Part shown: positions 1 through 64,000 of the stretch, piece by piece | How the letters are laid out: every line of letters begins with the position of its first letter | How positions within the stretch are numbered: position 1 is the first letter of the stretch | Source: Actinomycetota bacterium | GTDB lineage: Bacteria; Actinomycetota; Coriobacteriia; Anaerosomatales; Anaerosomataceae | DNA length: 64,000 nt | NCBI GenBank assembly: GCA_004348925.1 | Contig: RCMX01000006.1 | Span: 355,930-419,929 of the forward strand | Reading direction: 5' to 3' | Translations under genes and position numbers: made by a program | The notes under the pieces: generated by a model | Database searches by the model: none | What the model saw: the letters and a program-made list of their open reading frames with translations, nothing else | Told to the model about the DNA's origin: nothing

Positions 1-682
1 GGCTGGCGAGCGTGGATGCGCCACCGATGCCATCCCGGCCGGTCGTGGAGCCGATGAGCAGCACGAGGTTGCCGGGGCCTGACGCGGTCGCGCTGGTGAG
101 CTTCTCCTCGCGCATAAGGCCGAGCGACATCGCGTTGATGAGGCAGTTGCCCTCGTATGCTTCGTCGAAGTAGACCTCGCCGCCCACGGTCGGCACGCCG
201 AGGCAGTTGCCGTAGCCGCCGATGCCGGCGACCGCGCCCTCGAACAGGTAGCGCTGCCGCGGCTTGTCGAGCGTGCCGAAGCGGAGCGAGTTGAGGCTTG
301 CGATCGGGCGGGCGCCCATCGTGAAGATGTCGCGGATGATCCCGCCCACGCCCGTGGCCGCGCCCTGGTACGGCTCGATCGCCGAGGGGTGGTTGTGCGA
401 CTCCATCTTGAACGCAAGCGCCCAGCCGTCCCCCACGCCGATGACGCCGGCGTTCTCGCCGGGGCCCTGCAGCACGTGCTCGCCGTCGGTCGGGAACATG
501 CGGAGCGCCTTGCGCGAATGCTTGTAGCTGCAGTGCTCGCTCCACATGAGCGAGTACATGTAGAGCTCGGTCACGGTCGGCGTTCTGCCGAGGATCTCAA
601 CGACCTTGTCGTACTCGGCGGGCTTGAGGCCAAGCTCCACGGCGAGCTGCGGTGCGAGTTCAGGGGCGAGGTCCTCACGCAT
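1..682 (-). CDS. purL: Phosphoribosylformylglycinamidine synthase large subunit PurL (partial, C-terminus off window)
   Basis: PurL uses ATP and PurQ-derived ammonia to convert FGAR to FGAM in cytosolic de novo purine synthesis. About 227 N-terminal codons are visible; the frame runs open to the left edge. The small-type PurL signature [11 protein letters not shown] (residues about 47-57) and the ESHNHPS metal/ATP-site motif (94-100) are present, followed by [20 protein letters not shown]. The ATG overlaps the end of the upstream membrane gene by a few bases, so it is translationally coupled to the purine operon. Separate purS and purQ genes upstream mean this is the small, three-protein type of enzyme (known for Gram-positives and archaea). 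Identity is secure; the missing C-terminus is only the window boundary. Confidence 0.97.
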
Positions 683-1070
683 CAGGCGACTGCTCCTCGG
701 GGGTCGTCTCGGAAATGACGGTGGCGTCGAACGGGGGTTCCGGCTCGGGTGCTTCGGTTGGGATCGCGGACGCTGCACGCGACGGGAACACCACGCGAAG
801 CAAGTAGGTGACCTCGGTCACGAGGATCACGACGAACGCGATGCCGACGATCGTGAATGTGGTGTCGTTGCGCCAGATGAGCGCGAACACGAGCGAGAGC
901 GCCCATGCGGCACCCAGAGCGACCCAGATGAAACGCGTCCAGGGATGCGCCCACCGATCGGCCTTGCGAGAAAGCGCGTGCACGATCATCGCCAGGGCGC
1001 CGGCGACCAGAACGAACGTCAGGACCTGGAAGAAGACGATCCCGGGTCCCGCAAGCGAGTTTCCATGCAT
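675..1070 (-). CDS. Three-helix membrane protein inside the purine operon
   Basis: A 131-residue protein I do not recognise. It has three hydrophobic segments (about residues 10-33, 45-65 and 70-92) and an acidic, proline-rich C-terminal tail of about 35 residues. Its ATG directly follows the purQ stop codon and its end overlaps the purL start, so it must be cotranscribed and coupled with both. No catalytic motif is visible. Possible roles (membrane tethering of the FGAM synthase, or passenger of the operon) are inference only. The reading frame is real by context: the overlaps on both sides leave no other gene for this space. Confidence 0.8.
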
Positions 1071-1766
1071 CTATCCCACCTCCGCCAAACGCCTTGCGAT
1101 CGACGTGAACACGACCGCGCCGTCGGTGATTCCCACTGCCGGGTCGACGACCCGCTCGGGGTGTGGCATAAGTCCGAAGACGTTGCCGCGCTCGTTGCAG
1201 ATGCCAGCGATGTCGTCGAGCGCGCCGTTGGGGGCGCTGCCATCCTCGGCACGCGAACCGTCAGACTCGCAGTAGCGCAGCACGATCTGGCCGCTGGCCT
1301 CCATGCGCGCAAGCGTATCGGGGTCACAGATGTAGTTGCCTTCGTTGTGATTGATCGGGATACGCAGGAGCGTCCCCGGAGCCGCATCCATCCACTGGCA
1401 GGCGCTCTCTTCAACCCTGAGCGTGGCCTGCCTGCAGATGAACTTCAGCCCACGGTTGCGCAAGAGCGCGCCCGGCAGCAGGTGCGCCTCGGTGAGGATC
1501 TGGAAGCCGTTGCAGATGCCGATGACGGGCCCGCCGCGCTCGGCGAAGCGGACGACCTCGGCCATCACGGGGCTGAACCGCGCGACCGCACCGCAGCGGA
1601 TGTAGTCGCCGTAGCTGAAGCCGCCCGGTAAGACGATCGCGTCGAAGCCGGAGAGGTCGGTGTCACCGTGCCAGACGAAGTCGGCCTCGTGGCCCAGAAT
1701 GTGCGCCGCATGGATGACGTCCTGCTCGCAGTTGCTGCCCGGGAAGATGACGACGCCGAAGCGCAT
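1071..1766 (-). CDS. purQ: Phosphoribosylformylglycinamidine synthase glutaminase subunit PurQ
   Basis: PurQ hydrolyses glutamine and passes ammonia to PurL for FGAM formation. At 231 residues it matches the usual size. The protein starts MRFGVVIFPGSNCEQD, the family start. The class I glutamine amidotransferase nucleophile is Cys85 in GICNGFQIL, and the His/Glu of the triad lie in LMPHPERV near the C-terminus. An upstream in-frame extension of 23 codons overlaps purS and was rejected, because the conserved N-terminus begins at this ATG. It lies between purS and a membrane gene in the purC-to-purL operon. Confidence 0.97.
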   Translation of the reverse strand: MRFGVVIFPGSNCEQDVIHAAHILGHEADFVWHGDTDLSGFDAIVLPGGFSYGDYIRCGAVARFSPVMAEVVRFAERGGPVIGICNGFQILTEAHLLPGALLRNRGLKFICRQATLRVEESACQWMDAAPGTLLRIPINHNEGNYICDPDTLARMEASGQIVLRYCESDGSRAEDGSAPNGALDDIAGICNERGNVFGLMPHPERVVDPAVGITDGAVVFTSIARRLAEVG

Positions 1767-1768
1767 GC

Positions 1769-2011
1769 TTACGCCTCCTCGACCGGCTCGATACGGAAGT
1801 CCTCGATGACCGGGTTGGCAAGCAGCTTGCCGCACATCTCGGCGACGCGCTCCTGGGGGGTGCCGTCAGCGACCTCGAGCTGGATGAACTTGCCGATCTT
1901 CACCGAGGAGACCTCGTCGTAGCCGAGGCTCACGAGCGCGCGCTCGGCCGTTGCGCCGGGCGGGTCGAAGATGCCCTTCTTGTACGTGACGAAGATCTGG
2001 AACCGTGCCAT
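1769..2011 (-). CDS. purS: Phosphoribosylformylglycinamidine synthase subunit PurS
   Basis: PurS is the small subunit that bridges PurQ and PurL in the three-component FGAM synthase. The 80-residue length, the segment GIFDPPGATAERALVSLGY and the motif VKIGKFIQLEV are typical of the family. The ATG is preceded by AAGGAG about 9 bases upstream. The gene ends two bases before the purQ ATG, so the two are tightly coupled. Confidence 0.96.
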   Translation of the reverse strand: MARFQIFVTYKKGIFDPPGATAERALVSLGYDEVSSVKIGKFIQLEVADGTPQERVAEMCGKLLANPVIEDFRIEPVEEA

Positions 2012-2025
2012 GCGACGTTGCTCCT

Positions 2026-2319
2026 TCAGTCGAGTTCCACCCGTGCGGCGTCAGCGAGCTCCCTCTTACGCTCACGCACCGCTGCATCCAGCTTGCGACG
2101 TCCGTACCAAGCGACCCCCAGGCCGAGAAGCCAGACGAAGATCGAGATGTACGCGAACCAGGGTGTCGCGGCGGCGAGGTCCGCCTCGGCAACCGCAACG
2201 CTGCCGACCTGCCAGAACGACAGGACGAAACCGAGCACCCCGAGCGCGCCAAGCGCCATGCCCGTCCACGCGATGTACATGTAGCCCCTCACGCGGGGCG
2301 GGACGCTCTTGAGATTCAC
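2026..2319 (-). CDS. Small two-helix membrane protein in the purine operon
   Basis: A 97-residue protein of unknown function with two hydrophobic segments (about residues 13-36 and 47-68) followed by a strongly charged, Arg/Lys/Glu-rich C-terminal helix. I place the start at a GTG that overlaps the stop of the preceding membrane gene by four bases (GTGA), a classical coupling arrangement; longer in-frame readings run antiparallel inside that neighbour. It sits between purC and purS. No motif suggests a function. It could partner with the neighbouring membrane protein, since the two are adjacent and coupled. Confidence 0.72.
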   Translation of the reverse strand: MNLKSVPPRVRGYMYIAWTGMALGALGVLGFVLSFWQVGSVAVAEADLAAATPWFAYISIFVWLLGLGVAWYGRRKLDAAVRERKRELADAARVELD

Positions 2320-2801
2320 GAAGCGTCCTTCCCTGCGTCCGAGGCGGCCTTGTCGGTATCGGCTTTCGCTGCCGATTTCTCGGCGGACGCGCCCTTCTTG
2401 CCGCCAGCGGCGCGTTCCTTGATGGCCTCGGTGCGCAGTTTCCGGATCACGACGAGGTCGATGGCGATCGCGATACCGACCGCCGTGAGCTCGATGATGA
2501 ACCCGACGGTCGCCATCGTCGTGTTGGTAATCCGCTGTCCCCAGTACGCCACACCGAACCCGGCGACCGCGATGATCAGGAGCACGTACCAGATCCGACG
2601 CCACTTCTTGATCTCCGGCGTGCTCGGCACCATCTCCGACCAGGTTGGCTTCTTCTTCTTGACGGGCGCCTTCTTGGCGGTCGAGCCCGAGTACGTGCCC
2701 GCCTCGCGCTTCGGCTTGGCCGAGGAAGCGCTCTTGCGGGTCTTCCCCGCGTGCGCGTTCTGCTTCTGGTACCGCTCGTTCATGGGAGATCGTCGTGCCA
2801 T
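2316..2801 (-). CDS. Membrane protein with Lys-rich cytoplasmic N-terminus, in the purine operon
   Basis: A 161-residue protein not assignable to a family I know. An N-terminal region of about 65 residues is rich in Lys, Ala and Ser (a positively charged, probably disordered tail). It is followed by two hydrophobic segments (about 70-90 and 97-117) and a C-terminal Lys/Ala/Asp-rich tail. Positively charged flanks suggest that both ends are cytoplasmic. AAGGGG precedes the ATG. It begins immediately after the purC stop and is coupled to the next small membrane gene. Why membrane proteins interrupt a purine operon is not evident from the sequence. Confidence 0.78.
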   Translation of the reverse strand: MARRSPMNERYQKQNAHAGKTRKSASSAKPKREAGTYSGSTAKKAPVKKKKPTWSEMVPSTPEIKKWRRIWYVLLIIAVAGFGVAYWGQRITNTTMATVGFIIELTAVGIAIAIDLVVIRKLRTEAIKERAAGGKKGASAEKSAAKADTDKAASDAGKDAS

Positions 2802-2802
2802 G

Positions 2803-3687
2803 TCAGTCCCCTTCCGGGACGAAGGGCTCGTCGGTGATCATCTCGTAGGCTTCGATGTACTTCTCGGCAGTGATGGTGATGACGTCCTCGGGCAGCGAGG
2901 GCGGGGCCGACTGCTTGTCCCACCCGCTCGCCTCGAGCCAGTCGCGCACGAACTGCTTGTCGAACGACGGCTGTCCGTGACCGGGCTCGTAGGTATCCGC
3001 GGGCCAGAAGCGCGACGAATCCGGCGTGAGGACCTCGTCGACAAGCGCGATCTCGCCGTCGATGAGGCCGAACTCGAACTTGGTGTCCGCGATGATGATG
3101 CCGGCGAGGGCGGCATGCTCGGCAGCTCGCTTGTAGAGCGCGAGCGAGACATCGCGAAGCTGCGTGGCATGCGTCTCGCCGATGATCTCGACCATGCGCT
3201 CGAAGCTGATGTTCTCATCGTGGTCGCCGATGGCGGCCTTCGTCGAAGGCGTGAAGATCGGCTCGGGCAGCTTCTGCGACTCGACAAGCCCCGCTGGCAG
3301 CGCCTGTCCGCACACGGTGCCGTGCTCGCGATACTCCTTGAGCCCGCTCCCCGCAAGGTAGCCGCGGACGATGCACTCGACCGGGAACACCTCGGCTTTG
3401 CGCACCAGCATGAACCGCCCGGCGAGCGACTCCGCGTATGCCGCGTACTCCTCGGGCAGGTCTTCGACATCCGCCGAGATGAGATGGTTCTGCACGATGC
3501 CCGCAAGGTGGTCGAACCAGAAACGGGAGATGCGGGTGAGCACCTCGCCCTTGTACGGGATGGGATCGGGGAGCACGACGTCAAACGCGCTGATGCGGTC
3601 GGTCGCTACGATCAGCAGCTCGCCGCCCAGGTCGAAGATATCGCGGACTTTCCCCTGCGCGTCTGGCTTGAGTTCGAGCGGCTGCAC
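2803..3687 (-). CDS. purC: SAICAR synthase PurC
   Basis: PurC joins CAIR with aspartate, using ATP, to give SAICAR in purine synthesis. The 294-residue protein carries the GKVRDIFDLG nucleotide loop near residue 12, TDRISAFDVVLPDPIPYKG, the signature LVRKAEVFPVECIVRGYLAGSG and the later IIIADTKFEFG segment. At 294 residues it is the longer, eukaryote/actinobacterial-like type. The start is GTG with GGGAGG upstream. It is the first gene of the operon running purC to purL on the minus strand. Confidence 0.97.
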   Translation of the reverse strand: MQPLELKPDAQGKVRDIFDLGGELLIVATDRISAFDVVLPDPIPYKGEVLTRISRFWFDHLAGIVQNHLISADVEDLPEEYAAYAESLAGRFMLVRKAEVFPVECIVRGYLAGSGLKEYREHGTVCGQALPAGLVESQKLPEPIFTPSTKAAIGDHDENISFERMVEIIGETHATQLRDVSLALYKRAAEHAALAGIIIADTKFEFGLIDGEIALVDEVLTPDSSRFWPADTYEPGHGQPSFDKQFVRDWLEASGWDKQSAPPSLPEDVITITAEKYIEAYEMITDEPFVPEGD

Positions 3688-3763
3688 GTGGATTCCTCCC
3701 GGAGCGTCGTAACGGACAGCCAGAGCGGTGCGCGCAAGGCGCTGACCGCATGGCTATGCGTGC

Positions 3764-3794
3764 ATTGTACGCGACCGTGAAGGTCGACGGTAAA
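3764..3794 (-). promoter_or_regulatory. Possible promoter of the purine operon
   Basis: Read on the minus strand, TTTACC and TACAAT are separated by 19 bases, and the -10-like box ends about 77 bases before the purC GTG. The -10 match is good; the spacing is longer than ideal, so the assignment is tentative. No purine riboswitch fold was recognised in the leader. Confidence 0.3.
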
Positions 3795-3903
3795 GTCGCG
3801 TGCCGAGCGGTGGAACTCCTTGTATCAGGGCTCCGGAACCGCCCTTCCGCCCATCGCACTCGTCCGTCGCATCACGCACCCCGACCGTCGCTTTGACGCT
3901 CGG

Positions 3904-4119
3904 CTACTTGATGTAGCCGAGATATGCGAGGGCCGCAGTCGCATGGAAGAGCGCGAAGAGGAGCATCGCGTAGGCGGTGAACTTGTGCACCTTCATGTGG
4001 AGGGCGCCCTTGAACTTGATCTTGCGGAGTCCCACAAGCACCTGGAACGCGAGCAGCGCGAACAGCGTGAGACCGCCGAGCAACAAGGCAACCGGCGGAA
4101 TGGTGATTCCGAAGAGCAT
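3904..4119 (-). CDS. Small two-helix membrane protein with three histidines
   Basis: A 71-residue protein with two hydrophobic helices (about residues 8-30 and 46-69). His41 and His45 lie in the loop before helix 2 and His59 within it. This spacing is reminiscent of haem-b or quinone-site helices of cytochrome b561-like proteins, but the protein is too short to assign. GGAGG lies 5 bases before the ATG. It follows the RACo gene on the same strand and may be cotranscribed with it. Function unknown. Confidence 0.65.
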   Translation of the reverse strand: MLFGITIPPVALLLGGLTLFALLAFQVLVGLRKIKFKGALHMKVHKFTAYAMLLFALFHATAALAYLGYIK

Positions 4120-4176
4120 GGTGGTCCTCCTTCGCGGACTGCCGTCTTGCTACTCTGTTCCCCCGAGCGACCCGGA

Positions 4177-5784
4177 CTACGCCGGGAAGTCGAGCGATGC
4201 GATGTACCGCCGCTGGAACTCCGGATGCGATGCCAGCTCGAGCGTCCGTACGGTGCCCGCGATCTGTTCGGCGCGGCGTCTGGCTGCGCTGCTCACGAGC
4301 GCGATGCGCGCACCCTCCTTCGAGGTGTTGCCCACAAAGGTGAGCCGCTCCGCCCACTCCTCGGGCACCATGCCCAGGCCCGCGAGCGTTCGACCGTCGA
4401 CGTGCAGGCCGAAGCCGCCCGCTACGAGCACCTCGCGGATGTCGCCGGGCGCAAGGCCCGTCTCGGCGAGTAGCAGGTCGATCGCCGTGCGGATGGCGCC
4501 CTTCGCGAGCTGGATCTGGCGGACGTCCTTCTGCGTGATCACGATCCCGGCATCGGCGTCGACGACGAAGGCGCGGAGCTCGTCACGTTCGACGACGCGG
4601 CGGCCTATGGGGTCGTCGGGGTCGCCGTGCAGGCGGCCGCTCGGGTCGAGCACGCCAGATGCGAGCAGCACGGCCACGAGGTCGAGTGCGCCGCTGCCGC
4701 AGATGCCCACCGGCTGGAAGCCGCCGATCGTCGCGATGCGGATGTCGCCGTCTTCGAGCCACACGCGCTCGATAGCGCCCGGCTCGGCACGCATGCCCGA
4801 CTCGATGCCCGCGCCCTCAAGCGCCGGACCGGCCGCCGCAGACGCTGCAAGCATTCCCTCGGCGGTGACGAGCACGAGCTCGCCGTTCGTGCCGAGGTCG
4901 AGCAGCAGCACGGGGCCCGCAGCGGGGTCGGGCGCGGTGGCGAGCAGCCCCGCCACGATATCGCCGCCCACGAATGCCGAGATGCCCGGCAGCGTATAGC
5001 AGGTGGCCTGCATGAGATGCTCCATGCCCAGGCGCTCGGCGGAGATGTAGACCGGGTCGATCATCGCCCCTTCGTACGGAGCCGAGGCAAGCGGCGCAAG
5101 ATCGGCATCCACGAACGAGCCGGTCATCGTGGTGTTGCCGGCGACTGCGATCTCGCGCATGTCCTCGGGAAGCGCGTCGAGCGGCTCCAGCAACGCGAGC
5201 ACGATGCGCTCCACCTGCTGCACCAAAGGACGGTGCAGGATCTCGCCGCCCTCGTGCATCGCCATCGTCACGCGCGTCATCACGTCGGCGCCCCATGGAT
5301 ACTGCACGTTGAGCGCACCGCCGCGAACGAGCTCGTCACCGTTCTCGAGGTCGACGATCGACACCGCGATGGTGGTCGTGCCGATGTCGACGGCGCCACC
5401 GAGCAGGTACGGTCGCCCGTCGATGGGGTCGATCCCGCGGTCGGACGGGTGCTCGACCTCGACGCCCGCCGAGAACCCCTCGCCTACAACACGGATCGAG
5501 CCCGGCGCGACCACGGACACGACCGCATCGCCCAGCAGTCGCACACGACAGCCGAGACGCACCCCACGCGCCACCTGTGCCGGACCAAGCAGCGTGACCT
5601 CGTCCACGGTCGGCGGCGTGAGGGTGCCCTCGGCCTGCACCACGCAGCGCCCGCAGCGCCCGAGCCCGCCGCACGGCGCATCCATCGCCACACCCGCGGC
5701 AAGCGCCGCCGCATGCGCGGTCGTCCCCGGGGCGACGCGAACCGTCACGCCTTCCGGCTCGAACCGGACCTCGATCTCCTCCAC
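4177..5784 (-). CDS. RACo-type ASKHA ATPase with N-terminal [2Fe-2S] domain (reductive activator of corrinoid proteins)
   Basis: Members of this family (RACo, RamA, DUF4445 proteins) use ATP and an Fe-S centre to reduce the inactive Co(II) state of corrinoid methyl carriers back to Co(I). The N-terminal ferredoxin-like domain has Cys38, Cys44, Cys47 and Cys79 in a CX5CX2C...C pattern. An ASKHA fold follows, with GGAVDIGTTTIAVSIVD (about 130-147), AVAGNTTMTGSF, LLLDLGTNGEL and GICGSGALDLVAVLL. I chose a GTG start 30 bases inside the longest frame because GGGAGG lies 5 bases upstream; the outer start would be TTG. No corrinoid methyltransferase lies beside it; the only corrinoid protein in the window is HgcA. 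Confidence 0.88.
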   Translation of the reverse strand: MEEIEVRFEPEGVTVRVAPGTTAHAAALAAGVAMDAPCGGLGRCGRCVVQAEGTLTPPTVDEVTLLGPAQVARGVRLGCRVRLLGDAVVSVVAPGSIRVVGEGFSAGVEVEHPSDRGIDPIDGRPYLLGGAVDIGTTTIAVSIVDLENGDELVRGGALNVQYPWGADVMTRVTMAMHEGGEILHRPLVQQVERIVLALLEPLDALPEDMREIAVAGNTTMTGSFVDADLAPLASAPYEGAMIDPVYISAERLGMEHLMQATCYTLPGISAFVGGDIVAGLLATAPDPAAGPVLLLDLGTNGELVLVTAEGMLAASAAAGPALEGAGIESGMRAEPGAIERVWLEDGDIRIATIGGFQPVGICGSGALDLVAVLLASGVLDPSGRLHGDPDDPIGRRVVERDELRAFVVDADAGIVITQKDVRQIQLAKGAIRTAIDLLLAETGLAPGDIREVLVAGGFGLHVDGRTLAGLGMVPEEWAERLTFVGNTSKEGARIALVSSAARRRAEQIAGTVRTLELASHPEFQRRYIASLDFPA

Positions 5785-5879
5785 GCGTCCTCCCCGCACT
5801 GCCGTCGCAGTCAATTGTAGCCGCGACGAGCACCACTCAGCGCAGGTATTCCCGTAATGGTGCAGAATGATGAACCATC

Positions 5880-7433
5880 ATGATTCTCAACGCGGTTGTC
5901 TTCCTGTGCGGTGCAGCGCTCATGGGCCTCGAGCTCCTGGGCGCACGCGTGCTTGCCCCTACGATGGGCAACTCGATCTTCGTCTGGGGCAGCGTTATAT
6001 CGAGCTTCATGATCGCACTGTCTGTCGGCTACTGGCTGGGCGGTCGCGTCGCCGACAGGTACGGTGCGCCGAGAAGCCTGGGCGTGGTCATCGCCGCAGC
6101 CGGGCTCTGGACTGCGCTGTGCCCGCTCGCCGCCAACGCCTGCCTCGAGTGGTCGGCGGGTCTCGGACCGCGGCTTGGGCCGCTCGTGGCCACGACGCTC
6201 GTCTTCTTTGGACCCGCGTTGCTGCTCGCTATGGTCTCGCCCATGGGAGTGCGTCTCGCGGCGGCGAACGGGATCTCGCATATCGGTCGCTCGGCAGGAA
6301 GCCTGTACGCAGTATCGACCGCCGGTAGCATCGTCGGCACGCTTGCGACCTCGTTCTGGCTGATTCCGCTGCTGCAGGTGGAGCCGCTCATCGTCGGCAT
6401 CGGCGCGCTGCTGGCGCTCACGGCACTGCTCACCCTCGGCCTCACCGCCGAGGAGGAACCGGAGCTGGCACCGCGCGAACTCGGCATGCGCTCCACGAGC
6501 GCGGTGATCGCGTTGGCGCTCCTTGGCGGTGCGGCCGCGATCGCGATGTTCCTGGTGGTGAACGAGCCTGCAAGCGTGAACGCCGACGGCGAGCAGGTGC
6601 TCTTCCGGGCCGACACGCAGTACCACCGCATCACGGTGACCGAGGCGGGCGGCGCGCGGTCGCTGCGGTTCGACAAGAGCCGTCAGTCGATGATCGACCT
6701 CTCTGATGGCTACAGCAGCCTCATCGACTACCCGAACTACCTGCACCTCGCACTAGCGGTGAAACCGGATGCAAAACGGGTGCTCGTACTCGGACTTGGC
6801 GTCGGCGCGGTCACGAAGCGCATGTGGCACGACTATCCGGAGATGCGGATCGACTCGGTTGAGATCGACCCTGTCGTGGTGGATGTCGCCGAGCGGTACT
6901 TCGGCCTGCCGGAAGACCCGCGACTGCGCACGACCGTCGCTGACGCACGGCGCTACGTGCAGACCACCGAAGAAACGTACGACGTCGTCATCGTCGACGC
7001 GTACTACGCCGACTCGCTCCCCTTCCACCTGACGACGACTGAGTTCTTCAGCGAGGTGAAGGCGCGGCTCGCCCCCGACGGTGTCGTTGCCTACAACGTG
7101 ATCTCACCGGTCCAGGGCGCGCACAGCGACCTCTTCCGCAGCATGTACCGCACGGCAAGCGGCATCTGGGATCACGTTTGGACGTTCCCGATCGGCATCG
7201 CTGCCGACCCAACGAGCGAGGTCAACCGCAATATCATCGTGCTGGCGAGCGACAACGACGTGTCACGCGCGACGTTGCTTGAGCGCATCGAGAGCCGCCT
7301 GGACGGACGCGTGCAGATTCCCGGCTTCGAGGACTACGGGGGCGACCTGTGGACCGAAGTCGTTCCGGTCGCCGACGTGCCCGAGCTCAGCGACGCATTC
7401 GCCCCCACGGACTCGCTCATCAACGTCAACTAG
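5880..7433 (+). CDS. Membrane-fused spermidine-synthase-like protein
   Basis: A 517-residue protein in two parts. Residues 1-215 form about seven transmembrane helices resembling the N-terminus of fused MFS/spermidine synthases (GAALMGLELLGARVLAPTMG). Residues 225-500 are a spermidine-synthase-like Rossmann domain with VLVLGLGVGAVTKRMW, DSVEIDPVVVDVAERYF and VIVDAYYADSLPFHLTT. Whether it makes a polyamine is doubtful: such fusions are widespread and mostly uncharacterised. Its catalytic half closely resembles the soluble paralogue starting at 28303. It overlaps the end of the convergent ACR3 gene by four bases. Confidence 0.85.
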   Translation: MILNAVVFLCGAALMGLELLGARVLAPTMGNSIFVWGSVISSFMIALSVGYWLGGRVADRYGAPRSLGVVIAAAGLWTALCPLAANACLEWSAGLGPRLGPLVATTLVFFGPALLLAMVSPMGVRLAAANGISHIGRSAGSLYAVSTAGSIVGTLATSFWLIPLLQVEPLIVGIGALLALTALLTLGLTAEEEPELAPRELGMRSTSAVIALALLGGAAAIAMFLVVNEPASVNADGEQVLFRADTQYHRITVTEAGGARSLRFDKSRQSMIDLSDGYSSLIDYPNYLHLALAVKPDAKRVLVLGLGVGAVTKRMWHDYPEMRIDSVEIDPVVVDVAERYFGLPEDPRLRTTVADARRYVQTTEETYDVVIVDAYYADSLPFHLTTTEFFSEVKARLAPDGVVAYNVISPVQGAHSDLFRSMYRTASGIWDHVWTFPIGIAADPTSEVNRNIIVLASDNDVSRATLLERIESRLDGRVQIPGFEDYGGDLWTEVVPVADVPELSDAFAPTDSLINVN

Positions 7434-8497
7434 ACAGCGCGGTTCTCGGCCCAGGGTCGGGTCTTCTTCGCGATCCACACGAGCGACAGCATGACGGGCA
7501 CCTCGGTGAGCACGCCGACAACGGTCGCGAGCGTTGCGCCCGAGGTGAGTCCGAACAGCGCGATCGCAACAGCCACGGCCAGCTCGAAGAAGTTCGAAGC
7601 GCCGATGAACCCCGCCGGCGCCGCCACCGCATGCGGCAGGCGCCAGGCGCATCCCCAGCCGTACGAGATCGCGAAGATGAAGTACGTCTGGATGATGAGC
7701 GGCACGGCGATCAGCACGATGTGGAAGGGGTTCGCGACGATCGTCTGGCCCTGGAAGATGAAGATGATGACAAGCGTGGCAAGCAACGCTGTGATCGTTA
7801 CCGGCGCAAGCGACGGCAGGAAGGTGTGCTCGAACCACTCCAGGCCCTTGCGCTTGATCAGCTGCACGCGGGAGATCCAGCCAGCGACCAGCGGCACGAC
7901 GACGAAGAGCACCACCGATAGGAAGACCGTGTCGTACGGCACGACGATGTCGCTCAGACCGAGCAGCAGCATGACGATCGGAGCGAACGCAACGAGTAGG
8001 ATGAGATCGTTCACTGCGACCTGCACCAGCGTGTACGCCGGATCCCCGTCGGCAAGGTACGACCATACGAACACCATCGCGGTGCACGGTGCGGCACCGA
8101 GCAGCACGGCGCCTGCCAGGTACTCACGTCCGAGTTCAACGGGAATCCACGCCTTGAACACCACGTTGAAGAAGAACCAGGCGATCGCATACATGGTGAA
8201 CGGCTTGATGAGCCAGTTGGTGACCGTGGTGACGACGAGTCCCTGCTTTCGCTCCCCGACCCGCTTGAGCGACGCGAAGTCGATCTGCAGCATCATCGGA
8301 TAGATCATCAGCCAGATGAGCACAGCGACCGGGATCGAGATCTGCGCGTAGGTGAACTTCGAGAGCCACGTGGCCACACCGGGCCACGAGTCGCCGATGA
8401 GCGTGCCTGCCACTATGCACAGCGCCACCCACAGCGAGAGGTAACGCTCGAAGACGCCCATCCGCCTCTTCTCGGCGGGCTTGCCCGTCTCAGTCAT
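7430..8497 (-). CDS. acr3: Arsenite efflux transporter, ACR3 family
   Basis: ACR3 proteins (bile/arsenite/riboflavin transporter superfamily) expel arsenite through the cytoplasmic membrane. The 355-residue length and about ten hydrophobic helices fit. The family hallmark is GAAPCTAMVFVWSYLADGD, with the Cys required for arsenite transport, together with APAGFIGASNFFELAVAVAI. It is the last gene of the arsR - thioredoxin - permease - in-frame-TGA gene - ACR3 operon, so expression is probably arsenic-induced through ArsR. Confidence 0.95.
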   Translation of the reverse strand: MTETGKPAEKRRMGVFERYLSLWVALCIVAGTLIGDSWPGVATWLSKFTYAQISIPVAVLIWLMIYPMMLQIDFASLKRVGERKQGLVVTTVTNWLIKPFTMYAIAWFFFNVVFKAWIPVELGREYLAGAVLLGAAPCTAMVFVWSYLADGDPAYTLVQVAVNDLILLVAFAPIVMLLLGLSDIVVPYDTVFLSVVLFVVVPLVAGWISRVQLIKRKGLEWFEHTFLPSLAPVTITALLATLVIIFIFQGQTIVANPFHIVLIAVPLIIQTYFIFAISYGWGCAWRLPHAVAAPAGFIGASNFFELAVAVAIALFGLTSGATLATVVGVLTEVPVMLSLVWIAKKTRPWAENRAV

Positions 8498-8557
8498 CGC
8501 ACGGCTCCTTCATCGGTCGCTGACTCCATCCACCGTCGCACATCTCGTGTCGCTCGA

Positions 8558-8905
8558 CTAGATACTCCGCACCCGCTCAACGGTCGCCGTAACGTCGATG
8601 CCGCCTGTGCACACCAGACCGCCATCCACGATGACGTACGGCAGCGCCGCACCGTCGATGAGCGCATCGAGTGCGGCATGACGCGCGTCGCCCTGCACGC
8701 CGTAGATGTCGGTCGAGATGATGGTGACCGGCCGCTCGTTGGCGGACTCCAGCGCACTCTCCAGAACCTGGAGAGTATCCTGCGGCTTGATCTCGCAACA
8801 CGCGTTCTCGGGCTCGGTGCCGAGAACCGTAGCGATGTCGTCGCCGCAGCTATCGCCGCTTCAACCGCACGGCTCATCGACTACGTACACGATAATCTCA
8901 TCCAT
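8558..8905 (-). CDS. Candidate selenoprotein: thioredoxin/ArsD-sized protein with in-frame TGA at codon 15
   Basis: An ATG with AAGGAG about 5 bases upstream opens a frame of 116 codons ending in TAG. Codon 15 (8861-8863) is TGA and the frame continues unbroken for 100 more codons. The residues around it read DEPCG-[TGA]-SGDSCGDD, i.e. Cys13, the TGA and Cys20 in a redox-like setting. Further on are NACCEI and a C-terminal LPYVIVDGGLVCTGG, reminiscent of the end of thioredoxin-like or ArsD-like folds. No ATG, GTG or TTG follows the TGA in frame until well into the protein, so a restart would lose the fold. The gene lies inside an otherwise intact arsenic operon. Selenocysteine insertion is the simplest reading; a nonsense mutation or sequencing error is the alternative. 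Confidence 0.7.
8832..8863 (-). promoter_or_regulatory. Possible bacterial SECIS-like hairpin after the in-frame TGA
   Basis: Directly after the TGA, the transcript can pair GCGAU (8856-8852) with AUCGC (8836-8832) around a G-rich loop of 15 bases. An outer helix GAGCCGU / ACGGUUC can enclose the TGA. The distance from the UGA to the loop is in the range known for bacterial SECIS elements. No energy calculation was possible and GC-rich DNA readily gives such stems, so this is only supporting evidence. Confidence 0.35.
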
Positions 8906-8938
8906 GGTGTCTCCTTGTCGTTCGCTTCCGAGGCCCGC

Positions 8939-9907
8939 CTAGTGCAGCACCGCGTTGAACAGGTAGCCGACCGCCACGATCCCGATCGAGTTGATCCCGA
9001 AGTACACCCCGATGAGCTTCGGCTTGAGCACTTTGCGAAGGATGATCGCCTCGGGAAGCGACAAACCGACGACCGCCATCATGAAGGCGAGCACCGTGCC
9101 CATCGCCATTCCCTTCTCGGTGAGCACGCTCACGAGCGGGATGACGCCGGCAGCGTTGCTGTACAGCGGCACGCCGACGAGCACCGCAAGCGGCACCGCG
9201 AAGGGGTTGTCCGGACCGGCGTACTGCACGAGGAAGTCGTCGGGGATGTAGCCGTGCATGACCGCGCCGATGCCGATGCCGACGACAACATACGGCCACA
9301 CCTTGCCGACGATCTCGGCAACGTAGCCGCGTGCGTAGGCAAACCGCTCCGGCCAGCTTTGCTCGGGCAACTCGGCCGCGTCGCCCATGCGAATCTGGTA
9401 GACGTACTCCTCGACCCAGCTTTCGAGACCGAGCTTGCCGATGATGATGCCGCTCGTGATCGCGATGAAGAGTCCCGACACCACGTAGAGCGCCGCAATC
9501 TTCCAGCCGAAGAGCCCGAAGAGCAGGATGATCGCGACCTCGTTGACCATCGGGCTTGCCACAAGGAACGAGAACGTGACGCCAAGCGGCACGCCGCTCT
9601 CGACAAAGCCGATGAACAGCGGCACCGCCGAGCAGGAACAGAACGGCGTCACAATCCCGAGTAGCGCCGCTGAGACGTTGCCGGCGTAGAGGCGTGAATG
9701 CGAGAGCATCGTGCGCGTGCGCTCGGGCGGAAAGAACGACCGGATGATCGCCACGACGAAGATGACGACCGCCAGGAGCAACAGTACCTTCGGCACGTCG
9801 TACAAGAAGAAGTCGAGCGCCGGGCCTGCCTTGCCCTCGGGCGAGAGTCCGACGAGGTCGTAGGTGATCCAGTCGGCCAGCCACTGCAGCGGCGCGAAGA
9901 CATCCAT
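8939..9907 (-). CDS. ArsP-type permease (DUF318 / PF03773)
   Basis: A 322-residue membrane protein with about eight to nine helices. The family signature is TPFCSCSAVPLFIGFVESG near residue 85, a Cys-rich segment that in ArsP is linked to export of trivalent organoarsenicals. VASPMVNEVAIILLFGLFG and GVPLYSNAAGVIPLVSVL follow. Related permeases are common next to ArsR and a small CxxC thioredoxin, exactly as here. The substrate could be methylated arsenicals (an arsM gene lies 52 kb away) or another thiophilic compound; the sequence does not decide. Confidence 0.88.
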   Translation of the reverse strand: MDVFAPLQWLADWITYDLVGLSPEGKAGPALDFFLYDVPKVLLLLAVVIFVVAIIRSFFPPERTRTMLSHSRLYAGNVSAALLGIVTPFCSCSAVPLFIGFVESGVPLGVTFSFLVASPMVNEVAIILLFGLFGWKIAALYVVSGLFIAITSGIIIGKLGLESWVEEYVYQIRMGDAAELPEQSWPERFAYARGYVAEIVGKVWPYVVVGIGIGAVMHGYIPDDFLVQYAGPDNPFAVPLAVLVGVPLYSNAAGVIPLVSVLTEKGMAMGTVLAFMMAVVGLSLPEAIILRKVLKPKLIGVYFGINSIGIVAVGYLFNAVLH

Positions 9908-9910
9908 CTG

Positions 9911-10150
9911 CTAGCGCGCCTCGGCGATGAGTCGCTTGACCTGGTCGTACGCGGGCACGCGACCCGAGAGCTTCACCACGTCGTCGATCACAAGACCCGG
10001 CGTCGAGATGATGCCGAACGCCATGATCTCGGGATACCCGGTGACCTTCTCGACCGTGGCATCGATGCCGAGCTCCCCGACCGCCTTGCGGGCGAGCTCC
10101 TCAAGCTTGCGGCAGTTGGCGCACCCCGAACCCAGGATCTTGATGAGCAT
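9911..10150 (-). CDS. Small CxxC thioredoxin-like protein
   Basis: A 79-residue thioredoxin/glutaredoxin-fold protein of the redox-active disulfide type. The active site is Cys10-Ala-Asn-Cys13 in LGSGCANCRKLEELARKAV, and the cis-Pro region is STPGLVIDD. This start was chosen because GGAAAGG lies 6 bases upstream and the fold begins here. The gene is coupled by a few bases to the permease. It probably supplies or exchanges thiols for the neighbouring arsenic-handling proteins (inference from context). Confidence 0.9.
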   Translation of the reverse strand: MLIKILGSGCANCRKLEELARKAVGELGIDATVEKVTGYPEIMAFGIISTPGLVIDDVVKLSGRVPAYDQVKRLIAEAR

Positions 10151-10181
10151 GGCCGACCTTTCCAGTGGAAGGAGATGCGAG

Positions 10182-10514
10182 CTACAGCGCACCGAGTTCC
10201 GCAGCGACAGCCGCCAGCGCACCACGCTCTACGGTGTAGTACACCCACGTGCCGTCCTTTCTGGCCGAGACGAGCCCTGCTTCGCGCAGGATCGCCATGT
10301 GGTGCGACACCGTCGAGGGCACCAGGCCAAGATGCTCGGAGAGCTTGCAAGCGCAGACTTCGTCCTGCGCGCAGCAGGTCTTGCCGTGCTCGGCCGCGCA
10401 GGAGGCAAGGAAGCGGAGGATCTCCCGGCGCTGTGCCGAGGCGAGCGCTTTGAGCGCAGCATCAAGCGATGCTTCGTCCAGAGCGGCGAATCCATCTGCT
10501 CCCGGGACAGCCAT
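10182..10514 (-). CDS. arsR: ArsR-family metalloregulator
   Basis: A 110-residue winged-helix repressor that should leave DNA when it binds As(III) or a similar ion. The recognition helix region is HLGLVPSTVSHHMAILREAG (about 61-80). Candidate metal-binding cysteines are Cys47-Cys48, Cys54 and Cys56 just before it (TCCAQDEVCACKL), matching the position of the arsenic site in ArsR but with extra Cys. An in-frame upstream extension of 24 codons would cover the operator and was rejected. It heads the arsenic operon and probably autoregulates through the dyad at 10529-10544. Confidence 0.93.
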   Translation of the reverse strand: MAVPGADGFAALDEASLDAALKALASAQRREILRFLASCAAEHGKTCCAQDEVCACKLSEHLGLVPSTVSHHMAILREAGLVSARKDGTWVYYTVERGALAAVAAELGAL

Positions 10515-10528
10515 GCGACACCCCTTAG

Positions 10529-10544
10529 TTCGATACTCATCGAA
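10529..10544. promoter_or_regulatory. ArsR operator candidate
   Basis: A perfect dyad TTCGAT-ACTC-ATCGAA lies 15 bases upstream of the arsR start. The half-site resembles ATCGA-containing operators known for ArsR/SmtB repressors. Its position would block transcription of the whole arsenic operon. Confidence 0.65.
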
Positions 10545-10576
10545 GTCTAGTGGCGGGCGTCTCGGAATGCAAGAAA

Positions 10577-10604
10577 GGGGCCGCACCCTGATGGATGCGG
10601 CCCC
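10577..10604 (-). terminator. Terminator of the beta-helix CWB2 gene
   Basis: Inverted repeat GGGGCCGCA / TGCGGCCCC with a 10-base loop. On the minus strand it is followed by CTTTCTT. It lies 24 bases past the stop codon of the surface protein. Confidence 0.8.
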
Positions 10605-10627
10605 CGTGGAGCTGAGTTCGATCAGGC

Positions 10628-13240
10628 CTACCTGCGCCGTGCGGCATCCAGCCGTGCGGCAACGGCATCGTCGATCGCCGCTCCGCTGCCGAAGATCTGC
10701 AATGCGGAGATCTCGGGTGCATAGTCGCTGATGGCGTCAAGCGCTGCCTGCGCTGCCGAGCGCCGCGGCGTCAGTAGCAGCACGCCGCCGGATGAGCCAA
10801 GGCCGGCACCGGCGCAAAGCGCGTCGGCGAAGTCCTCGCCGGTCGCCACGCCGGTGACACCGAACCCTGCAAGGCCCTGATCATCGGCCCAGTACGCGAC
10901 CTCCGCAGCGGTGTCGTAGCGGTCCATGCCGCTGATGCGCTCGAAAGTCGGCGCGGCCTGCGCCGCGATCTCACCCTGGACGCCGGTCGAGACCGCAGCG
11001 CCTCCGCCGACGATGACGCCGCGGGTCGCGCTCGTGAGCCCGAGCAGATAGTCGACCGTGTAGCGCGGAAGCTCTTCCGGCCGCACGAGGAGGATCGGCG
11101 CGCTGTGCGCCCATGCGACTGGCGAGACGGCCAGCGCGTCTGGGTAGGTGTCGCCACGCGCGACGAACACGAGCGCGGGGTCCACGCCGGTGACGGAGAC
11201 GATCTCATCGGCAATCAGCGCCGCGGTCTGGTAGCGGTCGGATCCTCCGATGCGCTGGACCTCGATGTCGCCGAGCGCCTCGACCTGAGCCACCACCGTG
11301 TCGGAGACCGCTCGCCGGTCGCCACACACGACTACGTGACCGACTCCAAGGCGCAGAAGCTCCGCTGCGACCGCCGCCGGGAGTGCGCGAGGCTGCGTGA
11401 GCAGGATCGGTGCGTCGTAGGCACCTGCAAGACCGGCCGCTGCAAGGCCATCGGCGAAGATCCGCCCGGTCGCCAGGACGGCGGTGTCGGCCGATGCGAA
11501 ATGATCCTGCGAGACCGCCACGCCCGTCTCGTAGCGATCGGCGCCCTCAAGACGGCCGTCCGTGACGCCGCCGAACTCATACGCACCCATGTCCCACTCG
11601 GCGGTTCCGCTTGCGTCGCCGTCAAGCGGACGATGTGTGCCGTCGATGTCGGCGCCGGGCGCGAGTTCGAAGTCGAGACCCGTATCGATACACGGCGAAC
11701 CGGCTGCGAGCGAGTAGTCGCCAGATTCGGGGTCGGCGAACATCGGATCCTCGGAGAACACGTCCTCACTCGATGCATTGGGGACGAGCGGGTCGGTTGA
11801 GTAAAGGTCCGAGGATGACACTTCGGCGCCGTACACCGAACCCATCGCCGCAAACTCGTCCCACACGATCGAGTTGGTCACGCGAACGCCACCCGCAGGC
11901 GGGGCCGACGCACCCGACATCGACGTTGAGTAGATCGAGAACGCATCGGTCGTGTTGTCGGCGATCGTCGTGTTGATGATGTCGGCGTCCGAATCGAAGA
12001 ACAGGAGCACACCCTGCTCCGCCTGCTGACCTGCGTTCGCATTGTTGTTGGTGATCAGGCAGTTGGTGACCCGTGCGGGCAGAGACTGCACGGCGATCGG
12101 CGCTCCTTCATTGCCGTCAAAGGTGGAGCCTTCAACGGTGAGCGAGGTCGCAGGCATCTGCACCGTGGGAGCAAGTTCGCCCAACGCATCCGCAGCGACA
12201 CTGCTCAAGTAGCCGTCGATGTTCGCGACGACACCCGCCATCGTGGTGTCGCCCTCAAACCAACTACCTTCGACCGTCATCGACGCATCGAGGCCCATGA
12301 GGCTACTGCCGATAATCGCCGAGTTCTCCCAGAAGGCGCTGTCGGTCACGGTCACGCCACTGGCGACGGCGAGAACCGCGCCGCCGAAGGGAAGACCCAT
12401 ACCGGTAGGGACGATACCGGAACCGTCGAAGACGGCCCCCGATTGCGGTGTGAGGGTCCGGGCTATCGTGTTCTCGTAGAACGAAGATTCCGAGATGCCG
12501 ATCTCGGAACCCTCCAGTCCGATGGCGCCGGCCACGTCGACTGCGCTGTTCCCGCCGAACGTGCAGCCGACGATCTCAAGCGAGGAGCCCCCGGCATAGA
12601 TAGCGCCGCATGAGTAGCACCCCGAGATATCCTGCGGAGTGAGCCCCGTGGGAGCCACGTTAAAGGCCGATTCGCCGTTCCCGGTGAACTCGCAATCGGT
12701 AAGGGTGACCGTGGAGGCATCCGCGTAGATGGCACCGCCGATTTCGGCGAAGTTCTCGGTAAGCACGCAATCCGTCATCGCTAGAGTGCCGAGACCAACC
12801 ATAACCGCGCCACCGTTCATGGCGAAACCATGCGTCAAGGTCAGGCCGGAGATGTGCACTTCGGTGCCATCCATCATCCGGACGATGCCATCATTCCAAT
12901 CGGCATCGATGATGCATTCGTAGGGGTCGCTGCCCTGGAGGGTGATCTTGGAGGATGAGATCGGCAGCGGGAACGTCTCGCCCGTCTCGGATGCGCTGTA
13001 CGTGCCGGGTGCGATGTCGATCGTGTCGCCATAGCCGGCATCGCCGAGAGCGTGTGTGATGCTCATGTACGGGTTGCCGACCGTGCCATCGCCGCCCACG
13101 TCGTCGCCGCTTGCGGCATCGACGTAGATGGTCACGGGCGTGTGCGGAATCGCCGAGACCGGAAGTACCGGTACGAACGTCGCGATCAAAGCGAGGACCA
13201 TGATCGTCGGTAATAGTCGCCGGTGCATCAAGACGCGCAT
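10628..13240 (-). CDS. Secreted surface protein: parallel beta-helix domain plus three cell-wall-binding repeat 2 modules
   Basis: An 870-residue exported protein. Residues 1-30 are a signal peptide (MRVLMHRRLLPTIMVLALIA, cleavage near VSA). Residues about 35-590 are a right-handed beta-helix of the DUF1565/pectate-lyase-like type, opening with TIYVDAASGDDVGGDGTVGN and PYMSITHAL. It ends with the DTGLD...DIDG...PLDGD...WDMGAYEF motif typical of choice-of-anchor/polymorphic surface proteins. Residues about 590-870 are three CWB2 (PF04122) repeats, each with the RYETGVAVS / RYQTAALIA / RYDTAAEVA motif. The start has a strong AAGGGGGG site; a 35-codon longer reading lacks a signal peptide. Likely anchored to the cell wall; substrate unknown. 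Confidence 0.9.
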   Translation of the reverse strand: MRVLMHRRLLPTIMVLALIATFVPVLPVSAIPHTPVTIYVDAASGDDVGGDGTVGNPYMSITHALGDAGYGDTIDIAPGTYSASETGETFPLPISSSKITLQGSDPYECIIDADWNDGIVRMMDGTEVHISGLTLTHGFAMNGGAVMVGLGTLAMTDCVLTENFAEIGGAIYADASTVTLTDCEFTGNGESAFNVAPTGLTPQDISGCYSCGAIYAGGSSLEIVGCTFGGNSAVDVAGAIGLEGSEIGISESSFYENTIARTLTPQSGAVFDGSGIVPTGMGLPFGGAVLAVASGVTVTDSAFWENSAIIGSSLMGLDASMTVEGSWFEGDTTMAGVVANIDGYLSSVAADALGELAPTVQMPATSLTVEGSTFDGNEGAPIAVQSLPARVTNCLITNNNANAGQQAEQGVLLFFDSDADIINTTIADNTTDAFSIYSTSMSGASAPPAGGVRVTNSIVWDEFAAMGSVYGAEVSSSDLYSTDPLVPNASSEDVFSEDPMFADPESGDYSLAAGSPCIDTGLDFELAPGADIDGTHRPLDGDASGTAEWDMGAYEFGGVTDGRLEGADRYETGVAVSQDHFASADTAVLATGRIFADGLAAAGLAGAYDAPILLTQPRALPAAVAAELLRLGVGHVVVCGDRRAVSDTVVAQVEALGDIEVQRIGGSDRYQTAALIADEIVSVTGVDPALVFVARGDTYPDALAVSPVAWAHSAPILLVRPEELPRYTVDYLLGLTSATRGVIVGGGAAVSTGVQGEIAAQAAPTFERISGMDRYDTAAEVAYWADDQGLAGFGVTGVATGEDFADALCAGAGLGSSGGVLLLTPRRSAAQAALDAISDYAPEISALQIFGSGAAIDDAVAARLDAARRR

Positions 13241-13402
13241 CGCGACCCCCCTTTCGCATGCTGCGTGTGTCGGCACTCCCCCATGAAGAGCCTTAACACA
13301 TGACAAGTCCTCCCAAGCATACCTGCGGCAGTGTGCGATTGCCATACGGTGTGGGAGACAAGCCGAAGGCCGCGCCCGACGTCCAACACGATCCGAGAAC
13401 GA

Positions 13403-13435
13403 ACGAGGGCGGCACCGAAAGGGTGCCGCCCTCGT
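13403..13435 (-). terminator. Strong hairpin terminator after the lipoprotein gene
   Basis: A perfect 14-base stem ACGAGGGCGGCACC / GGTGCCGCCCTCGT with a 5-base loop, 22 bases beyond the lipoprotein stop on the minus strand. Confidence 0.8.
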
Positions 13436-13457
13436 GAAACAGTCCTACGCCGTATCG

Positions 13458-14291
13458 CTACTTCACGACAACAGCCGTAGCCACCTCTTCACCATCGACG
13501 AAGAAGGGCTGGTCGGGACTGCCTACCTTGTCCTCCATGTCGAACTCGAACTGACCGGCGGCTCCACGGTCAGCGTGCACCGCGACGAACAGCTTCTCAG
13601 TGAGCGGGATCGAGGAGTCGAGCTCTACCGCTACGCCGAGCGACTCGCCTGCCGGAATCTGAAGGAGACCGACGCGCTTGCCGGGCATACCGTTTTCATC
13701 GAGATGCACGACGATCCAGGCACCCGTAGGGGCAAGGGCACGATCGATCTTGAGGGTCGTGGTGGTGCCGGGCTGGTCTGCTACCTCGATCGCAGCCGTG
13801 CCCGCATCGGCCTTCACGCCGAACTCACGAACCGCGATGACCTTTGCGAGCTCCTTGCTGTCCACGAAGAACGGACGGTCGGGAGTCGTCTCCTTCGCGT
13901 CCATATCGAAGTCGAACTCGCCTTTGACGCCACGGTCGGCGTGGAGCGCCACGATCACGTTCGGCGTGGTGACACCCTCGAGCGGGATCTCAACATCGGT
14001 GCTCTCACCCTTGGGGACAGCGATAAGGCCCACGCGCTCTCCGGGCATCCCGTCCACCTCAAGGTGCACGACGAGCCATGAGTCTTCAGGCGCCAGAACG
14101 CGGTCGACCACGAGTGCGTCAACGCCGGGCTGTGACTCGGAGACTTCGATCAGCGCATCGTCGCCCGAGGCAACGTAGCCCCAGACGCCCATCGCTTCCT
14201 CTTCGGCCTTATCGCCGGTGGAGCAACCCGCCAGGCCAAGCACGGCTACGGCAAGCACCGCGACAAGGGCGGCCATGATGATCTTCTTCAT
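13458..14291 (-). CDS. Lipoprotein with two DUF7282-like repeats
   Basis: A 277-residue exported lipoprotein: the lipobox LAGC puts the lipidated residue at Cys23. Two homologous beta-sandwich-like repeats follow (about 46-146 and 165-277). Each contains a version of VDRVLAPEDSWLVVHL, then GMPGERVGL, then VALHADRG and a final DFDMD...PFFVDG. This pattern matches the DUF7282 repeat family as I know it. It is 60 bases downstream of copA on the same strand, so it may be transcribed with the copper cluster, although no metal-binding residues stand out. Confidence 0.82.
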   Translation of the reverse strand: MKKIIMAALVAVLAVAVLGLAGCSTGDKAEEEAMGVWGYVASGDDALIEVSESQPGVDALVVDRVLAPEDSWLVVHLEVDGMPGERVGLIAVPKGESTDVEIPLEGVTTPNVIVALHADRGVKGEFDFDMDAKETTPDRPFFVDSKELAKVIAVREFGVKADAGTAAIEVADQPGTTTTLKIDRALAPTGAWIVVHLDENGMPGKRVGLLQIPAGESLGVAVELDSSIPLTEKLFVAVHADRGAAGQFEFDMEDKVGSPDQPFFVDGEEVATAVVVK

Positions 14292-14350
14292 GTGAGTATG
14301 CCTTTCATGGTGTGCGCGGGCGGCCAGCGCCGCCCGCTGGATGTGTGTTC

Positions 14351-17263
14351 CTAGGTAGCCTTCGACATGCTCGGCTTGAAGCGCCGCAGCATGAGAGAAC
14401 TCGTGACGACGCTCACCGACGAGAGCGCCATAGCCGCACCGGCCAGTTCCGGGCGGAGCAGGCCGAGAGCCGCCACAGGAATGCCAAGCGTGTTGTAGCC
14501 AAGCGCCCAGAAGAAGTTCATCTTGATCTTCTTCATCGTCGCGCGTGAGAGCTCGATGGCTGTGACGACGTCGCGCAGGTCGTTCTTCATGAGCACGATG
14601 CCGCCGGTCTCCATGGCCACATCAGTGCCCGCGCCCATGGCGATGCCTACATCAGCCTGTGCCAGCGCCGGCGTGTCGTTGATGCCGTCGCCGACCATCG
14701 CAACAGTCAGGCCCCTGGCCTGGAGCTTGGCGACTTCCTCGGCCTTGTGCTCCGGGAGCACCTCGGCAAGGACGTGGTCGGGAGCGATGCCGGCCTGGGC
14801 GGCGATAGCCTCGGCCGTACGGCGGTTGTCCCCGGTGATCATGAAGACCTCGACGCCCATCTTGGTGAGCCGCTCGACAGCCTCCCGGGAGTTCTCCTTG
14901 AGCGTATCGGCCACGGCGATCATGCCGGCGAGCTTGTCGCCGCCGACACCCACGAGCATGACGGTCTTACCCTCGCTCTCCAGTTCGCTGATGCGATCCT
15001 CGAAGCGCGAGATGTCGATGCCGTCACGCGCCATGAGCTTGCGGTTGCCGAACGTCACGCGCATGCCGCCGACCGTGCCTTCGACTCCGTGGCCAGGCAC
15101 TGCCGAGAAGCCTTCGACCTCGGGAAGCTCGACGCCGGTCGCCTTCGCGTGCGCAACGATCGCCTCGGCAAGGGGGTGCTCCGACTTGCGCTCAAGCGCC
15201 GCTGCGAGCATGAAGACGCGTGCCGTGTCGTGGCCGTCGGCAAGCTCGACCTCGGTGACCACGGGCTTGCCGTGGGTGAGCGTGCCGGTCTTGTCGAAGA
15301 CGATGGCCGAGATCTTGTACGCGGTCTCGAGCGCCTCGCCATTCTTGATGAGGATGCCGTTCTCGGCACCCTTGCCGGTACCGACCATGATCGCAGTCGG
15401 GGTGGCAAGACCGAGCGCACACGGGCAGGCGACGACCACGACGGCCGTACCCGCGAGCAGCGCCTTAACGAACGGGGTCGCAGCCGCGTAGAAGGAAGCA
15501 TCTACGAAGTTCGGCACCGCGAACAACCACACAAGGAACGTCGCGATCGCGGCGGCGATGACCGCCGGCACGAAGACGGCACTGATGCGGTCGGCGAAGC
15601 GCTGGACCGGTGCTTTCGAGCCCTGGGCGTCTTCGACGAGCTTCACGATCTGTGCGAGCGCGGTGTCCGAACCGACCTTGGTTGCCCGGAACCTGAACGA
15701 GCCGAGCTTGTTCATGGTGGCGCCGATGACCGTATCACCCGAGTTCTTCTCGACCGGTATTGACTCGCCGGTGAGCATGGATTCGTCCACCGCCGAACGG
15801 CCCTCGATCACGACACCGTCGACCGGAACCTTCTCGCCTGGGCGGACGACCACGACATCGCCGACGATGACCTGCTCGACCGGGACGTCGATCTCTTCGC
15901 CACCACGGACGACCCGGGCCGTCTTCGCCGCGAGTCCCATGAGTTTCTTGATGGCGTCGGACGTCTTGCCCTTGGCCCGCGCCTCAAGCAACTTGCCGAG
16001 GATGACGAACGTGATGAGCAGCGCCGCCGTCTCGAAGAAGATCGGCTCGGCCGCCAACGACGGCACGAACGTCGACGCGATCGAGTAGAAGTACGCCGCG
16101 CTGGTACCGATCGCTATGAGGGTGTCCATGTTGCCGGTGCGCCGCTTGAGCGCGTGGAAGAAGCCCCGGTAGAACTGGCCGCCGGCGATGAACTGGACCG
16201 GGGTGGCCAGAGCAAAACTGATGTACTTGAGAACCATCGCAGGATCCCACGCGCCGCCGAACGTACCGGCAAGCCACGTGGCCACGGCGACGGGAACGGT
16301 ATCCATGACCGCAGGGATCATGAGTGCCAGCAGCGGCAGAGAGAGCGAAAGCGACATCACGAACAGCCGCTGCTCGCGACGCGTGTGCTTCTGCTGTGCG
16401 ATGCGCTGCACATCTTCGGCAGGCTCACCGGTTGTCGCGGCATCCACCTTGAGGACGGCGTCGTAGCCAGCGTTCTTCACGGCCGCGATGAGCTCGTCCA
16501 CTCCGATGGTGGCCGGGTCGAACGCGACGGTTGCCGTCTCGGCAGCGAGGTTGACTGTGGCGCTTGTCACGCCGGAGACCTTCGCGAGCGTCTTCTCGAT
16601 GACCATCGCGCACGAAGAGCACGTCATGCCGATGAGACCGAGCGTCACGGTTCCCGCCGAGGTCGGCGCAGCGGCGAGCGCAATCGCATGGTAGCCGGCG
16701 TCCTCCACCGCAGACGCGATGGCATCGGTCGCCACCACAGCGGGGTCGTGCTCCACTACCAGCTTCTCGGTCGCCAGGTTCACTGTGGCCGAGACGACCC
16801 CGTCCATACGTCCGACGACCTTCTCGATCACGGCGACGCACGAAGCGCACGTCATGCCGGTGACGCCGAACGTCGAGACGTGGGCGGCAGCGCCGGCATA
16901 CGCAGGCGTGGCGGCCACAGGAGGAACAGCGTCGTCCGGGATCACCGGGCATGCTCCGGTCTCGCACGCAGCCTCGCTTGCAGGCGCAAGGTCTTCGGGG
17001 AGCGGAATATCCTCGGGCGCCTCGGTGAAAGCGCCACCATCGACCGGCGAGAAGCCGGCAGCAGCAACCGCGGCAGCAACCGCTGCGGCGTCTACCGAGT
17101 CGGGTTCAGCCGCGAAGTCGACGGTGCCCGCAGCGGCATCGGCACGAACCGCGACGACGCCGGGTACCTTCATCAGTTCGTTCTGTACCGTCATCTCGCA
17201 CGAGTGGCAGTGCATGCCCTCGGCGGCGATGCGGTACGTCTTCGTGGTAGTCGTTGTTGTCAT
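14351..17263 (-). CDS. copA: Copper-exporting P1B-type ATPase with three heavy-metal-associated domains
   Basis: CopA pumps Cu(I) out of the cytoplasm at the expense of ATP. The 970-residue protein has three N-terminal HMA domains, with CxxC sites in GMHCHSC (16-22), GMTCASC (136-142) and GMTCSSC (212-218). The transmembrane core carries [15 protein letters not shown] (CPC site), the phosphorylation motif [23 protein letters not shown], and [21 protein letters not shown] linker between HMA1 and HMA2 has two additional cysteines ([11 protein letters not shown]). The ATG has GGAGAAGC upstream; a 46-codon extension would run through the putative CsoR site and was rejected. The cupredoxin genes upstream suggest a copper-handling operon. 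Confidence 0.96.
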
Positions 17264-17292
17264 GTTGCTTCTCCATCGTGTGTATACGTATG

Positions 17293-17306
17293 TACCCCAC
17301 AGGGTA
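17293..17306. promoter_or_regulatory. CsoR-like copper operator candidate upstream of copA
   Basis: The dyad TACCC-CACA-GGGTA sits 30 bases before the copA ATG, between copA and the cupredoxin gene. It resembles the TACCC...GGGTA core known for CsoR operators. No csoR gene is present in the window. Confidence 0.5.
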
Positions 17307-17333
17307 TATCGGTCCGCACTGGTACGCGATCGT

Positions 17334-17849
17334 CTACTCGACCACGATGCTGCCGAAGACCATCTCCATACCGCAGCTGAAGCTGTAGGTGCCGGCATCA
17401 AGCGCGGGAAGCTTCACCGTCACCGGTCCGCCGGTGAGGTCCTGGTAGAAGCCGAGATCCTTGGACAGCACCTCGGCGGTGCAACCCGAGCTCTGACCGA
17501 AGGTGATCTCGGTAGGAATGCCTGCCTTGAGCTTGATCACGTTCGGGTCATATGAGCCAGTGGAGAGGTCAACGGAGATCTTCTGCACGTCGCCTTCTAC
17601 CGTCGCTGCACCCTCGATCGGCGTGCTGGATCCGGAGCCACAGCATGCGCACGCCGAGCCAGAACCGGCACCGGCCGTGCCGTTGAGGGCCGGCGTTGCA
17701 GCCAGAATGCCCGCGGTGCCCACGTCAACCGTGGTCTTGCCTGCCTTCGCAACCGCAAGGCTGTACGAGCCGAGGAACGCGGCGAGGATGATCGCCGTGA
17801 CGATGATGTAGCGGGCGGGACTGCCGTTCTTGGTCTTCTTCTCGGTCAT
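17334..17849 (-). CDS. Membrane-anchored cupredoxin-domain protein
   Basis: A 171-residue protein with one N-terminal transmembrane anchor (about residues 14-36). A Gly/Ser-rich linker carries the cysteine cluster ACACC, and a C-terminal cupredoxin-like beta-sandwich runs from about residue 85 to 171. In the latter, SSGC and FSCGMEM supply the Cys/Met ligands expected of a copper site. A typical EfeO/azurin-like protein would also use His, which is absent here, so the metal site is Cys/Met-based. Same strand as and directly before copA. It probably binds copper outside the membrane (inference). Confidence 0.8.
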
Positions 17850-17883
17850 TGTCTTCTCCTTATGAGCTGTATGGGTGTGCGGA

Positions 17884-19113
17884 CTAGCGGCCGAACATGC
17901 CGCCTACGGCGAGCCCGGCGATGATCGCAGCGGAGAAAGCAACGCCGATGACGAGCGCTTCTTTCTGGCTGAGCTTCGTACCCGACCTTCGCGTGCTCCA
18001 CCACAGGCCGCCACTAAGGACGACGATCACGGCGGCCGAGATCGGCACTGCAGGCGGCAGACCGGTCGCAGCCGGCGGGGTGCCGACCTGCAACAGGCCG
18101 TCCATCATCCCCATGCCGCACGTGAGCGTGTATGCGCCGGCTTTCGTTGCCGGCAGCTCTACGGTCGTCGTGGCGTTCGGAGCAAGGTTCTGCAGCACGC
18201 CAAGCTGCGGCAGCGCGATCTGGTCGGAGCATGCGTTCGCTTCGCGCCGGTCGACGATGAGGCGCACCGGCGTGTCGGCCGGAATGTTCACGACGCTCGG
18301 CACGAACCGGGTGTTCTCGATGACAAGCGGAATCTCGACGACGCCGTCGGCGCCGGTCGTGTACTGCGTGTCGGTCGCAGCGGGCGCGGGCGTACCGACG
18401 ATGCTGCGCTGGATGGTCTGCGCGGTAACCGGCGAACCCACGAGGTTGAGACCGCGGTTGAGCATAACGGCGCCAAGCAGGACGACGACCACGGCTGCCA
18501 CGATCATCATGCGGCGCTTGAACGTCGACGTGAGCATGCCCGAGACGGCGCCGAAGCCGAGCATCAGCGGCGCGGTGCCAAGCCCGAAGCCCAGCATCGC
18601 GAGCGCGCCGTTCACCGCCGAGCCCGTCCCCGCTGCCGCGACCTGTGCCGTCATGAGCGGGCCGCACGGCATGAGGCCGGTGAGCAGACCGAAGGTGATC
18701 GGCGTCGCGATGCTCACGTGGCCTGAGGCCTCATCGGCAACCGCCTTCTTGCGCAGCGAGCTCACGGTCTTCACGAACACCTTGGGCGGCTTGATGGCGA
18801 AGCGGTTGAGCGTCGGGAAGAACCCGGTCATCTGGATGCCAAGAAACACCATGAAGATTCCGGCGATGACCGAGACCCAGCCCCGAAGGCCGCCGAGGTC
18901 GAAGAGCGACCCGATGCTGCCAAGCAGCAGGCCGACGAGCATGTAGCTCAGGATCTTCGCGCTTTGGTACGCGAAGTGCGGGAGCATTCGCTTGGCAAGG
19001 GGGCCCTCCTCGGCGCCCTTCACCGCGTAGGTGAGGACGAGCGGGCCGCACATCGCCACGCAATGGATGCTAGTGACGAGTCCCACGCCAAGCATGGGGA
19101 TGAACAGATTCAC
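17884..19113 (-). CDS. Sulfite exporter TauE/SafE-like (UreH-type) membrane protein fused to a cupredoxin domain
   Basis: A 409-residue protein. Residues 1-220 form about six helices with the motifs TSIHCVAMCGPLVLTYA and GLLTGLMPCGPLMTAQ, the duplicated CGP signature of the UreH/DsbD-like TauE family. Residues about 235-345 are a cupredoxin-like domain (IPLVIENTRFVPSVVNIPA ... ACSDQI ... LTCGMGMMDG) similar to that of the neighbouring small protein. Two further helices close the protein. Proteins of this architecture occur with CopA and are thought to take part in copper or thiol transfer to the periplasmic side. The family name does not imply sulfite transport. Confidence 0.85.
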   Translation of the reverse strand: MNLFIPMLGVGLVTSIHCVAMCGPLVLTYAVKGAEEGPLAKRMLPHFAYQSAKILSYMLVGLLLGSIGSLFDLGGLRGWVSVIAGIFMVFLGIQMTGFFPTLNRFAIKPPKVFVKTVSSLRKKAVADEASGHVSIATPITFGLLTGLMPCGPLMTAQVAAAGTGSAVNGALAMLGFGLGTAPLMLGFGAVSGMLTSTFKRRMMIVAAVVVVLLGAVMLNRGLNLVGSPVTAQTIQRSIVGTPAPAATDTQYTTGADGVVEIPLVIENTRFVPSVVNIPADTPVRLIVDRREANACSDQIALPQLGVLQNLAPNATTTVELPATKAGAYTLTCGMGMMDGLLQVGTPPAATGLPPAVPISAAVIVVLSGGLWWSTRRSGTKLSQKEALVIGVAFSAAIIAGLAVGGMFGR

Positions 19114-19181
19114 AGAGACTCCTTGTGGTCAGGGAACGACGAAACGCGGGACGCGACCGGGCGTCCGCACACAAGGAGCTT

Positions 19182-19598
19182 CTAGACGATGAGCCGAACC
19201 CCGAGCGGGTCGGGTGGCGGGATCTCAGGAAGACGGGTCACGGCTGTCGTGTGACCGAGCAGCGCGACCGGCGAGATGACAGGTGCCTGAGCGACTGCAG
19301 ACGCGACCGGAGTCGGGAATTGGGCGCTCTGGACAACGGTCGCATCCGGCGTGCCATGCGACATCGTCGTGTCGTCGCAGCCGCCGCTGCCACAAGGAGC
19401 GCTCGCGGGGATGTGCTCGCTATCGAGCTCACACGCGGACGTGAACTGCTGCTGCTGCGGGGGCTCGCAGGTGGTCACGGCCGCTCCGCGAACGAGCCCG
19501 CACGAGGGCATGATGCAGCTCGGCGCCACGGTCAAAATGAGCACCGCTGCCAGCAGGACCGGCGCATAGACGCCGAGGATGCCGTTGCCGAACTTCAC
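19182..19598 (-). CDS. Cys-rich membrane-anchored protein of the copper cluster
   Basis: A 138-residue protein of unknown family. One N-terminal hydrophobic helix (about residues 8-26) leads into a segment with many cysteines (APSCIMPSCG, TTCEPP, SACELD, APCGSGGCDD), Gln-rich stretches and a proline-rich C-terminus without Cys. I chose the GTG start because GGGAGG lies 9 bases upstream and no ATG fits. It is 68 bases upstream of the TauE/cupredoxin gene. Exported Cys clusters beside copper genes suggest metal binding, but this is inference. Confidence 0.68.
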   Translation of the reverse strand: MKFGNGILGVYAPVLLAAVLILTVAPSCIMPSCGLVRGAAVTTCEPPQQQQFTSACELDSEHIPASAPCGSGGCDDTTMSHGTPDATVVQSAQFPTPVASAVAQAPVISPVALLGHTTAVTRLPEIPPPDPLGVRLIV

Positions 19599-19663
19599 TG
19601 ATGTACTGCCTCCCGTCGTGCGTACTCGGTTACGAACGCAAACCGCGTGCCAGGTCGCGGCAG

Positions 19664-20107
19664 CTACCAACGGTTCGAAAGCACGTATACTGCCGCTGCG
19701 GCCGTGCCCAGGACGAGCCCGAACTCGCCGAATCCGCCCACGATCGCGCCGAGCAACGCGCACGCGGCTGCCAGGGCGGCAACACCCGGGGTGCGATGAC
19801 CTCCGGTACCGCGCCGGACCGCCTCGCCAACCAGCATTCCGAAACCCAGATACACCACCCAGAAGCCGATACCCAGCACCCAACCGATCAGGACACCGCC
19901 GCCAAGCCCCACAGCGAGCCCAACACCGGTGCCGATCGCCCACTGCTGCGGTTTCACGAATCGGGTGGCGCTCTTCACCGGGCGCGCGCACTCGCGACAC
20001 TTGTAGCCGACCGGCGTCGGCACCATGTCCTTCGGGCAGATGGGACGTTCGCACTCGACACAACGCACGTTCGTCTCGACACCGGGATGGAAGACACACT
20101 CTGCCAC
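19664..20107 (-). CDS. B-box-type zinc-ribbon membrane protein
   Basis: A 147-residue protein with an N-terminal zinc-binding module. The segment CVFHPGVETNVRCVECERPI, then CPKD and YKCREC, has the Cys/His spacing seen in bacterial B-box-like domains. Three to four hydrophobic segments follow (about 55-145). This small architecture recurs in Actinobacteria and Firmicutes, often near rhomboid or membrane genes; its role is unknown. It ends 65 bases before the Cys-rich gene, on the same strand. Confidence 0.75.
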   Translation of the reverse strand: MAECVFHPGVETNVRCVECERPICPKDMVPTPVGYKCRECARPVKSATRFVKPQQWAIGTGVGLAVGLGGGVLIGWVLGIGFWVVYLGFGMLVGEAVRRGTGGHRTPGVAALAAACALLGAIVGGFGEFGLVLGTAAAAVYVLSNRW

Positions 20108-20160
20108 TCGGAAATCCTCTCTCGAAGCGATCAGAAGAAGCGTATCACGCCAGCAAGCGG

Positions 20161-20559
20161 CTACTCCCGTGCTGCCAGCTTCGCTTCAATGCGCGCAAGC
20201 TGTGTCTCGATGCGCTCCATCCCCGCCTGCAGAAGCTCGATCTCCGTCTCGGCCTTCACGTTGGTCTCAAAGTCCGATTGCGCCTGATAGCGGTCGCGCT
20301 CGGCCTGGCGGTTCTGGCTCATCATCAGCACCGGACCGGCGTACGCCGCCTGCACGGAGAACATCAGGTTCAACAGGATGAACGGGTACGGATCCCAGTG
20401 CTTTGCCCAGGCGAGCAGGTTAAGGAGAATCCAGCCTGCGACGAAGACGGTCTGCAGGATGATGAAGGGCCACGAGCCAAGCAGATGCGCGGTCGCGTCG
20501 GCCACGCGCTGACCGACGGTGAAATCGTCCCGATGCCGCTCGTGCCAGTTCTTCGACAT
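20161..20559 (-). CDS. DUF1003 membrane protein
   Basis: A 132-residue protein with two transmembrane helices, containing FIILQTVFVAGWILLNLL and PFILLNLMFSVQAAYAGPVL. It ends in a long charged helix with heptad-like pattern (QARIEAKLAARE region). These are the hallmarks of DUF1003. The second of two close ATGs was chosen because GGAGGG is 6 bases upstream of it. The function of the family is unknown. Divergent from the rubrerythrin gene. Confidence 0.85.
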   Translation of the reverse strand: MSKNWHERHRDDFTVGQRVADATAHLLGSWPFIILQTVFVAGWILLNLLAWAKHWDPYPFILLNLMFSVQAAYAGPVLMMSQNRQAERDRYQAQSDFETNVKAETEIELLQAGMERIETQLARIEAKLAARE

Positions 20560-20719
20560 GGCCATCCCTCCGCATGAGCACGACTGCTGGGTCGAATCGT
20601 ACACCCTGGACGAACAGGTCGACGCCGGCGGCGGGGACAATGCGCGAAGAACGCGTGAACACCTGCTTCGATTCGGGTAGCAGTACTCGAAACCAAAACG
20701 AGAGCCGAGGAGGCAGCCC

Positions 20720-21292
20720 ATGAGCATCAAGGGAACCCGCACCGAGCAGAACCTGCTGAAAGCGTTTGCCGGCGAGTCGCAGGCCCGCAACCGCTACACC
20801 TACTTCGCCGGCGCCGCCAAGAAGGAGGGCTTCGAGCAGATCAGCGCCATCTTCACCGAGACCGCCGACAACGAGAAGGAGCACGCTAAGGTCTTCTTCA
20901 AGTACCTCGAGGGTGGCGACACCGAGATCACTGCCAGCTACCCGGCTGGCAAGATCGGCACCACGGCCGAGAACCTTCTCGCGGCAGCAGAAGGCGAACT
21001 CATGGAGTGGAGCGCTCTGTACCCTGATTTTGCCAAAGTCGCCGAGGAAGAGGGCTTCATGGACGTCGCGACGTCGTTCCGCGAGATCGCCGACGTCGAG
21101 GCGCACCACGAGAAGCGCTACCGCAAGCTGCTCGAGAACGTGAAGGGTTACACGGTCTTCAAGAAGGATGGCGTGGTCTTCTGGAAGTGCCGCAACTGCG
21201 GCTATGTGCACGAGGGAGCCGAGGCGCCGATGGAATGTCCGGCATGCAAGCATCCGCAGTCCTACTACGAGTTGCTGGCCGAGAACTACTAG
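20720..21292 (+). CDS. rbr: Rubrerythrin
   Basis: Rubrerythrin reduces hydrogen peroxide in anaerobes through a non-haem di-iron site fed by a rubredoxin domain. The 190-residue protein has the di-iron ligands in AFAGESQARNRY, ETADNEKEHAKVFF, EGELMEWS and REIADVEAHHEKRY. A C-terminal rubredoxin-like domain has CRNCGYVH and CPACKHPQ (about 158-180). GAGGAGG precedes the ATG. Its presence supports an anaerobic or microaerophilic lifestyle. Monocistronic by layout. Confidence 0.96.
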   Translation: MSIKGTRTEQNLLKAFAGESQARNRYTYFAGAAKKEGFEQISAIFTETADNEKEHAKVFFKYLEGGDTEITASYPAGKIGTTAENLLAAAEGELMEWSALYPDFAKVAEEEGFMDVATSFREIADVEAHHEKRYRKLLENVKGYTVFKKDGVVFWKCRNCGYVHEGAEAPMECPACKHPQSYYELLAENY

Positions 21293-21314
21293 ACCGCATC
21301 GCACGCCCTGACGA

Positions 21315-21349
21315 AGCACCCGCATCGCCTCCCCGGCGGTGCGGGTGCT
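21315..21349 (+). terminator. Hairpin after rubrerythrin
   Basis: Stem AGCACCCGCA / TGCGGGTGCT with a 15-base loop, 22 bases beyond the rubrerythrin stop. No clear T-run follows, so efficiency is uncertain. Confidence 0.5.
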
Positions 21350-21504
21350 GGCTGTCTGCGCCGTTCACCGGCGCTTCGGTGCCACTTACCTGTCGTTACG
21401 TTTTCCTCAGCCGGTTGATTTGGCAGAATATCCAAAGCGTGCGGCGGCCCACTGGGGGCTTTGAGGCCGCGCCATCATACGCATGCGACTCCCGGGGGTT
21501 CCCC

Positions 21505-22782
21505 ATGACTCATCGCGCTTCCACGCGTGGCTGGATCGTCACGCTCGCTGGCCTCGGCATCAACCTCGCGCTCGGCGTCCTGTACTCCTGGAGCATCATC
21601 GCGAAGGCGCTGACGGCCGAGTGGGGCTGGTCCGCGGGGCAGTCCAGTCTTCCGTACGCAACGGCTGTTGGGACGTTCGCGCTTTCGATGGTCTTCGCCG
21701 GGCGGGCGCAGGACAAGTTCGGCCCGCGAATCGTCGCCACCGTCGGCGGCGTGCTCACGGGGCTCGGCCTGCTCGTCGCCTCGTTCGCCAGTGCCGAGGT
21801 GGCCTGGCCGATGATCGCCGGCTTTGGTGTCCTTGCTGGCGCAGGTATCGGTCTCGGGTACGCCTCGGCCACACCCGCCGCCGTCAAGTGGTTCCCGTCT
21901 GCTCGCAAAGGCTTCATCACCGGGCTTGTGGTGAGCGGTTTCGGTCTGGCGTCGGTGTACATCGCACCGCTCACGACGGCGCTCATCCACGGCTCGGGTA
22001 TCGCGGTGACGCTCAGGATCCTGGGCGGGTCGTTCTTCGTGGCGATCATCGGACTCGCTCAGATGCTCGTGAACCCGCCCGCTGGCTTCGTGCCGGAGGC
22101 GAAGGTTGCGGCTGTCGCCGCCGCGGCGACCACCGGGGCCAAGCCGCCGCGCGCCGAGCTCGACTGGCGCGACATGGTGAAGACCAAGCAGTTCATCTTG
22201 CTGTGGCTGATGTACGCGTTCTCGGCATTCGCAGGGCTCATGATCATCGGGCACATGGCGAAGATCGCCGTTGCGCAGCTGCCCGGCATCGACCTCGGCT
22301 TCGGCCTGGTCGCGGTGCTCGCGATCGGTAACGCCGCCGGACGTGTCGCGGCAGGTACCGCGGCCGACAGGTTCGGCGAGACACGCACGATGTTCGTGGT
22401 GTTCGTCCTGCAGGCGTGCATGATGGGTGCGATCTTCTTCGCCAGAACACCGCTCTCGCTCATTCCGGTCGCCGCGGCCGTCGGTTTCTGCTACGGCTCG
22501 AACCTGTCGCTCTTCCCCTCGGCGACTGCGGGTTTCTTCGGCACGAGGCACCTTGGCGTGAACTACGGACTGGTCTTCACCGCGTGGGGCGTGGGAGGCG
22601 TGTTCGGCTCGATGACTGCCGGGACGATCGTGGACTCGACGGGCTCGTACGCGGTGGCGTACGGGGTCGCCGCGGTGCTCTGCCTGCTCGCTGCAGCAAC
22701 CACATTCGTGACCAAGGCGCCCGAGCCGATCGCCGCGCCGGTCGTGCTCAAGACGAAGACGCGCAGCCACCGCGCTGCGTAG
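21505..22782 (+). CDS. MFS transporter of the oxalate/formate antiporter (OFA) type
   Basis: A 425-residue protein with about twelve helices. The opening GWIVTLAGLGINLALGVLYSW, followed by WGWSAGQSSLPYATAV and GRAQDKFGPR, is characteristic of the OFA branch of the major facilitator superfamily. GLGYASATPAAVKWFP matches the same group. These carriers exchange small carboxylates, but the substrate cannot be read from sequence. The start was placed at the ATG that begins the first helix; an in-frame extension would run back through rubrerythrin. It appears to be a single-gene unit. Confidence 0.88.
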   Translation: MTHRASTRGWIVTLAGLGINLALGVLYSWSIIAKALTAEWGWSAGQSSLPYATAVGTFALSMVFAGRAQDKFGPRIVATVGGVLTGLGLLVASFASAEVAWPMIAGFGVLAGAGIGLGYASATPAAVKWFPSARKGFITGLVVSGFGLASVYIAPLTTALIHGSGIAVTLRILGGSFFVAIIGLAQMLVNPPAGFVPEAKVAAVAAAATTGAKPPRAELDWRDMVKTKQFILLWLMYAFSAFAGLMIIGHMAKIAVAQLPGIDLGFGLVAVLAIGNAAGRVAAGTAADRFGETRTMFVVFVLQACMMGAIFFARTPLSLIPVAAAVGFCYGSNLSLFPSATAGFFGTRHLGVNYGLVFTAWGVGGVFGSMTAGTIVDSTGSYAVAYGVAAVLCLLAAATTFVTKAPEPIAAPVVLKTKTRSHRAA

Positions 22783-22832
22783 CCACTGGCAGCGGGGGCT
22801 CGGTGTTCGAATCGACGAGTGACCGATAGTTT

Positions 22833-22875
22833 TATCCGGATATTATTGACTCGGACTCTTTTATCCGGATAGAAT
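22833..22875 (+). promoter_or_regulatory. Promoter with twin TATCCGGATA operators
   Basis: Two identical 10-base palindromes TATCCGGATA, each preceded by TTT, lie at 22833-22842 and 22862-22871. Between and overlapping them is a promoter TTGACT (22846-22851), 18 bases, TAGAAT (22870-22875). One palindrome abuts the -35 and the other covers the start of the -10, a layout for repression. The binding protein is unknown; the candidate targets are the DUF2239 and GIY-YIG genes. Confidence 0.7.
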
Positions 22876-22909
22876 ACGCTCCTGACGCAGACGCCGACAG
22901 GAGCCGTTC

Positions 22910-23488
22910 ATGGGAAGCACGATCGAGAAGCAGTACAGCGCGTTCGCTGGAGGCGTCCGTCTGGCGGGAGGCGGCCTCGCCGACGTCGCCGTCGCGGTCA
23001 TGCGGGCAACGAACGCCGGTGTCGCCGCACAGCCCCTGATCTTCGACGTCGAGACCGGCGAGCAGATCGACGTGGATCTTCGCGGCACGGAGGACGAGGT
23101 CCGCCTGCGGCTGCAACCCGCACCAAGCGCACCGAGACCTCCGGGGCGGCCGAAGCTCGGTGTCGTCCCCCGGGAGGTCACCCTGCTTCCGCGCCACTGG
23201 GAGTGGCTGGCGTCGCAACCGGGAGGCGCGTCGGTGACGCTACGCAAGCTCGTCGACGCGGCGCGCAAGGTGAGCGGTGATGCCGATCAGGTCCGGCATT
23301 CCCGGGAGGCTGCCTATCGCTTCATGAACGCGATCGCCGGCAACGAACCGGGATTCGAGGAGGCCACACGGGCGCTGTTCGCCGGGGACGCCGCTGCATT
23401 CTCGGCGTTGACCGAGACATGGCCGACCGACGTGCGGGATGAGGCGCGACGCATGGCAGCCGGGGCGCTCACGGGAGGCGTGGCATGA
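22910..23488 (+). CDS. DUF2239 family protein
   Basis: A 192-residue cytosolic protein matching the DUF2239 pattern. The N-terminal FAGGVRLAGGGLADVAVAVM precedes IFDVETGEQIDVDLRG. Then come GRPKLGVVPREVTLLPRHWEWL and RLVDAARK-like helices, and a helical C-terminus with AYRFMNAIAGNEPGFEEATR. The LLPRHWEWL segment is the most conserved part of the family as I know it. The function is unknown. It is controlled by the twin-operator promoter and overlaps the next gene by four bases (ATGA). Confidence 0.85.
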   Translation: MGSTIEKQYSAFAGGVRLAGGGLADVAVAVMRATNAGVAAQPLIFDVETGEQIDVDLRGTEDEVRLRLQPAPSAPRPPGRPKLGVVPREVTLLPRHWEWLASQPGGASVTLRKLVDAARKVSGDADQVRHSREAAYRFMNAIAGNEPGFEEATRALFAGDAAAFSALTETWPTDVRDEARRMAAGALTGGVA

Positions 23489-23850
23489 GGCGCGACCGCA
23501 GATCGCTCATTCGCGAATTCAAGGAGACCCCGCGCCCGGCCGGTGTGTATCGCGTGCACAACACGAAGAACGATCGGTCGCTCGTCGGCTCCAGCGCCAA
23601 CCTCCCGGGTATCCTCAACCGGCACCGCTTCGCACTGGAGAACGGCTCACACCTGGACAAGCAGCTGCAGGCTGATTGGAACAGGCATGGCGCCAAGGCG
23701 TTCGAGTTCGAGGTGCTCGACGAGCTCGACTTGCACGACGATCCCGGCTTCGACCCGACAGATGACCTCGGCGTGCTCCGCCGCATGTGGACGGAGAAGC
23801 TGGTCGCCTCAGGCGCACGCCTCTACAAGGAGTCGTTTCGCGGGCTCTAG
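23485..23850 (+). CDS. GIY-YIG nuclease-family protein
   Basis: A 121-residue single-domain protein. The first strands read AGVYRVHNTKNDRSLVGSSAN, corresponding to GIY...YIG with GVY and LVG. The helix with the catalytic Arg is LNRHRF, and a Glu-bearing C-terminal portion follows (FEFEVLDELD). Small solo GIY-YIG proteins of this kind have unclear roles; DNA binding or repair is possible. It is coupled to DUF2239 by an ATGA overlap, and the pairing may be functional. It converges with and slightly overlaps the ATC hydrolase gene. Confidence 0.82.
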   Translation: MRRDRRSLIREFKETPRPAGVYRVHNTKNDRSLVGSSANLPGILNRHRFALENGSHLDKQLQADWNRHGAKAFEFEVLDELDLHDDPGFDPTDDLGVLRRMWTEKLVASGARLYKESFRGL

Positions 23851-24356
23851 CGTTCGCGCAGCCTGAGTTCTAGCAGACACGCGTCCGAGCCAACGCACGC
23901 CTGGCGATCGAGGAAGCGCAGGTCAAGGCCCGCGCCCTCGAACGTGCCGTGATCCACTGCGGCTGCGATGTCGCAGAGATGGTCGATCTGCTCGGCCGAG
24001 TAACCCGCGGCACGCCACGCGTCCTTGAGCGGACAGCCCGTCATGCGCAGCACGATCGAACCGCTCCCCTGCTCGAACGACTCGATGCCCGGCTCAAAGA
24101 GCGCGCCGCCCACAGGAGAGCCCTCCACGAACATGCGGCCGACTTCGGCGAGATCGCCTGCATCCGCGGCAGACCGGTACTTCTCGCCTATCTCCAGGCC
24201 ACGCCGGAAGACCGCGCGCTTCATGATGGCGGTGGCACGCTCGGCACCAAGCTCCGCCTCCAGCTCATCGTAGATGTAGGCGTACATGAGCGCCCTGTTC
24301 TCGAAAGCCGAGCGGGTCTCGGCGCGTGATTGCTCGAGCGCGGCGATCTCGTCCAT
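23847..24356 (-). CDS. L-2-amino-thiazoline-4-carboxylic acid hydrolase-like protein
   Basis: A 169-residue protein fitting the ATC hydrolase family (PF14196), whose founding member opens L-2-amino-thiazoline-4-carboxylate to cysteine derivatives. Most members are uncharacterised. Motifs seen are MKRAVFRRGLEIGEKY, MTGCPLKDAWRAAG and a C-terminal CVGSDACLLEL. Two conserved cysteine regions fit the family. GGGAGG lies 5 bases before the ATG. Divergent from the dioxygenase gene. The enzymatic assignment is at family level only. Confidence 0.75.
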   Translation of the reverse strand: MDEIAALEQSRAETRSAFENRALMYAYIYDELEAELGAERATAIMKRAVFRRGLEIGEKYRSAADAGDLAEVGRMFVEGSPVGGALFEPGIESFEQGSGSIVLRMTGCPLKDAWRAAGYSAEQIDHLCDIAAAVDHGTFEGAGLDLRFLDRQACVGSDACLLELRLRER

Positions 24357-24467
24357 TGCGACCTCCCTGACGCACGGTCATCTGTCCGAGAATACCGCGC
24401 TTTCCTCACCAGGAGCAGCGAATCCGGGAAGACTCTTCTTGAAATCGATACGAAGGAGACGACAGAC

Positions 24468-25250
24468 ATGCGAGCACCCGCTGCGTTTCTCGGCCATGGT
24501 AGCCCGATGAACGCGATCGAGCAGAACCGGTACACCGCTGCCTGGCGACGTTTCGGCCGTGCGTGCGGTGTTCCCCGGGGCGTGCTCTGTATTTCGGCGC
24601 ACTGGTTCACCGAATCCAGCGCCGTGACCGCTATGGCACAGCCCCGAACGATCCACGACTTCTACGGCTTCCCGCAAGAATTGAACGACTACCGGTACCC
24701 TGCACCCGGTTCGCCGGAGCTTGCCGCCGAAGTCGCCGGGCTCCTCCGCCCCGAGGATGTCCGCCCCGACAGCACCTGGGGTCTCGATCACGGGACGTGG
24801 TCGGTACTGACCCACGCGTTCCCTGCGGCAGACGTCCCTGTCGTGCAGCTTGCGATCAACGCGCATCACTCCTTCGAGCACCACATGGAGCTGGGACGTC
24901 AGCTCGCCCCGCTGCGCGACAGCGGCGTCGTGATCGTGGGGAGCGGCAATCTGGTGCACAACCTCGGCCGGCTCGACTGGAGCGCACCGGAAGCGGCGTT
25001 CGACTGGGCCGAGCGCTTCGAGACCAGGGCGCGTGCCGCCATCCTTGACGCGCCGGGCGATGCCGCATCGCTCGGCAACGCCCCGGACTACCGCATGGCC
25101 GCACCCACGCCCGAACACTTCATCCCGCTGCTGTATTTCGCCGCGCTGGCCGAGGCGGCCGCCGAGTCGGCGCAGGTGCTGGTGGACGGCTTCGCGTACG
25201 GCTCGATCTCGATGACGTCCTTCGCGCTCGGCATGTCGCCCGAGTCGTAG
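24468..25250 (+). CDS. ygiD: YgiD-type class III extradiol dioxygenase
   Basis: A 260-residue LigB-fold enzyme; the E. coli homologue cleaves 4,5-DOPA. Metal-ligand histidines appear in AAFLGHGSPMNA (His near residue 10), CISAHWFTE, SGNLVHNLGRLDW and PTPEHFIPLLYF, the order expected of the family. AAGGAG lies 7 bases before the ATG; an upstream frame extension covers the ATC hydrolase promoter and was rejected. The natural substrate in this organism, probably an anaerobe, is unknown. Confidence 0.9.
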   Translation: MRAPAAFLGHGSPMNAIEQNRYTAAWRRFGRACGVPRGVLCISAHWFTESSAVTAMAQPRTIHDFYGFPQELNDYRYPAPGSPELAAEVAGLLRPEDVRPDSTWGLDHGTWSVLTHAFPAADVPVVQLAINAHHSFEHHMELGRQLAPLRDSGVVIVGSGNLVHNLGRLDWSAPEAAFDWAERFETRARAAILDAPGDAASLGNAPDYRMAAPTPEHFIPLLYFAALAEAAAESAQVLVDGFAYGSISMTSFALGMSPES

Positions 25251-25335
25251 CGGCATCGCCGAACGACTGCATCTGGAGCCGCGGACTCCGCAGGAATATG
25301 CTGGAACTATGATGCGATACCGGAGAGGAGACCGT

Positions 25336-25716
25336 ATGGCCACGATCGCGTTCGGCGTGTTCCTGCTCATGCACGGGGTCATCCACCTGGGATGGATCAC
25401 TCCGAAGCCGGCCGATCTGAACTACCCGTTCGTGACGTCGGGCTCGAAGCTGCTGCCTTTCATCCCCGAGAAGGTCCTGGGACCGCTCGCAGCGGTGTTG
25501 GTCGTCCTGATCGTGGTGTCGTTCACGCTCGCCGCGCTTGGCATGTTCGGCGTGCCCGTGCTCGCGCAGATATGGCGCCTTCCTGCGACTGTCGGCGCGG
25601 TACTCTCCCTCATTATGTGCGTCGTGTTCTGGCACCCGTGGTTCATCATGGGGCCTCTGCTCGACGTGGCGATCCTCGCAGCCGTCGTGATGGGCTGGCC
25701 TAGTCGCGCATCGTGA
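25336..25716 (+). CDS. Small four-helix membrane protein
   Basis: A 126-residue protein with hydrophobic segments near residues 2-20, 45-70, 72-95 and 100-120, and a motif LMHGVIHLGWITPKP early in the sequence. I do not recognise a characterised family. The start was placed at the ATG preceded by GGAGAGGAG rather than nine codons upstream. It converges on the parvulin gene, overlapping by 17 bases at the 3' ends. Confidence 0.7.
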   Translation: MATIAFGVFLLMHGVIHLGWITPKPADLNYPFVTSGSKLLPFIPEKVLGPLAAVLVVLIVVSFTLAALGMFGVPVLAQIWRLPATVGAVLSLIMCVVFWHPWFIMGPLLDVAILAAVVMGWPSRAS

Positions 25717-25978
25717 CTTCGATGAGGTGGTAGCCGAACTGGGTCTTGACCGGGCCGTGCACCACGCCGACGGCTTCGTTGAAGCACACATCATTGAACT
25801 CGCGAACCATCTGGCCCGGTGCGAACACGCCGAGGTCGCCGCCGTCACGGCCGGACGGGCACGACGAGTACGTCCGGGCGATCTCGGCGAAGTCGGCGCC
25901 ATCGGCTATCTGCTGCTTGAGGTCGTTGGCCTGCTCCTCGGTGGCGACGAGGATATGGCGGGCTGCTGCGCGAGGCAT
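25700..25978 (-). CDS. Parvulin-type peptidyl-prolyl cis-trans isomerase
   Basis: A 92-residue stand-alone parvulin (PpiC) domain: ARHILVATEEQANDLKQQI, then FAEIARTYSSCPSGRDGGDLG, FAPGQMVREF and FGYHLIEV. This is the minimal cytosolic isomerase without signal or chaperone domain, like E. coli PpiC. It accelerates proline isomerisation in folding proteins. The start follows AGGAG; longer frames add no domain. Confidence 0.92.
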   Translation of the reverse strand: MPRAAARHILVATEEQANDLKQQIADGADFAEIARTYSSCPSGRDGGDLGVFAPGQMVREFNDVCFNEAVGVVHGPVKTQFGYHLIEVTMRD

Positions 25979-26115
25979 AGGAATCTCCTGTCCTGGTTGT
26001 CTGACGTGGCGATTATGCACGGGCATGACAGGTCGCGCCACCGCGAACCGCGCTATAGTTGCGCCCAGGACCGCAACCACACCCTCACCAGTCATCGCCG
26101 ACGGGGAGTAGCCGC

Positions 26116-28278
26116 GTGAAGGATCGCTACAGCCAGCCGCTCTTCATCGCAGCGATCGGTCTCTCTGCGTTCGCACTCTTCACGCTCGAACTCCTCGCCG
26201 GTCGGCTGGTGCTCCCTCTGTTCGGCGGAACGCCCTCGGTGTGGACGACAGCGTTGTGCTTCTTCACGGCCGTCGTGTTCGTCGGCTACGCCTACGCGCA
26301 CTGGCTCGGAACGCGCTTCGGACAGCGGGTCGGTGGAGCGGTGCATGCGGTGCTCGCTGCGGTCGTGGCGGCAGTGATGCTCGCGGCCCCGCGGGACCTT
26401 GGCGGCCTGCGCGTGCCGGGCATCGATCCCGCGCTCAACGTGCTTGTGCTGCTTGCGATCGTCGCGGGGGCGCCGGCGCTGTTGTTCGCGACGACGACGC
26501 CGCTCCTCTCGGCGTGGTTCTCCGGACGCGGGCGGGACCCCTGGTGGCTGTACGCGGTCTCCAACGGTGCGAGTCTCGCGGGGCTGCTCGCCTACCCGTT
26601 CGTCATCGAACCGCTCGTGCCGCTCTCGACACAGCGTGCGGCGATCGGCTGGGTGCTCCCCGTCTTCGTGCTGCTGCTCGCAGGCGTCGCCGCGACCGCT
26701 CCGCGCGGCGCACCCGCAGGGGTAGCCGCGCCCGCGACCCCAAGACCGTCGCTGCGAATGATCGCGGCCTGGGTCTTCGCTGCAGCCGTACCGGCCGGGC
26801 TTCTCTCGGCCACCACGACGGCGATCGCCACCGACCAGGTCTCCACGCCGCTTCTGTGGGTCGGACCGCTCGCGATCTACCTCGGCAGCTTCGTCATCGC
26901 ATTCTCGGCGCGCGGCCGCCGCGTCCTCCCCGTTGCCGAGAGACTCGTGCCCGCGGCCGTGACCGTCATGTGGGTGCCGTTCATCGTGCGCGTGAGTTGG
27001 CCGGTACCGGTGCTGCTCGCGGTGCTGCTTGGCGCCTTCGCCGTGGTCGCCGTCGCCGTCCACGGCCGCCTGGCGCTCTCGCGCCCGGATGGCGCGCATC
27101 TGACCGGCTTCTACCTCGCGGTCTCCGGCGGCGGGCTGCTGGCCACCGCGTTCGTGGCGCTGCTGGCGCCGTTGGTCTTCAGCGGCGTCTACGAGTACCC
27201 GGTACTGCTCGTGGGCGCGCTGGCGGCGCTCGCGATGCTGCCGGGGCCGGAGTGGCCCGCTGTGTCCGGCCCGGGCGGCGCGCTCCGCGCTGCCGGCGCA
27301 CGAATGCTGCCATTCGCGATCGTGAGCGCAGCGCTGCTGGCGACTGCGCCTCACGCGTCCCTGCCGTTCGTGGGCGTGGTGCTCGTGATCGGCTCGCTCG
27401 TCATCATCATCTGCAGCGGTCCTCGCGGTATGGCGTTCGGTAGCGCCATCGCCGTCGTGACGCTGACGCTCGTCTTCTCGCCGCCGTACCTCCTGCGTGT
27501 GCGCACGTTCTTCGGCATCACCGAGATCCGTTCGGCCGAGAACGGCGATGCCGTCTCGGAGGTACACGGCACGACGCTCCACGGCCTCCAGTTCACCGAC
27601 GAACGCCGCACCGAGCCCACCGCGTACTTCGTGCGCTCCGGTCCTCTCGGCGACGTGTTCGCGGAGTTGGCGACACGGCGACCGGACGGCGCCAGCATCG
27701 GCGTCGTGGGACTTGGCGTCGGCACCATCGCCGCGTACGAGCGACCGACCGACGCGATGACGTACTTCGAGGTCGACCACGCGGTCATCACGCTGGCGCA
27801 GGATCGGCGCTACTTCACGTACCTCTCGGATGCACCCTCGGCACCGCGGATCGTCCTCGGCGACGGGCGGCTGTCGCTTGCAGCCATGCCCGCGGGCTCG
27901 TTCGATCTGTTGGTGCTGGACGCGTTCTCCTCGGACGCAGTGCCCGCGCACCTGCTCACCCGCGAGGCGATGCGGGCGTACCTTCGCACGCTCGAACCGG
28001 GCGGCGTGCTCGTCTTCCAGCTCACGAACCGCCACTTCGACCTCACGCCGGCGGTGGCCGAGACGGCCCGATCGGTGGGACTTGAGGCACGAACGCTCGC
28101 GTACACACCCGACGCAGCGGCACGCGAGCGGCTGGCGGCACAGGCGTCGCGGTGGCTGGTAGCCGGAACGCCGGAAGCGATGGGGCGTTTCGAAGCCGCC
28201 GGCTGGGAGACGCCGGTGCGCGGCCCCGTCCTCACCGACGACTACACGAGTATCCTGCAGCTGATGAAGCGGCCGTAG
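26116..28278 (+). CDS. Large membrane-fused spermidine-synthase-like protein
   Basis: A 720-residue protein. Roughly residues 1-470 hold about a dozen or more hydrophobic helices (FALFTLELLAGRLVLPLFGG, WTTALCFFTAVVFVGYAYAHWLG), as in fused MFS/spermidine synthases. Residues 480-720 form a methyltransferase/spermidine-synthase-like Rossmann domain with IGVVGLGVGTIAAYERP, MTYFEVDHAVITLAQD and LLVLDAFSSDAVPAHLLT. A GTG start with GGGGAG upstream was chosen over an ATG 57 bases earlier. It is followed after 24 bases by a soluble paralogue. Function uncharacterised. Confidence 0.85.
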   Translation: MKDRYSQPLFIAAIGLSAFALFTLELLAGRLVLPLFGGTPSVWTTALCFFTAVVFVGYAYAHWLGTRFGQRVGGAVHAVLAAVVAAVMLAAPRDLGGLRVPGIDPALNVLVLLAIVAGAPALLFATTTPLLSAWFSGRGRDPWWLYAVSNGASLAGLLAYPFVIEPLVPLSTQRAAIGWVLPVFVLLLAGVAATAPRGAPAGVAAPATPRPSLRMIAAWVFAAAVPAGLLSATTTAIATDQVSTPLLWVGPLAIYLGSFVIAFSARGRRVLPVAERLVPAAVTVMWVPFIVRVSWPVPVLLAVLLGAFAVVAVAVHGRLALSRPDGAHLTGFYLAVSGGGLLATAFVALLAPLVFSGVYEYPVLLVGALAALAMLPGPEWPAVSGPGGALRAAGARMLPFAIVSAALLATAPHASLPFVGVVLVIGSLVIIICSGPRGMAFGSAIAVVTLTLVFSPPYLLRVRTFFGITEIRSAENGDAVSEVHGTTLHGLQFTDERRTEPTAYFVRSGPLGDVFAELATRRPDGASIGVVGLGVGTIAAYERPTDAMTYFEVDHAVITLAQDRRYFTYLSDAPSAPRIVLGDGRLSLAAMPAGSFDLLVLDAFSSDAVPAHLLTREAMRAYLRTLEPGGVLVFQLTNRHFDLTPAVAETARSVGLEARTLAYTPDAAARERLAAQASRWLVAGTPEAMGRFEAAGWETPVRGPVLTDDYTSILQLMKRP

Positions 28279-28302
28279 CACACCATATCCGAGGAAGCTG
28301 CC

Positions 28303-29172
28303 ATGCCCGACCTGGACGACTGGAGCAACTCGAGCCCGCTTGGCGGAGAGATGACCGCCGAGACGGTCGTGCATGCGCGGACATCGGCGTTCCACCACAT
28401 CAGCGTCATCGATATCGGATACCGGCGCATCCTCCAGTTCGAGCGAACGCGACAGTCCTCGATGTACCTCGACAACCCGTTCGAGACTGACTTCGAGTAT
28501 CCGGGCTTCTTCCACGTGGCGCTCGCCATCCGGCCCGACGCCTCGCGGACGCTCATGATCGGGCTTGGCGGCGGAACGACCGCCAAGCGCATGTGGCGCG
28601 ACTATCCCGAGATGCGCATCGACGCGGTGGAGCTCGACCCTGATGTCGTCGCGATCGCCCGGGAGTACTTCGAGCTGCCGGACGACCCGCGCATCCGCGT
28701 GGTCGTCGACGACGGGCGTCACTTCGTCGAGACCACTTCCGAGCGCTACGACATCGTCATCGTCGATGCGTTCCACGACGACCGTATTCCGCCACCGCTC
28801 ACCACCGAGGAGTTCTTCCGGGCGCTCAGGTCGCACATGACCGAGGACGGTGTCGTCGCGTTCAACGTCATCGGATCGCTCCTCGGAGACCGCTCCAGGC
28901 TGTTCCGCAGCCTGCACCGCACGCTGCGCAATACGTTCAGGCGCGTGTGGGTCTTCAACGCCGACGAAGGTGTGGACGCGAAGGGCAACAACCTTGTCGT
29001 GATCGCGAGTGATACCGCGCTCACGACACAGGAGCTTCGGGAGCGCATCGCCGCGCGTGTAGCCGGGCGGGTGAGCATCCCGGGATTCGACCGCTTCGGT
29101 GAGAACCTCTACGAAGGCCCGATACGCTCGGGCGACGTGCCGATCCTCTCGGACCCGCATCATCCGAAGTAG
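28303..29172 (+). CDS. Soluble spermidine-synthase-like protein
   Basis: A 289-residue Rossmann-fold protein: LMIGLGGGTTAKRMWRDYPE, then MRIDAVELDPDVVAIAREYF and IVIVDAFHDDRIPPPLTTEEFF. It aligns almost phrase by phrase with the C-terminal half of the 5880 gene, so the two are close paralogues, one with and one without a membrane half. The active-site region differs from true spermidine synthases, so polyamine synthesis should not be assumed. Probably cotranscribed with the membrane-fused gene just upstream. Confidence 0.82.
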   Translation: MPDLDDWSNSSPLGGEMTAETVVHARTSAFHHISVIDIGYRRILQFERTRQSSMYLDNPFETDFEYPGFFHVALAIRPDASRTLMIGLGGGTTAKRMWRDYPEMRIDAVELDPDVVAIAREYFELPDDPRIRVVVDDGRHFVETTSERYDIVIVDAFHDDRIPPPLTTEEFFRALRSHMTEDGVVAFNVIGSLLGDRSRLFRSLHRTLRNTFRRVWVFNADEGVDAKGNNLVVIASDTALTTQELRERIAARVAGRVSIPGFDRFGENLYEGPIRSGDVPILSDPHHPK

Positions 29173-29239
29173 CCGCTGACGCCTTCTCGCCGCTGGAGTA
29201 CACTCGCTTGCATCGCCCTCACGCTCGCTTGGAGTCCCC

Positions 29240-30175
29240 GTGCCGCCATCCCGCGCCAGCCGTATCGTCCCGCTGCTCTGCCTGCTCGGTGCCGTGCTCT
29301 TCTGGGGCACCAGCTTTGCGGCGACCAAGACGGCGCTCGACACGTTTCCGCCCATGACCGTCATCTGGCTACGCATGATGATCGCCACGCTCGTGTTCGC
29401 ACCGATGTGGTTCTTCGTCCCGAAGCCGCAGTACCGACGCGGCGATGTGAAGTGGCTCGCGCTCGTCGTGCTGCTGCAGCCGTGCATCTACTACCTCGCC
29501 GAGGGGTACGCCATCCGACTCACGACGTCGAGCGCGGCTGGTGTCATCTCGGCCATCGTGCCGCTGCTCGTTGCGGCGGGAGCGTGGCTGTTCTTGCGCG
29601 AGCGCCTCTCGGCACGCTCGATGGTGGCCATCGCGATATCGCTCGTCGGGGTGGCGATGCTATCGGCTGGTGGGCACTCGCAGGCATCGGCTCCGAACCC
29701 GATGCTTGGCAACACGCTCGAGGTGCTTGCGATGGTAAGCGCGGCCGGTGCGATGATCGCGATCAAGCACCTCTCGGCACGCTACAACGGGTGGTTCCTC
29801 ACGGGACTACAGGCGGCGACGGGTGCCGTCTTCTTCCTGCCCGGCGCCATCGCGGGCGGGACAGCCACATGGGCGGGTGCGGTGCCGGGCGCGTGGATGA
29901 GCGTGGCGTATCTGGGCACGTTCGTGTCGCTGGGTGCGTTCGGACTCTACAACACGGCTGTCACGAAGATGCCAGCCAATCGAGCCGCGCTTTCGATCAA
30001 CCTCGTGCCCGCCGTGGCGCTGCTCACCGGCTGGCTGGTGCTGGGCGAGTCGCTCACGCCGCTCCAGTTCGTCGCATGTGCGGTCATCATCGGCGCCGTC
30101 GTGCTCTCCGAGACCGGCGACACGCCGGTCGCGCCGTCCGAGGCGATCGCAGCGGCGGAGTTTCCCGCCGGGTAG
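29240..30175 (+). CDS. EamA/DMT-family metabolite exporter
   Basis: A 311-residue protein with ten helices arranged as two EamA repeats. The first begins with LLGAVLFWGTSFAATKTALD and VIWLRMMIATLVFAP, and the second spans about 160-295 with NLVPAVALLTGWLVLGE. Such carriers export amino acids or other metabolites; the substrate is not predictable. The start is GTG. It lies 67 bases after the soluble spermidine-synthase-like gene. Confidence 0.88.
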   Translation: MPPSRASRIVPLLCLLGAVLFWGTSFAATKTALDTFPPMTVIWLRMMIATLVFAPMWFFVPKPQYRRGDVKWLALVVLLQPCIYYLAEGYAIRLTTSSAAGVISAIVPLLVAAGAWLFLRERLSARSMVAIAISLVGVAMLSAGGHSQASAPNPMLGNTLEVLAMVSAAGAMIAIKHLSARYNGWFLTGLQAATGAVFFLPGAIAGGTATWAGAVPGAWMSVAYLGTFVSLGAFGLYNTAVTKMPANRAALSINLVPAVALLTGWLVLGESLTPLQFVACAVIIGAVVLSETGDTPVAPSEAIAAAEFPAG

Positions 30176-30236
30176 CGGTATCCTCGGCGGACGCCGACCG
30201 CTACCCGGACTCACCTGGAAGCGTCCCGTGCAGACC

Positions 30237-31451
30237 CTACTGATACCGCAGCGCGTCGATCGGGTTCAGCCTGGCGGCGCGTCGCGCAGGATACCAGCCG
30301 AACAGAATGCCGATGCCCGTCGAGACGCTTACGGCAAGCACGATCGAACTGGTGGTTATCGCAGTCTCGAAGGTGGAGAACGCCGAGATCGCCGAGGACA
30401 CCCCCCAGCCGAGAAGGATCCCGATGATGCCGCCGGTCACGGTAAGCGCGACCGCCTCGGCAAGAAACTGCGAGGTGATGTCGGTGCGTGTGGCGCCGAT
30501 GGCCTTGCGCAGACCGATCTCGCGAATGCGTTCGGTGACGGTGGTGAGCATCATGTTCATGATGCCGATGCCGCCGACCAGCAGCGAGATGCCTGCGATC
30601 GACCCCAGAAGCACCGTAAGCAGGCCGGTTATCGTCGACGCGGTGTCAGCGAGGTCTTGCTGGGACAGCACCTGGAAGTCAGGCTCCGCGTCGGCCGCGA
30701 TGCCGTGGCGGGCAGTCAGCAGTGCCTCGATGCCGTCCTGCGCGGCGGTCATCTCCTCTTGCGAGGTAGCGGCCACGTAGATGATGGCCACGGTGTCATC
30801 GCCGGTGAGGTAGCGCTGAAGCGTCCGTAGCGGTACGTAGACGGCGTCGTCGGTATTCTGCATGCCCGAGGAGCCCTTGGCTTTCGTCACACCGACGACC
30901 GTGAACGGCTCTCCGTTGATGCGGATGCGCTGCCCGACCGGGTTGGAACCCTCGCCGAACAGGTCTTCGGCAGTCGTCGGGCCAAGAACCGCCACCTTCG
31001 CGGATGCGGCGTCATCGTTCTCGGTGAACCACGTGCCCATCGACGTCTCGACGCTGCGGACCAACGGAAAGCCCGCCGTCGTGCCGGTGACCGACACGTT
31101 CGTGTTCGCAGCGCCCGCCACGACCGAGTATCCCGCTGCCGCCTGCGGTGCCACAGCGGCAACACCGGCGACGCTCTCGCCGATCGCGTCGGCATCTGCC
31201 GAGGTGAGCTCGCCCGCACTGCTCGGTCCGCCGCCCATACCCGTGTCGTTGCCGCCCGGCATGACCATCAGCAGGTTGGAACCCGCCGATGCGATGCTCT
31301 GTTCGATAGAGGCTTTCGTGCCGTTGCCGATCGCGACCATGACGATGACCGAGGAGATGCCAACGACGATGCCGAGGATGGTCAGGAACGAGCGTGCCTT
31401 GTTCGCCGTCAGCGACAGGATCGTCTCGGATGCGAGGTCCCTAGGCTTCAT
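30237..31451 (-). CDS. MacB-type ABC transporter permease
   Basis: A 404-residue permease of the MacB/FtsX class with one N-terminal helix (KARSFLTILGIVVGISSVIV). A large extracytoplasmic MacB_PCD domain (about 45-265) follows, then three C-terminal helices including ISLLVGGIGIMNMMLTTVTE, RIREIGLRKAIGATRTDI and GWYPARRAARLNPIDALRYQ. It works with the neighbouring ATPase and membrane-fusion protein as a mechanotransmission exporter, not a classical substrate channel. Starts just after the ATPase stop. Confidence 0.93.
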   Translation of the reverse strand: MKPRDLASETILSLTANKARSFLTILGIVVGISSVIVMVAIGNGTKASIEQSIASAGSNLLMVMPGGNDTGMGGGPSSAGELTSADADAIGESVAGVAAVAPQAAAGYSVVAGAANTNVSVTGTTAGFPLVRSVETSMGTWFTENDDAASAKVAVLGPTTAEDLFGEGSNPVGQRIRINGEPFTVVGVTKAKGSSGMQNTDDAVYVPLRTLQRYLTGDDTVAIIYVAATSQEEMTAAQDGIEALLTARHGIAADAEPDFQVLSQQDLADTASTITGLLTVLLGSIAGISLLVGGIGIMNMMLTTVTERIREIGLRKAIGATRTDITSQFLAEAVALTVTGGIIGILLGWGVSSAISAFSTFETAITTSSIVLAVSVSTGIGILFGWYPARRAARLNPIDALRYQ

Positions 31452-31452
31452 G

Positions 31453-32142
31453 TCACGCACCTCCCTCGGTGTCGGTGATGAGTCCGTCCCGGATGTGGAT
31501 CGTGCGGTCCGCATGCGCCGCGACATCGGCATCGTGCGTGATGAGAACGATCGTGCGACCCTGGTCGCGGAGACGCTCGAACGTGGCGAGGATGAAGTCG
31601 CCCGTCACCGTGTCGAGGTTTCCGGTCGGTTCGTCAGCGAGGATGAGCGCCGGATCGTTGATGAGCGCCCGTGCTATGGCGACGCGCTGCATCTGACCGC
31701 CCGAGAGCTGGTTGGAGTTCTTGTAGTGGAGCGACTCCTCAAGGCCGGCCGCTTCCATCGCAGCGAGAACGCGGGCCTCGCGATTCCGCCCTGAATCTGC
31801 CGCGTAGATGAGCGGCAGCTGGACGTTGCGAAAGACCGAGGCGCGCGGCAGCAGGTTGAACGATTGGAACACGAAGCCGATCTCCCGGCTGCGGGCCTCG
31901 GCAAGTTCGTCGTCATCAAGCGAGGAGACATCGACTCCGTTGATGCGGTACGTCCCGCTCGTCGGCGTGTCGAGCAGGCCGAGGAGGTTCATGAGCGTCG
32001 ACTTGCCCGAGCCCGACGGCCCCATGATCGCCACGAACTCGCCCCGCTCAACCGTGAGCGACACGCCCCGAAGCGCGCGGGTCTCGGTGTCACCGGTGAC
32101 GTACGTCTTGACGACGTCGTGGACCTCAAGCAGAGCGGCCAT
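31453..32142 (-). CDS. MacB-type ABC transporter ATPase
   Basis: A 229-residue ATP-binding subunit with Walker A GPSGSGKST (about 40-48), the Q-loop FVFQSFNLLPRASVF, the signature LSGGQMQRVAIARAL, Walker B LILADEPTGNLD and the switch His in LITHDADVAAHADR. It belongs to the LolD/MacB branch. Its ATG overlaps the last base of the upstream membrane-fusion gene stop codon, so the three are translationally coupled. Confidence 0.95.
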   Translation of the reverse strand: MAALLEVHDVVKTYVTGDTETRALRGVSLTVERGEFVAIMGPSGSGKSTLMNLLGLLDTPTSGTYRINGVDVSSLDDDELAEARSREIGFVFQSFNLLPRASVFRNVQLPLIYAADSGRNREARVLAAMEAAGLEESLHYKNSNQLSGGQMQRVAIARALINDPALILADEPTGNLDTVTGDFILATFERLRDQGRTIVLITHDADVAAHADRTIHIRDGLITDTEGGA

Positions 32143-33425
32143 TAGTTGCCGCCCATGCCCGGCGGTGCGAAGCTCGGTGCCGCCTTGTCCTTCACCGTTC
32201 CGATGACGACGGTGACGCCGGCCTCAAGGCCGCTCACGACTTCGGTCTTGAGATCGCTCGTAACGCCGACGGTGATGTCGGAGCGCGACGTCGTGCCGTC
32301 AGCCGCGAGCACGTCCACGTACCGCTGGGGTCCGTCGACTTTGACCGACGCGCTCGGCACAACGACGACGTCCTCTTTCGTCTCGGTGGTCACAAGCGCC
32401 GACGCGGTCATGTCAGGTCGCAGCCGGTCATCCTGCTCGTTCAGTTCGATATCGACGTCATACGTCACAACGCCCTGCGTGGACACGCCGTTCGGCGAGA
32501 TCCACGAGACCTTCCCGCCGATGGTAAGACCGGTGACCGCATCGAGGGTGACCGTGGCCTCCTGGCCAAGCTTGAGCCGGGAGATGTCGACCTCGTTCAC
32601 GGCCACGCGTACCTTCAGCTCGGCGGTGTCCGAGATGACCACCGGCGCGCTCGACCCCGACGCGGCCGCCGCCGTCAGCGACGAGGCTCCCATCGAGGCT
32701 CCGGTGACGGAGGCTGCGCCACCACCACTCGACACGCTGCCGCCAGCGGCCACCGACAGAGCCGTGACCACGCCGTCCGACGGCGCATACACCGATGTGA
32801 GCTCAGCTTTGCGTGTCGCCTCGGCATAGGCATTCTCGGCGCTCGCGAGGGCGGCCTTGGCGGTCGTGAGACTGGCGTTCCCGGCTGTCACAGCAGCCTT
32901 GGCCGCGGTTACGCTCTTCTGAGCGATCGCGATGTCCGCATCACTTGTCACCGTTGCCGGTAGGCTCCTGAGCTTGGCGAGGGTCTGCTCGGCCTGGGTC
33001 TTCTGCAAGTCGGCCTGCGCCAGCTGCTGGAGCGCCCCCGCCTTCGACTGCTGCGCCTGGCGGAGCGACGTGCGAGCCTGGAGCACTGCGGCGTCAAGGT
33101 CGGTACCGTCGATAGTGAAGAGCCGTGCGCCCTTCTTGACGGTGTCGCCCACGGCGACGTCGACTTCATCGACCGTGCCGCTCACCTGCGGGTAGACGTC
33201 GGCCGTGTTCACCGGCATCGTCTTCCCGTCGCCCGAGACGGTCACCACGAGCGTCGTGCGAGCGGCCTTCTCGGTGGTAATGCCGGCGGTGGGCGAGACA
33301 GGCGGCTTCATAAGGGTCATGGCAACGAGACCCGCAACGGCGAGAACGGCCACTACGAGTCCGGCCGCTACCCAGCGCGACGTGCGCTTGCGTGCCGCTG
33401 TGCGCGGCGCTGCTTCGGCGCTCAT
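32142..33425 (-). CDS. MacA/HlyD-like periplasmic adaptor protein
   Basis: A 427-residue membrane-fusion protein. One N-terminal helix (about residues 19-40) is followed by a lipoyl-like half (VYPQVSGTVDEVDVAVGDTV). An alpha-helical hairpin of about 100 residues, rich in Ala, Gln and Lys, comes next, then the second lipoyl half (TSVYAPSDGVVTALSV) and beta-barrel domains ending PGMGGN. An inserted Gly/Ser/Ala-rich loop near 240-270 is unusual. With the downstream ATPase and permease it forms a MacAB-like exporter. In a Gram-positive-type cell there would be no TolC partner. Confidence 0.9.
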   Translation of the reverse strand: MSAEAAPRTAARKRTSRWVAAGLVVAVLAVAGLVAMTLMKPPVSPTAGITTEKAARTTLVVTVSGDGKTMPVNTADVYPQVSGTVDEVDVAVGDTVKKGARLFTIDGTDLDAAVLQARTSLRQAQQSKAGALQQLAQADLQKTQAEQTLAKLRSLPATVTSDADIAIAQKSVTAAKAAVTAGNASLTTAKAALASAENAYAEATRKAELTSVYAPSDGVVTALSVAAGGSVSSGGGAASVTGASMGASSLTAAAASGSSAPVVISDTAELKVRVAVNEVDISRLKLGQEATVTLDAVTGLTIGGKVSWISPNGVSTQGVVTYDVDIELNEQDDRLRPDMTASALVTTETKEDVVVVPSASVKVDGPQRYVDVLAADGTTSRSDITVGVTSDLKTEVVSGLEAGVTVVIGTVKDKAAPSFAPPGMGGN

Positions 33426-33600
33426 CGCGCGATCTCGTGCGTGATGCTCACGCCTGCGCGTGATGCCTGCAATGACAAACTGGACACAGGTCCTCCTCTT
33501 TCGGTGATGCCTTCGCACTCAAGGTTACGCCGGTAGCGCAGATGATGCGTCGGCTGGACGGGGTGATTGACCGCGTGAGCCCTACGCCGCCCGGAGTAGC

Positions 33601-34293
33601 TCAGAGCTCGCCCGGTGATCCCGGAGAAACGAGCCCGGTCTCATATGCGACGACGACGAGCTGAGCGCGATCACGCGCCTGGAGCTTGAGCATGGCATGA
33701 CTGACGTGCGTCTTCGCAGTCGCCGGGCTGATGAACAGCTCGGCGGCGATCTCCGCATTGGAGAGTCCACGCCCGACAAGCATGACGATCTCGCGCTCAC
33801 GATCCGTAAGCGGTTCGAGGGCGTCGGCGGAAAGCGTCGGCGTCGTCGGGCGGCTGATGTACTCGGCTATCAACCGACGTGTGACCCGTGGGGCGAGCAG
33901 CGACTCGCCGTTGGCGATGATGCGCACGGCATCGAGCAGGTCATCAGGATCGGTGTCTTTCAGGAGGAAGCCGCTCGCACCGGCGTGCAGGGCCTCGAAG
34001 ATGTACTCATCCAGCTCGAACGTCGTAAGCACGAGCACCCGCACGCCTGCCAGCTCCGGGTCGTCGGCGATACGCTGCGTCGCCTCGATGCCGTCCATCT
34101 CGGGCATGCGGATATCCATGAGCACCACATCGGGAAGCAGCTCGCGAACGAGCGCAATGGTCTCGACGCCGGTGGAGGCGGTGCCCACGACCATAAGGTC
34201 ATCCGCCGAGTCGATCAGCATCTTGAACCCGGTGCGCACGAGCGCCTGGTCATCGGCGATGAGCACCCGGATCTTCGCGCCGCAATCCGTCAT
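33601..34293 (-). CDS. NarL/LuxR-family response regulator
   Basis: A 230-residue regulator. The receiver domain has IADDQ at its acidic pocket, the phospho-acceptor in DVVLMDIRMPEMDG (Asp near residue 60), the Thr in VLVLTTFELD and the Lys in FLLKDTDPDD. A C-terminal LuxR helix-turn-helix (LTDREREIVMLVGRGLSNAE, then ISPATAKTHVSHAMLKL) binds DNA. The ATG overlaps the stop of the sensor kinase gene (ATGA). It probably controls the adjacent MacAB-like operon, as often seen for such neighbours. Confidence 0.94.
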   Translation of the reverse strand: MTDCGAKIRVLIADDQALVRTGFKMLIDSADDLMVVGTASTGVETIALVRELLPDVVLMDIRMPEMDGIEATQRIADDPELAGVRVLVLTTFELDEYIFEALHAGASGFLLKDTDPDDLLDAVRIIANGESLLAPRVTRRLIAEYISRPTTPTLSADALEPLTDREREIVMLVGRGLSNAEIAAELFISPATAKTHVSHAMLKLQARDRAQLVVVAYETGLVSPGSPGEL

Positions 34294-35510
34294 TCGCCGC
34301 GTCCTCCTCTGGAGTAGGGCAGCTCTGCGACAACGCGGAAGCCGCCATCGGGACCAGGTCCAGCCTCGAACTTCCCGCCGAGTGCCGCAACGCGCTCACG
34401 CATTCCGGAGATACCGTGTCCCTCGGCCGTCTCACCGACACCGGATCCCCGGCCGTCATCGGTGATCTCGAGGAGGAGTTCGCTGGCGGTCGCCCTCAGC
34501 GAGACATTCACGTGCGTGGCGTTGGCATGACGGACGGCGTTCGTGAGGGCCTCCTGCACGATGCGATACGCCGAGACGTCAGCGAACGCCGGGACAGCGT
34601 CCAGATCGCCCTGCGTTTCCAGCGCGACCTCGATACCCGCCGCGGTTACGCGTCCGACCAGTTCGGACAGCCGAGACAACCGGCCGGCCGGAGCGAAGGG
34701 TGCCGACTCGTCGTCACCGCGCAGCACGCCGAGCAGAGCACGAAGCTCATCGAGTGCGCTCTTGCTCACCTGCCGAATCGCCGCGAATGCCTCGGCAGCG
34801 GCGTCCGGATCCGTCCGGACGATCCGCTCCCCCGCGCCCGCCTGCACGGCGATGAGCGACAGTGAGTGCGCTGTGATGTCGTGTAGTTCGCGCCCGATGC
34901 GAAGACGCTCCTCTTCGACCCTCCGGCGAGCTTCCTCCTCCCGGGTGTGCTCGGCATCAAGCGCTCGCTGTTCGACCTCCGCGATGTACGCCCGGCGAGC
35001 TCGTGTCGCGTCACCGAGCGATGCGGCGAACGCGAACGTCGCCATGATGCGCACCGACTCACCGATGACCCGCGAGGCAGGAACACCCGGCACCGAGAAG
35101 GGCAGCACGACCGCGAATGCCAGTCCTGCCGCAACCCACAGCGTGCGGCGGGTGTAGAGCGTGCCTACGGTGTAGAGCGCGATCAGGGGTGCGACCACGG
35201 CGAGCGTCGACGGCTGCGGCAGGGCCTCGTACACGGCCGAGCCCAGCGCGGTCCATGCGAGAACCGCGAGCGGGAGGCGCCTGCGAAGCGCGAGCGGCAT
35301 GATGATCGCGGCAGTCAGCAGGAACGTGAGCGGAGTCGCCGGACTCAGATCGAGCCCGGCCGTCGTCACGGTCAGCGGCTGGGTAAGCGCGAAACGCGGC
35401 AGGATGAAGACGTGTGCCCACGCCAGAAGCGTGAGCGCGAGCGCGCCGAGGAGGTCGCGGCGACCATCACCGCAACGAGCGTTCGTGGGGGAGCTCCTGA
35501 TTGCATCCAT
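34290..35510 (-). CDS. NarX-type sensor histidine kinase (HisKA_3)
   Basis: A 406-residue kinase. Residues 1-170 contain about five to six hydrophobic helices. A coiled stretch AEVEQRALDAEHTREEEARR follows, then the phospho-acceptor motif RIGRELHDITAHSLSLIAVQ. The HATPase domain has the N box ALTNAVRHANATHV and the G boxes ITDDGRGSG and GHGISGMRERVAALGG. The exact start is uncertain: a GTG nine codons upstream is possible and neither has a strong ribosome site. It signals to the coupled response regulator. Confidence 0.92.
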   Translation of the reverse strand: MDAIRSSPTNARCGDGRRDLLGALALTLLAWAHVFILPRFALTQPLTVTTAGLDLSPATPLTFLLTAAIIMPLALRRRLPLAVLAWTALGSAVYEALPQPSTLAVVAPLIALYTVGTLYTRRTLWVAAGLAFAVVLPFSVPGVPASRVIGESVRIMATFAFAASLGDATRARRAYIAEVEQRALDAEHTREEEARRRVEEERLRIGRELHDITAHSLSLIAVQAGAGERIVRTDPDAAAEAFAAIRQVSKSALDELRALLGVLRGDDESAPFAPAGRLSRLSELVGRVTAAGIEVALETQGDLDAVPAFADVSAYRIVQEALTNAVRHANATHVNVSLRATASELLLEITDDGRGSGVGETAEGHGISGMRERVAALGGKFEAGPGPDGGFRVVAELPYSRGGRGE

Positions 35511-35592
35511 TGCCAGATTGTAGCCCCCGAAGGTCACCGGCGCATGAGCCGAGAGGGGCGGTGCCGTCTACTCCCGCTGGCGTAGCCGCGGC

Positions 35593-36909
<1,317 letters not shown>

Positions 36910-37034
36910 AGCGGGCTCCTCGTCTTTCGGCGGGTGTGCGGCTCCATTATCGCCGAGGAGCGACTGCGGCGCGAGAATCGCCGGCTTCCGTGTCACCGGC
37001 TTGCGGTACATTCCCTGCAGGGAGAGGAGTCGCC

Positions 37035-38123
37035 ATGAACACCGATATCATCGCCGCCGTACCGCCCGCCACCATCGCCTGGCTCTCCGCCGAGGAGAAC
37101 CCGGCCGTGGCGGTGCTCACGCGGCGTGTGCTTCTCGGCATGAAAGACGATGCGTCGACCAAGGCTCTGTGGGCGCGCCGCAACGAGTACGCCCCTGTGG
37201 CGACGATCCTCGAGCACATGGCGCCGGACGGCTCCTGGGCGACGCCGGGAAGGGACTACCAGAAGTACGGCGGATCGCTGTGGCAGGTGCATTTCCTCGG
37301 CGAGCTGTACGCGAGCGGCGACGACGAACAGGTGCAGCAAGCCGCCGCATACGCGTTCTCCCGGCAGCTTGCCGACGGCTCCTGGAGCTGCAACGGGCGT
37401 CGGGCGGCGTCGATCCCCTGCCTCACCGCGAATGTCGGGCGCGCGCTCGCCCGCCTCGGCTACGCGCACGACGAGCGCATCGTCGCGGCGCTCCGCTACT
37501 GCGCCGGGCTCTTCGACACGTACGGGTGCCTCACGTGCGGCACGGTGGACCTGGCGAAAGCCGACAACATGAAGGCGTGGGGCGCTCGCACCGACACGCT
37601 CAACGGCTACTGCCATATGCTTGCCCCAAAGCTGCTGCTCTTCCTCGGGGAGGTGCCGCGCGATGTGTGGCCACAGGGCGCCGAGGCGCTCCGTGACGAG
37701 TGCGTGCGCGTCCTGCGCGACAAGCAGATCACGCGGTGCTTGCCCGAGGAAGCGCGCGCGTTCGGGGAGGAGTTCTGGACGACGCCATCGGGTGAGCGCG
37801 CCGGCATTCGCGAGCGCTTTCTTGCCAAGCACGACGACCTGCACTACAAGGACAAACCCGGCTGGTCGCGCTTCGGGTTCCCACTCTCGTACAACTCGGA
37901 CGCGCTTGAAGCGCTGCTCGCCCTCGCCCGCGTGGGCGAGCCTATGCGTGCCGAGTACAGCCCCGCGCTCGCGTCCGTGCGCGAACAGGCCGACGCCGCC
38001 TGGCGCTGGAAGCTCCGCAACAGCCTCAACGGCAAGATGCTCGCTGACATCGAGCGCAAGGGCGAGCCGAGTCGCTGGGTGACGCTGCGTGCGCTCGAGG
38101 TCCTCAAGCACTTCGACGGCTGA
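37035..38123 (+). CDS. Terpenoid-cyclase/prenyltransferase alpha-alpha-barrel fold protein
   Basis: A 362-residue protein that fits the squalene-cyclase/protein-prenyltransferase (alpha/alpha)6 toroid. It has QW-like repeat segments such as PDGSWATPG, LADGSWSCNG and a series of paired helices. Cysteines cluster in SCNG, IPCL, RYCAGLF and YGCLTCGTV, suggesting a possible metal site. No catalytic DXDD motif of squalene-hopene cyclase is present, so cyclase activity is unlikely. GGAGAGGAG lies upstream of the chosen ATG. Function unknown. Confidence 0.7.
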   Translation: MNTDIIAAVPPATIAWLSAEENPAVAVLTRRVLLGMKDDASTKALWARRNEYAPVATILEHMAPDGSWATPGRDYQKYGGSLWQVHFLGELYASGDDEQVQQAAAYAFSRQLADGSWSCNGRRAASIPCLTANVGRALARLGYAHDERIVAALRYCAGLFDTYGCLTCGTVDLAKADNMKAWGARTDTLNGYCHMLAPKLLLFLGEVPRDVWPQGAEALRDECVRVLRDKQITRCLPEEARAFGEEFWTTPSGERAGIRERFLAKHDDLHYKDKPGWSRFGFPLSYNSDALEALLALARVGEPMRAEYSPALASVREQADAAWRWKLRNSLNGKMLADIERKGEPSRWVTLRALEVLKHFDG

Positions 38124-38154
38124 CGACAACGGACCTCAGGGGGCACCAGCCACG

Positions 38155-38715
38155 CTAGCGCGACTGTGGGACGCTTGAGAGGTCGACCGCGGGCGTCACG
38201 CCTGTCTGAGAAGTCCGCGCGAGGAGTTCATGCACGAAGCGGTCCTCCTCGGCAGGGCTGATGCCATACGGGTGGCCATCGGTCACCGAGATAAGAAGGA
38301 CGCCGCGAGTCGAGCGGGTTGAGCACATCCGAATGCGACCGCTACCGGAGGTCGGCACCGTCCACAACGCGAGGCCAGGAAGCCGCATGCTCGATTGCGA
38401 ACTCCATTTCAGGTCGCGGCGTTCGATCCGGGTGATTGCCGGGTAGGGAATGCGGTACGCCAGGAGCGAGCCATAGCTCAGCACCAGCTCCGTGTCGGTG
38501 AGGTGGTAGCGCATCGCCGGGAAGTAGATGGCGATCGCAAGGAACCACAGACCGAGCCCGACCGTGCCCCACATGATGAGGTCGACCCACCACGGGATCT
38601 CTTCCGATGCTGGCAGGAAGAGCACGGGCGCCGCGCTTGCAAACATGACCGCTGCGAGCGCAACCCACCACGCCCACCCTGATGAGGGCTTCGGCTTGAA
38701 GGACTCCGTGGGCAT
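38155..38715 (-). CDS. PH-domain-like membrane protein
   Basis: A 186-residue protein with two N-terminal hydrophobic helices (about 15-35 and 43-66). A bacterial PH-like beta domain follows: MRYHLTDTELVLSYGSLLAY, IPYPAITRIERRD, then GVLLISVTDGHPYGISPAEE and a C-terminal helix. The phrase YGISPAEEDRFVHEL is typical of PH_6-type domains. The function is unknown. Downstream of the bactofilin gene on the same strand. Confidence 0.78.
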   Translation of the reverse strand: MPTESFKPKPSSGWAWWVALAAVMFASAAPVLFLPASEEIPWWVDLIMWGTVGLGLWFLAIAIYFPAMRYHLTDTELVLSYGSLLAYRIPYPAITRIERRDLKWSSQSSMRLPGLALWTVPTSGSGRIRMCSTRSTRGVLLISVTDGHPYGISPAEEDRFVHELLARTSQTGVTPAVDLSSVPQSR

Positions 38716-38778
38716 AGCGACCTCCAGAACGCACGGGTGACGCGACGATTCGCGCGCCACCCGCAAGTCTACCGCAGG

Positions 38779-39507
38779 CTACGCCTTCGCAACCTGACGC
38801 GATTCGCCCACCCGCGCGTCGGATGCTACCTCGATCGTTCCGCTGTACTCCACGAGCGCAACATCGCAGCCGCTGCCGATGCGCACGTTCCCACCTCGGA
38901 CGACTCTCGCCGTCGTGTTCTCAAGCACGATCTCGTCTGCTTCGACGGTCTCGACGTTCAGCCGCCGATCGGTGAACAGGCCGACAAGCGACGCGCCGAC
39001 GAAGCCGCGTCCAAGCGTGACACGAACCTTGTCGCCGCCGATCTCGCGAGCGTTCGACAGACCGTGCAGCGCGAAGTCGAGCGTACCCACGTTCATCGTG
39101 CCATCGACGTGGAACGCGCCTTCGCCGGTGAGGGTCTCGGCCTCAAGATTCGCCTTCACGCGGACCTCGCCACGCACGTCCACGATGTTGGCGGCGATCC
39201 CGCCGGCCGAGAGACGCCCCTTCACCTTGAGGTCGCTCACGCCAAGACCCTGCTTCACGGTCGCATCGCCCTTGATGTTCATCTCTTTGGTCTCGACCTT
39301 GCCGTTGAACGAGCCCGTACCGTTGATGTCGATCAGCAGAGAAGCGACGTTACCATCGGCAGAACCCGCGCCGTTGATGCGGAAGTCATCGCTCGTGATG
39401 TCGCCGGTCACACGACCTGCGCCGTTGATCGTGACGTCACCGTACGTTCCACCGCCAACGCTGCCCTCGCCGGCGATCTTCATGTTGTTGGTTCCGTTCT
39501 GTGCCAT
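38779..39507 (-). CDS. Bactofilin-like polymer-forming protein (YhbE/YhbF-like)
   Basis: A 242-residue protein made of short beta repeats: GEGSVGGGTYGDVTINGAGR, VTGDITSDDFRINGAG and NVASLLIDINGTGSFNG. This is the right-handed beta-helix pattern of bactofilins, cytoskeletal proteins that polymerise without nucleotides. The C-terminal half diverges into [19 protein letters not shown] repeats. It directly follows the YhbD-like regulator gene by 18 bases, the same pairing as Bacillus yhbD-yhbE-yhbF. Confidence 0.85.
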   Translation of the reverse strand: MAQNGTNNMKIAGEGSVGGGTYGDVTINGAGRVTGDITSDDFRINGAGSADGNVASLLIDINGTGSFNGKVETKEMNIKGDATVKQGLGVSDLKVKGRLSAGGIAANIVDVRGEVRVKANLEAETLTGEGAFHVDGTMNVGTLDFALHGLSNAREIGGDKVRVTLGRGFVGASLVGLFTDRRLNVETVEADEIVLENTTARVVRGGNVRIGSGCDVALVEYSGTIEVASDARVGESRQVAKA

Positions 39508-39525
39508 CTTCTTTCCTCCGTCTTC

Positions 39526-40149
39526 CTACAGCCGGGCGCTCAGCGCCTCGACCGATTCCTGCAAGTTCACGCGCGCCACCAGGCGCGCCGACGTCTCCAG
39601 CCGGAGCTCGGCAGAACTGGTAATCAGCCCGCATACCGAGACACCCATCTTGCGAACGCACACGAGGTCGCCATCGCTCCCCTCGAATGCACCGAACTGC
39701 TCCTCCAGCGTGGCAAGCACCGAGCGGGCCTCCTCCAGCGAGACATCACCCGTCCCGAGCAGCTTGTCCACGACGTAGAGCGAGACGAGCTCACCGAACA
39801 CCAGTGCCGCAGCGTCCGGATGCGCCGAGCGAAACACGCTGATCGCAGCATCCGATGCGATGCCCTGCTCGGCCACCTCGGCGAGTGTGAGGCTGATGCC
39901 GCCAAGATCCGGCGAGACCGCCTCGGCGATGTCGTCCAGCGAGGCGTCGCCATCCTTCATCGAGAGGATGCGCTCCACGCGGGCGAGGATCTTGTCGCGC
40001 GGGAAGAACGTCTCCTGACCGGTGAAGGTCGACTTGCGGACGAACCACTCCTCGGGGATGAGGTTCTTGCGCTTCCAGCGATAGAGCTGGCCGTAGCTGA
40101 TGCCGGTCTGCTGAAGCAGGTCCTTCTTCGAGATCATTCCTGGTTCCAT
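39526..40149 (-). CDS. YhbD-like MerR-type HTH protein (DUF4004)
   Basis: A 207-residue protein with an N-terminal MerR-like DNA-binding domain: ISKKDLLQQTGISYGQLYRWK, KNLIPEEWF, then FPRDKILARVERILSMKDGD. An alpha-helical C-terminal half of unknown function follows. In Bacillus the homologue YhbD precedes bactofilin genes, as here. AAGGAGG lies upstream of the ATG. A 20-base palindrome in its promoter region (40179-40198) is a likely binding site. Confidence 0.85.
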   Translation of the reverse strand: MEPGMISKKDLLQQTGISYGQLYRWKRKNLIPEEWFVRKSTFTGQETFFPRDKILARVERILSMKDGDASLDDIAEAVSPDLGGISLTLAEVAEQGIASDAAISVFRSAHPDAAALVFGELVSLYVVDKLLGTGDVSLEEARSVLATLEEQFGAFEGSDGDLVCVRKMGVSVCGLITSSAELRLETSARLVARVNLQESVEALSARL

Positions 40150-40178
40150 TGCCGTGCCTCCTTACTCTCTGACGGCAG

Positions 40179-40198
40179 CGTAACAAAACACTGTTACG
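40179..40198. promoter_or_regulatory. Palindromic operator upstream of the YhbD-like gene
   Basis: A perfect dyad CGTAACA-AAACAC-TGTTACG, 30 bases upstream of the YhbD-like ATG. The MerR-type HTH encoded next to it is the obvious candidate binder; this is inference. Confidence 0.6.
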
Positions 40199-40265
40199 CA
40201 TGTCAAGACAGAGGCTCAGAGCAGCGGTGAGCGAGCTCGGGGCAGCTGGCGCCCCCGGACCGCGA

Positions 40266-40865
40266 TTACTGCTCTGCTGCAGAAACCAGATGCGGCCTCA
40301 CGATCTCGCGCACCAGCCGTGCACCACGACGATACTGAGCTTCATCATCACCGGCGCCGATGGGTTCGAGCCACCCGACCCAGCTCTCGCCAAGCACGTA
40401 CGTCGCGGTCACAAGGTCGTCTCGCTGTTGCTCCTCCATCTCGACGAGCACACCGCTCGCGATCCAGCTGTCGACAAGCGCCCGCAAGAGCGCAAGTCGC
40501 TGCCGTTGGACGCTGCGATACTGCTCGGCCAGCGCGGGGTCGGCCTGAACGAGCGCCCCTGCCTCACGTTGGAAGAAGCGATAGCGCCACTCGACCTCGA
40601 ACGTGCTTTCCATGAGGTCGAACACCGCCTCCGGCGAGGGCACAGCCGCGCCGGCGCGCTCCCACGCGGCGTCGTACTCGGCGAGGGCCTTCTGGTAGGC
40701 GGCCAGGATGATCTCCTCCTTGTTGCGGAAGTGGTAGTAGAGGTTGCCCGGACTCATCCCAAGCGCCTCGGCGATGTGATTCGTGCTGACCGCCCGTGTG
40801 CCGCGCTCGTTGAAGAGCGCGATTGCGGCCTCGACGATCCGCTCGCGCGTGCTGCCTGCTGCCAC
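40266..40865 (-). CDS. TetR-family transcriptional regulator
   Basis: A 199-residue repressor. The N-terminal HTH reads TRERIVEAAIALFNERGTRA, VSTNHIAEALGMSPGNLYYHF, followed by a TetR-type ligand domain with many aromatic residues. The start was placed at a GTG with GGAGG 7 bases upstream rather than the longer frame. It is downstream of the Acg-like nitroreductase gene, and the same 16-base dyad occurs before both genes, so it should repress both itself and the nitroreductase. Confidence 0.9.
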   Translation of the reverse strand: MAAGSTRERIVEAAIALFNERGTRAVSTNHIAEALGMSPGNLYYHFRNKEEIILAAYQKALAEYDAAWERAGAAVPSPEAVFDLMESTFEVEWRYRFFQREAGALVQADPALAEQYRSVQRQRLALLRALVDSWIASGVLVEMEEQQRDDLVTATYVLGESWVGWLEPIGAGDDEAQYRRGARLVREIVRPHLVSAAEQ

Positions 40866-40903
40866 TGCTTTTCCTCCGATACTCACGTGCGTCCGCTCGC
40901 TTC

Positions 40904-40919
40904 TAGAGTGCAAGCTCTA
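40904..40919. promoter_or_regulatory. TetR operator copy before the TetR gene
   Basis: TAGAG-TGCAAG-CTCTA. The same TAGAG-N6-CTCTA dyad occurs twice upstream of the nitroreductase gene. It overlaps the end of the intergenic gap ahead of the TetR start. Confidence 0.7.
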
Positions 40920-40929
40920 GCCGCCGGGG

Positions 40930-42075
40930 TCAACCGCGCTGGGCGCTCACCGCGCCCACAGGACGCCGCGGGCTTGGCGGCACGTCAGCACGCGGATAGC
41001 CGAGACGAAATGCGAGCACGACCTCGCCGGTGCCAGCGTACGCGTCCAGCGCATCGGCGAACTCGTTGCGCTTGCCGTCCGCCAGATCGCGGTCGCGGAC
41101 CGCCAACGCCTGCGACAGCGGGTGCATCGCGATGCCAAGTCGCGTTGCCTCCAGCTGCATGCGCTGGTACACGCGGCCCGCTGTAACCCATGCCGAACGA
41201 TCATCAGCGGCGCCCGCGACGAGCAGACCGAAAAGCGGCGCCGTGGCGCAGTGCGTCTCACGCGTGACTTTCGTCCAACCCTCGTCGAACGCGTCGGACG
41301 TGGGCGGGAACATCTTCAGCATCGTCGTGCCGATGAGGCCGACCGCAGCACCGTCGATGGTGATCCCATCCTTGTGCTGTTCGACTTCCGACCACTTCAT
41401 GCGATACCAGGCATGGCTGTCACGCTGCATCGCCGCATCGTTCACGTGGACTTCGGTCGCCTTCACGGTGAGCGCCGAGAACTCGTCCCGCTCCCCCGCC
41501 GAGGAGAGCCAGCGCACCCCGACACCGTCGCCCGCACACGCGGCGAGCGTCTCGAGCGTTGCGGGCTTTGGCGCCCGCTTCACGTCGTACGCGCCGCGGT
41601 TGGTCCGGCGAAGCGGGATCTGCTCGGCCAGTGCGGCATACGATGCGTCCGTTTCGCCGTGCGCGAACGTCAGGCGCGCGAAGTGATCGCCGCCGCGCAC
41701 GAACTCGACGCCGGTCGTGCGACCCTGCGCCGCGGCTGCGACCGCCATGTTCTCGATCACACAGCCAAGCGAGAGATGCAGCTCTCGAAGACGCGGGTCG
41801 GCGGCACCCATCAGGCGCTCGTTGTCGCCCAGCACGTCGATCGTGCCGTCGCCTACTCGGAGCTTCCATGGCTGGGTATTGTGCGAGTTCGCGGCCAGCA
41901 CACCTGCGGCTGCGATACCCTGCATCCCTTCAAGCGGCGCATCCCAGGCGCTGAACGCATCGCCGTCACCTGCCGAGAACACGCCGTTCTCAGCGGCTTT
42001 CAGCAGCCCGCCTCCCGCCACGACCGCGGTGCCCACGCCAACGGTGCCGAGAATGAAACCTCTCCGCGAGATCAT
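40930..42075 (-). CDS. Exported Acg-type nitroreductase-family protein
   Basis: A 381-residue protein with an N-terminal twin-arginine-like signal (MISRRGFILGTVGVGTAVVA). The rest resembles the Acg/nitroreductase FMN-binding fold: AANSHNTQPWKLRVGDGTID near residue 62, EQIPLRRTNRGAYDVKR in the middle, and GRVYQRMQLEATRLGIAMHP and LAFRLGYPRAD at the end. It would act outside the membrane. AGGAGG precedes the ATG. Two TetR-type dyads in its promoter suggest induction by a ligand of the adjacent regulator. Confidence 0.85.
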   Translation of the reverse strand: MISRRGFILGTVGVGTAVVAGGGLLKAAENGVFSAGDGDAFSAWDAPLEGMQGIAAAGVLAANSHNTQPWKLRVGDGTIDVLGDNERLMGAADPRLRELHLSLGCVIENMAVAAAAQGRTTGVEFVRGGDHFARLTFAHGETDASYAALAEQIPLRRTNRGAYDVKRAPKPATLETLAACAGDGVGVRWLSSAGERDEFSALTVKATEVHVNDAAMQRDSHAWYRMKWSEVEQHKDGITIDGAAVGLIGTTMLKMFPPTSDAFDEGWTKVTRETHCATAPLFGLLVAGAADDRSAWVTAGRVYQRMQLEATRLGIAMHPLSQALAVRDRDLADGKRNEFADALDAYAGTGEVVLAFRLGYPRADVPPSPRRPVGAVSAQRG

Positions 42076-42104
42076 GACCGTGCCTCCTGAACGTCCTGCG
42101 CGAT

Positions 42105-42145
42105 TAGAGTTATTGCTCTACTTGGTGATTAGAGTAATCGCTCTA
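42105..42145. promoter_or_regulatory. Two tandem TetR operators before the nitroreductase gene
   Basis: TAGAG-TTATTG-CTCTA at 42105-42120 and TAGAG-TAATCG-CTCTA at 42130-42145, both preceded by AT, with centres 25 bases apart. They match the dyad at 40904-40919 before the TetR gene. Confidence 0.75.
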
Positions 42146-42233
42146 CTCACAGACGTCAAGAGTACGTCCTGGAATCGGCAGAGCCGATCCCTACCACGAC
42201 ATGACCGCCCTCGCGGCGTTGCACCGTCCCGCG

Positions 42234-44051
42234 TCAGCGGAGCGAGTCGAGTCCCGCTTCGCCCATCCCCAGCACCCACCCGCGCAGCAGACGCCCACAC
42301 GCGCGCACCCGCGACGGCTGCACGTGCGACGCCGTGTCCGCCGTGGTGTGGTAGACCGGGTCCTCGCGCCACTCCAGCCACGCCGCCGGGATCCCGGCTC
42401 GCTCGAAGCCCTCGTGGTCGCTCCAGCCAAAGCGGCCAGGGTCCCTGAGATACGGCAGCGCCTGGCCCACGTACGCGGCACGTGCCCGAAGCGACGCGAC
42501 CGCCGTCTGCGATCCGGTCCCAAGGCTCCGCACGTTGAAGACAGACCCGTAGCCGACCATGTCCACCGAGACCATCCCGTGGATGCGTGCCTTCTCGGCC
42601 GAGGAGAGTGCCGCCACGTACTGGCGGGAGCCGAAGTGGTGGTCGTCGGCGGTCGCGCCCGAGATCTCCTCGGCGGCAAACGCCATGAAGCGGACGGTGG
42701 GCGTGGAGGTCGTCTCGGCGAGGATGCGGGCGAGTTCAAGTGTGGTCGCAACGCCGGACGCGTTGTCGTTGCCGCCGGGCGACGGGTACTTGGAGTCGAT
42801 GTGACCGCCGAGGAGCAGCACGTCGGTGCTGGTACCGGCGCGCTCGGCGATGACGTTGCGCGAGGTCTTGCCGTCGGGCAGCATCACCGTCGGCGTGCTG
42901 ACCGAGTACCCCCAGCCCGCCAGCTGCTCCGCAACGTAGTCGAGCGCTCGCCGCTCGGCGGTGCCGCCTGCGGCGCGCGGACCGAACGCGGTGATCGCGC
43001 GAACGTGCGCCATCGCCCGGTTGATGTCGAAGCACGGCGCAACGAGCGCGTGCAGTGCCTCCTGCCGGACATGCGAGGGGACGGCCGCCGTCCCGCCGAG
43101 CACTGTGAAGCCGCCCACCTCGGCGCGGCGTGCGTAGAGTGCGGTCGCAATGCGGTCGGGCAGCCCCGCCCGTGGCGTCGGCAGGAGCAGAGCCCTGCGC
43201 TGGCCGAGCAGCACGCCGCCGGTGAGCGCATCCGGGAAGGCATCGCTTGTGGCGAGGCCCGGCTGCACCCAGGTGAAGCCGGCGCTCGTCTCGGCGTAGG
43301 CGGCCACGGCGAGCGCGGTTGCGAAGCGGTCTGGACCCGCAAGGCGCTCGGAGGTGCCGGTGATGGCCGCGACGCGCGCTTCAAGCGCTGTCGACACCGC
43401 GGGCGGCCCGCCAAGAACGACCGCATGCGAAACGCCACGCGATGCGAGCGCAGCGAGCACGCGCTCGGCAGCACGGTTCTCGTCGATGAGGTAGAGCGGA
43501 CGCCCGAGCGCGGCGGCAACGGGCCCGGCCGCCTCGGCATCGGCGAAGCCGCGACCCGTCGCGATGAAGACGACGCCGTCCCATCCCGGATTGGCCGCTA
43601 CCGTCGCCGAGGCGACCGATGCAGCGGTCTCGTAGCGGGTCGCCCCGCCTAGCCGCGTGATCGTCGCCGACGGCAGCACCTCGACAAGCGCAGCTACCAC
43701 ATCGTCGCTCACGGCCGCCGGTCCACCGAGGACATACACATCGCGCGCGCCAAGCCGCACGATCTCGGCGAGCGTCGCCGGCGTGAGGCGCGTGGGTTCC
43801 GTGAGGAGCACCGGCGCGCCAAGCGCGCCTGCAAGGCCGGTCCCCGCGAGCGCATCCGGCCACGTCGCGCCGGTCGCGAGAACGACCGCACCGGCGCCGT
43901 CGGGGAACGCGGCCTGCGAGATCGCGATCGCGGTGGTGTAGCGAGTGTCTCCCGCGTACGTCTCGAGCGTCGCGGCGTGCGCAGCTACGGGCGCGACGAA
44001 CGCACACGTCAACGCGAGCACCAGCGCAACCCGACGAGCGACGCGACTCAC
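42234..44051 (-). CDS. Secreted M28 peptidase with N-terminal CWB2 repeats
   Basis: A 605-residue exported protein: signal peptide (about 1-26, cleavage near AHA), then three CWB2 repeats (about 28-325) with RYTTAIAISQ, RYETAASVA and RFATALAVA motifs. A zinc aminopeptidase domain of the M28 type covers about 340-600. Metal and catalytic residues are visible in LLLGGHIDSKYPSPGGNDNA (His, Asp), AAEEISG (Glu pair), DMVGYG and the final YHTTADT. It probably sits on the cell wall and releases amino acids from peptides. GTG start with GGAGGG upstream. Confidence 0.92.
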   Translation of the reverse strand: MSRVARRVALVLALTCAFVAPVAAHAATLETYAGDTRYTTAIAISQAAFPDGAGAVVLATGATWPDALAGTGLAGALGAPVLLTEPTRLTPATLAEIVRLGARDVYVLGGPAAVSDDVVAALVEVLPSATITRLGGATRYETAASVASATVAANPGWDGVVFIATGRGFADAEAAGPVAAALGRPLYLIDENRAAERVLAALASRGVSHAVVLGGPPAVSTALEARVAAITGTSERLAGPDRFATALAVAAYAETSAGFTWVQPGLATSDAFPDALTGGVLLGQRRALLLPTPRAGLPDRIATALYARRAEVGGFTVLGGTAAVPSHVRQEALHALVAPCFDINRAMAHVRAITAFGPRAAGGTAERRALDYVAEQLAGWGYSVSTPTVMLPDGKTSRNVIAERAGTSTDVLLLGGHIDSKYPSPGGNDNASGVATTLELARILAETTSTPTVRFMAFAAEEISGATADDHHFGSRQYVAALSSAEKARIHGMVSVDMVGYGSVFNVRSLGTGSQTAVASLRARAAYVGQALPYLRDPGRFGWSDHEGFERAGIPAAWLEWREDPVYHTTADTASHVQPSRVRACGRLLRGWVLGMGEAGLDSLR

Positions 44052-44085
44052 GACCGACCCTCCGCTTCTCGGCGACAGGTCCAGT

Positions 44086-45261
44086 CTACTCCTCGCGCAT
44101 CCGCAGGTGCCCGGTCAGGTCGGCGCCAAGAACGGCGTGCAACTCCGAGGGGTCCTCTGCGGGCACCGCGACGAACGTGAATGCGAAGACCGGGTAGCGG
44201 TTGAAGTCGACCGGCCGAAGCTCCAGCACGCGCGAGAAGCGCGCCGCGAAGCCGCCGAAGTCGACCGACTCGATCGCCGCAAGGTCGGTGCTCGTGGGCA
44301 CATCGGCGATCACGAGCGCCGTGACCGTCCCGGCCCGCTCGGCGCAGACGCGACCCCAGTCGGGCGTCTCGGCGTTCAGGTACGTCGTGTACGGGTTGAT
44401 GCCGTAGGCGAAGTGCGCCAGATCGGTCGCGCACCAGCCACCGAAGCGCATCGGGTTGATCTCGATCGGCGCGATCGTTCCATCAGCTGAGACCCGCACC
44501 TCGGCGTGCACGGGAAAGTCGTGGAGGCTCGCGCGCCTCCCCACCTCGGCAAGGAACGCGGTGAACGGCCCGTGCCAGCGCTCGATGAGCGCCGTGCACG
44601 TGAAGTAGACGCGATCGCTCACATCTTCTGCCGAGGCGAACAGGTGACTGTAGATGTTCACGATCGTCGGCGCGCCGTCGGCATCGAAGTACGCATCGAT
44701 CGCGTACTCGTCGCCTTCGATGACCTCCTCGGCGATGAAGCGTCCGAAATCGAGGACGGCGCCCGGGTAGAGCGTCGCGAATGCGGCGGCGTCGCGCTCG
44801 ATCGCGTCGACGGCGCGCGCCCAAGCGGCGGGCGAATCGATGACGTGCACTCCCATGCTGAAGAAGCCGACGGCCGGCTTCACGACAAACGGGAACCGCA
44901 GCGAAGCCGGATCGAACCCGCGCAGCTCCGCCAGGTCGATGCCGCGAAAACCGTACGCCGGATACAGGTCGCGGAGCAACTCCCGGAAGACGACCTTGCC
45001 CTTGAAGAGCGCGACCTGCCGCGGCAGGTCGGTCCCGGCGAGGTGCTCCGCGATCCAGCCGATCGCGTTCTCGGAGTTCGCGTAGAGGCGGCTGCGGCCA
45101 TCGTGGCCGTACGCGCCCGCGAACGCGTCGTCGCCGAGCAGGACGACACCGGTGCCCGCAAGCGCCTCTCGCGCCTTCGGCGTGTCGAGGACCGGCATGT
45201 CCGTCTCGGCGACGGTATCTCGCAGCAAAGTGGAGACGTACGGTTCTTCCAGAATGAACAC
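44086..45261 (-). CDS. ATP-grasp domain protein
   Basis: A 391-residue ATP-grasp enzyme: FPFVVKPAVGFFSMGVHVI carries the ATP-binding Lys, EEVIEGDEYAIDAYFD the adenine/ribose side, and PIEINPMRFGGW the metal-binding Glu/Asn. Such proteins join a carboxylate to an amine or thiol via an acyl-phosphate; the substrate is unknown. The start is a GTG with GGAG 6 bases upstream; an in-frame stop lies just before. It follows the small membrane operon, apparently on its own. Confidence 0.85.
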   Translation of the reverse strand: MFILEEPYVSTLLRDTVAETDMPVLDTPKAREALAGTGVVLLGDDAFAGAYGHDGRSRLYANSENAIGWIAEHLAGTDLPRQVALFKGKVVFRELLRDLYPAYGFRGIDLAELRGFDPASLRFPFVVKPAVGFFSMGVHVIDSPAAWARAVDAIERDAAAFATLYPGAVLDFGRFIAEEVIEGDEYAIDAYFDADGAPTIVNIYSHLFASAEDVSDRVYFTCTALIERWHGPFTAFLAEVGRRASLHDFPVHAEVRVSADGTIAPIEINPMRFGGWCATDLAHFAYGINPYTTYLNAETPDWGRVCAERAGTVTALVIADVPTSTDLAAIESVDFGGFAARFSRVLELRPVDFNRYPVFAFTFVAVPAEDPSELHAVLGADLTGHLRMREE

Positions 45262-45300
45262 CAGCAGCTCCAGACGATCGCAGGCGCAGTGACAGCGATT

Positions 45301-46173
45301 CTACACGGTCCGGACGCTGCGCATCATCCGCCACGCAAGCACACCGGAGGCCGCCGCTGCGGCAGCGAACATCACGAACGGAACGACCTCAAGCGAGCCC
45401 TCCACAAGCGCTGCCGAGACGAGCATCGCGCAGATCGCACCCGACATGGTCACACCCTTGATCGCGAAGACCGGCGCGAGCAGGTATCCCCACGGCTTCG
45501 ACCGCGCAAGCAGCGCGGCAGTTGCTACCGCGAGCGGCACGAGCATCCCGAGGTCCATCGCCTGCACGGTGAGCGTCGGCATCCCGAAGAGCGAGGCACC
45601 GGCAAGATCGCCCGAAAGTCCCGTCGCGATACGCTGCGTCCACATCACGAGCAGCATGAGCGCCACCAGCACGCTGAAGATCGCCATCCCTTTGCGCGGG
45701 AACCCCGCCGAGAACCGTCCCGGCAGCTCCGCGATGTCGATCGTGGAGACGATCCACACGATCGCGCAAGCCGCTGCGGCATACAACACGATGAAGACCG
45801 GGAAGAGCGGACCAAGCGCCCAGAACATCGCGTACATCATGTACTGATACAGGAAGTACGCCAGTATCCCGATCGCGAAGAGGCGTCCGCCGAGCGATCC
45901 GCGCCTGAGCGACGGCAACACCAGCAGGAGCGCCGGCACCGCGAAGACGAGCGTCACAATGTCCCAGCCCACGCCCTCGGCAACCACGCGCTCCGCATTG
46001 AACGCGTAGATGCCATCGGTGGCGTACTCGAACTGCTCCCCGCGGATGCTCACAGCCGAGGCGGTCGCACCGGTGCCGCGGTCGAACACCCCGATTGCCG
46101 AGGCGACCCCGGCCACCAGGGCGATCGCGAGACAGAGCGCCGCGATGCCATTGAAGGTGCGCCCGCCGCTCAT
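45301..46173 (-). CDS. Polytopic membrane protein coupled to flavodoxin
   Basis: A 290-residue protein with about eight hydrophobic helices, no obvious motif, and conserved-looking aromatic stretches (FLYQYMMYAMFWALGPLFPV). I do not recognise a characterised family. Its ATG overlaps the flavodoxin stop (ATGA), so it belongs to the TetR - flavodoxin - membrane protein operon. It could be a membrane partner of the flavodoxin, but nothing in the sequence proves it. Confidence 0.72.
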   Translation of the reverse strand: MSGGRTFNGIAALCLAIALVAGVASAIGVFDRGTGATASAVSIRGEQFEYATDGIYAFNAERVVAEGVGWDIVTLVFAVPALLLVLPSLRRGSLGGRLFAIGILAYFLYQYMMYAMFWALGPLFPVFIVLYAAAACAIVWIVSTIDIAELPGRFSAGFPRKGMAIFSVLVALMLLVMWTQRIATGLSGDLAGASLFGMPTLTVQAMDLGMLVPLAVATAALLARSKPWGYLLAPVFAIKGVTMSGAICAMLVSAALVEGSLEVVPFVMFAAAAAASGVLAWRMMRSVRTV

Positions 46174-46826
46174 GACAGCCCAAGCAGAGGAGCGGTCTCG
46201 GTGGTCCAGGCGGCCACAGCCTCGAAGTCCCGGAAGTCGCCCTCGGGGGCCTTCATCATCTTCATGATGAGGCGCTCGGGGAGCGAGAACTTCTTGGGAT
46301 CATTCATGCCGGCGAACAGGCCGAGTGCCACCGGCGTCACGCCGGTCTCGGCGATGAGCGGGTCCGTGTACGCGCGAACCTCGTCGACCTTCTCGGGATT
46401 GGTGCCCATCGTGAGGCACGCCGTATAGAACGCCGTTGGCGTGCTCTTGAGCGCGTCGGCGTTCACCGAGACCCACTCCTTCACGGCACCATGCCAGCTG
46501 CTCGCCCGGATCCCGCTTCCGACCACGATGGCGTCGTAGCCGGCAGGGCTCGGCTTGTCCTCGGCGGGCTTGACATCAACAGTCACGCCGCCCGCAGCAA
46601 GCGTCTCGCCGATCTTCTCGGCGATGCCCGAGGTGCATCCGGTCTTCGTTCCGTATACGACCAGTACCTTGCTCATGCCATCTCCCATCGTTTCGCGGAG
46701 GAGTCCCTCCGCTGCGTCTTCCGGTGCCCATTTGGCAGCTACATAGCCCGCTCCACCAAGCGCAACCGCGCCGGTAACGGCAGCGCCGCCGAGGACGAAC
46801 TGCCGCCTTGAGATTCCGCTTGCCAT
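46170..46826 (-). CDS. Flavodoxin-domain protein with twin-arginine signal
   Basis: A 218-residue protein. The N-terminus MASGISRRQFVLGGAAVTGA is a Tat-type signal or anchor. Residues about 50-218 form a flavodoxin-like fold, with the FMN loop VVYGTKTGCTSGIAEKIG and the following GYDAIVVGSGIRASSWHG, resembling protoporphyrinogen oxidase/menaquinone-type flavodoxins (HemG-like). ATG overlaps the TetR stop (TGATG). An exported flavodoxin is unusual and would imply a folded, cofactor-loaded export. Confidence 0.85.
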   Translation of the reverse strand: MASGISRRQFVLGGAAVTGAVALGGAGYVAAKWAPEDAAEGLLRETMGDGMSKVLVVYGTKTGCTSGIAEKIGETLAAGGVTVDVKPAEDKPSPAGYDAIVVGSGIRASSWHGAVKEWVSVNADALKSTPTAFYTACLTMGTNPEKVDEVRAYTDPLIAETGVTPVALGLFAGMNDPKKFSLPERLIMKMMKAPEGDFRDFEAVAAWTTETAPLLGLS

Positions 46827-47431
46827 CACACACGCTCCTTTGGCGCGGCGCCCGACCAGAACAGGTCGAACAGCTGCGCGATCCCGTCATCGGTGCTCAC
46901 GTCCGCAGGCATCGGGGCGACACCCATGACGATGCGGTACATCACGTAGCTCGACGTCAGGCCGAAGAACGCCTCGGCCATCACGCTCGCGTCGATGTCG
47001 TCGCGCAGCTCCCCGGTCGCCTGATGCTCGGCCAGATACTCCGCGAGCCCGGCGGCGTTGTTCGGGATCCCTTCGCCGAGCAGCGCCGCGACCTCCGGGA
47101 CCGATTTCGCGTCGAACGCGAGGCGGATTGCGAGCGCGCCCCCGGCCATCGTCGCCTCGATCTCCATCCGGGCCAGACGCAGGAGCGTCTCCCGGACCGA
47201 TTCCGAATCGGGCGCAGCGGCTGCGGCGTGACCTGCCTGCTGCTGCTGGATCCTCCTGCCGAGTGCCGTCAGAACGCCGACCTTGTTCTCAAAGCGGCGA
47301 AAGAGCGTGACCTCGTTCACTCCGGCGGCCTCGGCGATCGCGCGCGTCGTCGTCCCCGCGTAACCGTGGACGGCGAAGAGCTCTGCGGCTGCGTCGAGGA
47401 TTCGCTCGCCGGTGTCGTGCGGTGCGTCCAT
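46826..47431 (-). CDS. TetR-family regulator of the flavodoxin operon
   Basis: A 201-residue repressor. The HTH is GERILDAAAELFAVHGYAGT, TTRAIAEAAGVNEVTLFRRF, followed by a helical ligand domain. The second ATG was chosen because GGAG lies 5-6 bases upstream. It heads the flavodoxin/membrane-protein operon and probably autoregulates via dyads around 47456-47513. Confidence 0.9.
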   Translation of the reverse strand: MDAPHDTGERILDAAAELFAVHGYAGTTTRAIAEAAGVNEVTLFRRFENKVGVLTALGRRIQQQQAGHAAAAAPDSESVRETLLRLARMEIEATMAGGALAIRLAFDAKSVPEVAALLGEGIPNNAAGLAEYLAEHQATGELRDDIDASVMAEAFFGLTSSYVMYRIVMGVAPMPADVSTDDGIAQLFDLFWSGAAPKERV

Positions 47432-47501
47432 AAGAGCTCCCATCGATGGTGCATGTAAGTGCCTGCTTGCACTCTACGACAGGGCGACACGCGCTGTCAA
47501 G

Positions 47502-47513
47502 CAAGTACTTGCA
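47502..47513. promoter_or_regulatory. Palindrome upstream of the flavodoxin-operon TetR
   Basis: A perfect 12-base palindrome GCAAGTACTTGC. A related degenerate copy (TAAGTGCCTGCTTGCA, 47456-47471) lies closer to the TetR start. Both are plausible operators for that TetR. Confidence 0.55.
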
Positions 47514-47531
47514 TTCACTCGATTCAAGGAA

Positions 47532-47560
47532 GAGGCGCCGCCCGAATCGGACGACGCCTC
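47532..47560 (-). terminator. Terminator of the sulfur/Fe-S operon
   Basis: Imperfect hairpin with outer stem GAGGCG / CGCCTC and inner CCG / CGG pairs, followed on the minus strand by TTCCTT. It lies 25 bases beyond the iscU-like stop. Confidence 0.6.
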
Positions 47561-47584
47561 GGTACGTTCGCGCTCGATCTCGCT

Positions 47585-48388
47585 CTACGGCTCCAGCAGC
47601 ACCACCGCATCGACGAAGAGTTCGTACTGGTTGTCCTCATCCAGGTCGTGGATGCGTACCTTCTCGACCTCGCCTTCACCGAGCACCGAGAGCAGCCGCG
47701 CTTGGTAGAGCACCTTCACGTCAGAGCGCTTGATCTCGCCCGAGAGGTCCTCGGGCAGGCCGAGCGTATCGAGCTCGGTCAGGAACACCACGCGCGGCGT
47801 CACCTTCGTGAGCTCGAGTGCCAGCTTCGCCGAAGCGGACCCGCGATCGAGGACGAGCGTGCGCTTGTCGGCAAGCTCGCTCACGTCGTCGACATGCTTG
47901 TAGAGCCCCTTGCCGAGATAGTCGTCGGCATTGGCGACAACCGTCGCAGCCGGAACCGCGCAGCCGGAGCCCGCGCCCGCGACCTCCTCGGCGGTCAGCG
48001 GCTCGAGCTTCTTGCCGGAGCGCCAGTTCTTGATGGCGTCGTGCAGCGCATCGGCCGCCAGGTTGGAGCAGTGCATCTTCACCGGTGGCAGCCCGTCGAG
48101 CGCGTCGGCCACATTGCCGCGCGTCACACCGAGCGCCTCATCAAGCGTCATGCCCTTCACGAGCTCGGTCGTCATCGACGATGTCGCCACCGCTGAGCCG
48201 CATCCGAACGTCTGGAACCGGATGTCGGCGATTCGGTCGTCGGCGACTCTGATGTACATCTCCATGAGGTCGCCGCAGACAGGGTTCCCCAGGCGACCGA
48301 TCGCCACATCGTCGCCCTCAAGCGTCCCGACGTTGCGCGGGTTGCGGAAGTGATCGAGGGTCTTCTCGGAATACTGGGTGGATTTCAT
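47585..48388 (-). CDS. iscU: IscU/NifU-type Fe-S scaffold fused to a degenerate thioredoxin-reductase-like domain
   Basis: A 267-residue protein. Residues 1-127 are an IscU scaffold with cluster ligands Cys38, Cys63 and Cys107 and Asp40 in GNPVCGDLMEMYI, TFGCGSAVATSS and KMHCSNLAADAL. Residues about 174-267 resemble the NAD(P)H-binding lobe of thioredoxin reductase: RGSASAKLALELTKVTPRVV, then VKVLYQARLLSVLGEGEVEK and YELFVDAVVLLE. The GxGxxA dinucleotide loop is altered (DRGSAS), so NADPH binding is doubtful. Directly follows the IscS-like gene. Acts in Fe-S cluster assembly in the cytosol; the role of the added domain is unknown. Confidence 0.88.
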   Translation of the reverse strand: MKSTQYSEKTLDHFRNPRNVGTLEGDDVAIGRLGNPVCGDLMEMYIRVADDRIADIRFQTFGCGSAVATSSMTTELVKGMTLDEALGVTRGNVADALDGLPPVKMHCSNLAADALHDAIKNWRSGKKLEPLTAEEVAGAGSGCAVPAATVVANADDYLGKGLYKHVDDVSELADKRTLVLDRGSASAKLALELTKVTPRVVFLTELDTLGLPEDLSGEIKRSDVKVLYQARLLSVLGEGEVEKVRIHDLDEDNQYELFVDAVVLLEP

Positions 48389-48398
48389 AGGGAGTCTC

Positions 48399-49565
48399 CT
48401 AGTCCGTCTTGTAGAGCGGCGACATCCGGCGCAGCCGGAGCACGATACCGGGCAGCACCTCCATCACCCGGTCGATGTCGCTGTCCTTGCTGAAGCGCCC
48501 GAACGTGAATTCGAGCGAGCCGTGCGCCTCTTCATGCAGCAGGCCACACGAGATGAGCGTGTGACTCGGCTCGAGCGTCTTGCTCGAGCATGCCGAGCCG
48601 GTCGAGACCGCGATGCCCTCGTCGCGCATCGAGAGCAGCAGCGACTCGCCCTCCACGCCCTCGAAGCGGAAGTGCGCGTTGTTGGGCAGGCGCAGCGTGG
48701 GGTGCCCGTTGAGGTGCGAGTCAGGGATCGTCGAGAGCACCGCCGAGATGAGCCGGTCGCGCATCGCGGCCATGCGGGCCGCATCGGCCGCCATCTCAGC
48801 TGCGGAGATGTCGGCCGCCTCGGCCATCCCAACGATGAGCGGCAGCGGTTCGGTGCCCGAGCGAAGCCCGCGCTCCTGGCCGCCTCCCATCATGATCGGG
48901 CCCAGCTTCACACCCTTGCGGATGTAGAGTGCGCCAAGTCCCGGCGGACCGTAGATGTCGTTGCTTGAGAGTGTGAGCAGGTCGACCGGCACCTCGCGCA
49001 TATCGATCGGCAGCTGGCCCTCGGCCGCCACCGCGTCCACATGCAGCGCAACGCCGGTGCCCTTGAGCATCTCGGCGATCTCGGCTATCGGCTGCACGGT
49101 GCCGATCTCGTTGCTTGCCCACCCCACCGAGACCAGGATCGTGTCGTCGGTGATGCGCGAGCGGAGCTTGGCGGGATTAATGCGGCCGAACTGGTCGGGC
49201 GGCACTTTCCCGACCTTGAACTCGGCCTTCTCCAGGTACTTCCCGATGTTGTGAATCGAGATGTGATCCACTTCCGAGATGATCACGTGGTCGCCCGCGC
49301 GCTTGTTGCGGTTGGCGTAGCCGATGAGCGCGAGGTTGTTCGACTCGGTCGCGCCGGAGGTGAAGATCACCTCGTCGGGCTCTGCGCCGATGAATGCCGC
49401 TACCCGGGCGCGACTCTCCTCGAGCGCGGCCGTCGCACGATCGCCCACGCCATGCAGAGACGCGGCATTGCCGAACCGCTCGGTGAAGAACGGTAGCATG
49501 GCGTCGAGAACGCGCGGATCGACCGGCTTTGCCGATTGGTAGTCGAGGTAGACCTCATCAGTCAT
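48399..49565 (-). CDS. iscS: IscS/NifS-family protein lacking the PLP lysine
   Basis: A 388-residue aminotransferase-V-fold protein, overall a NifS/IscS homologue with the cysteine desulfurase active-site loop STGSACSSKTLEPSH (Cys326). The normal HK at the PLP Schiff-base position is replaced: TLSSNDIYGPPGLGALY has Asn202-Asp203. The sequence was checked on the DNA at this position. The Archaeoglobus fulgidus IscS is known to have Asp at the same site and to lack PLP, so classical desulfurase activity is not expected. Context is tusA - dsrE - iscS - iscU, suggesting sulfur comes from a relay or sulfide. The start MTDEVYLDYQSAKP is the family N-terminus. Confidence 0.93.
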   Translation of the reverse strand: MTDEVYLDYQSAKPVDPRVLDAMLPFFTERFGNAASLHGVGDRATAALEESRARVAAFIGAEPDEVIFTSGATESNNLALIGYANRNKRAGDHVIISEVDHISIHNIGKYLEKAEFKVGKVPPDQFGRINPAKLRSRITDDTILVSVGWASNEIGTVQPIAEIAEMLKGTGVALHVDAVAAEGQLPIDMREVPVDLLTLSSNDIYGPPGLGALYIRKGVKLGPIMMGGGQERGLRSGTEPLPLIVGMAEAADISAAEMAADAARMAAMRDRLISAVLSTIPDSHLNGHPTLRLPNNAHFRFEGVEGESLLLSMRDEGIAVSTGSACSSKTLEPSHTLISCGLLHEEAHGSLEFTFGRFSKDSDIDRVMEVLPGIVLRLRRMSPLYKTD

Positions 49566-49575
49566 CGCACGCCGC

Positions 49576-49938
49576 CTAGAACCACATGGTGGCGCCGGCG
49601 TCGAGCGCAAGGTCGTTCAGCGTCGCGGCGCCGACGATCTTGACGCCGTCGATGAGTTCCACGCTGTCCCAGCCGAGCATCTGCTTGGACGCCTCGCACA
49701 CGAGAACCGGAATCCCCATGTCGATCGTCTTGCGGAGCATCTCGGCAACGGTCGGGAAGGAGCCGGCCTGCATCGCCTCGGCAGCGCCGGGCTTGAGCAC
49801 CCTCAGGCCCATTCCCAGGTAGTAGACGGTGGGGTTCAGATTCATCGCTTTGGCGGTCTGCGCCAGAACGAGCGGCGAGTACTGCCGCATCGGGTCATCA
49901 CTTGTCTGCACGTACAGGATCGCGTTCTCGTCTTTCAT
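49576..49938 (-). CDS. DsrE-family sulfur-relay protein
   Basis: A 120-residue DsrE/DsrF-like protein: ILYVQTSDDPMRQYSPLVLA, NLNPTVYYLGMGLRVLKPG, then GIPVLVCEASKQMLGW with Cys near residue 82. Single-domain DsrE proteins carry persulfide sulfur on a conserved Cys. It lies between tusA and the IscS-like gene with gaps of about ten bases, so all four genes form one operon. Confidence 0.85.
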   Translation of the reverse strand: MKDENAILYVQTSDDPMRQYSPLVLAQTAKAMNLNPTVYYLGMGLRVLKPGAAEAMQAGSFPTVAEMLRKTIDMGIPVLVCEASKQMLGWDSVELIDGVKIVGAATLNDLALDAGATMWF

Positions 49939-49948
49939 CGTCGGCCTC

Positions 49949-50191
49949 CTACTCGCCCTTGCGGATAAGGAATCGCTTGTGGTCGCCCACGTCTTCCACG
50001 GCCACGATCTCGTGTCCGGCGCGCTTTGCGAATCGCGTGAGATCCTCCTCGGCGGCAGGATCATCGGCGAAGACCTCAAGCACGTCGCCGACCTCGATCT
50101 CGTCTATCGCCGCACGCGTCTGGAACAGCGGCTCCGGGCAGTACAGCCCGATGCAATCCAGCGTCTCGGATACCGGGTCGGTGTGACTCAT
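49949..50191 (-). CDS. tusA: TusA-family sulfur carrier
   Basis: An 80-residue SirA/TusA-fold protein. The persulfide-carrying Cys18 lies in the CPxP motif (GLYCPEPLFQTR), with another Cys at 13. The remainder (IEVGDVLEVFADDPAAEEDL) is the typical beta-alpha-beta fold. It is the first gene of the tusA-dsrE-iscS-iscU operon and can be expected to hand sulfur to its neighbours. Confidence 0.93.
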   Translation of the reverse strand: MSHTDPVSETLDCIGLYCPEPLFQTRAAIDEIEVGDVLEVFADDPAAEEDLTRFAKRAGHEIVAVEDVGDHKRFLIRKGE

Positions 50192-50232
50192 GGCGCACCT
50201 CTCAACTGCCTCGATCTTGCATTGCGAGAGTA

Positions 50233-50259
50233 GTATTCCCATCTGCGTGGTAGGAATAC
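50233..50259. promoter_or_regulatory. Inverted repeat ahead of the tusA operon
   Basis: GTATTCC (50233-50239) and GGAATAC (50253-50259) form a perfect 7-base dyad with a 13-base gap, about 42 bases before the tusA start and between the divergent tusA and lipoprotein genes. A regulator binding site is likely; the protein is not identified. Confidence 0.45.
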
Positions 50260-50330
50260 CCTAGAGGACGAACCACACCCCGGTTCGAGCCGTCCAAGAC
50301 GTTGTAGGACAACGAACAGGGAGGCACGCA

Positions 50331-50777
50331 ATGAAGAGAAAGATTCTCGCCGTACTGGCAGTGAGCATGCTCGCGATCGCACTGATGGGTTGCGCTTCGG
50401 ATGCGCAGGTGAACCCCGGCGAGGGAGTCGTGCCACCGCCCTCGGATGGTGGTGCAGCGGCCGGTTCACGGCTCGCTCCCGGCCTCTACGACCTGGATGA
50501 TGGCACCGTCCAGGCACTCGGAACGCTCGAGTACCGCGACCTTGAGGGCGGCTTCTGGGCGATCATCGGTGGCACGGAGGCGGACGGAAACGTCGGGACG
50601 GTCGTTGCGGTGATCGCGAATCCGGATGAATTCGCATCAGACCTGGACGCGCTTTCGGGCAAGACGGTCACGGTGAGCGGGAAGCGCGTCGACGGCGCGT
50701 CGATCCGGATGGCCGGCCCTGAGGTGACCATCACCTCGATCCAGGAAGTGAGCGACACGGGCGGCGCTGCCGAGTAA
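50331..50777 (+). CDS. Small lipoprotein with OB-like beta domain
   Basis: A 148-residue exported lipoprotein: lipobox LMGC (Cys21), a low-complexity linker with Pro and Gly, then a beta-rich domain (TVQALGTLEYRDLEGGFWAI ... LDALSGKTVTVSGKRVDGAS). Its pattern of strands and the final GPEVTITSIQEV resemble small OB-fold (BOF-like) lipoproteins. GGGAGG precedes the ATG. Divergent from the tusA operon. Function unknown. Confidence 0.75.
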   Translation: MKRKILAVLAVSMLAIALMGCASDAQVNPGEGVVPPPSDGGAAAGSRLAPGLYDLDDGTVQALGTLEYRDLEGGFWAIIGGTEADGNVGTVVAVIANPDEFASDLDALSGKTVTVSGKRVDGASIRMAGPEVTITSIQEVSDTGGAAE

Positions 50778-50815
50778 GGGCCGTGCGGCAATCGCACCGG
50801 CTGCTACGACATACG

Positions 50816-50845
50816 AAGGGGCCCCGCTTCAGCGGGGCCCCTTCG
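50816..50845. terminator. Bidirectional terminator
   Basis: Stem GAAGGGGCCCCGCT / AGCGGGGCCCCTTC, nearly without loop, lying between the convergent lipoprotein and TetR genes. Serves both directions by position. Confidence 0.75.
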
Positions 50846-50864
50846 AGTGGCTCGGACCCGAGAC

Positions 50865-51494
50865 CTACGCTCCGCTTCCGGCTATGAGGCAGTTCACGAG
50901 AACATCCGCCGTGCGCGTTGCGACGGCGACGACCTGCTCCAGGTTCGGATCGGCGATGTCGACGGTCAGGCGGCGGGATATCGAGAGCGATGTAGCGCCA
51001 TGCAGCGCTGCCCACCCGGCGTCGTTGAATGCACGGAGACTGGTCGGCTCGCGGAGATCTCCCTCGGCGAGGGCCTCGCCCAGGAGCTGCATCGCGATAA
51101 TACGCCCTCGGGTGAGCCGACCGATGTTCGCCTCGGTCCACGCCGAATCCCACTCGACATCCAGGGGCACCTGGAACATCAGGGTGTAGTGCCCGGGATG
51201 CGTGACGCCCCATCGAACGTACGCCCGACAGTACTGCCGGAACTTGTCGATGGCGCGTGGCCCGACCATCACCATCTCACACGCGGCATTCATGCTGTCG
51301 AAGGCATTGAGAACGGTCTCCTGCAGAATCGCGTTCTTGTCTCTGAAGTACAGATAGAGCGTGGTCGGGCTGTACCCGATCTTCTCGGCGACTTCGCGCA
51401 TCGTCACGCAATCAGGTCCACATGCCTCGATGATCTCGGACGCGGCTTTGAGGATCTTCTCACGCAACTCAGGGTTGGCCGGTCGTGCGCACAT
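50865..51494 (-). CDS. TetR-family regulator divergent from an ABC exporter
   Basis: A 209-residue repressor: LREKILKAASEIIEACGPDC, VTMREVAEKIGYSPTTLYLY, then a TetR_C-like ligand domain (YCRAYVRWGVTHPGHYTLMF). The ATG with GAGGAG upstream was preferred to a GTG three codons earlier. Divergent transcription from the ABC permease across a gap holding clear TAAGTTAT dyads indicates local control. Confidence 0.9.
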   Translation of the reverse strand: MCARPANPELREKILKAASEIIEACGPDCVTMREVAEKIGYSPTTLYLYFRDKNAILQETVLNAFDSMNAACEMVMVGPRAIDKFRQYCRAYVRWGVTHPGHYTLMFQVPLDVEWDSAWTEANIGRLTRGRIIAMQLLGEALAEGDLREPTSLRAFNDAGWAALHGATSLSISRRLTVDIADPNLEQVVAVATRTADVLVNCLIAGSGA

Positions 51495-51530
51495 CGCGCC
51501 CACTCCTCGGTGTCGAGCAATATGTACACG

Positions 51531-51633
51531 AATAAGTTATCGCCAATCCTTATGTCGGTCAAGTTCGCGCATCTTCTTGAAATTGCCTTGACAAGCCGTT
51601 CGCCGGGTAATAACTTATGCCCCGTAAGTTATT
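51531..51633. promoter_or_regulatory. TAAGTTATT operators between TetR and ABC permease
   Basis: A perfect inverted repeat AATAACTTA (51609-51617) - 7 bases - TAAGTTATT (51625-51633) lies ahead of the permease gene. A further half-site AATAAGTTAT (51531-51540) lies near the TetR start. AT-rich against the GC-rich background, typical of TetR operators. Confidence 0.7.
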
Positions 51634-51684
51634 GCGGTTCGCTAATTGCCGCTGGAAGCGGCGCTGAATGAAGGCGGGGACACC

Positions 51685-52845
51685 ATGGGAGTCATTCGGA
51701 ACGTGTTCAGACGTAAGATGCGAGCATTCCTGACCATCTTCGGCATCACGATCGGCGTACTCGCGCTCGTCGTGATGGGCGCGATGGCCGAGAAGCTCAA
51801 CCTGTTGGTCGACGGCGGGATCCGCTACTACGGCGACAAGGTCACCGTGACGGACTCCGGCGCGAACGGGGCGCTGGGAGGACCCCTGTCGGTCACGAAG
51901 ATCAAGGAACTAGAGGACGTCGAGGGCGCAGCTCGTGCGTCCGCTAGCCTCAGTATGCTGCTCGATCCAGAGTCGACCGGCGGGACGATTGGGGTTCCGC
52001 AGATGATCACCGGAACCGACGGGCGCCAGCGCGGCTACGAATCATCCGAGCTGAAGTGCGCGGAAGGCCGCAACCTGCAGCTTGGCGACAAGGGAGTCGT
52101 CGTGCTCGGGAGCGACCTGGCGACCAAACTCGACGCTGAAGTCGGCAAAGAAGTCACCGTACGCGGACGTCAGTTCGAAGTCGTCGGCATTACCGAGCGG
52201 ACGCTTACGGCGCCCGATCAGACGGTCATGATGTCGCTGGCAGACGCTCAGCAGCTGTACCTCGACGACATTCCAGAGGCCATGCGAGCGAGCGTCGACG
52301 CCGCCGACCTGTGCACGAGCATCGCCGTCTTCGCGCGCGACGGCGTCGATCCCGAGAAGCTGGCCGTGTCGATCGGCAACACCGTGACCGGCATCACCGC
52401 GTCCGGGCCACGAGCGTTCGAGGAGCAGGTCGGCAGCCAGATGAAGATCTTCAACTCCATCATCTACGGAATCGCGCTCGTATCACTGCTTGTCGGTAGC
52501 CTCTCGGTGATCAACACGATGACGATGTCTGTCGCCGAGCGAACCCGTGAGATCGGCATACGCAAGGCGATCGGCGCCACCCATGGCGCGATCATGCGGC
52601 AGTTCGTCGCGGAATCCGCGGTCATCGGCTTCGCAGGCGGCGTGACCGGCCTGGCGCTGGGCGCAGCTGTGGTAGCCGCTCTGAACGCCGGCGGCGCAGC
52701 GTCGGGCACCATGTTGTTCATGATCACCACCAGACTCGCCGTCGGCTCGCTTGGCTTCGCGGTCCTGCTCGGCGTGGTCTCTGGTATCTATCCCGCCCTG
52801 CATGCAGCAAACCTGAGCCCCGTGAAGGCGCTGCGCTACGAGTAG
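51685..52845 (+). CDS. MacB/FtsX-type ABC transporter permease
   Basis: A 386-residue permease: N-terminal helix RAFLTIFGITIGVLALVVMG, an extracytoplasmic domain (about 40-255), then three helices including ISLLVGSLSV-like IALVSLLVGSLSVINTMTMS, RTREIGIRKAIGATHGAIM and GIYPALHAANLSPVKALRYE. It is shorter in its outer domain than the 30237 permease. Works with the ATPase 65 bases downstream. The TetR dyads lie directly upstream. No adaptor protein is present in this second system. Confidence 0.92.
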   Translation: MGVIRNVFRRKMRAFLTIFGITIGVLALVVMGAMAEKLNLLVDGGIRYYGDKVTVTDSGANGALGGPLSVTKIKELEDVEGAARASASLSMLLDPESTGGTIGVPQMITGTDGRQRGYESSELKCAEGRNLQLGDKGVVVLGSDLATKLDAEVGKEVTVRGRQFEVVGITERTLTAPDQTVMMSLADAQQLYLDDIPEAMRASVDAADLCTSIAVFARDGVDPEKLAVSIGNTVTGITASGPRAFEEQVGSQMKIFNSIIYGIALVSLLVGSLSVINTMTMSVAERTREIGIRKAIGATHGAIMRQFVAESAVIGFAGGVTGLALGAAVVAALNAGGAASGTMLFMITTRLAVGSLGFAVLLGVVSGIYPALHAANLSPVKALRYE

Positions 52846-52910
52846 CCCGACGCGTACGACCACGACACACCCATTGCCGGAATGAACCGGCTTACACAAG
52901 GAGAACCACA

Positions 52911-53780
52911 ATGCTTGGATCAATGAGTTCATACACGCTCGCCACGAGCGACCGTCACCGCCAGCTCACCGCACCGACACGCGATCCGAAGAACGGGTCC
53001 AGCACACGGGCCGTCCTCACGGCGAACACCGCCGGTGCGAAAGCCGAGAAGACCAGAGCAACTCGCATGAACGGACCGGTTATCGAGGTCCGAAACCTGG
53101 TCAAGCGCTACCGGCTTGGGAAGAACAACCACGTGCACGCACTCCGGGGAGCATCGTTGCGAGTCGAGGCGGGCGAGATGGTTGCCATAGTCGGCCCGTC
53201 GGGCTCCGGCAAGTCCACGATGATGCACCTCATCGGCTGCCTCGATACCCCGGACAGCGGTGATGTCATCATCAACGGGCGGCGCACCGGCGGTCTCAAG
53301 GGCCGCGAGCTCACCACGCTTCGCAGCACCGAAGTCGGCTTCATCTTCCAGGGCTTCAACCTGGTACCGACGATGACAGCGCTCGAGAACGTCGCACTCG
53401 CCGCCGAGTACGCCGGCCTGCCCCGCCGAGCGTCGCGCGCTCGTGCCGCCGATCTGCTCGAACTTGTCGGCATTGCGGATCGCGCAGGACACCTCCCGAG
53501 CGAGCTCTCCGGGGGGCAGCAGCAACGCGTGGCTATCGCGCGGGCGCTCATCAACCGACCGTCGATCGTGTTCGGCGACGAGCCGACCGGCGACCTCGAC
53601 ACCGCAACCTCGGACGAGATCATCTCCGTGATGCGCACGATCAACCGGGAGACCGGAACGACGTTCGTCCTTGTGACGCACAACCCCGAGGTAGCCGAGG
53701 CATGCGACCGCACCATACGGATGCGGGACGGTCGCGTCGAGGACGATGAGCGTCCGGCCCGCGTGGCTACCATCGCATAG
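52911..53780 (+). CDS. ABC transporter ATPase with unusual N-terminal extension
   Basis: A 289-residue ATPase of the LolD/MacB type. The ABC domain begins near residue 53 (NGPVIEVRNLVKRYRLG) with Walker A GPSGSGKST, Q-loop FIFQGFNLVPTM, signature LSGGQQQRVAIARAL, Walker B IVFGDEPTGDLD and switch LVTHNPEVAEACD. The first 52 residues are a polar extension not usual for the family. The outer ATG has an excellent site (AAGGAGAACCACA), whereas the inner ATG at 53067 has none, so the extension seems to be translated. It pairs with the upstream permease. Confidence 0.9.
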   Translation: MLGSMSSYTLATSDRHRQLTAPTRDPKNGSSTRAVLTANTAGAKAEKTRATRMNGPVIEVRNLVKRYRLGKNNHVHALRGASLRVEAGEMVAIVGPSGSGKSTMMHLIGCLDTPDSGDVIINGRRTGGLKGRELTTLRSTEVGFIFQGFNLVPTMTALENVALAAEYAGLPRRASRARAADLLELVGIADRAGHLPSELSGGQQQRVAIARALINRPSIVFGDEPTGDLDTATSDEIISVMRTINRETGTTFVLVTHNPEVAEACDRTIRMRDGRVEDDERPARVATIA

Positions 53781-53899
53781 GGTCCCCCGGTCCCCGCCGG
53801 GGACCGACGGGCAGGCCGTTCCTGAACGCGAGGGGCGGCCTGTCTGCGTTCGCCGGGCCCGATCCGCATCAAGGGCTGTCGGACAGGGCTCCGGCCGAG

Positions 53900-53929
53900 A
53901 AGGACGGCCACCACCCGGTGGCCGTCCTT
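53900..53929. terminator. Hairpin terminator between ABC ATPase and small gene
   Basis: Perfect 13-base stem AAGGACGGCCACC / GGTGGCCGTCCTT with loop ACCC, four bases beyond the stop of the small minus-strand gene. It may serve both convergent units. Confidence 0.75.
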
Positions 53930-53933
53930 GCTC

Positions 53934-54149
53934 CTAGCGGATACGCGTGCTGTCTGGCACGTGATGGTCTGCGTGGCTCCGCATTGATGGACCGACCCTG
54001 CTTCTGGGCCTCTCGATGCGCAGATCGTGCAGTCGTGCATTCAGTCGACCCGCGTAGGCGGTGATGGTATCCAGCGCGTGGGCTGACAGACCAGGCAGGT
54101 CGATGGTGTAGCTCGATCGCGCATAGGCGCGCGAGGTTGATTCGAACAT
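53934..54149 (-). CDS. Small unknown protein (71 residues)
   Basis: A 71-residue protein with no family I recognise. The N-terminal part (MFESTSRAYARSSYTIDLPG) is polar, the centre (LSAHALDTITAYAGRLNARL) could be an amphipathic helix, and the tail is basic with several His and Arg. Support for a real gene: GGAGGAG about 8 bases before the ATG, a perfect terminator just behind the stop, and a promoter upstream that it shares with the tiny gene before it. It could be a small regulator or an immunity-like partner of the 26-residue peptide; this is speculation. Confidence 0.55.
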   Translation of the reverse strand: MFESTSRAYARSSYTIDLPGLSAHALDTITAYAGRLNARLHDLRIERPRSRVGPSMRSHADHHVPDSTRIR

Positions 54150-54195
54150 CGCGGGGCTCCTCCCCATCGGGGGTGCCCGCGACGTCTACTCGAGA

Positions 54196-54276
54196 TCAGA
54201 CGGCGCGGCGCACCGGAATACGGACGTACAGCGATACCGGGCACTCCATGCCCTGCGTGCAGATGGGTTTCGTCAT
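54196..54276 (-). CDS. 26-residue Cys-containing peptide gene
   Basis: Begins MTKPICTQGMECPVSL and ends in a basic, hydrophobic tail. Two cysteines lie six residues apart (Cys6 and Cys12). The ATG has one of the best ribosome sites in the window (GGAAGGAGGG, 7 bases away) and lies about 60 bases behind a consensus-like promoter. The 71-residue gene follows after 46 bases. Too short for gene finders. Not recognised; could be a leader, a secreted or modified peptide, or a small metal-binding peptide. Confidence 0.5.
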   Translation of the reverse strand: MTKPICTQGMECPVSLYVRIPVRRAV

Positions 54277-54334
54277 GTCTCGTCCCTCCTTCCGGTCGCG
54301 TGAGACCCTTCAGTCTCGGCCTGCTGCCTTCGGC

Positions 54335-54363
54335 ATGGTACCAAACGGTCCGCCAGGGTTCAA
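54335..54363 (-). promoter_or_regulatory. Promoter of the two small genes
   Basis: On the minus strand TTGAAC (54363-54358), 17 bases, TACCAT (54340-54335), ideal spacing for a housekeeping sigma factor. The 26-codon gene starts about 60 bases downstream. Confidence 0.55.
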
Positions 54364-54479
54364 GCAATCCCTTCCAGGTATCGGAGACGTTGCCGGCGAC
54401 CCATCAACCGACGGGTCGCGCAGAATCGCCCATCGAGTGGTACCGTAGTTAGCCATCGTCCCCCGACAGAGCCTGGATC

Positions 54480-56132
54480 ATGGCCGCCATAGTCGAAGCG
54501 TGGCGCGCCGGACTCCTCCGACGCGACAACTGGATACGGAACATCACCGCCGGCGTCGTGGTCGGCGTAGTTTCGATACCCCTCTCCATGGCATTCGCCA
54601 TCGCCTCGGGCGCCAATCCGGAGCAGGGGCTCTACACTGCGATCGTGGCCGCTCTCGCGGTATCGCTCTTCGGTGGCACTCGCGTTCAGATCGCCGGCCC
54701 CACAGGCGCCTTCGCTGTGCTGCTCTTCGGTGTGACCGCCAAGTACGGCATCGCCGGCCTTCAGGTCGCCACTGCGCTCGCCGGCATCATGCTGCTGCTC
54801 TTCGGCCTCACGAAACTCGGTGGAGTCATCCGCTTCATCCCCGAGCCGGTCATCCTCGGCTTCACAGCAGGCGTGGCCGTCCTCATCTGGGTGGGGCAGT
54901 GGCAGAGCTTCTTCGGACTCCCACCAGCAGTGGGGGAGCACTTTCACGAAAGGCTGCTGGCGCTCCTCGGCACACTCCCGAACCTGCATGCGGCAACCAC
55001 GACGCTTGGCGTGGCGAGCATGGCTATCATCGTGCTCTGGCCGAGAATCCCTGCGATTGGCAAGGTGCCCGGCCCACTCGTGGCGCTTGTTGCCGCAACG
55101 ATGCTGCAGTCAACGCTCCACATCGACGGCATCGCGACGATCGGCTCGGCGTTCGGCGGGATACCGCGCGGACTGCCCGCCTTCGCGCTGCCGCTCCTGC
55201 CATTCGGCACCATCCTTGAGCTGCTGCGACCGGCCTTCGCGATCGCACTGCTGGGTGCAGTCGAGTCGCTGCTGTCGGCCACGGTCGTGGACGGCATGAC
55301 CGGCTACCGGCACGACTCCAATCAAGAGCTCATCGGGCAGGGCATCGCAAACGTGGGTGCCGCTCTTCTCGGTGGCTTCGCGGCGACTGGCGCCATCGCC
55401 CGCACCGCCACGAACGTCCGCCACGGCGGCAACAGTCCGATCGCCGGCGTCGCCAGCTCGGTCACACTGCTGCTCACGGTGCTTGTGCTGGCGCCACTCG
55501 CGTACAACGTCCCGCTCACCACGCTCGCGGCAGTGCTCTTCGTCGTGGCGTGGAACATGAGCGAGGCGAAGCGCGTCGTCCGCACCGTCAAGCGCGCACC
55601 TAGAGCGGATGTCGCCATCATGCTCATCACGCTCGGCCTCACGGTCTTCACCGACCTCATCGTCGCGGTGAACGTCGGCGTGATCCTCGCGATGCTCAAC
55701 TTCATGCGTCGCATGTCCTCCTCGGTGGAAACGCGAGCCCTTGATACAGAAGAGGTCGTCGGACAGCTCCCAACGTCGAACTCGCAGCCGATTCCCGAGG
55801 GCGTGCTGGTGTACACGATCGAGGGGCCGTTCTTCTTCGGCGCCGTGCAACAGTTCGAGGCGGCGCTTCAGCACACGCATACCGAGCCGACTGCGCTCGT
55901 GATCAACCTGGAACGGGTGCCGTTCATCGACCTCACGGGTATCCTCGCCCTCAAGGACGTTATCGAGGCGTCCCGAAAGCGCGATGTCGACGTTCGCCTC
56001 TGCTGCGCGAACGAGCTCGTGACCGGGAAGCTGACGCGCGCCGGGATCGCTGACCTGGTGACGGTGCCGGTCTCGGCACCTCTGGCCGAGGCGCTCGGCC
56101 TCGCATGTCCGGTTCCCGCCCACGCAGGGTAG
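54480..56132 (+). CDS. SulP-family anion transporter with STAS domain
   Basis: A 550-residue protein. Residues 1-420 contain the SulP core with the hallmark VVVGVVSIPLSMAFAIASGA and GLYTAIVAALAVSLFGGTRV, then GPTGAFAVLLFG. A cytoplasmic STAS domain (about 435-545) includes VYTIEGPFFFGAVQQFEAAL and VPFIDLTGILALKDVIE. SulP proteins carry sulfate, bicarbonate or dicarboxylates; the substrate is not evident. The ATG has a weak ribosome site. It is 9 bases from the TspO gene downstream. Confidence 0.93.
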   Translation: MAAIVEAWRAGLLRRDNWIRNITAGVVVGVVSIPLSMAFAIASGANPEQGLYTAIVAALAVSLFGGTRVQIAGPTGAFAVLLFGVTAKYGIAGLQVATALAGIMLLLFGLTKLGGVIRFIPEPVILGFTAGVAVLIWVGQWQSFFGLPPAVGEHFHERLLALLGTLPNLHAATTTLGVASMAIIVLWPRIPAIGKVPGPLVALVAATMLQSTLHIDGIATIGSAFGGIPRGLPAFALPLLPFGTILELLRPAFAIALLGAVESLLSATVVDGMTGYRHDSNQELIGQGIANVGAALLGGFAATGAIARTATNVRHGGNSPIAGVASSVTLLLTVLVLAPLAYNVPLTTLAAVLFVVAWNMSEAKRVVRTVKRAPRADVAIMLITLGLTVFTDLIVAVNVGVILAMLNFMRRMSSSVETRALDTEEVVGQLPTSNSQPIPEGVLVYTIEGPFFFGAVQQFEAALQHTHTEPTALVINLERVPFIDLTGILALKDVIEASRKRDVDVRLCCANELVTGKLTRAGIADLVTVPVSAPLAEALGLACPVPAHAG

Positions 56133-56141
56133 ACTCTCTGC

Positions 56142-56528
56142 ATGGACTTCTACTCGACGCTCATCAAGCCCGCCTGGGCGCCTGCGCCGCCGGTCTTCGG
56201 CATCGTATGGAGCATCCTCTATCCGATCATCATCGGCGCATACGGCTACGTCATCTTCAAAGTCGCACGCGGCGAGTACCCCGCATCGCTTCTGGTGCCG
56301 GTACTCATCAACGTCGTCGCGAACATCGCGTTCACACCGATCCAGTTCGGGTTGCGCAACCTGTGGCTTGCCGAGGCGGACATCGTGCTCGTTCTCGCGA
56401 CGATCATCTGGTCGATGATCGCGATCTGGCCACACTCACGGTTGGCATCGCTTGCGCTGTCGCCGTATCTGGTGTGGGTGACGATCGCCACGGCGCTGCA
56501 GACAAGCATCACGCTCCTCAACCGTTAG
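56142..56528 (+). CDS. tspO: TspO/MBR-family protein
   Basis: A 128-residue, five-helix membrane protein: KPAWAPAPPVFGIVWSILYP, then NVVANIAFTPIQFGLRNLWL (the usual NxxF...RNL region), and SPYLVWVTIATALQTSI. These correspond to the TspO signature W-x-P-P...WxxLY and the final SPYLxW. TspO proteins bind porphyrins and other hydrophobic ligands. It is probably cotranscribed with the SulP gene. Confidence 0.92.
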   Translation: MDFYSTLIKPAWAPAPPVFGIVWSILYPIIIGAYGYVIFKVARGEYPASLLVPVLINVVANIAFTPIQFGLRNLWLAEADIVLVLATIIWSMIAIWPHSRLASLALSPYLVWVTIATALQTSITLLNR

Positions 56529-56557
56529 GCCGACAGGCATCTCCGGGCACCAACGCA

Positions 56558-56587
56558 GAGAGGGCCGCCATCGCTGGCGACCCTCTC
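56558..56587 (+). terminator. Terminator after tspO
   Basis: GAGAGGG / CCCTCTC outer stem and GCCA / TGGC inner stem around TCGC, 30 bases beyond the tspO stop. Confidence 0.6.
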
Positions 56588-56976
56588 CCATCGCTGCTGG
56601 ACAGCGACGCTCATCCGTGTTTGCGGGTGGTGCGTTGCATCCGGGCATCTCGCCCGAACGACGCCGTCCTACGAGGAAGACACCTCCGCAGCGATGCTAG
56701 GTCTACTCAACGCTGGATCACCTCCTCGGATCGACGGGTCGCCGGATCGCGCCCTCGGGATGCACCCGTGCCAATCGACTAGCGAGACTCATGCCGAGAC
56801 GCACAGACTCGATAGCTCGCTCTCATGCGCGTCAGCGGCCAGGGTGCCCGGGAACGAGGCCGTCGCCGTGGCGACACCGGCCTGTTGGGCGCACGTAGTG
56901 GTAGTAACCTCGCGTCCGGAATAGCATCGAAGGCGGCACGACCGGAACCGGGGGGTCGATTCGAGGAGGGGGCCTC
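56588..56976. other. Intergenic region without a supported gene
   Basis: About 390 bases between the tspO terminator and the next gene. Short frames here lack ribosome sites and homology-like features. A 15-base string identical to the 16S rRNA 3' end (GCTGGATCACCTCCT) occurs at 56712-56726 but without flanking rRNA similarity. GAGGAGGGGG at the end serves the downstream gene. Confidence 0.6.
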
Positions 56977-58479
56977 ATGGGTCTTCGAAGGGTCCTGACT
57001 ATCGCATTGCTGATCACGCTCGCGACTGCAGCGCCCGCTCACGCCGACGATGGACGCGTCGGCGGCAGTCCGGGCAACGTACGCCCGGTTGCGAGCGAGC
57101 ACATCCGGATGGAGTCCGAGACCGTCCAGGTGGTTCTGTACGGCGGATTCGCAGAGTACCTCGTCGACTTCAAGTTCGTGAATTCGGGTGCCGCCGAGAA
57201 GGTCCGGCTGGGCTTTCCGTTCGCGCTCGATGACAAGACCAGCGGCACCCCGGGCATCGCGCTTGGAGGCTTCCAGGCGTGGCAGGGCGACACGCCTCTG
57301 AAGGTGACCGTGACCACAGGATTCGACGGACCATACGAATCGGGCTGGTACGAACACGAAGCGACATTCCCAAACGGTGTCACGTTCGTACGGGTGCGAT
57401 ACGTGTCTCGTCCGAGCGTGAGCGCCGGAATCGCCGACACCGAGGTGACGCCACCTGCCTACACAGGAATGTACAGTGCGACCGCGTGGTACCCGTACGT
57501 GTTGCATACGGGAGCCGGATGGCAGGGCACCATCGGCAGAGCGGTCATTCGCTACACCTACTGTTCCGACACGCGTGGCTGGGCGTACGGAACCGCCGGA
57601 TGGCCCGAGGAGACCCCGTGCACCAAGCCCGCCGGATTCTCGCGAACGGGTCAACGATTCCAGTGGATCCTGGAGGATTTCGAGCCCTCGCTCGATGCGG
57701 TGACCGCACAGTCGCCGTATGATATCGCGCTCTTCTACAATCAGGGATTCGGAGCGATACAGGAGCCCCCGAGGCCCGACTGGATCAGACCGCTCGCCGC
57801 GGGCGCTGCGGCATCAAGCGAATCTCCCCTTCTCGAGTGGGGCGATGCGAAATTCGGCGCACAGAAGGCCATCGACAGCGACCCCGTCACCGCCTGGCTC
57901 TCCGCGCCCACGAACGCCGATGGCCGAGGTCAGACGCTGCGCGTCGACCTCGGCGAGACGCGCACTGTTCGGGAAGTGCGGATTCTCCCCGGTTACGCCC
58001 GGCTTCCCGAGGACTTCGCCGACCACGCACGGCCGAGGCGTGCCACGCTCATCTTCTCGGACGGAACGCGGGTCGCCATCACGCTCGCCGATGAGCCGTC
58101 TGTTCAGCGATTCCCCGTGAACGTGAGCTGCTCGTCGGCAACGCTTCGCATCGATGACGTCTACCCCGGGACTACGTTCCGAAACGTCGGCATCTCGGAA
58201 ATCGAGTTCGGTGAGTCTGCCGCGCCGCTGTTCGAGTCGTACGAGGCCGTCATCGCTGCCGAGGGTCCGACCGTGAACACCGACGCACTAGCCGTCGCGA
58301 ACCCCTGGACACCGGAGACCACGTCGACCGACGATCCAGCGGATGCGCCGCTCCCGCGCCCGACCGAATCCCGCCTCGCGCGTCCAAGAGGTGAGGGCCT
58401 GATCCCCGGCCTGCTCACGACGATCGTGCTGCTCGGCGTCACCGCGGCGTTCACGTCACGCCGGGAATCCGACGACTGA
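56977..58479 (+). CDS. Secreted DUF4424-like protein with discoidin-type domain and C-terminal anchor
   Basis: A 500-residue exported protein: signal peptide (about 1-24, cleavage near AHA). A beta-rich N-terminal half resembles DUF4424 (HIRMESETVQVVLYGGFAEY, WYPYVLHTGAGW). A discoidin/F5-8C-like domain follows (about 275-410: SPLLEWGDAKFGAQKAIDSD, TAWLSAP, LRVDLGETRTVREVRILPG). A Pro/Thr-rich linker and a C-terminal transmembrane helix (LIPGLLTTIVLLGVTAAF) end it. Probably a membrane-anchored glycan- or ligand-binding surface protein. GAGGAGGGGG upstream supports the start. Confidence 0.82.
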   Translation: MGLRRVLTIALLITLATAAPAHADDGRVGGSPGNVRPVASEHIRMESETVQVVLYGGFAEYLVDFKFVNSGAAEKVRLGFPFALDDKTSGTPGIALGGFQAWQGDTPLKVTVTTGFDGPYESGWYEHEATFPNGVTFVRVRYVSRPSVSAGIADTEVTPPAYTGMYSATAWYPYVLHTGAGWQGTIGRAVIRYTYCSDTRGWAYGTAGWPEETPCTKPAGFSRTGQRFQWILEDFEPSLDAVTAQSPYDIALFYNQGFGAIQEPPRPDWIRPLAAGAAASSESPLLEWGDAKFGAQKAIDSDPVTAWLSAPTNADGRGQTLRVDLGETRTVREVRILPGYARLPEDFADHARPRRATLIFSDGTRVAITLADEPSVQRFPVNVSCSSATLRIDDVYPGTTFRNVGISEIEFGESAAPLFESYEAVIAAEGPTVNTDALAVANPWTPETTSTDDPADAPLPRPTESRLARPRGEGLIPGLLTTIVLLGVTAAFTSRRESDD

Positions 58480-58558
58480 CGCGCGCCGAGTCCGATTCGC
58501 GGCCATATGCGCACGGGCGCGATGTCTCTCCGATGGCGCGGGAGGCCTCACCGGGCCG

Positions 58559-58939
58559 TCACACACCCGGCCGCAACAGCACCGCCTGCGCGGTTGCAAG
58601 CACGACTTTGATCATCACTACCGAGCCGAGAACGACCAGCCACTGGGTCGCGGTCTGAAGCGGTCCGACCCTCAGTCCGGCAGCGACTCCCACGATCGCG
58701 AGGCCCGCGCACAGTCCCAGAACGATGCCTGCCAGAACGACCGGATTCGACCAGTCGCCATTCGCACGCTCCAGCACGGCACCGATACCGCCGACGCTGC
58801 ACGCGGCAATACCGGCAACCGCGGTCACCCAGAGCAGCGCACGCTGATCCAGCGCGCCGGGGACGGGACGCCCGCTTGCCGCAAGGAGTGCCGCAACCAC
58901 CGCAACGATTCCGAGACCCGCACCAACCACTGTCTTCAT
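58559..58939 (-). CDS. Four-helix membrane protein divergent from the hgc locus
   Basis: A 126-residue protein with four hydrophobic helices (about 2-22, 33-55, 68-90 and 98-118) and no recognised motif. GGAGG precedes the ATG. It diverges from the TetR gene ahead of hgcA across a gap of 113 bases that holds a nearly perfect 18-base inverted repeat, so the TetR may control it too. It could be an efflux or membrane partner for whatever the TetR senses; this is inference. Confidence 0.7.
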   Translation of the reverse strand: MKTVVGAGLGIVAVVAALLAASGRPVPGALDQRALLWVTAVAGIAACSVGGIGAVLERANGDWSNPVVLAGIVLGLCAGLAIVGVAAGLRVGPLQTATQWLVVLGSVVMIKVVLATAQAVLLRPGV

Positions 58940-58969
58940 CGCTCATTCCTCCAGTCACTTCATCAACGT

Positions 58970-59023
58970 TACTTTACGTTGTATAGTTGCACCGTAGCAC
59001 CGATGACTATACACTGTAAAGTA
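58970..59023. promoter_or_regulatory. Large inverted repeat in the TetR-hgcA / membrane-protein divergent promoter
   Basis: TACTTTACGTTGTATAGT (58970-58987) and ACTATACACTGTAAAGTA (59006-59023) are reverse complements except for two central positions. The AT-rich repeats stand out from the GC-rich background and lie between the two divergent genes, as expected for operators of the adjacent TetR. Confidence 0.75.
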
Positions 59024-59052
59024 GATTCTTGAGATTTCTCTGGAGGTCGCCG

Positions 59053-59712
59053 ATGTCACCTCGCCCGAAAGCACAGGATCGGGAGCCCCTGACCCGCGAG
59101 TCCATCCTCGGCACGGCAGTCGAGATCGTCGATCGTGAGGGACTCGACGCTTTGACCATGCGTCGCCTGGCCGCCGAATTCGATGTAGAAGCCATGGCGC
59201 TCTACTACCACTTCCCCAACAAGCAAGCCATTCTCGACGGCGTCGTGGACACGATAGTCGGCTCATCGGTGGACCCGGCGATGCTCGCTGGCTCGATGGA
59301 TTGGCGCGATATGATGCGCAGCGGCATACTCGGCGTGCGACAGGCGCTGCTTGCCCACCCGAACGCCGTGCCGCTCGTGACCACGCGAACCGCGAAGTCT
59401 CCCGGCGCAGCCGGATGGGCGGAAGGTCCTCTGCAGATTCTTCACGGGGCGGGCCTTCGCGGCCGATCGCTGGCAACGGCGTACCACATGCTGGTCTCGT
59501 ACTCTCTCGGCTGGCATCTGTTCGCCGGAGACGCAAGCACAAGCATCTGGCACGATGGGGTCGGTGACGTCTCCGAGAACGACGTGCCGGCGCTCACCGC
59601 CACACTCGCAGCCGATCTCGCGGACTGGAATGACGGTTTCGAAGAAGGCCTGGACATCGTGCTCGACGGAATCGGCCGGATGATCGACACGCGGAACGGC
59701 AGTGAGGCATGA
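59053..59712 (+). CDS. TetR-family regulator translationally coupled to hgcA
   Basis: A 219-residue repressor with HTH LTRESILGTAVEIVDREGLD, ALTMRRLAAEFDVEAMALYY and the TetR_C-type ligand domain with GWHLFAGDAST and EEGLDIVLDGIGRM. GGAGGTC lies upstream of the ATG. Its stop overlaps the hgcA ATG (ATGA), so regulator and mercury-methylation genes are produced together. Most hgcAB loci I know of have an ArsR-type or no regulator; a TetR is unusual. Confidence 0.92.
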   Translation: MSPRPKAQDREPLTRESILGTAVEIVDREGLDALTMRRLAAEFDVEAMALYYHFPNKQAILDGVVDTIVGSSVDPAMLAGSMDWRDMMRSGILGVRQALLAHPNAVPLVTTRTAKSPGAAGWAEGPLQILHGAGLRGRSLATAYHMLVSYSLGWHLFAGDASTSIWHDGVGDVSENDVPALTATLAADLADWNDGFEEGLDIVLDGIGRMIDTRNGSEA

Positions 59713-60689
59713 GTACTGTCGTTCCGCAGGTCTCAAGCGAGCTCACCTGGCGCGACACGCTCGCGCGATGGGCGCTCCGGTGGGACATCGGCCGCAGTCG
59801 CGGGGCCGTCGAGCCGGGACTGTACCGCGTGGGCGAGCCAACGCCGGAGTCGCCTGTTCTCGTCACCGCGAACTACCGCATGACATTCGATCTCGTCCGA
59901 CGCGATCTCGGCGGCCTCGACGTGTGGCTGCTCGTGCTCGATACGAACGGCGTCAATGTGTGGTGCGCGGCCGGCAAGGGGACGTTCGGCACCAAGGAGC
60001 TCATCGTCCGTGCGGCGAAAAGCAACCTGTCCTCACATGTGACCCATAGGACGCTTATCGTCCCGCAGCTCGGGGCGACGGGGGTATCGGCACACGAGGC
60101 ACGACAGCTCGGCGACTACAGGGTCGTCTTCGGCCCGATCAGATCACGCGACATCCCCGCCTTCGTGGCTGCGGGCATGAAGACGACGCCCGAGATGCGC
60201 GCTGTCACATTCACCTTCGCCGAGCGGCTGGCGCTCACCCCCGTCGAGCTGGTCGGCACCGTCAAAGGCTGGAAGCTCCTCATCCTCCTCGGGCTGCTCG
60301 CCGCCGGGTGGTTGCTCGACCGCAGCTCGCTTGCCACAGCAAGTCAGCCTGCTGCCGCCTACATCGCAGGCGTTCTCGCGGGCGGCCTGCTCACGCCTGC
60401 TCTCCTCCCCTGGCTCCCCGGCCATAGCTTCTCGGTCAAGGGTGCGCTCGCGGGTGCGGCGGCAGGCGCAGCGGCGTCGCTGGCGCTTGGCTCGGCACCG
60501 CTCGGTGTTGCCGCTGGCACGCTGCTTGCGGCTGGCATCGCGTCGTTCGTTGGTTTGAACTTCACCGGGGCCACTCCGTTCACCTCGCCGTCGGGCGTCG
60601 AGAAGGAGTTGCGCCTCGCGCTGCCAGCGCAAGCCGCAGCTGCTGTCATAGCAGGCGTACTATGGATCGTGCAGTTCTTCCTCGGCTAG
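59709..60689 (+). CDS. hgcA: Mercury-methylating corrinoid protein HgcA
   Basis: HgcA carries a methyl group on a cobalamin cofactor and transfers it to Hg(II), giving methylmercury. The 326-residue protein has a soluble corrinoid-binding domain. In it, the diagnostic cap-helix motif NVWCAAGKGTFGT occurs at residues 83-95; Cys86 is the expected lower cobalt ligand. Five C-terminal transmembrane helices follow (about 186-326), with WKLLILLGLLAAGWLLD first and LWIVQFFLG last. Length, motif and topology all fit HgcA; CFeSP subunits lack the membrane part. It is coupled to a TetR gene upstream and followed after 7 bases by hgcB. Confidence 0.96.
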   Translation: MSTVVPQVSSELTWRDTLARWALRWDIGRSRGAVEPGLYRVGEPTPESPVLVTANYRMTFDLVRRDLGGLDVWLLVLDTNGVNVWCAAGKGTFGTKELIVRAAKSNLSSHVTHRTLIVPQLGATGVSAHEARQLGDYRVVFGPIRSRDIPAFVAAGMKTTPEMRAVTFTFAERLALTPVELVGTVKGWKLLILLGLLAAGWLLDRSSLATASQPAAAYIAGVLAGGLLTPALLPWLPGHSFSVKGALAGAAAGAAASLALGSAPLGVAAGTLLAAGIASFVGLNFTGATPFTSPSGVEKELRLALPAQAAAAVIAGVLWIVQFFLG

Positions 60690-60696
60690 GAGCGTC

Positions 60697-61026
60697 ATGC
60701 GCGGATTCCGCTATCTCAGCGGCGTAGCGAGCCTCAAGCTCGACGCCGAGAAGTGCACCGGTTGTAGGGTGTGCCTGTCGGTGTGCCCGCATGCCGTCTT
60801 CGCCGGGACAGAAGACCGTCGCGTGCGCGTTGCGGATCTGGACGCCTGCATGGAGTGCGGTGCGTGCGCGAAGAACTGCGCATTCGGGGCAATCTCGCTC
60901 AAGCCCGGCGTGGGGTGCGCCGAGGCGATCATCAACGGCTGGCTGCGCGGCACCGAGCCATCGTGCGACGACGGCTGCTGCGGCCAGGCGCCAGCGACCA
61001 GAGGCGACACGGCCGCTCCTGCTTGA
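60697..61026 (+). CDS. hgcB: HgcB ferredoxin for mercury methylation
   Basis: HgcB supplies electrons to the HgcA corrinoid and probably binds Hg(II). The 109-residue protein has two [4Fe-4S] motifs, Cys20-23-26-30 (KCTGCRVCLSVCPH) and Cys51-54-57-61 (ACMECGACAKNCA). The ECGAC phrase, the extra Cys74 in GVGCAEAIINGWLRG and the vicinal C-terminal pair Cys94-Cys95 (DDGCCGQ) are the family's distinguishing marks. AGGAG precedes the ATG. Adjacent to hgcA in the standard order. Confidence 0.95.
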   Translation: MRGFRYLSGVASLKLDAEKCTGCRVCLSVCPHAVFAGTEDRRVRVADLDACMECGACAKNCAFGAISLKPGVGCAEAIINGWLRGTEPSCDDGCCGQAPATRGDTAAPA

Positions 61027-61112
61027 TAGCACGTCTCGCCGCGGTCGCGGCATGCACCCCGCATCCAGGATGTGTCCCGACGAGGGATTCTTGGTATTGC
61101 CATGTCGTCGTT

Positions 61113-61145
61113 ATCAGTATACTCTGATTTCTCAGATAATGCTGA
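61113..61145. promoter_or_regulatory. Tandem TCAG-N6-CTGA dyads ahead of hgcC
   Basis: TCAG-TATACT-CTGA (61114-61127, extended by A/T to 16 bases) and TCAG-ATAATG-CTGA (61132-61145), centres 18 bases apart, within the hgcB-hgcC gap. TATACT inside the first dyad is a good -10 box. Suggests separate, ligand-dependent control of hgcC-arsM. Confidence 0.65.
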
Positions 61146-61167
61146 ATTTGCGAGAAGGAGTTCCCCG

Positions 61168-61434
61168 ATGACCGAGTCCGAATCCTGCGAGTCCTGCGCC
61201 CCCGCGGTCGAGTGCTGCTCGCTTGAGGCCGTTGTGACCATCGACGAGCGCGGACAATTCGTGCTCCCAAAGGATCTGCGTGTGCGCGCTGGTATCGGGG
61301 CCGGGGATCGTCTCGCGGTCGTCTCCTACCGGGGCGAAGATGGTGGTATCTGCTGCATCACGCTGCTCAAGGCCGAGAGTATGGCCGGCGCGGTGAAATC
61401 CGTCATCGATCCCGCCCTGCGCGGGATTCTCTAA
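61168..61434 (+). CDS. hgcC: AbrB-like HgcAB-associated protein (HgcC type)
   Basis: An 88-residue protein with a SpoVT/AbrB-like swapped-hairpin domain (VVTIDERGQFVLPKDLRVRA, then GIGAGDRLAVVSY) and many cysteines: Cys7, Cys10, the pair Cys16-17 and the pair Cys62-63. Proteins of this kind beside hgcAB carry the name HgcAB-associated protein HgcC in public annotation as I recall it; this could not be checked. It could be a metal(loid)-sensing DNA-binding protein of the tandem dyads just upstream. The ATG has AAGGAG upstream; it ends 9 bases before arsM. Confidence 0.8.
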   Translation: MTESESCESCAPAVECCSLEAVVTIDERGQFVLPKDLRVRAGIGAGDRLAVVSYRGEDGGICCITLLKAESMAGAVKSVIDPALRGIL

Positions 61435-61443
61435 GGAGGCATC

Positions 61444-62277
61444 ATGAGCGACCACGATGCGACATCGATTAAGGAGGCTGTGCGCGACAGGTATGCAGGC
61501 CACGCCAGGACGAAGACGTCATGTTGCGGCGGCGGCACGTCGTGCTGCGACTCCCCGACGAGTTCCGCAGACGTTCTCGCGGATTACGACGCGGGCGATC
61601 TCTCGGCGATTCCGGCCGACGCCGACCTGGGACTAGGCTGCGGCAATCCCCTGGCGCTCGAATCGGTACGCCCCGGCGAGGTGGTCGTCGACCTCGGCAG
61701 CGGCGGCGGCATCGACTGTTTCCTGGCGGCCAAGCGCTTGGGACCCGGGGGACGCGTCATCGGCGTCGATATGACACCCGAGATGATCGCCCTTGCTCGC
61801 CGCAACGCCGAGCGATCGGGAGCCGATAACGTCGAGTTCCGTCTCGGCGAGATCGAGGCGCTGCCGGTGCAAGACGGCACGGTCGACCTCGTCATCTCGA
61901 ACTGCGTGATCAACCTGGTGCCTGACAAGACGCGAGCGTTCGCCGAGGCGCTGCGAATCCTCAAGCCCGGTGGTCGGATCTCGGTGTCGGACATCGTGAC
62001 GACGGCGCCACTGCCCGTCGCGGCCCGTCAGTCGGTAGGTGCGTACGTGGCGTGCCTCGGCGGAGCGATGGTGCTGGACGAGTACCTTGCTGCGGCACGC
62101 GAGGCCGGCTTCGAAGACGTACGTGTGGTCTCGGAGTCATCCTACGCGACCTGCGACGAAGAGGCCGAGGAGCTCGTGGCCGCGTTCGGCGCGGACGCCG
62201 GCGTGGCGCATGAAGACGCGCTTGCCGCCGCGCAGCTCTTCCGCAGCGTCACCGTTCACGCACGGCGACCGCTCTAG
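61444..62277 (+). CDS. arsM: Arsenite S-adenosylmethionine methyltransferase
   Basis: ArsM methylates As(III) using SAM. The 277-residue protein has the SAM loop VVDLGSGGGIDCFLAA (about 81-96), VIGVDMTPEMIALAR and SNCVINLVPDK, the ArsM signature. As(III)-binding cysteines lie at Cys66 (LGLGCGNPL), Cys92 and the SNC Cys. An extra N-terminal Cys-rich stretch (TSCCGGGTSCCDS) is typical of the longer bacterial forms. AAGGAGG precedes the ATG. It shares the hgcC operon; nearby ArsP-type permease and ACR3 are 52 kb away. Confidence 0.95.
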   Translation: MSDHDATSIKEAVRDRYAGHARTKTSCCGGGTSCCDSPTSSADVLADYDAGDLSAIPADADLGLGCGNPLALESVRPGEVVVDLGSGGGIDCFLAAKRLGPGGRVIGVDMTPEMIALARRNAERSGADNVEFRLGEIEALPVQDGTVDLVISNCVINLVPDKTRAFAEALRILKPGGRISVSDIVTTAPLPVAARQSVGAYVACLGGAMVLDEYLAAAREAGFEDVRVVSESSYATCDEEAEELVAAFGADAGVAHEDALAAAQLFRSVTVHARRPL

Positions 62278-62390
62278 CCATTCACCGAAGTGAAAGCATC
62301 ATTAAGCAGGAATGAGGCTTCTTCAGTAGAACTGAATACTCGCGGTCTCAGACCGCATATCGATCCACGAGCGCCAGAGGGGAATCGGCC

Positions 62391-62582
62391 GTGGAGAAGA
62401 CCACGAACACGGGACACGGCGCCGCGATGCACGTCGGCGTAGCCATCGCCGCCGGTGCAGGGCTTGGCATCGTCGTTGGGGAACTCATCGGCAGTATGCT
62501 CCTCGGGCTGCTCCTGGGTTCTGCGCTCGGCGTTGTCGCCGGAACTGCGTTCCAGACAGGGTTTGGCAGGGCACGCCGCTAG
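62391..62582 (+). CDS. Small glycine-zipper membrane protein
   Basis: A 63-residue protein with two hydrophobic segments rich in Gly and Ala (VAIAAGAGLGIVVGELIG and LLLGSALGVVAGTAF), like glycine-zipper membrane proteins. The start is GTG. An inverted repeat GCGGTCTCAGACCGC lies 35 bases upstream. Not recognised; small size limits confidence. Confidence 0.6.
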   Translation: MEKTTNTGHGAAMHVGVAIAAGAGLGIVVGELIGSMLLGLLLGSALGVVAGTAFQTGFGRARR

Positions 62583-62667
62583 CTGCACGGCTCCGAAGAC
62601 AGCCGCTCGACGACGTTCGTCGCCCCCGTAGCTCGGCTTCGTGCGAACACCGGACCGTCTCGCCGGC

Positions 62668-64000
62668 CTAACCCCGCCCCTTGTCCTTGTAGAACTGCTT
62701 GGCGCTCTTGTGGATGATCTTCCACTTGCGTGTCTCCTCTTGCCTGAGACGCACATCGGTCTTCATCGCGGCGACCTGCGCTTCGCGCTGGAGCTTGTGA
62801 TACGACTCGAGCCGTGCGGCCGGGAGCGTTCCCGCCTCCACCGCCGCGATCACCGCGCACCCCGGCTCGCCGGTGTGCGTGCAGTCGCCGAAGCGGCACT
62901 CCTCGGCAAGCTCGGTGATGTCGGCGAACGCGGTGGCGACGCCCTCCTCGGCATCGGTCATCGCGACGGCGCGGAGTCCGGGAGTGTCCACGAGCACGCC
63001 GCCGCCGGGAAGCGGCACGATCTCGCGGGCGACCGTCTTGTGGCGACCCTTGCCGTCGGCTGCGCGCACCTCGGCCGTGGCCTGGCTGTCGGTACCGGTG
63101 AGCAGGTTGATGAGCGTGGACTTGCCAGCGCCGGAGGGACCCACGAGCGCGACGGTGCGCCCGGGTCCGACGTACGCGTCGAGCGCGTCGGTTCCCGTGC
63201 CGTCGAGCGCGCTTGTCACGAGCACGTCCACGCCGAGGGCGATCTCCACGACCGCCTGGCGGGCAGCCTCGGCATCCTCGGAGAGGTCGGACTTCGTGAG
63301 CACGACGACCGGCACCGCACCGCTCTCCCACGCGAGTGCGAGCTCGCGCTCGATGCGCCGCAGGTTGGGACCCTCGGCGATCGGGTGCACGATGAACGCG
63401 GTGTCGATGTTCGCGGCAAGCACCTGCGCGGATGTCATCTTGCCGGGGTCGCCGCGCATGAACGCCGAGGTACGCGGCAGCACGGCCTCCACGAACGGGA
63501 TCTCGTGGGTCGATGCGGGGTCGTACATCACCCAGTCGCCCACGGCGGGCAGCTGGTCGGGGGTGAGTTCCTTGTAGAGTCGCGGCGACGGCTCCACACG
63601 AACGACGCCGTCCTCGGAGTTCGCGAGCACGGAGCCGCGGTCGGCGCGCATCACACGGGCAAGCCGCAAGCCGGCTTCTTCGTGCGGCGCCGCGAGTGCG
63701 CGCACGCGATCGTTCAGGCCGAGATGCTCCAGGTCGAGGCGGTCCAGGCGCGCGAACGTCGCGTCGATGACGTCGGGAGCCGTGTTGCGCGCCGCGGCCA
63801 GGAGCGCATCGGCTTTCTCGCGCTGCGCCTCGGCGGCCGTGGGCCGCCCGGCTGCGTCGAACGCGTCCGCTCGCGCCTCGAGCACCCGCGAGAGCAGCAC
63901 CGCGCGCGCGGCGTCGAGCTCGCCACCTGCGGCGAGAAACGCCACGAGCGACTCGGGCGTGAGCGCGTCGATGAGCGACGGCTCCGCGTTCGCGGTCAGG
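62668..64000 (-). CDS. rsgA: RsgA ribosome-assembly GTPase, with an N-terminal extension running off the window
   Basis: RsgA is a circularly permuted GTPase that matures the 30S ribosomal subunit. Order of motifs: OB-like domain (LANSEDGVVRVEPSPR), G4 VVLTKSDLSED, G1 LVGPSGAGKSTLINLLTG, G3 DTPGLR, then the zinc site with CRFGDCTHTGEPGC. These match the YloQ/RsgA family. The usual N-terminus would begin near LEHLGLNDRVRAL, but no start codon fits there and the frame continues open to the edge. It passes through a helical segment of about 80 residues or more (FLAAGGELDAARAVLLSRVL) unlike RsgA. This suggests a fusion or long extension; the true start is outside the window or at a GTG near 63945. 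Confidence 0.88.
   Translation of the reverse strand, partial: LTANAEPSLIDALTPESLVAFLAAGGELDAARAVLLSRVLEARADAFDAAGRPTAAEAQREKADALLAAARNTAPDVIDATFARLDRLDLEHLGLNDRVRALAAPHEEAGLRLARVMRADRGSVLANSEDGVVRVEPSPRLYKELTPDQLPAVGDWVMYDPASTHEIPFVEAVLPRTSAFMRGDPGKMTSAQVLAANIDTAFIVHPIAEGPNLRRIERELALAWESGAVPVVVLTKSDLSEDAEAARQAVVEIALGVDVLVTSALDGTGTDALDAYVGPGRTVALVGPSGAGKSTLINLLTGTDSQATAEVRAADGKGRHKTVAREIVPLPGGGVLVDTPGLRAVAMTDAEEGVATAFADITELAEECRFGDCTHTGEPGCAVIAAVEAGTLPAARLESYHKLQREAQVAAMKTDVRLRQEETRKWKIIHKSAKQFYKDKGRG

Follow-up and report, generated by a model that had tools for sequence, protein, structure and literature searches.

The window, as we call the whole stretch of 64,000 nucleotides analysed here, carries four minus-strand genes separated by gaps of 10 nt each, which encode the sulfur carrier TusA, a DsrE-like protein, an IscS/NifS homologue devoid of the PLP-binding lysine, and an IscU with a C-terminal extension (Table 1). 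The cassette tusA-dsrE-iscS-iscU is flanked on both sides by TetR-type regulators. Downstream of it, past one TetR gene, there is a gene for a flavodoxin-domain protein, and a sulfate permease family gene is located about 4 kb from the cassette; a peptidase gene with cell wall binding repeats is also found in the neighbourhood.

Table 1. Features of the tusA-dsrE-iscS-iscU cassette and of neighbouring genes (positions in the window)
Feature	Position	Strand	Description
tusA	49949..50191	-	Sulfur carrier, 80 aa; Cys18 of CPxP motif; PF01206 83 bits
dsrE-like gene	49576..49938	-	120 aa; Cys81 in VCEASKQMLGW; PF02635 43 bits, PF13686 47.6 bits
iscS	48399..49565	-	Lys-less IscS/NifS homologue, 388 aa; ATG at 49565, stop ending 48399; PF00266 243 bits, 4eb5 465 bits
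Ala180	49026..49028	-	In place of Gln183 (E. coli), which hydrogen-bonds PLP
Asn202		-	Next to Asp203; replaces His205 (E. coli)
Asp203	48957..48959	-	Codon GAC; in place of PLP lysine (E. coli Lys206)
Cys326	48588..48590	-	Loop cysteine (E. coli Cys328), kept
Glu352	48510..48512	-	In place of Arg354 (E. coli), contact of cysteine substrate
iscU	47585..48388	-	Scaffold gene
iscU, N-terminal domain	48005..48388	-	NifU_N/IscU domain, residues 1-128; PF01592 152 bits
iscU, C-terminal extension	47585..48004	-	Residues 129-267 and stop; degenerate thioredoxin-reductase-type NAD(P)-domain
Flavodoxin-domain gene	46173..46829	-	Start resembling a twin-arginine signal; PF12724 88 bits, PF10518 slightly below cut-off
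Sulfate permease family gene	54480..56129	+	With STAS domain
Peptidase gene	42237..44051	-	Peptidase M28 domain behind three cell wall binding 2 repeats

The iscS product is a member of the class-V aminotransferase family with sequence kinship to IscS/NifS. It matches TIGR03402 with 454.5 bits, under the curated cut-off of 530.75, and the NCBIfam NifS and IscS models both match it, each below its curated cut-off. The earlier note on this DNA had read an aspartate instead of the PLP lysine in the motif SSNDIYGPPG and an intact active-site Cys326 loop, and both readings hold: the aspartate is residue 203 and the loop reads STGSACSS. The closest lysine is residue 217, 14 residues from Asp203, with none within 13 residues, and the PLP lysine is therefore not displaced. 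The protein thus lacks the Schiff-base lysine of PLP-dependent cysteine desulfurases, and Ala, Asn and Glu occupy the places of Gln183 and His205 (cofactor) and Arg354 (substrate), while the mobile loop with the catalytic cysteine is present. Compared with five relatives the gene has a dN/dS of 0.075-0.158, and the frame is therefore under purifying selection. A pseudogene was ruled out by dN/dS values of 0.03-0.18 across the four cassette genes (one TusA pair with saturated dS excluded) and by conservation across phyla.

The same replacements recur in homologues (E. coli numbering is used hereafter in this paragraph). In an alignment of 40 rows, comprising 38 genome loci, the window protein and Archaeoglobus fulgidus IscS, Gln183 is changed to Ala, His205 to Asn and Lys206 to Asp in 40/40, and Asp180, Ser203 and the loop cysteine, Cys328, are retained in 40/40. 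A wider alignment contained 37 Lys-less and 29 canonical rows. All 37 Lys-less rows have Ala183 and Asn205, position 206 is Asp in 35 and Ser in two, and the arginine at position 354 is gone, being replaced by Gln (17), Glu (13) or Leu (7); among the 29 canonical rows Gln183 is found in 28, His205 in 29, Lys206 in 29 and Arg354 in 28. Since the lysine column is Asp or Ser in 37/37 Lys-less and Lys in 29/29 canonical rows, a chance change or sequencing error at residue 203 of the window protein was rejected. Thr76, His104, Asp180, Ser203 and Cys328 are kept in 37/37 Lys-less rows; position 243 is less strict, with Ser or Ala instead of Thr in 15/37. The residue loss is broader than the earlier note had it, with four active-site positions changed together and the Cys loop kept; cofactor and substrate sites are both altered and the sulfur-carrying loop is preserved. 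In E. coli IscS the variants H104Q, Q183E and K206A are reported to have no desulfurase activity, some PLP still being held by K206A, and Arg354 contacts the substrate, R354K being nonetheless active (passages of PMC9978102). The two proteins with Ser for Lys (L214:3079-4266 and L216:2962-4200, Asgard genomes G435 and G445) read SANSIYGPQG with the loop STGASCAS and are also encoded in tusA-dsrE-iscS-iscU order. The TusA footprint on the E. coli IscS helix is described as W45, E49 and D52 (part of PMC2854127). At position 45 the main Lys-less clade has a clade-specific invariant Asp (24/24), and positions 49 and 52 show no higher conservation in Lys-less than in canonical IscS.

Kinship with A. 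fulgidus IscS, proposed in the earlier note, was borne out by phmmer searches and by two trees. Among solved structures the top match is A. fulgidus IscS (4eb5, 465 bits, aligned end to end), which reads SSNDIYGPKG at the lysine site; 4r5f follows with 462 bits, its chain reading SSNKIYGP, that is with Lys at that place, after which the score drops to 326 bits for the next desulfurase. In a tree of 68 rows, from which the partial rows L043, L044, L049 and L050 were left out, 36 Asp-bearing proteins group together in a single clade (100/100), at the base of which A. fulgidus IscS is placed. A second tree was built from a hand-picked subset of 66 rows with Asgard diversity added and the three trait columns removed. 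It again contains a single Lys-less clade (100/99), which includes A. fulgidus IscS as well as both proteins with Ser for Lys and inside which Asgard sequences branch deep. By clade and by the absent lysine the window protein is thus an A. fulgidus-type IscS. The topology suggests that the lysine was lost a single time, in archaea or close to them, before the protein spread to bacteria, the root not being fixed.

Hosts of the Lys-less clade are Actinomycetota, Deltaproteobacteria, WOR-3, Aminicenantes, Aerophobetes and Asgard archaea. Counted by the gap in scores, carriers make up 13/396 genomes in the class of the window (at least 601 versus at most 455 bits) and 4/247 in the phylum of genome G410 (at least 713 versus at most 517 bits), where all four read Asp. 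In the phylum to which the Lokiarchaeote G422 belongs, 62/148 genomes score above 555 bits, and the best 20 of the 62, which were read, all have Asp; a more distant, lower-scoring Lys-less group of this phylum (L201-L209) was sampled and stands outside the count. Loss of the lysine as a common event in IscS was rejected for the sets examined, relatives on viral contigs having Lys in 56/57 cases and no residue aligned at the position in the remaining one.

The earlier note had placed the gene in a tusA-dsrE operon, and this arrangement proved to be conserved in the Lys-less clade and absent beside the canonical IscS loci examined. TusA adjoins 36 of the 38 Lys-less loci, both exceptions beginning at a contig end; DsrE is found beside 32, IscU beside 37, and the C-terminal extension of IscU in 36. 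All four parts are present in 30/38, four of the others being cut by contig ends and four being Deltaproteobacterial loci without DsrE. Among 32 Asgard Lys-less loci, two of which repeat loci of the 38, TusA is adjacent in 27 and DsrE in 20. Neither TusA nor DsrE was found alongside lysine-bearing IscS/NifS in three control sets (0/31, 0/8 and 0/11, in total 0/50), with flanks usually about 1.5 kb and some shorter; 28 of the 31 loci came from the window's genome or from cassette-bearing genomes. Asgard loci L201-L205 have a Lys-less IscS without adjoining TusA or DsrE, the flanks of L202 and L205 being short. A larger conserved operon was rejected, as synteny across the 38 loci extends to no gene family beyond the four; rubrerythrin-like and P-type-ATPase-like frames, identified by eye, were seen repeatedly close to a few cassettes.

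The partner proteins retain their sulfur-handling residues. Cys18 of TusA is invariant (37/37) and Cys13 is found in 36/37, and Cys81 of DsrE is invariant in 33/33. The IscU domain is a NifU_N scaffold with three Cys, one Asp and one His as ligands (Cys38, Asp40, Cys63, His106 and Cys107), each cysteine being conserved in 38/38 and Asp40 and His106 being invariant in 18 rows. The IscU extension has weak matches to pyridine-nucleotide oxidoreductase models (PF00070 in 7/18 members), and about 120 residues of its AlphaFold model (mean pLDDT 84.1, pTM 0.52) match thioredoxin reductases and FNR2 (best E among these 1.6e-9). In the extension rows examined, the first glycine of what we take to be the dinucleotide motif is replaced. 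Nucleotide binding, and with it a functional NAD(P)H input through the extension, is doubtful because the glycine motif is degenerate. Loci L206-L209, L214 and L216 encode a short IscU without the extension (open reading frames of 129-142 aa), which is why the extension was probably a later addition.

A second, canonical desulfurase, for which the earlier note had recommended a search, is present in the window's genome (99.21% complete) in an Rrf2-iscS-iscU locus with FSGHKIYG and the Cys loop, and cysteine-derived sulfur is therefore available in this cell. The genome also encodes a second desulfurase-like protein of the K-type (SGHKGLLG) and a second TusA, and it gave no match to SufB/SufD and no match to PF02635 besides that of the cassette. 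Neighbours of the second TusA, at L266 (G000:C3, contig positions of about 142.7-143.0 kb), are a DsrE2-type protein (PF13686), a regulator of the ArsR type and a membrane protein resembling nitrate reductase gamma; this is likely a sulfane-sulfur redox cluster. A canonical desulfurase is also present in most of the host genomes examined, and 17/37 cassette-bearing genomes have a SUFBD match. A SufS-type enzyme with HK and RSGxHC is present in 18 of the 21 Asgard genomes that gave a single IscS-type match. In the other three (G430, G559 and G568, the latter two judged on top matches) and in G421 no canonical desulfurase was found, these assemblies being possibly incomplete. Selenocysteine in the second desulfurase of relatives was rejected, as the flagged TGA codons are ordinary stops at the gene end. 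At L273:2-2440 (G427:C361) a single frame fuses a molybdopterin oxidoreductase to a C-terminal IscS-like desulfurase that has the lysine (PF00384, PF01568 and PF00266), which suggests an enzyme that brings along the sulfur for its molybdenum site. Open frames of the size of the fusion, 1140 and 1150 aa, occur in G427:C361 and G428:C381, the domains having been read in the first.

The catalytic site is lost, the sulfur-handling cysteine is kept, and the gene stands in an operon with two sulfur carriers and a scaffold, which together suggest an iron-sulfur assembly line that does not itself break down cysteine. We see about an even chance that the Lys-less IscS is a pseudo-desulfurase, serving as a persulfide way-station and assembly platform between TusA/DsrE and IscU. 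It has retained the fold of an IscS together with the mobile Cys loop and an IscU partner, whereas the residues for the PLP Schiff base and for cysteine binding are lost. TusA and DsrE would bring sulfane sulfur to Cys326, which would hand it to the nascent cluster on the IscU of the adjacent gene, or hold the sulfur as a cluster ligand. In E. coli the sulfur passes from IscS to TusA; as the Lys-less protein cannot make a persulfide by known chemistry, the flow between the two would here be reversed, or absent. We infer this sulfur flow, its direction and a source other than cysteine; the invariant sulfur-transfer cysteines of all four proteins argue for it. In another system the persulfide of TusA is reported to pass to DsrE in vitro, bidirectionally (part of PMC13293266), and according to two other papers sulfide alone can persulfurate DsrE (PMC3397948) and rescues E. 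coli without iscS, not without iscU (PMC13015791). Of the two options named in the earlier note, a persulfide relay and free sulfide, either may apply, and we favour the relay because the genes of the two carriers, whose sulfur-transfer cysteines are invariant, accompany the Lys-less form but not the active one.

Several observations weigh against such a relay. As most host genomes examined hold a canonical desulfurase, the sulfur could still derive from cysteine, and that enzyme would then charge the TusA of the cassette, the Lys-less IscS re-routing the sulfur to its own IscU. The K-type IscS-IscU and the second K-type desulfurase of the window's genome, the SufS-type enzyme retained in 18/21 Asgard genomes and the reported charging of TusA by IscS in E. 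coli (part of PMC2854127) are consistent with a cysteine-fed relay, yet the four possibly incomplete genomes in which no canonical desulfurase was found speak against it, and we hold it to be rather unlikely. The footprint positions 49 and 52 have no extra conservation, and four Deltaproteobacterial loci do without DsrE and five Asgard ones, two of them short-flanked, without both TusA and DsrE. Another explanation follows the model of A. fulgidus: no persulfide would form on the protein, the loop cysteine would be a temporary ligand of an IscU cluster made from free sulfide, and TusA/DsrE would have a linked but separate purpose. The position of the protein within the A. fulgidus clade, the reported complex of A. 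fulgidus IscS with IscU (PMC7585200, in part) and the sulfide-fed assembly described for the SMS of Methanocaldococcus jannaschii in passages of PMC12192291 point this way. However, it leaves unexplained why TusA and DsrE with invariant cysteines accompany the Lys-less clade and none of the canonical IscS loci examined, and we judge it unlikely.

It is quite improbable that the product is something other than a general Fe-S cluster, the cassette storing or detoxifying sulfane sulfur or maturing one special client. Most cassette genomes do have another desulfurase or cluster system and the cassette IscU has an extra domain, but its IscU domain retains all cluster ligands and no further family accompanies the cassette across the 38 loci. 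Since Thr76, His104, Asp180 and Ser203 are kept in 37/37 rows, a pyridoxal-type ligand might still bind, which also counts against the pseudo-desulfurase. That a pyridoxal cofactor is kept in another form, such as pyridoxamine phosphate, for chemistry needing no lysine, could also draw on the residual PLP of E. coli K206A (PMC9978102, in part); with Gln183 and Arg354 lost as well and Thr243 relaxed in 15/37, it is hardly credible. Returning to the pseudo-desulfurase, a wider proposal is more tentative and in our view somewhat short of even: a distinct, ancient, PLP-free ISC system of anaerobes. In such a system a pseudo-desulfurase would receive inorganic sulfane sulfur from TusA and DsrE and load IscU with it, and no cysteine would have to be desulfurated for clusters to be built. 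The system would have arisen once and spread to bacteria, an origin in archaea being probable because the Asgard and Archaeoglobus lineages branch deepest.

We rate the Lys-less IscS as already known and the cassette as a new variant. A literature search on TusA, DsrE, IscS and IscU together, Lys-less IscS, MIS and Asgard Fe-S assembly found no paper on the cassette, most subscription journals lying outside its coverage. How an A. fulgidus-type IscS aids cluster building without desulfurase activity becomes a testable question, as the cassette names TusA and DsrE as likely partners. If the relay is true, ISC-type Fe-S assembly from inorganic sulfur would be widespread in anaerobes, including Asgard archaea, and the annotation of these Lys-less proteins as cysteine desulfurases would be wrong.

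Structural work on A. fulgidus IscS reportedly described an IscS with the lysine changed to aspartate, in complex with an IscU whose [2Fe-2S] cluster is ligated by the loop cysteine. That protein (PDB 4eb5, 4eb7, 4hvk; 4r5f) and the one of the window share this exchange, the SSNDIYGP motif, the loop cysteine, an IscU partner and one clade, whereas the solved A. fulgidus IscU chain, of 153 aa, matches the N-terminal domain only and is without the C-terminal extension of the cassette IscU. What the earlier note had stated of the A. fulgidus protein agrees with passages of PMC7585200, where it has no desulfurase activity and its cysteine is a ligand to the IscU cluster. The same source, as far as its passages go, describes the IscS1-IscU1 pair of Methanosarcina acetivorans (MA0808-MA0807), with an IscS1 without the lysine and an enlarged IscU1 of 24.2 kDa, in a cluster with four genes of unknown function; the likeness to the cassette is drawn from this description. 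In the YTD cluster and related sulfur-carrier loci tusA also adjoins a dsrE-like gene (parts of PMC13293266 and PMC12998232). The cassette differs from the YTD cluster in having an IscS-IscU pair in place of the YedE permease, no YedE being detected by Pfam among the neighbours tested (42237-56129). With the canonical ISC and MIS systems (IscS-IscU and MisS-MisU) the cassette shares the fold, an IscU scaffold with all ligands and the neighbouring position of the two genes. Judged on these features, it has the pair characteristic of MIS without the desulfurase residues: the canonical systems use a PLP cysteine desulfurase (PMC12192291, in part), whereas the IscS of the cassette has lost four active-site residues.

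Follow-up and report, generated by a model that had tools for sequence, protein, structure and literature searches.

In strain ND132, the key cysteines of HgcB are Cys73, Cys94 and Cys95 (PMC7305189), and methylation of Co(I) by SAM was demonstrated for HgcAB of P. mercurii (PMC11588087). The available text of McDaniel et al. (2020, PMC7438021) lists nine hgcA-positive Coriobacteriia, all of them OPB41, and describes arsM, arsR and acr3 adjoining hgcAB. A literature search found one paper joining hgcA and AbrB; its available part deals with rice-paddy and archaeal methylators, in which an AbrB/PrlF/MazE-like gene was proposed to be a toxin-antitoxin component (PMC10349881). No paper was found on hgcAB together with TetR, or on arsM and AbrB with arsenic methylation.

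We analyzed a 64-kb stretch of DNA, here called the window, from a genome of the class Coriobacteriia, order OPB41/Anaerosomatales. The host is a subsurface-type actinobacterium. A first-pass annotation of the window had reported a five-gene locus tetR-hgcA-hgcB-hgcC-arsM and called its actinobacterial context uncommon. All five open reading frames were found where they had been placed (Table 1). The context is indeed uncommon, but to judge from the available text of PMC7438021 it was already published for OPB41. Full-length HgcA is present in 38 of 398 genomes of Coriobacteriia. The presence of hgcA in OPB41 and of arsM beside hgcAB has thus been known since 2020; the new element is the wiring of the cluster. 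The stop codon of tetR overlaps the start of hgcA (ATGA), and 141 bp separate hgcB from hgcC. It is probable that the cluster consists of a TetR-controlled hgcAB unit and an adjacent arsM unit autoregulated by HgcC.

Table 1. Positions of genes and operator-like sites in the window
Feature	Position	Strand	Description
TspO/MBR	56142..56528	+	Left syntenic anchor for both modules in relatives
Small membrane protein, divergent	58559..58939	-	126 aa, 4-5 hydrophobic segments, without known family
TetR-type operator-like palindrome, site 1	58971..58987		ACTTTACGTTGTATAGT (ACTWTACNNNGTAWAGT)
TetR-type operator-like palindrome, site 2	59006..59022		ACTATACACTGTAAAGT
tetR	59053..59712	+	TetR-family repressor; TetR_N and TetR_C_1 domains
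hgcA	59709..60689	+	Corrinoid protein; NVWCAAGK cap helix (Cys86), C-terminal membrane domain
hgcB	60697..61026	+	2x[4Fe-4S] ferredoxin; Cys74, tail Cys90/94/95
Operator-like phased array	61114..61145		TCAGT/TCTGA/TCAGA/GCTGA in steps of exactly 9 bp, across the hgcC promoter-like region
hgcC	61168..61434	+	NF040962; AbrB/SpoVT-type DNA-binding protein; Cys7, Cys10, Cys16-17, Cys62-63
arsM	61444..62277	+	SAM-dependent arsenite methyltransferase; conserved Cys35/66/154/204
RsgA-like GTPase (named from sequence)	62668..63945	-	Right syntenic anchor

A genomic island was rejected on composition, GC content ranging from 0.60 to 0.72 without a break at the locus. No RNA element was recognized by Rfam, and the 64-kb window contains no tRNA. 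A search of the window genome for MerB gave no match, nor did its control. Among 149 genomes of the class, the divergent small membrane protein occurred in this species only and was therefore dropped as a conserved partner.

HgcA scored 401.7 bits against NF040863 (HgcA_corrinoid, cut-off 275) over positions 1-324 of 325, and HgcB 119.4 bits against the HgcB_ferredoxin model (cut-off 99), both above the curated cut-offs. The annotated motif NVWCAAGK was found at residues 83-90 of HgcA; it fits N(V/I)WCA(A/S)GK with Cys86 as the Co-ligating cap-helix cysteine, and it is invariant except for Ala87 among 16 aligned Coriobacteriia. Five C-terminal helices had also been claimed; the profile covers the whole membrane domain in support of this, but simple hydropathy resolves only 4-5 segments. 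A tree with CFeSP as outgroup placed the window HgcA inside a Coriobacteriia clade of HgcA, with CFeSP split off at an SH-aLRT of 100. HgcB contains cysteines at positions 20/23/26/30, 51/54/57/61, 74, 90, 94 and 95, and thus the family marks of two 4Fe-4S motifs, a Cys73 equivalent and at least one C-terminal Cys. These marks had been annotated correctly except that the second motif ends in CA instead of CP, as it does in several relatives, and that the CC pair is not terminal, 14 further residues following it. Judged by sequence, hgcAB is supported as a bona fide mercury-methylation pair, and Hg methylation by it is predicted.

The identification of arsM was borne out as well: ArsM scored 322 bits against PRK11873 (cut-off 263), and Cys35/66/154/204 align with conserved cysteines of solved arsenic methyltransferases. 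We take these residues to be equivalent to the catalytic cysteines 44/72/174/224 of CmArsM.

TetR combines the domain PF00440 (TetR_N) with the C-terminal ligand domain PF02909. Two perfect 17-bp palindromes precede tetR-hgcA-hgcB; 0.02 such pairs are expected in the window. No other exact copy exists genome-wide, and the sole further site resembling them carries two mismatches.

The third gene, described at first as AbrB-like, Cys-rich and hgcC-like, belongs to the HgcC family (NF040962, 94.7 bits, cut-off 70). Upstream of it lies the phased array, which is conserved before both arsM-type and hgcA-type copies of hgcC. Across 63 loci, 66 of 83 distances between TCWGA pentamers were multiples of 9, as compared to 0.4 of 3.2 in shuffled sequences. 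At least three cores in register were present in 12/12 hgcA-type and 32/45 arsM-type loci (shuffles, 0.7%); the 13 arsM-type loci without them may partly reflect mechanical start-codon assignment. The window genome contains the array at hgcC and one other match. A consensus promoter scan returned one sigma-70-like match, located exactly on the array. No description of this precisely 9-bp-spaced promoter pattern, common to arsenic and mercury methylators, was found in the literature searched.

The partners of hgcC were surveyed by family-driven searches in two phyla. Among 61 loci, which are related within a phylum and hence give counts that are not independent, the next gene was arsM in 47, hgcA directly in 10 and unclassed in 4; hgcA or hgcAB adjoined hgcC in 12 loci, namely the 10 hgcA-type loci and two with both partners. 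Although named for mercury, hgcC is thus mostly a partner of arsM. A search of 299 genomes from the phylum of a Desulfosporosinus genome gave no HgcC, and the control was silent there as well. The window HgcC itself falls within an arsM-linked clade (98/89). Furthermore, each module occurs singly at the same chromosomal spot in relatives, as TspO-hgcAB-RsgA in one genome (G115) and as TspO-hgcC-arsM in two others (G057 and G075).

A joint metal(loid) methylation island had been proposed, and the genes do share one chromosomal spot. With arsM beside hgcC in 47/61 loci and hgcA in 10/61, however, the cluster is better described as two neighboring modules, a regulator and operator-like sites belonging to each, than as a single joint island. 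The alternative is one five-gene operon under TetR, in which HgcC acts on hgcAB as its name implies. All genes share a strand and are tightly spaced within each half; hgcAB is retained upstream of hgcC-arsM in a further genome (G071), and a single open frame spans hgcB and arsM in another (G019). The gap between hgcB and hgcC holds no strong terminator, matches in a consensus scan being at chance level, and read-through from hgcAB into hgcC-arsM is therefore possible, as is a transcript common to both halves. Nevertheless, given the 141-bp gap a single operon is not obvious, a conserved array and a promoter-like site belong to hgcC itself, and this array is absent upstream of tetR and hgcA in the window genome. 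Moreover, arsM follows hgcC in 9/9 Coriobacteriia with HgcC, whereas hgcAB adjoins it in only two of them. We therefore regard the one-operon reading as unlikely; the cluster looks like two units, tetR-hgcA-hgcB and hgcC-arsM, the latter with its own promoter-like array. HgcA has the corrinoid domain of CFeSP (PF03599, 49.6 bits), and in another reading it would be a corrinoid protein of the CFeSP/CdhD type, or an HgcAB-like protein for another substrate, that forms no methylmercury. This is highly improbable considering scores of only 185.8 bits for HgcAB_like and 75.4 for the CODH/ACS gamma subunit, together with the complete HgcB partner; because of the curated HMMs, the active-site residues and the outgroup tree, the concern that HgcA might group with CFeSP could be set aside.

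HgcC may be read in other ways, too. Its cysteines number six, and 4/4 aligned members retain Cys7, Cys16-17 and Cys62-63, as would suit a metallochaperone that supplies HgcB or ArsM with Hg(II) or As(III) and is no transcription factor. This role appears quite improbable, since the AbrB N-terminal DNA-binding domain TIGR01439 was detected above cut-off (31.1 vs 28.3), the phased array is conserved at hgcC's own promoter in two phyla, and the best, albeit weak, matches of a low-confidence structure model (pLDDT 59) were the N-domains of SpoVT and AbrB. An antitoxin of a toxin-antitoxin pair beside hgcA would be in line with a similarity to MazE that stays below the Pfam cut-off (PF04014, 21.3 vs 24.7); yet almost all of the loci examined have arsM or hgcA directly downstream, and inspection of the neighbors without toxin models revealed no toxin-like partner, so that we consider an antitoxin extremely improbable. 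The best reading of HgcC is that of an AbrB-type autoregulator common to arsenic and mercury methylation, with predicted functions in binding and sensing.

In the two-unit arrangement, tetR-hgcA-hgcB would encode the known HgcAB mercury methylase. By binding the two palindromes, TetR may repress its own unit as well as the gene of the divergent membrane protein. HgcB would reduce the HgcA corrinoid, SAM would then methylate Co(I), and the methyl group would be transferred to Hg(II) bound at cysteines of HgcB. The second unit, hgcC-arsM, is predicted to serve arsenite methylation. At its own promoter, HgcC probably occupies the TCWGA array with 9-bp phasing as an oligomer, and As(III) or another thiophile on its Cys pairs may release it. 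In two phyla, the same cassette of HgcC and array stands mostly before arsM and sometimes before hgcAB.

More tentatively, HgcC might sense As(III) and Hg(II) through its thiols and, by way of a single TCWGA operator with 9-bp phasing, control the methylation genes for both arsenic and mercury in different phyla. Some bacteria would then have drawn hgcAB into a regulon that responds to arsenic; we find this possible but somewhat doubtful. If true, methylmercury formation would be governed by a regulator serving mainly arsenic genes. A shared regulator and operator would make the proposed As-Hg link concretely and cheaply testable, and would help to predict when methylators turn hgcAB on. The annotation "HgcAB-associated protein HgcC" would then need correcting. 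As a marker for mercury methylation, HgcC would pick out many genomes that have arsM only.

The window locus is a further candidate hgcAB in OPB41. It shares its order with the hgcA-positive Coriobacteriia of PMC7438021, where arsM is also among the hgcAB neighbors; as far as the available text of that paper extends, TetR, the hgcC-arsM module and the operator analysis are found on the window side only. With ND132 hgcAB (PMC7305189, PMC11588087) it has in common the cap-helix Cys and membrane domain of HgcA and a dicluster HgcB ferredoxin with Cys73/94/95 equivalents, numbered nearly alike. According to a citation in the available part of PMC10349881, an ArsR-like regulator controls hgcAB in ND132, whereas a TetR-type gene and paired palindromes precede hgcA here. 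The rice-paddy and archaeal gene resembles hgcC as a small AbrB-type gene near hgcA; according to the same part of PMC10349881, it lies upstream of hgcA and was read as toxin-antitoxin, whereas the window hgcC follows hgcB, is partnered by arsM and has a phased operator-like array. The NCBIfam family NF040962, of which the window gene is a member, carries a name that fits the minority partner, since most of the surveyed loci pair hgcC with arsM.

The five genes which the first-pass annotation had recognized in the cluster, tetR, hgcA, hgcB, an hgcC-like gene and arsM, were all found at the positions it had assigned. Both HgcA (401.7 bits, cut-off 275) and HgcB (119.4 bits, cut-off 99) exceeded the cut-offs of the curated NCBIfam models, as did HgcC (94.7 bits, cut-off 70) and ArsM (322 bits, cut-off 263). 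The product of tetR, the first gene, contains the domains TetR_N and TetR_C_1. The NVWCAAGK motif comprises HgcA residues 83-90, cysteines of HgcB are located at positions 20/23/26/30, 51/54/57/61, 74, 90, 94 and 95, and the ArsM alignment matched the conserved cysteines of solved arsenic methyltransferases. A weak structural model of HgcC (four sequences, pLDDT 59) had the N-domains of SpoVT and AbrB as best PDB neighbors, in line with the TIGR01439 match. A small membrane protein is encoded after arsM (Table).

Full-length HgcA was present in 38 of 398 genomes of the class Coriobacteriia (39 loci); two genomes of the window's family were hgcA-negative. The host genome (2.25 Mb, 99% complete) belongs to the same genus as G071 and G115. 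A PF03599 search of it revealed no protein besides HgcA, hence it contains no CFeSP, the corrinoid protein sharing this domain. In a tree that had six Coriobacteriia CFeSP large subunits as its outgroup, every HgcA protein split from CFeSP (SH-aLRT 100); the placement with CFeSP named in advance as counter-evidence was thus not observed. The window protein grouped with genus and family members (99) within an eight-member Coriobacteriia clade (98), and the remaining Coriobacteriia HgcA were scattered over several positions, which agrees with an earlier discussion of horizontal transfer (PMC7438021). Additionally, 8.4 kb including hgcAB were 99.4% identical between L060 (G111:C41) and L062 (G093:C106), loci whose genomes are placed in two separate families, and a second hgcA is present in G111. 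This identity probably reflects a misbinned contig in one genome or a very recent transfer.

The cluster appears to consist of two units. In the first, tetR and hgcA overlap (ATGA) and hgcA and hgcB are 7 bp apart; after 141 bp follows the second, with 9 bp between hgcC and arsM. Two perfect copies of a palindrome precede tetR, with 0.02 such pairs expected in the window; a genome-wide scan allowing two mismatches revealed one further site only, with two mismatches. The array upstream of hgcC overlies a sigma-70-like site, the only one in the region, and the array's three-core version matched this region and one other site only in the host genome.

Features of the window and of related loci
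Feature	Sequence	Position	Strand	Remark
Palindrome ACTWTACNNNGTAWAGT	window	58971-58987, 59006-59022		between divergent membrane gene and tetR
TCAGT-TCTGA-TCAGA-GCTGA	window	61114-61145		operator-like array, exact 9-bp steps
hgcC	window	61168-61434		NF040962 family
Small membrane protein	window	62391-62582		glycine-rich, 63 aa, GTG start
Separate ars cluster	window	7430-10514	minus	
ArsR	window	10182-10514	minus	
ArsE-type thioredoxin	window	9911-10150	minus	
ArsP permease	window	8939-9907	minus	
ORF between arsP and acr3	window	8558-8905	minus	115 aa
ACR3	window	7430-8497	minus	
TetR-family gene	L032 (G071)	7397-7993		precedes hgcA
YhgE-like membrane protein	L032 (G071)	5186-7321		large
hgcB and arsM in one frame	L037 (G019:C2)	about 7968-6805	minus	no stop between

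Searches driven by the HgcC family rather than by hgcA revealed arsM following at 9/9 HgcC loci of the Coriobacteriia, with hgcAB also upstream in two (window and G071). The 23 loci of other Actinomycetota comprised 17 with arsM, four with hgcA and two undetermined; 29 loci from the phylum of a Deltaproteobacteria-named genome, a set leaving out two loci brought in via hgcA, comprised 21, six and two, respectively. The HgcC family, where sampled, is thus mainly partnered with arsM (47 arsM, 10 hgcA, 4 undetermined), which is a notable result. Conversely, HgcC was nearby in very few of 118 loci fetched through hgcA (upstream in L098 and L113, downstream in L032, also termed L088). The window copy fell inside an arsM-linked Coriobacteriia clade (98/89) of the HgcC tree, which requires two partner changes. 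At L174 (G505), two nitroreductase-like genes follow HgcC in place of arsM or hgcA.

Pentamers were ranked without preselection in 63 regions upstream of hgcC; related loci are included, so the counts are non-independent. ATCAG/CTGAT (122 versus 21.9) and TCAGA/TCTGA (111 versus 21.0) were most enriched, and the -35-like TTGAC was also among the enriched pentamers. Distances between TCWGA pairs were 9 (28 pairs), 18 (20), 27 (17) and 36 (1), i.e., multiples of 9 in 66 of 83 as compared to 0.4 of 3.2 in shuffles. At least three CWG cores in register occurred in 12/12 hgcA-type and 32/45 arsM-type loci (shuffles 0.7%), and the pattern agreed between two phyla and both partner types. Where sampled, the HgcC family has a conserved 9-bp-phased operator-like array, also at hgcC-hgcAB loci of other lineages. 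By eye, the array of L083, L113, L172, L185 and other loci follows or overlaps a TTGACA-17/18-TATAAT-like pair and covers -10/+1, which suggests repression.

The region is bracketed by TspO and RsgA. The order is SulP-TspO-..-tetR-hgcAB-hgcC-arsM-RsgA in the window, TspO-hgcA-hgcB-RsgA in G115, SulP-TspO-(10.7 kb)-hgcA-hgcB-MBL-fold hydrolase-hgcC-arsM-RsgA in G071, and TspO-hgcC-arsM..SulP in G057 and G075, which lack hgcA. Hence, the hgcAB and hgcC-arsM modules share a single chromosomal location, but each is also found without the other. Members of the genus differ in the regulator of hgcAB, as hgcA of the sister genome G071 is preceded by another TetR-family gene and by a large membrane protein gene that was named YhgE-like by eye. 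At L037, the HgcB tail ..CGCGTSCCGSTAEDHSEHPTEIWSDI runs into MSTDDD.. of ArsM, and ArsR and ACR3-like genes are divergent; this single instance may be an HgcB-ArsM fusion or a same-frame coupled pair, unless it reflects an assembly error.

The window also contains a separate ars cluster. Its arsP/acr3 interval holds a frame that stays open only when selenocysteine is assigned to a TGA (MDEIIVYVVDEPCGUSGDSC...), making the product a candidate selenoprotein as judged from sequence; this frame gave no family match and no significant fold 3' of the TGA (z -1.0).

Taken together, hgcAB of the window is a genuine locus of known kind with predicted mercury methylation, and it adjoins an hgcC-arsM module that also exists without hgcAB; the regulators have putative roles. 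Purified HgcAB uses SAM as methyl donor (PMC11588087), thus a missing Wood-Ljungdahl pathway is no obstacle. The hgcA-bearing lineage has already been reported: McDaniel et al. 2020 (PMC7438021) describe nine Coriobacteriia with hgcA, all OPB41, and neighbors of hgcAB including arsM, arsR and acr3. The first OPB41 isolates are Anaerosoma tenue and Parvivirga hydrogeniphila (PMC9686372). Furthermore, an AbrB/PrlF/MazE-like gene upstream of hgcA was described chiefly in archaea, and a toxin-antitoxin link was suggested (PMC10349881).
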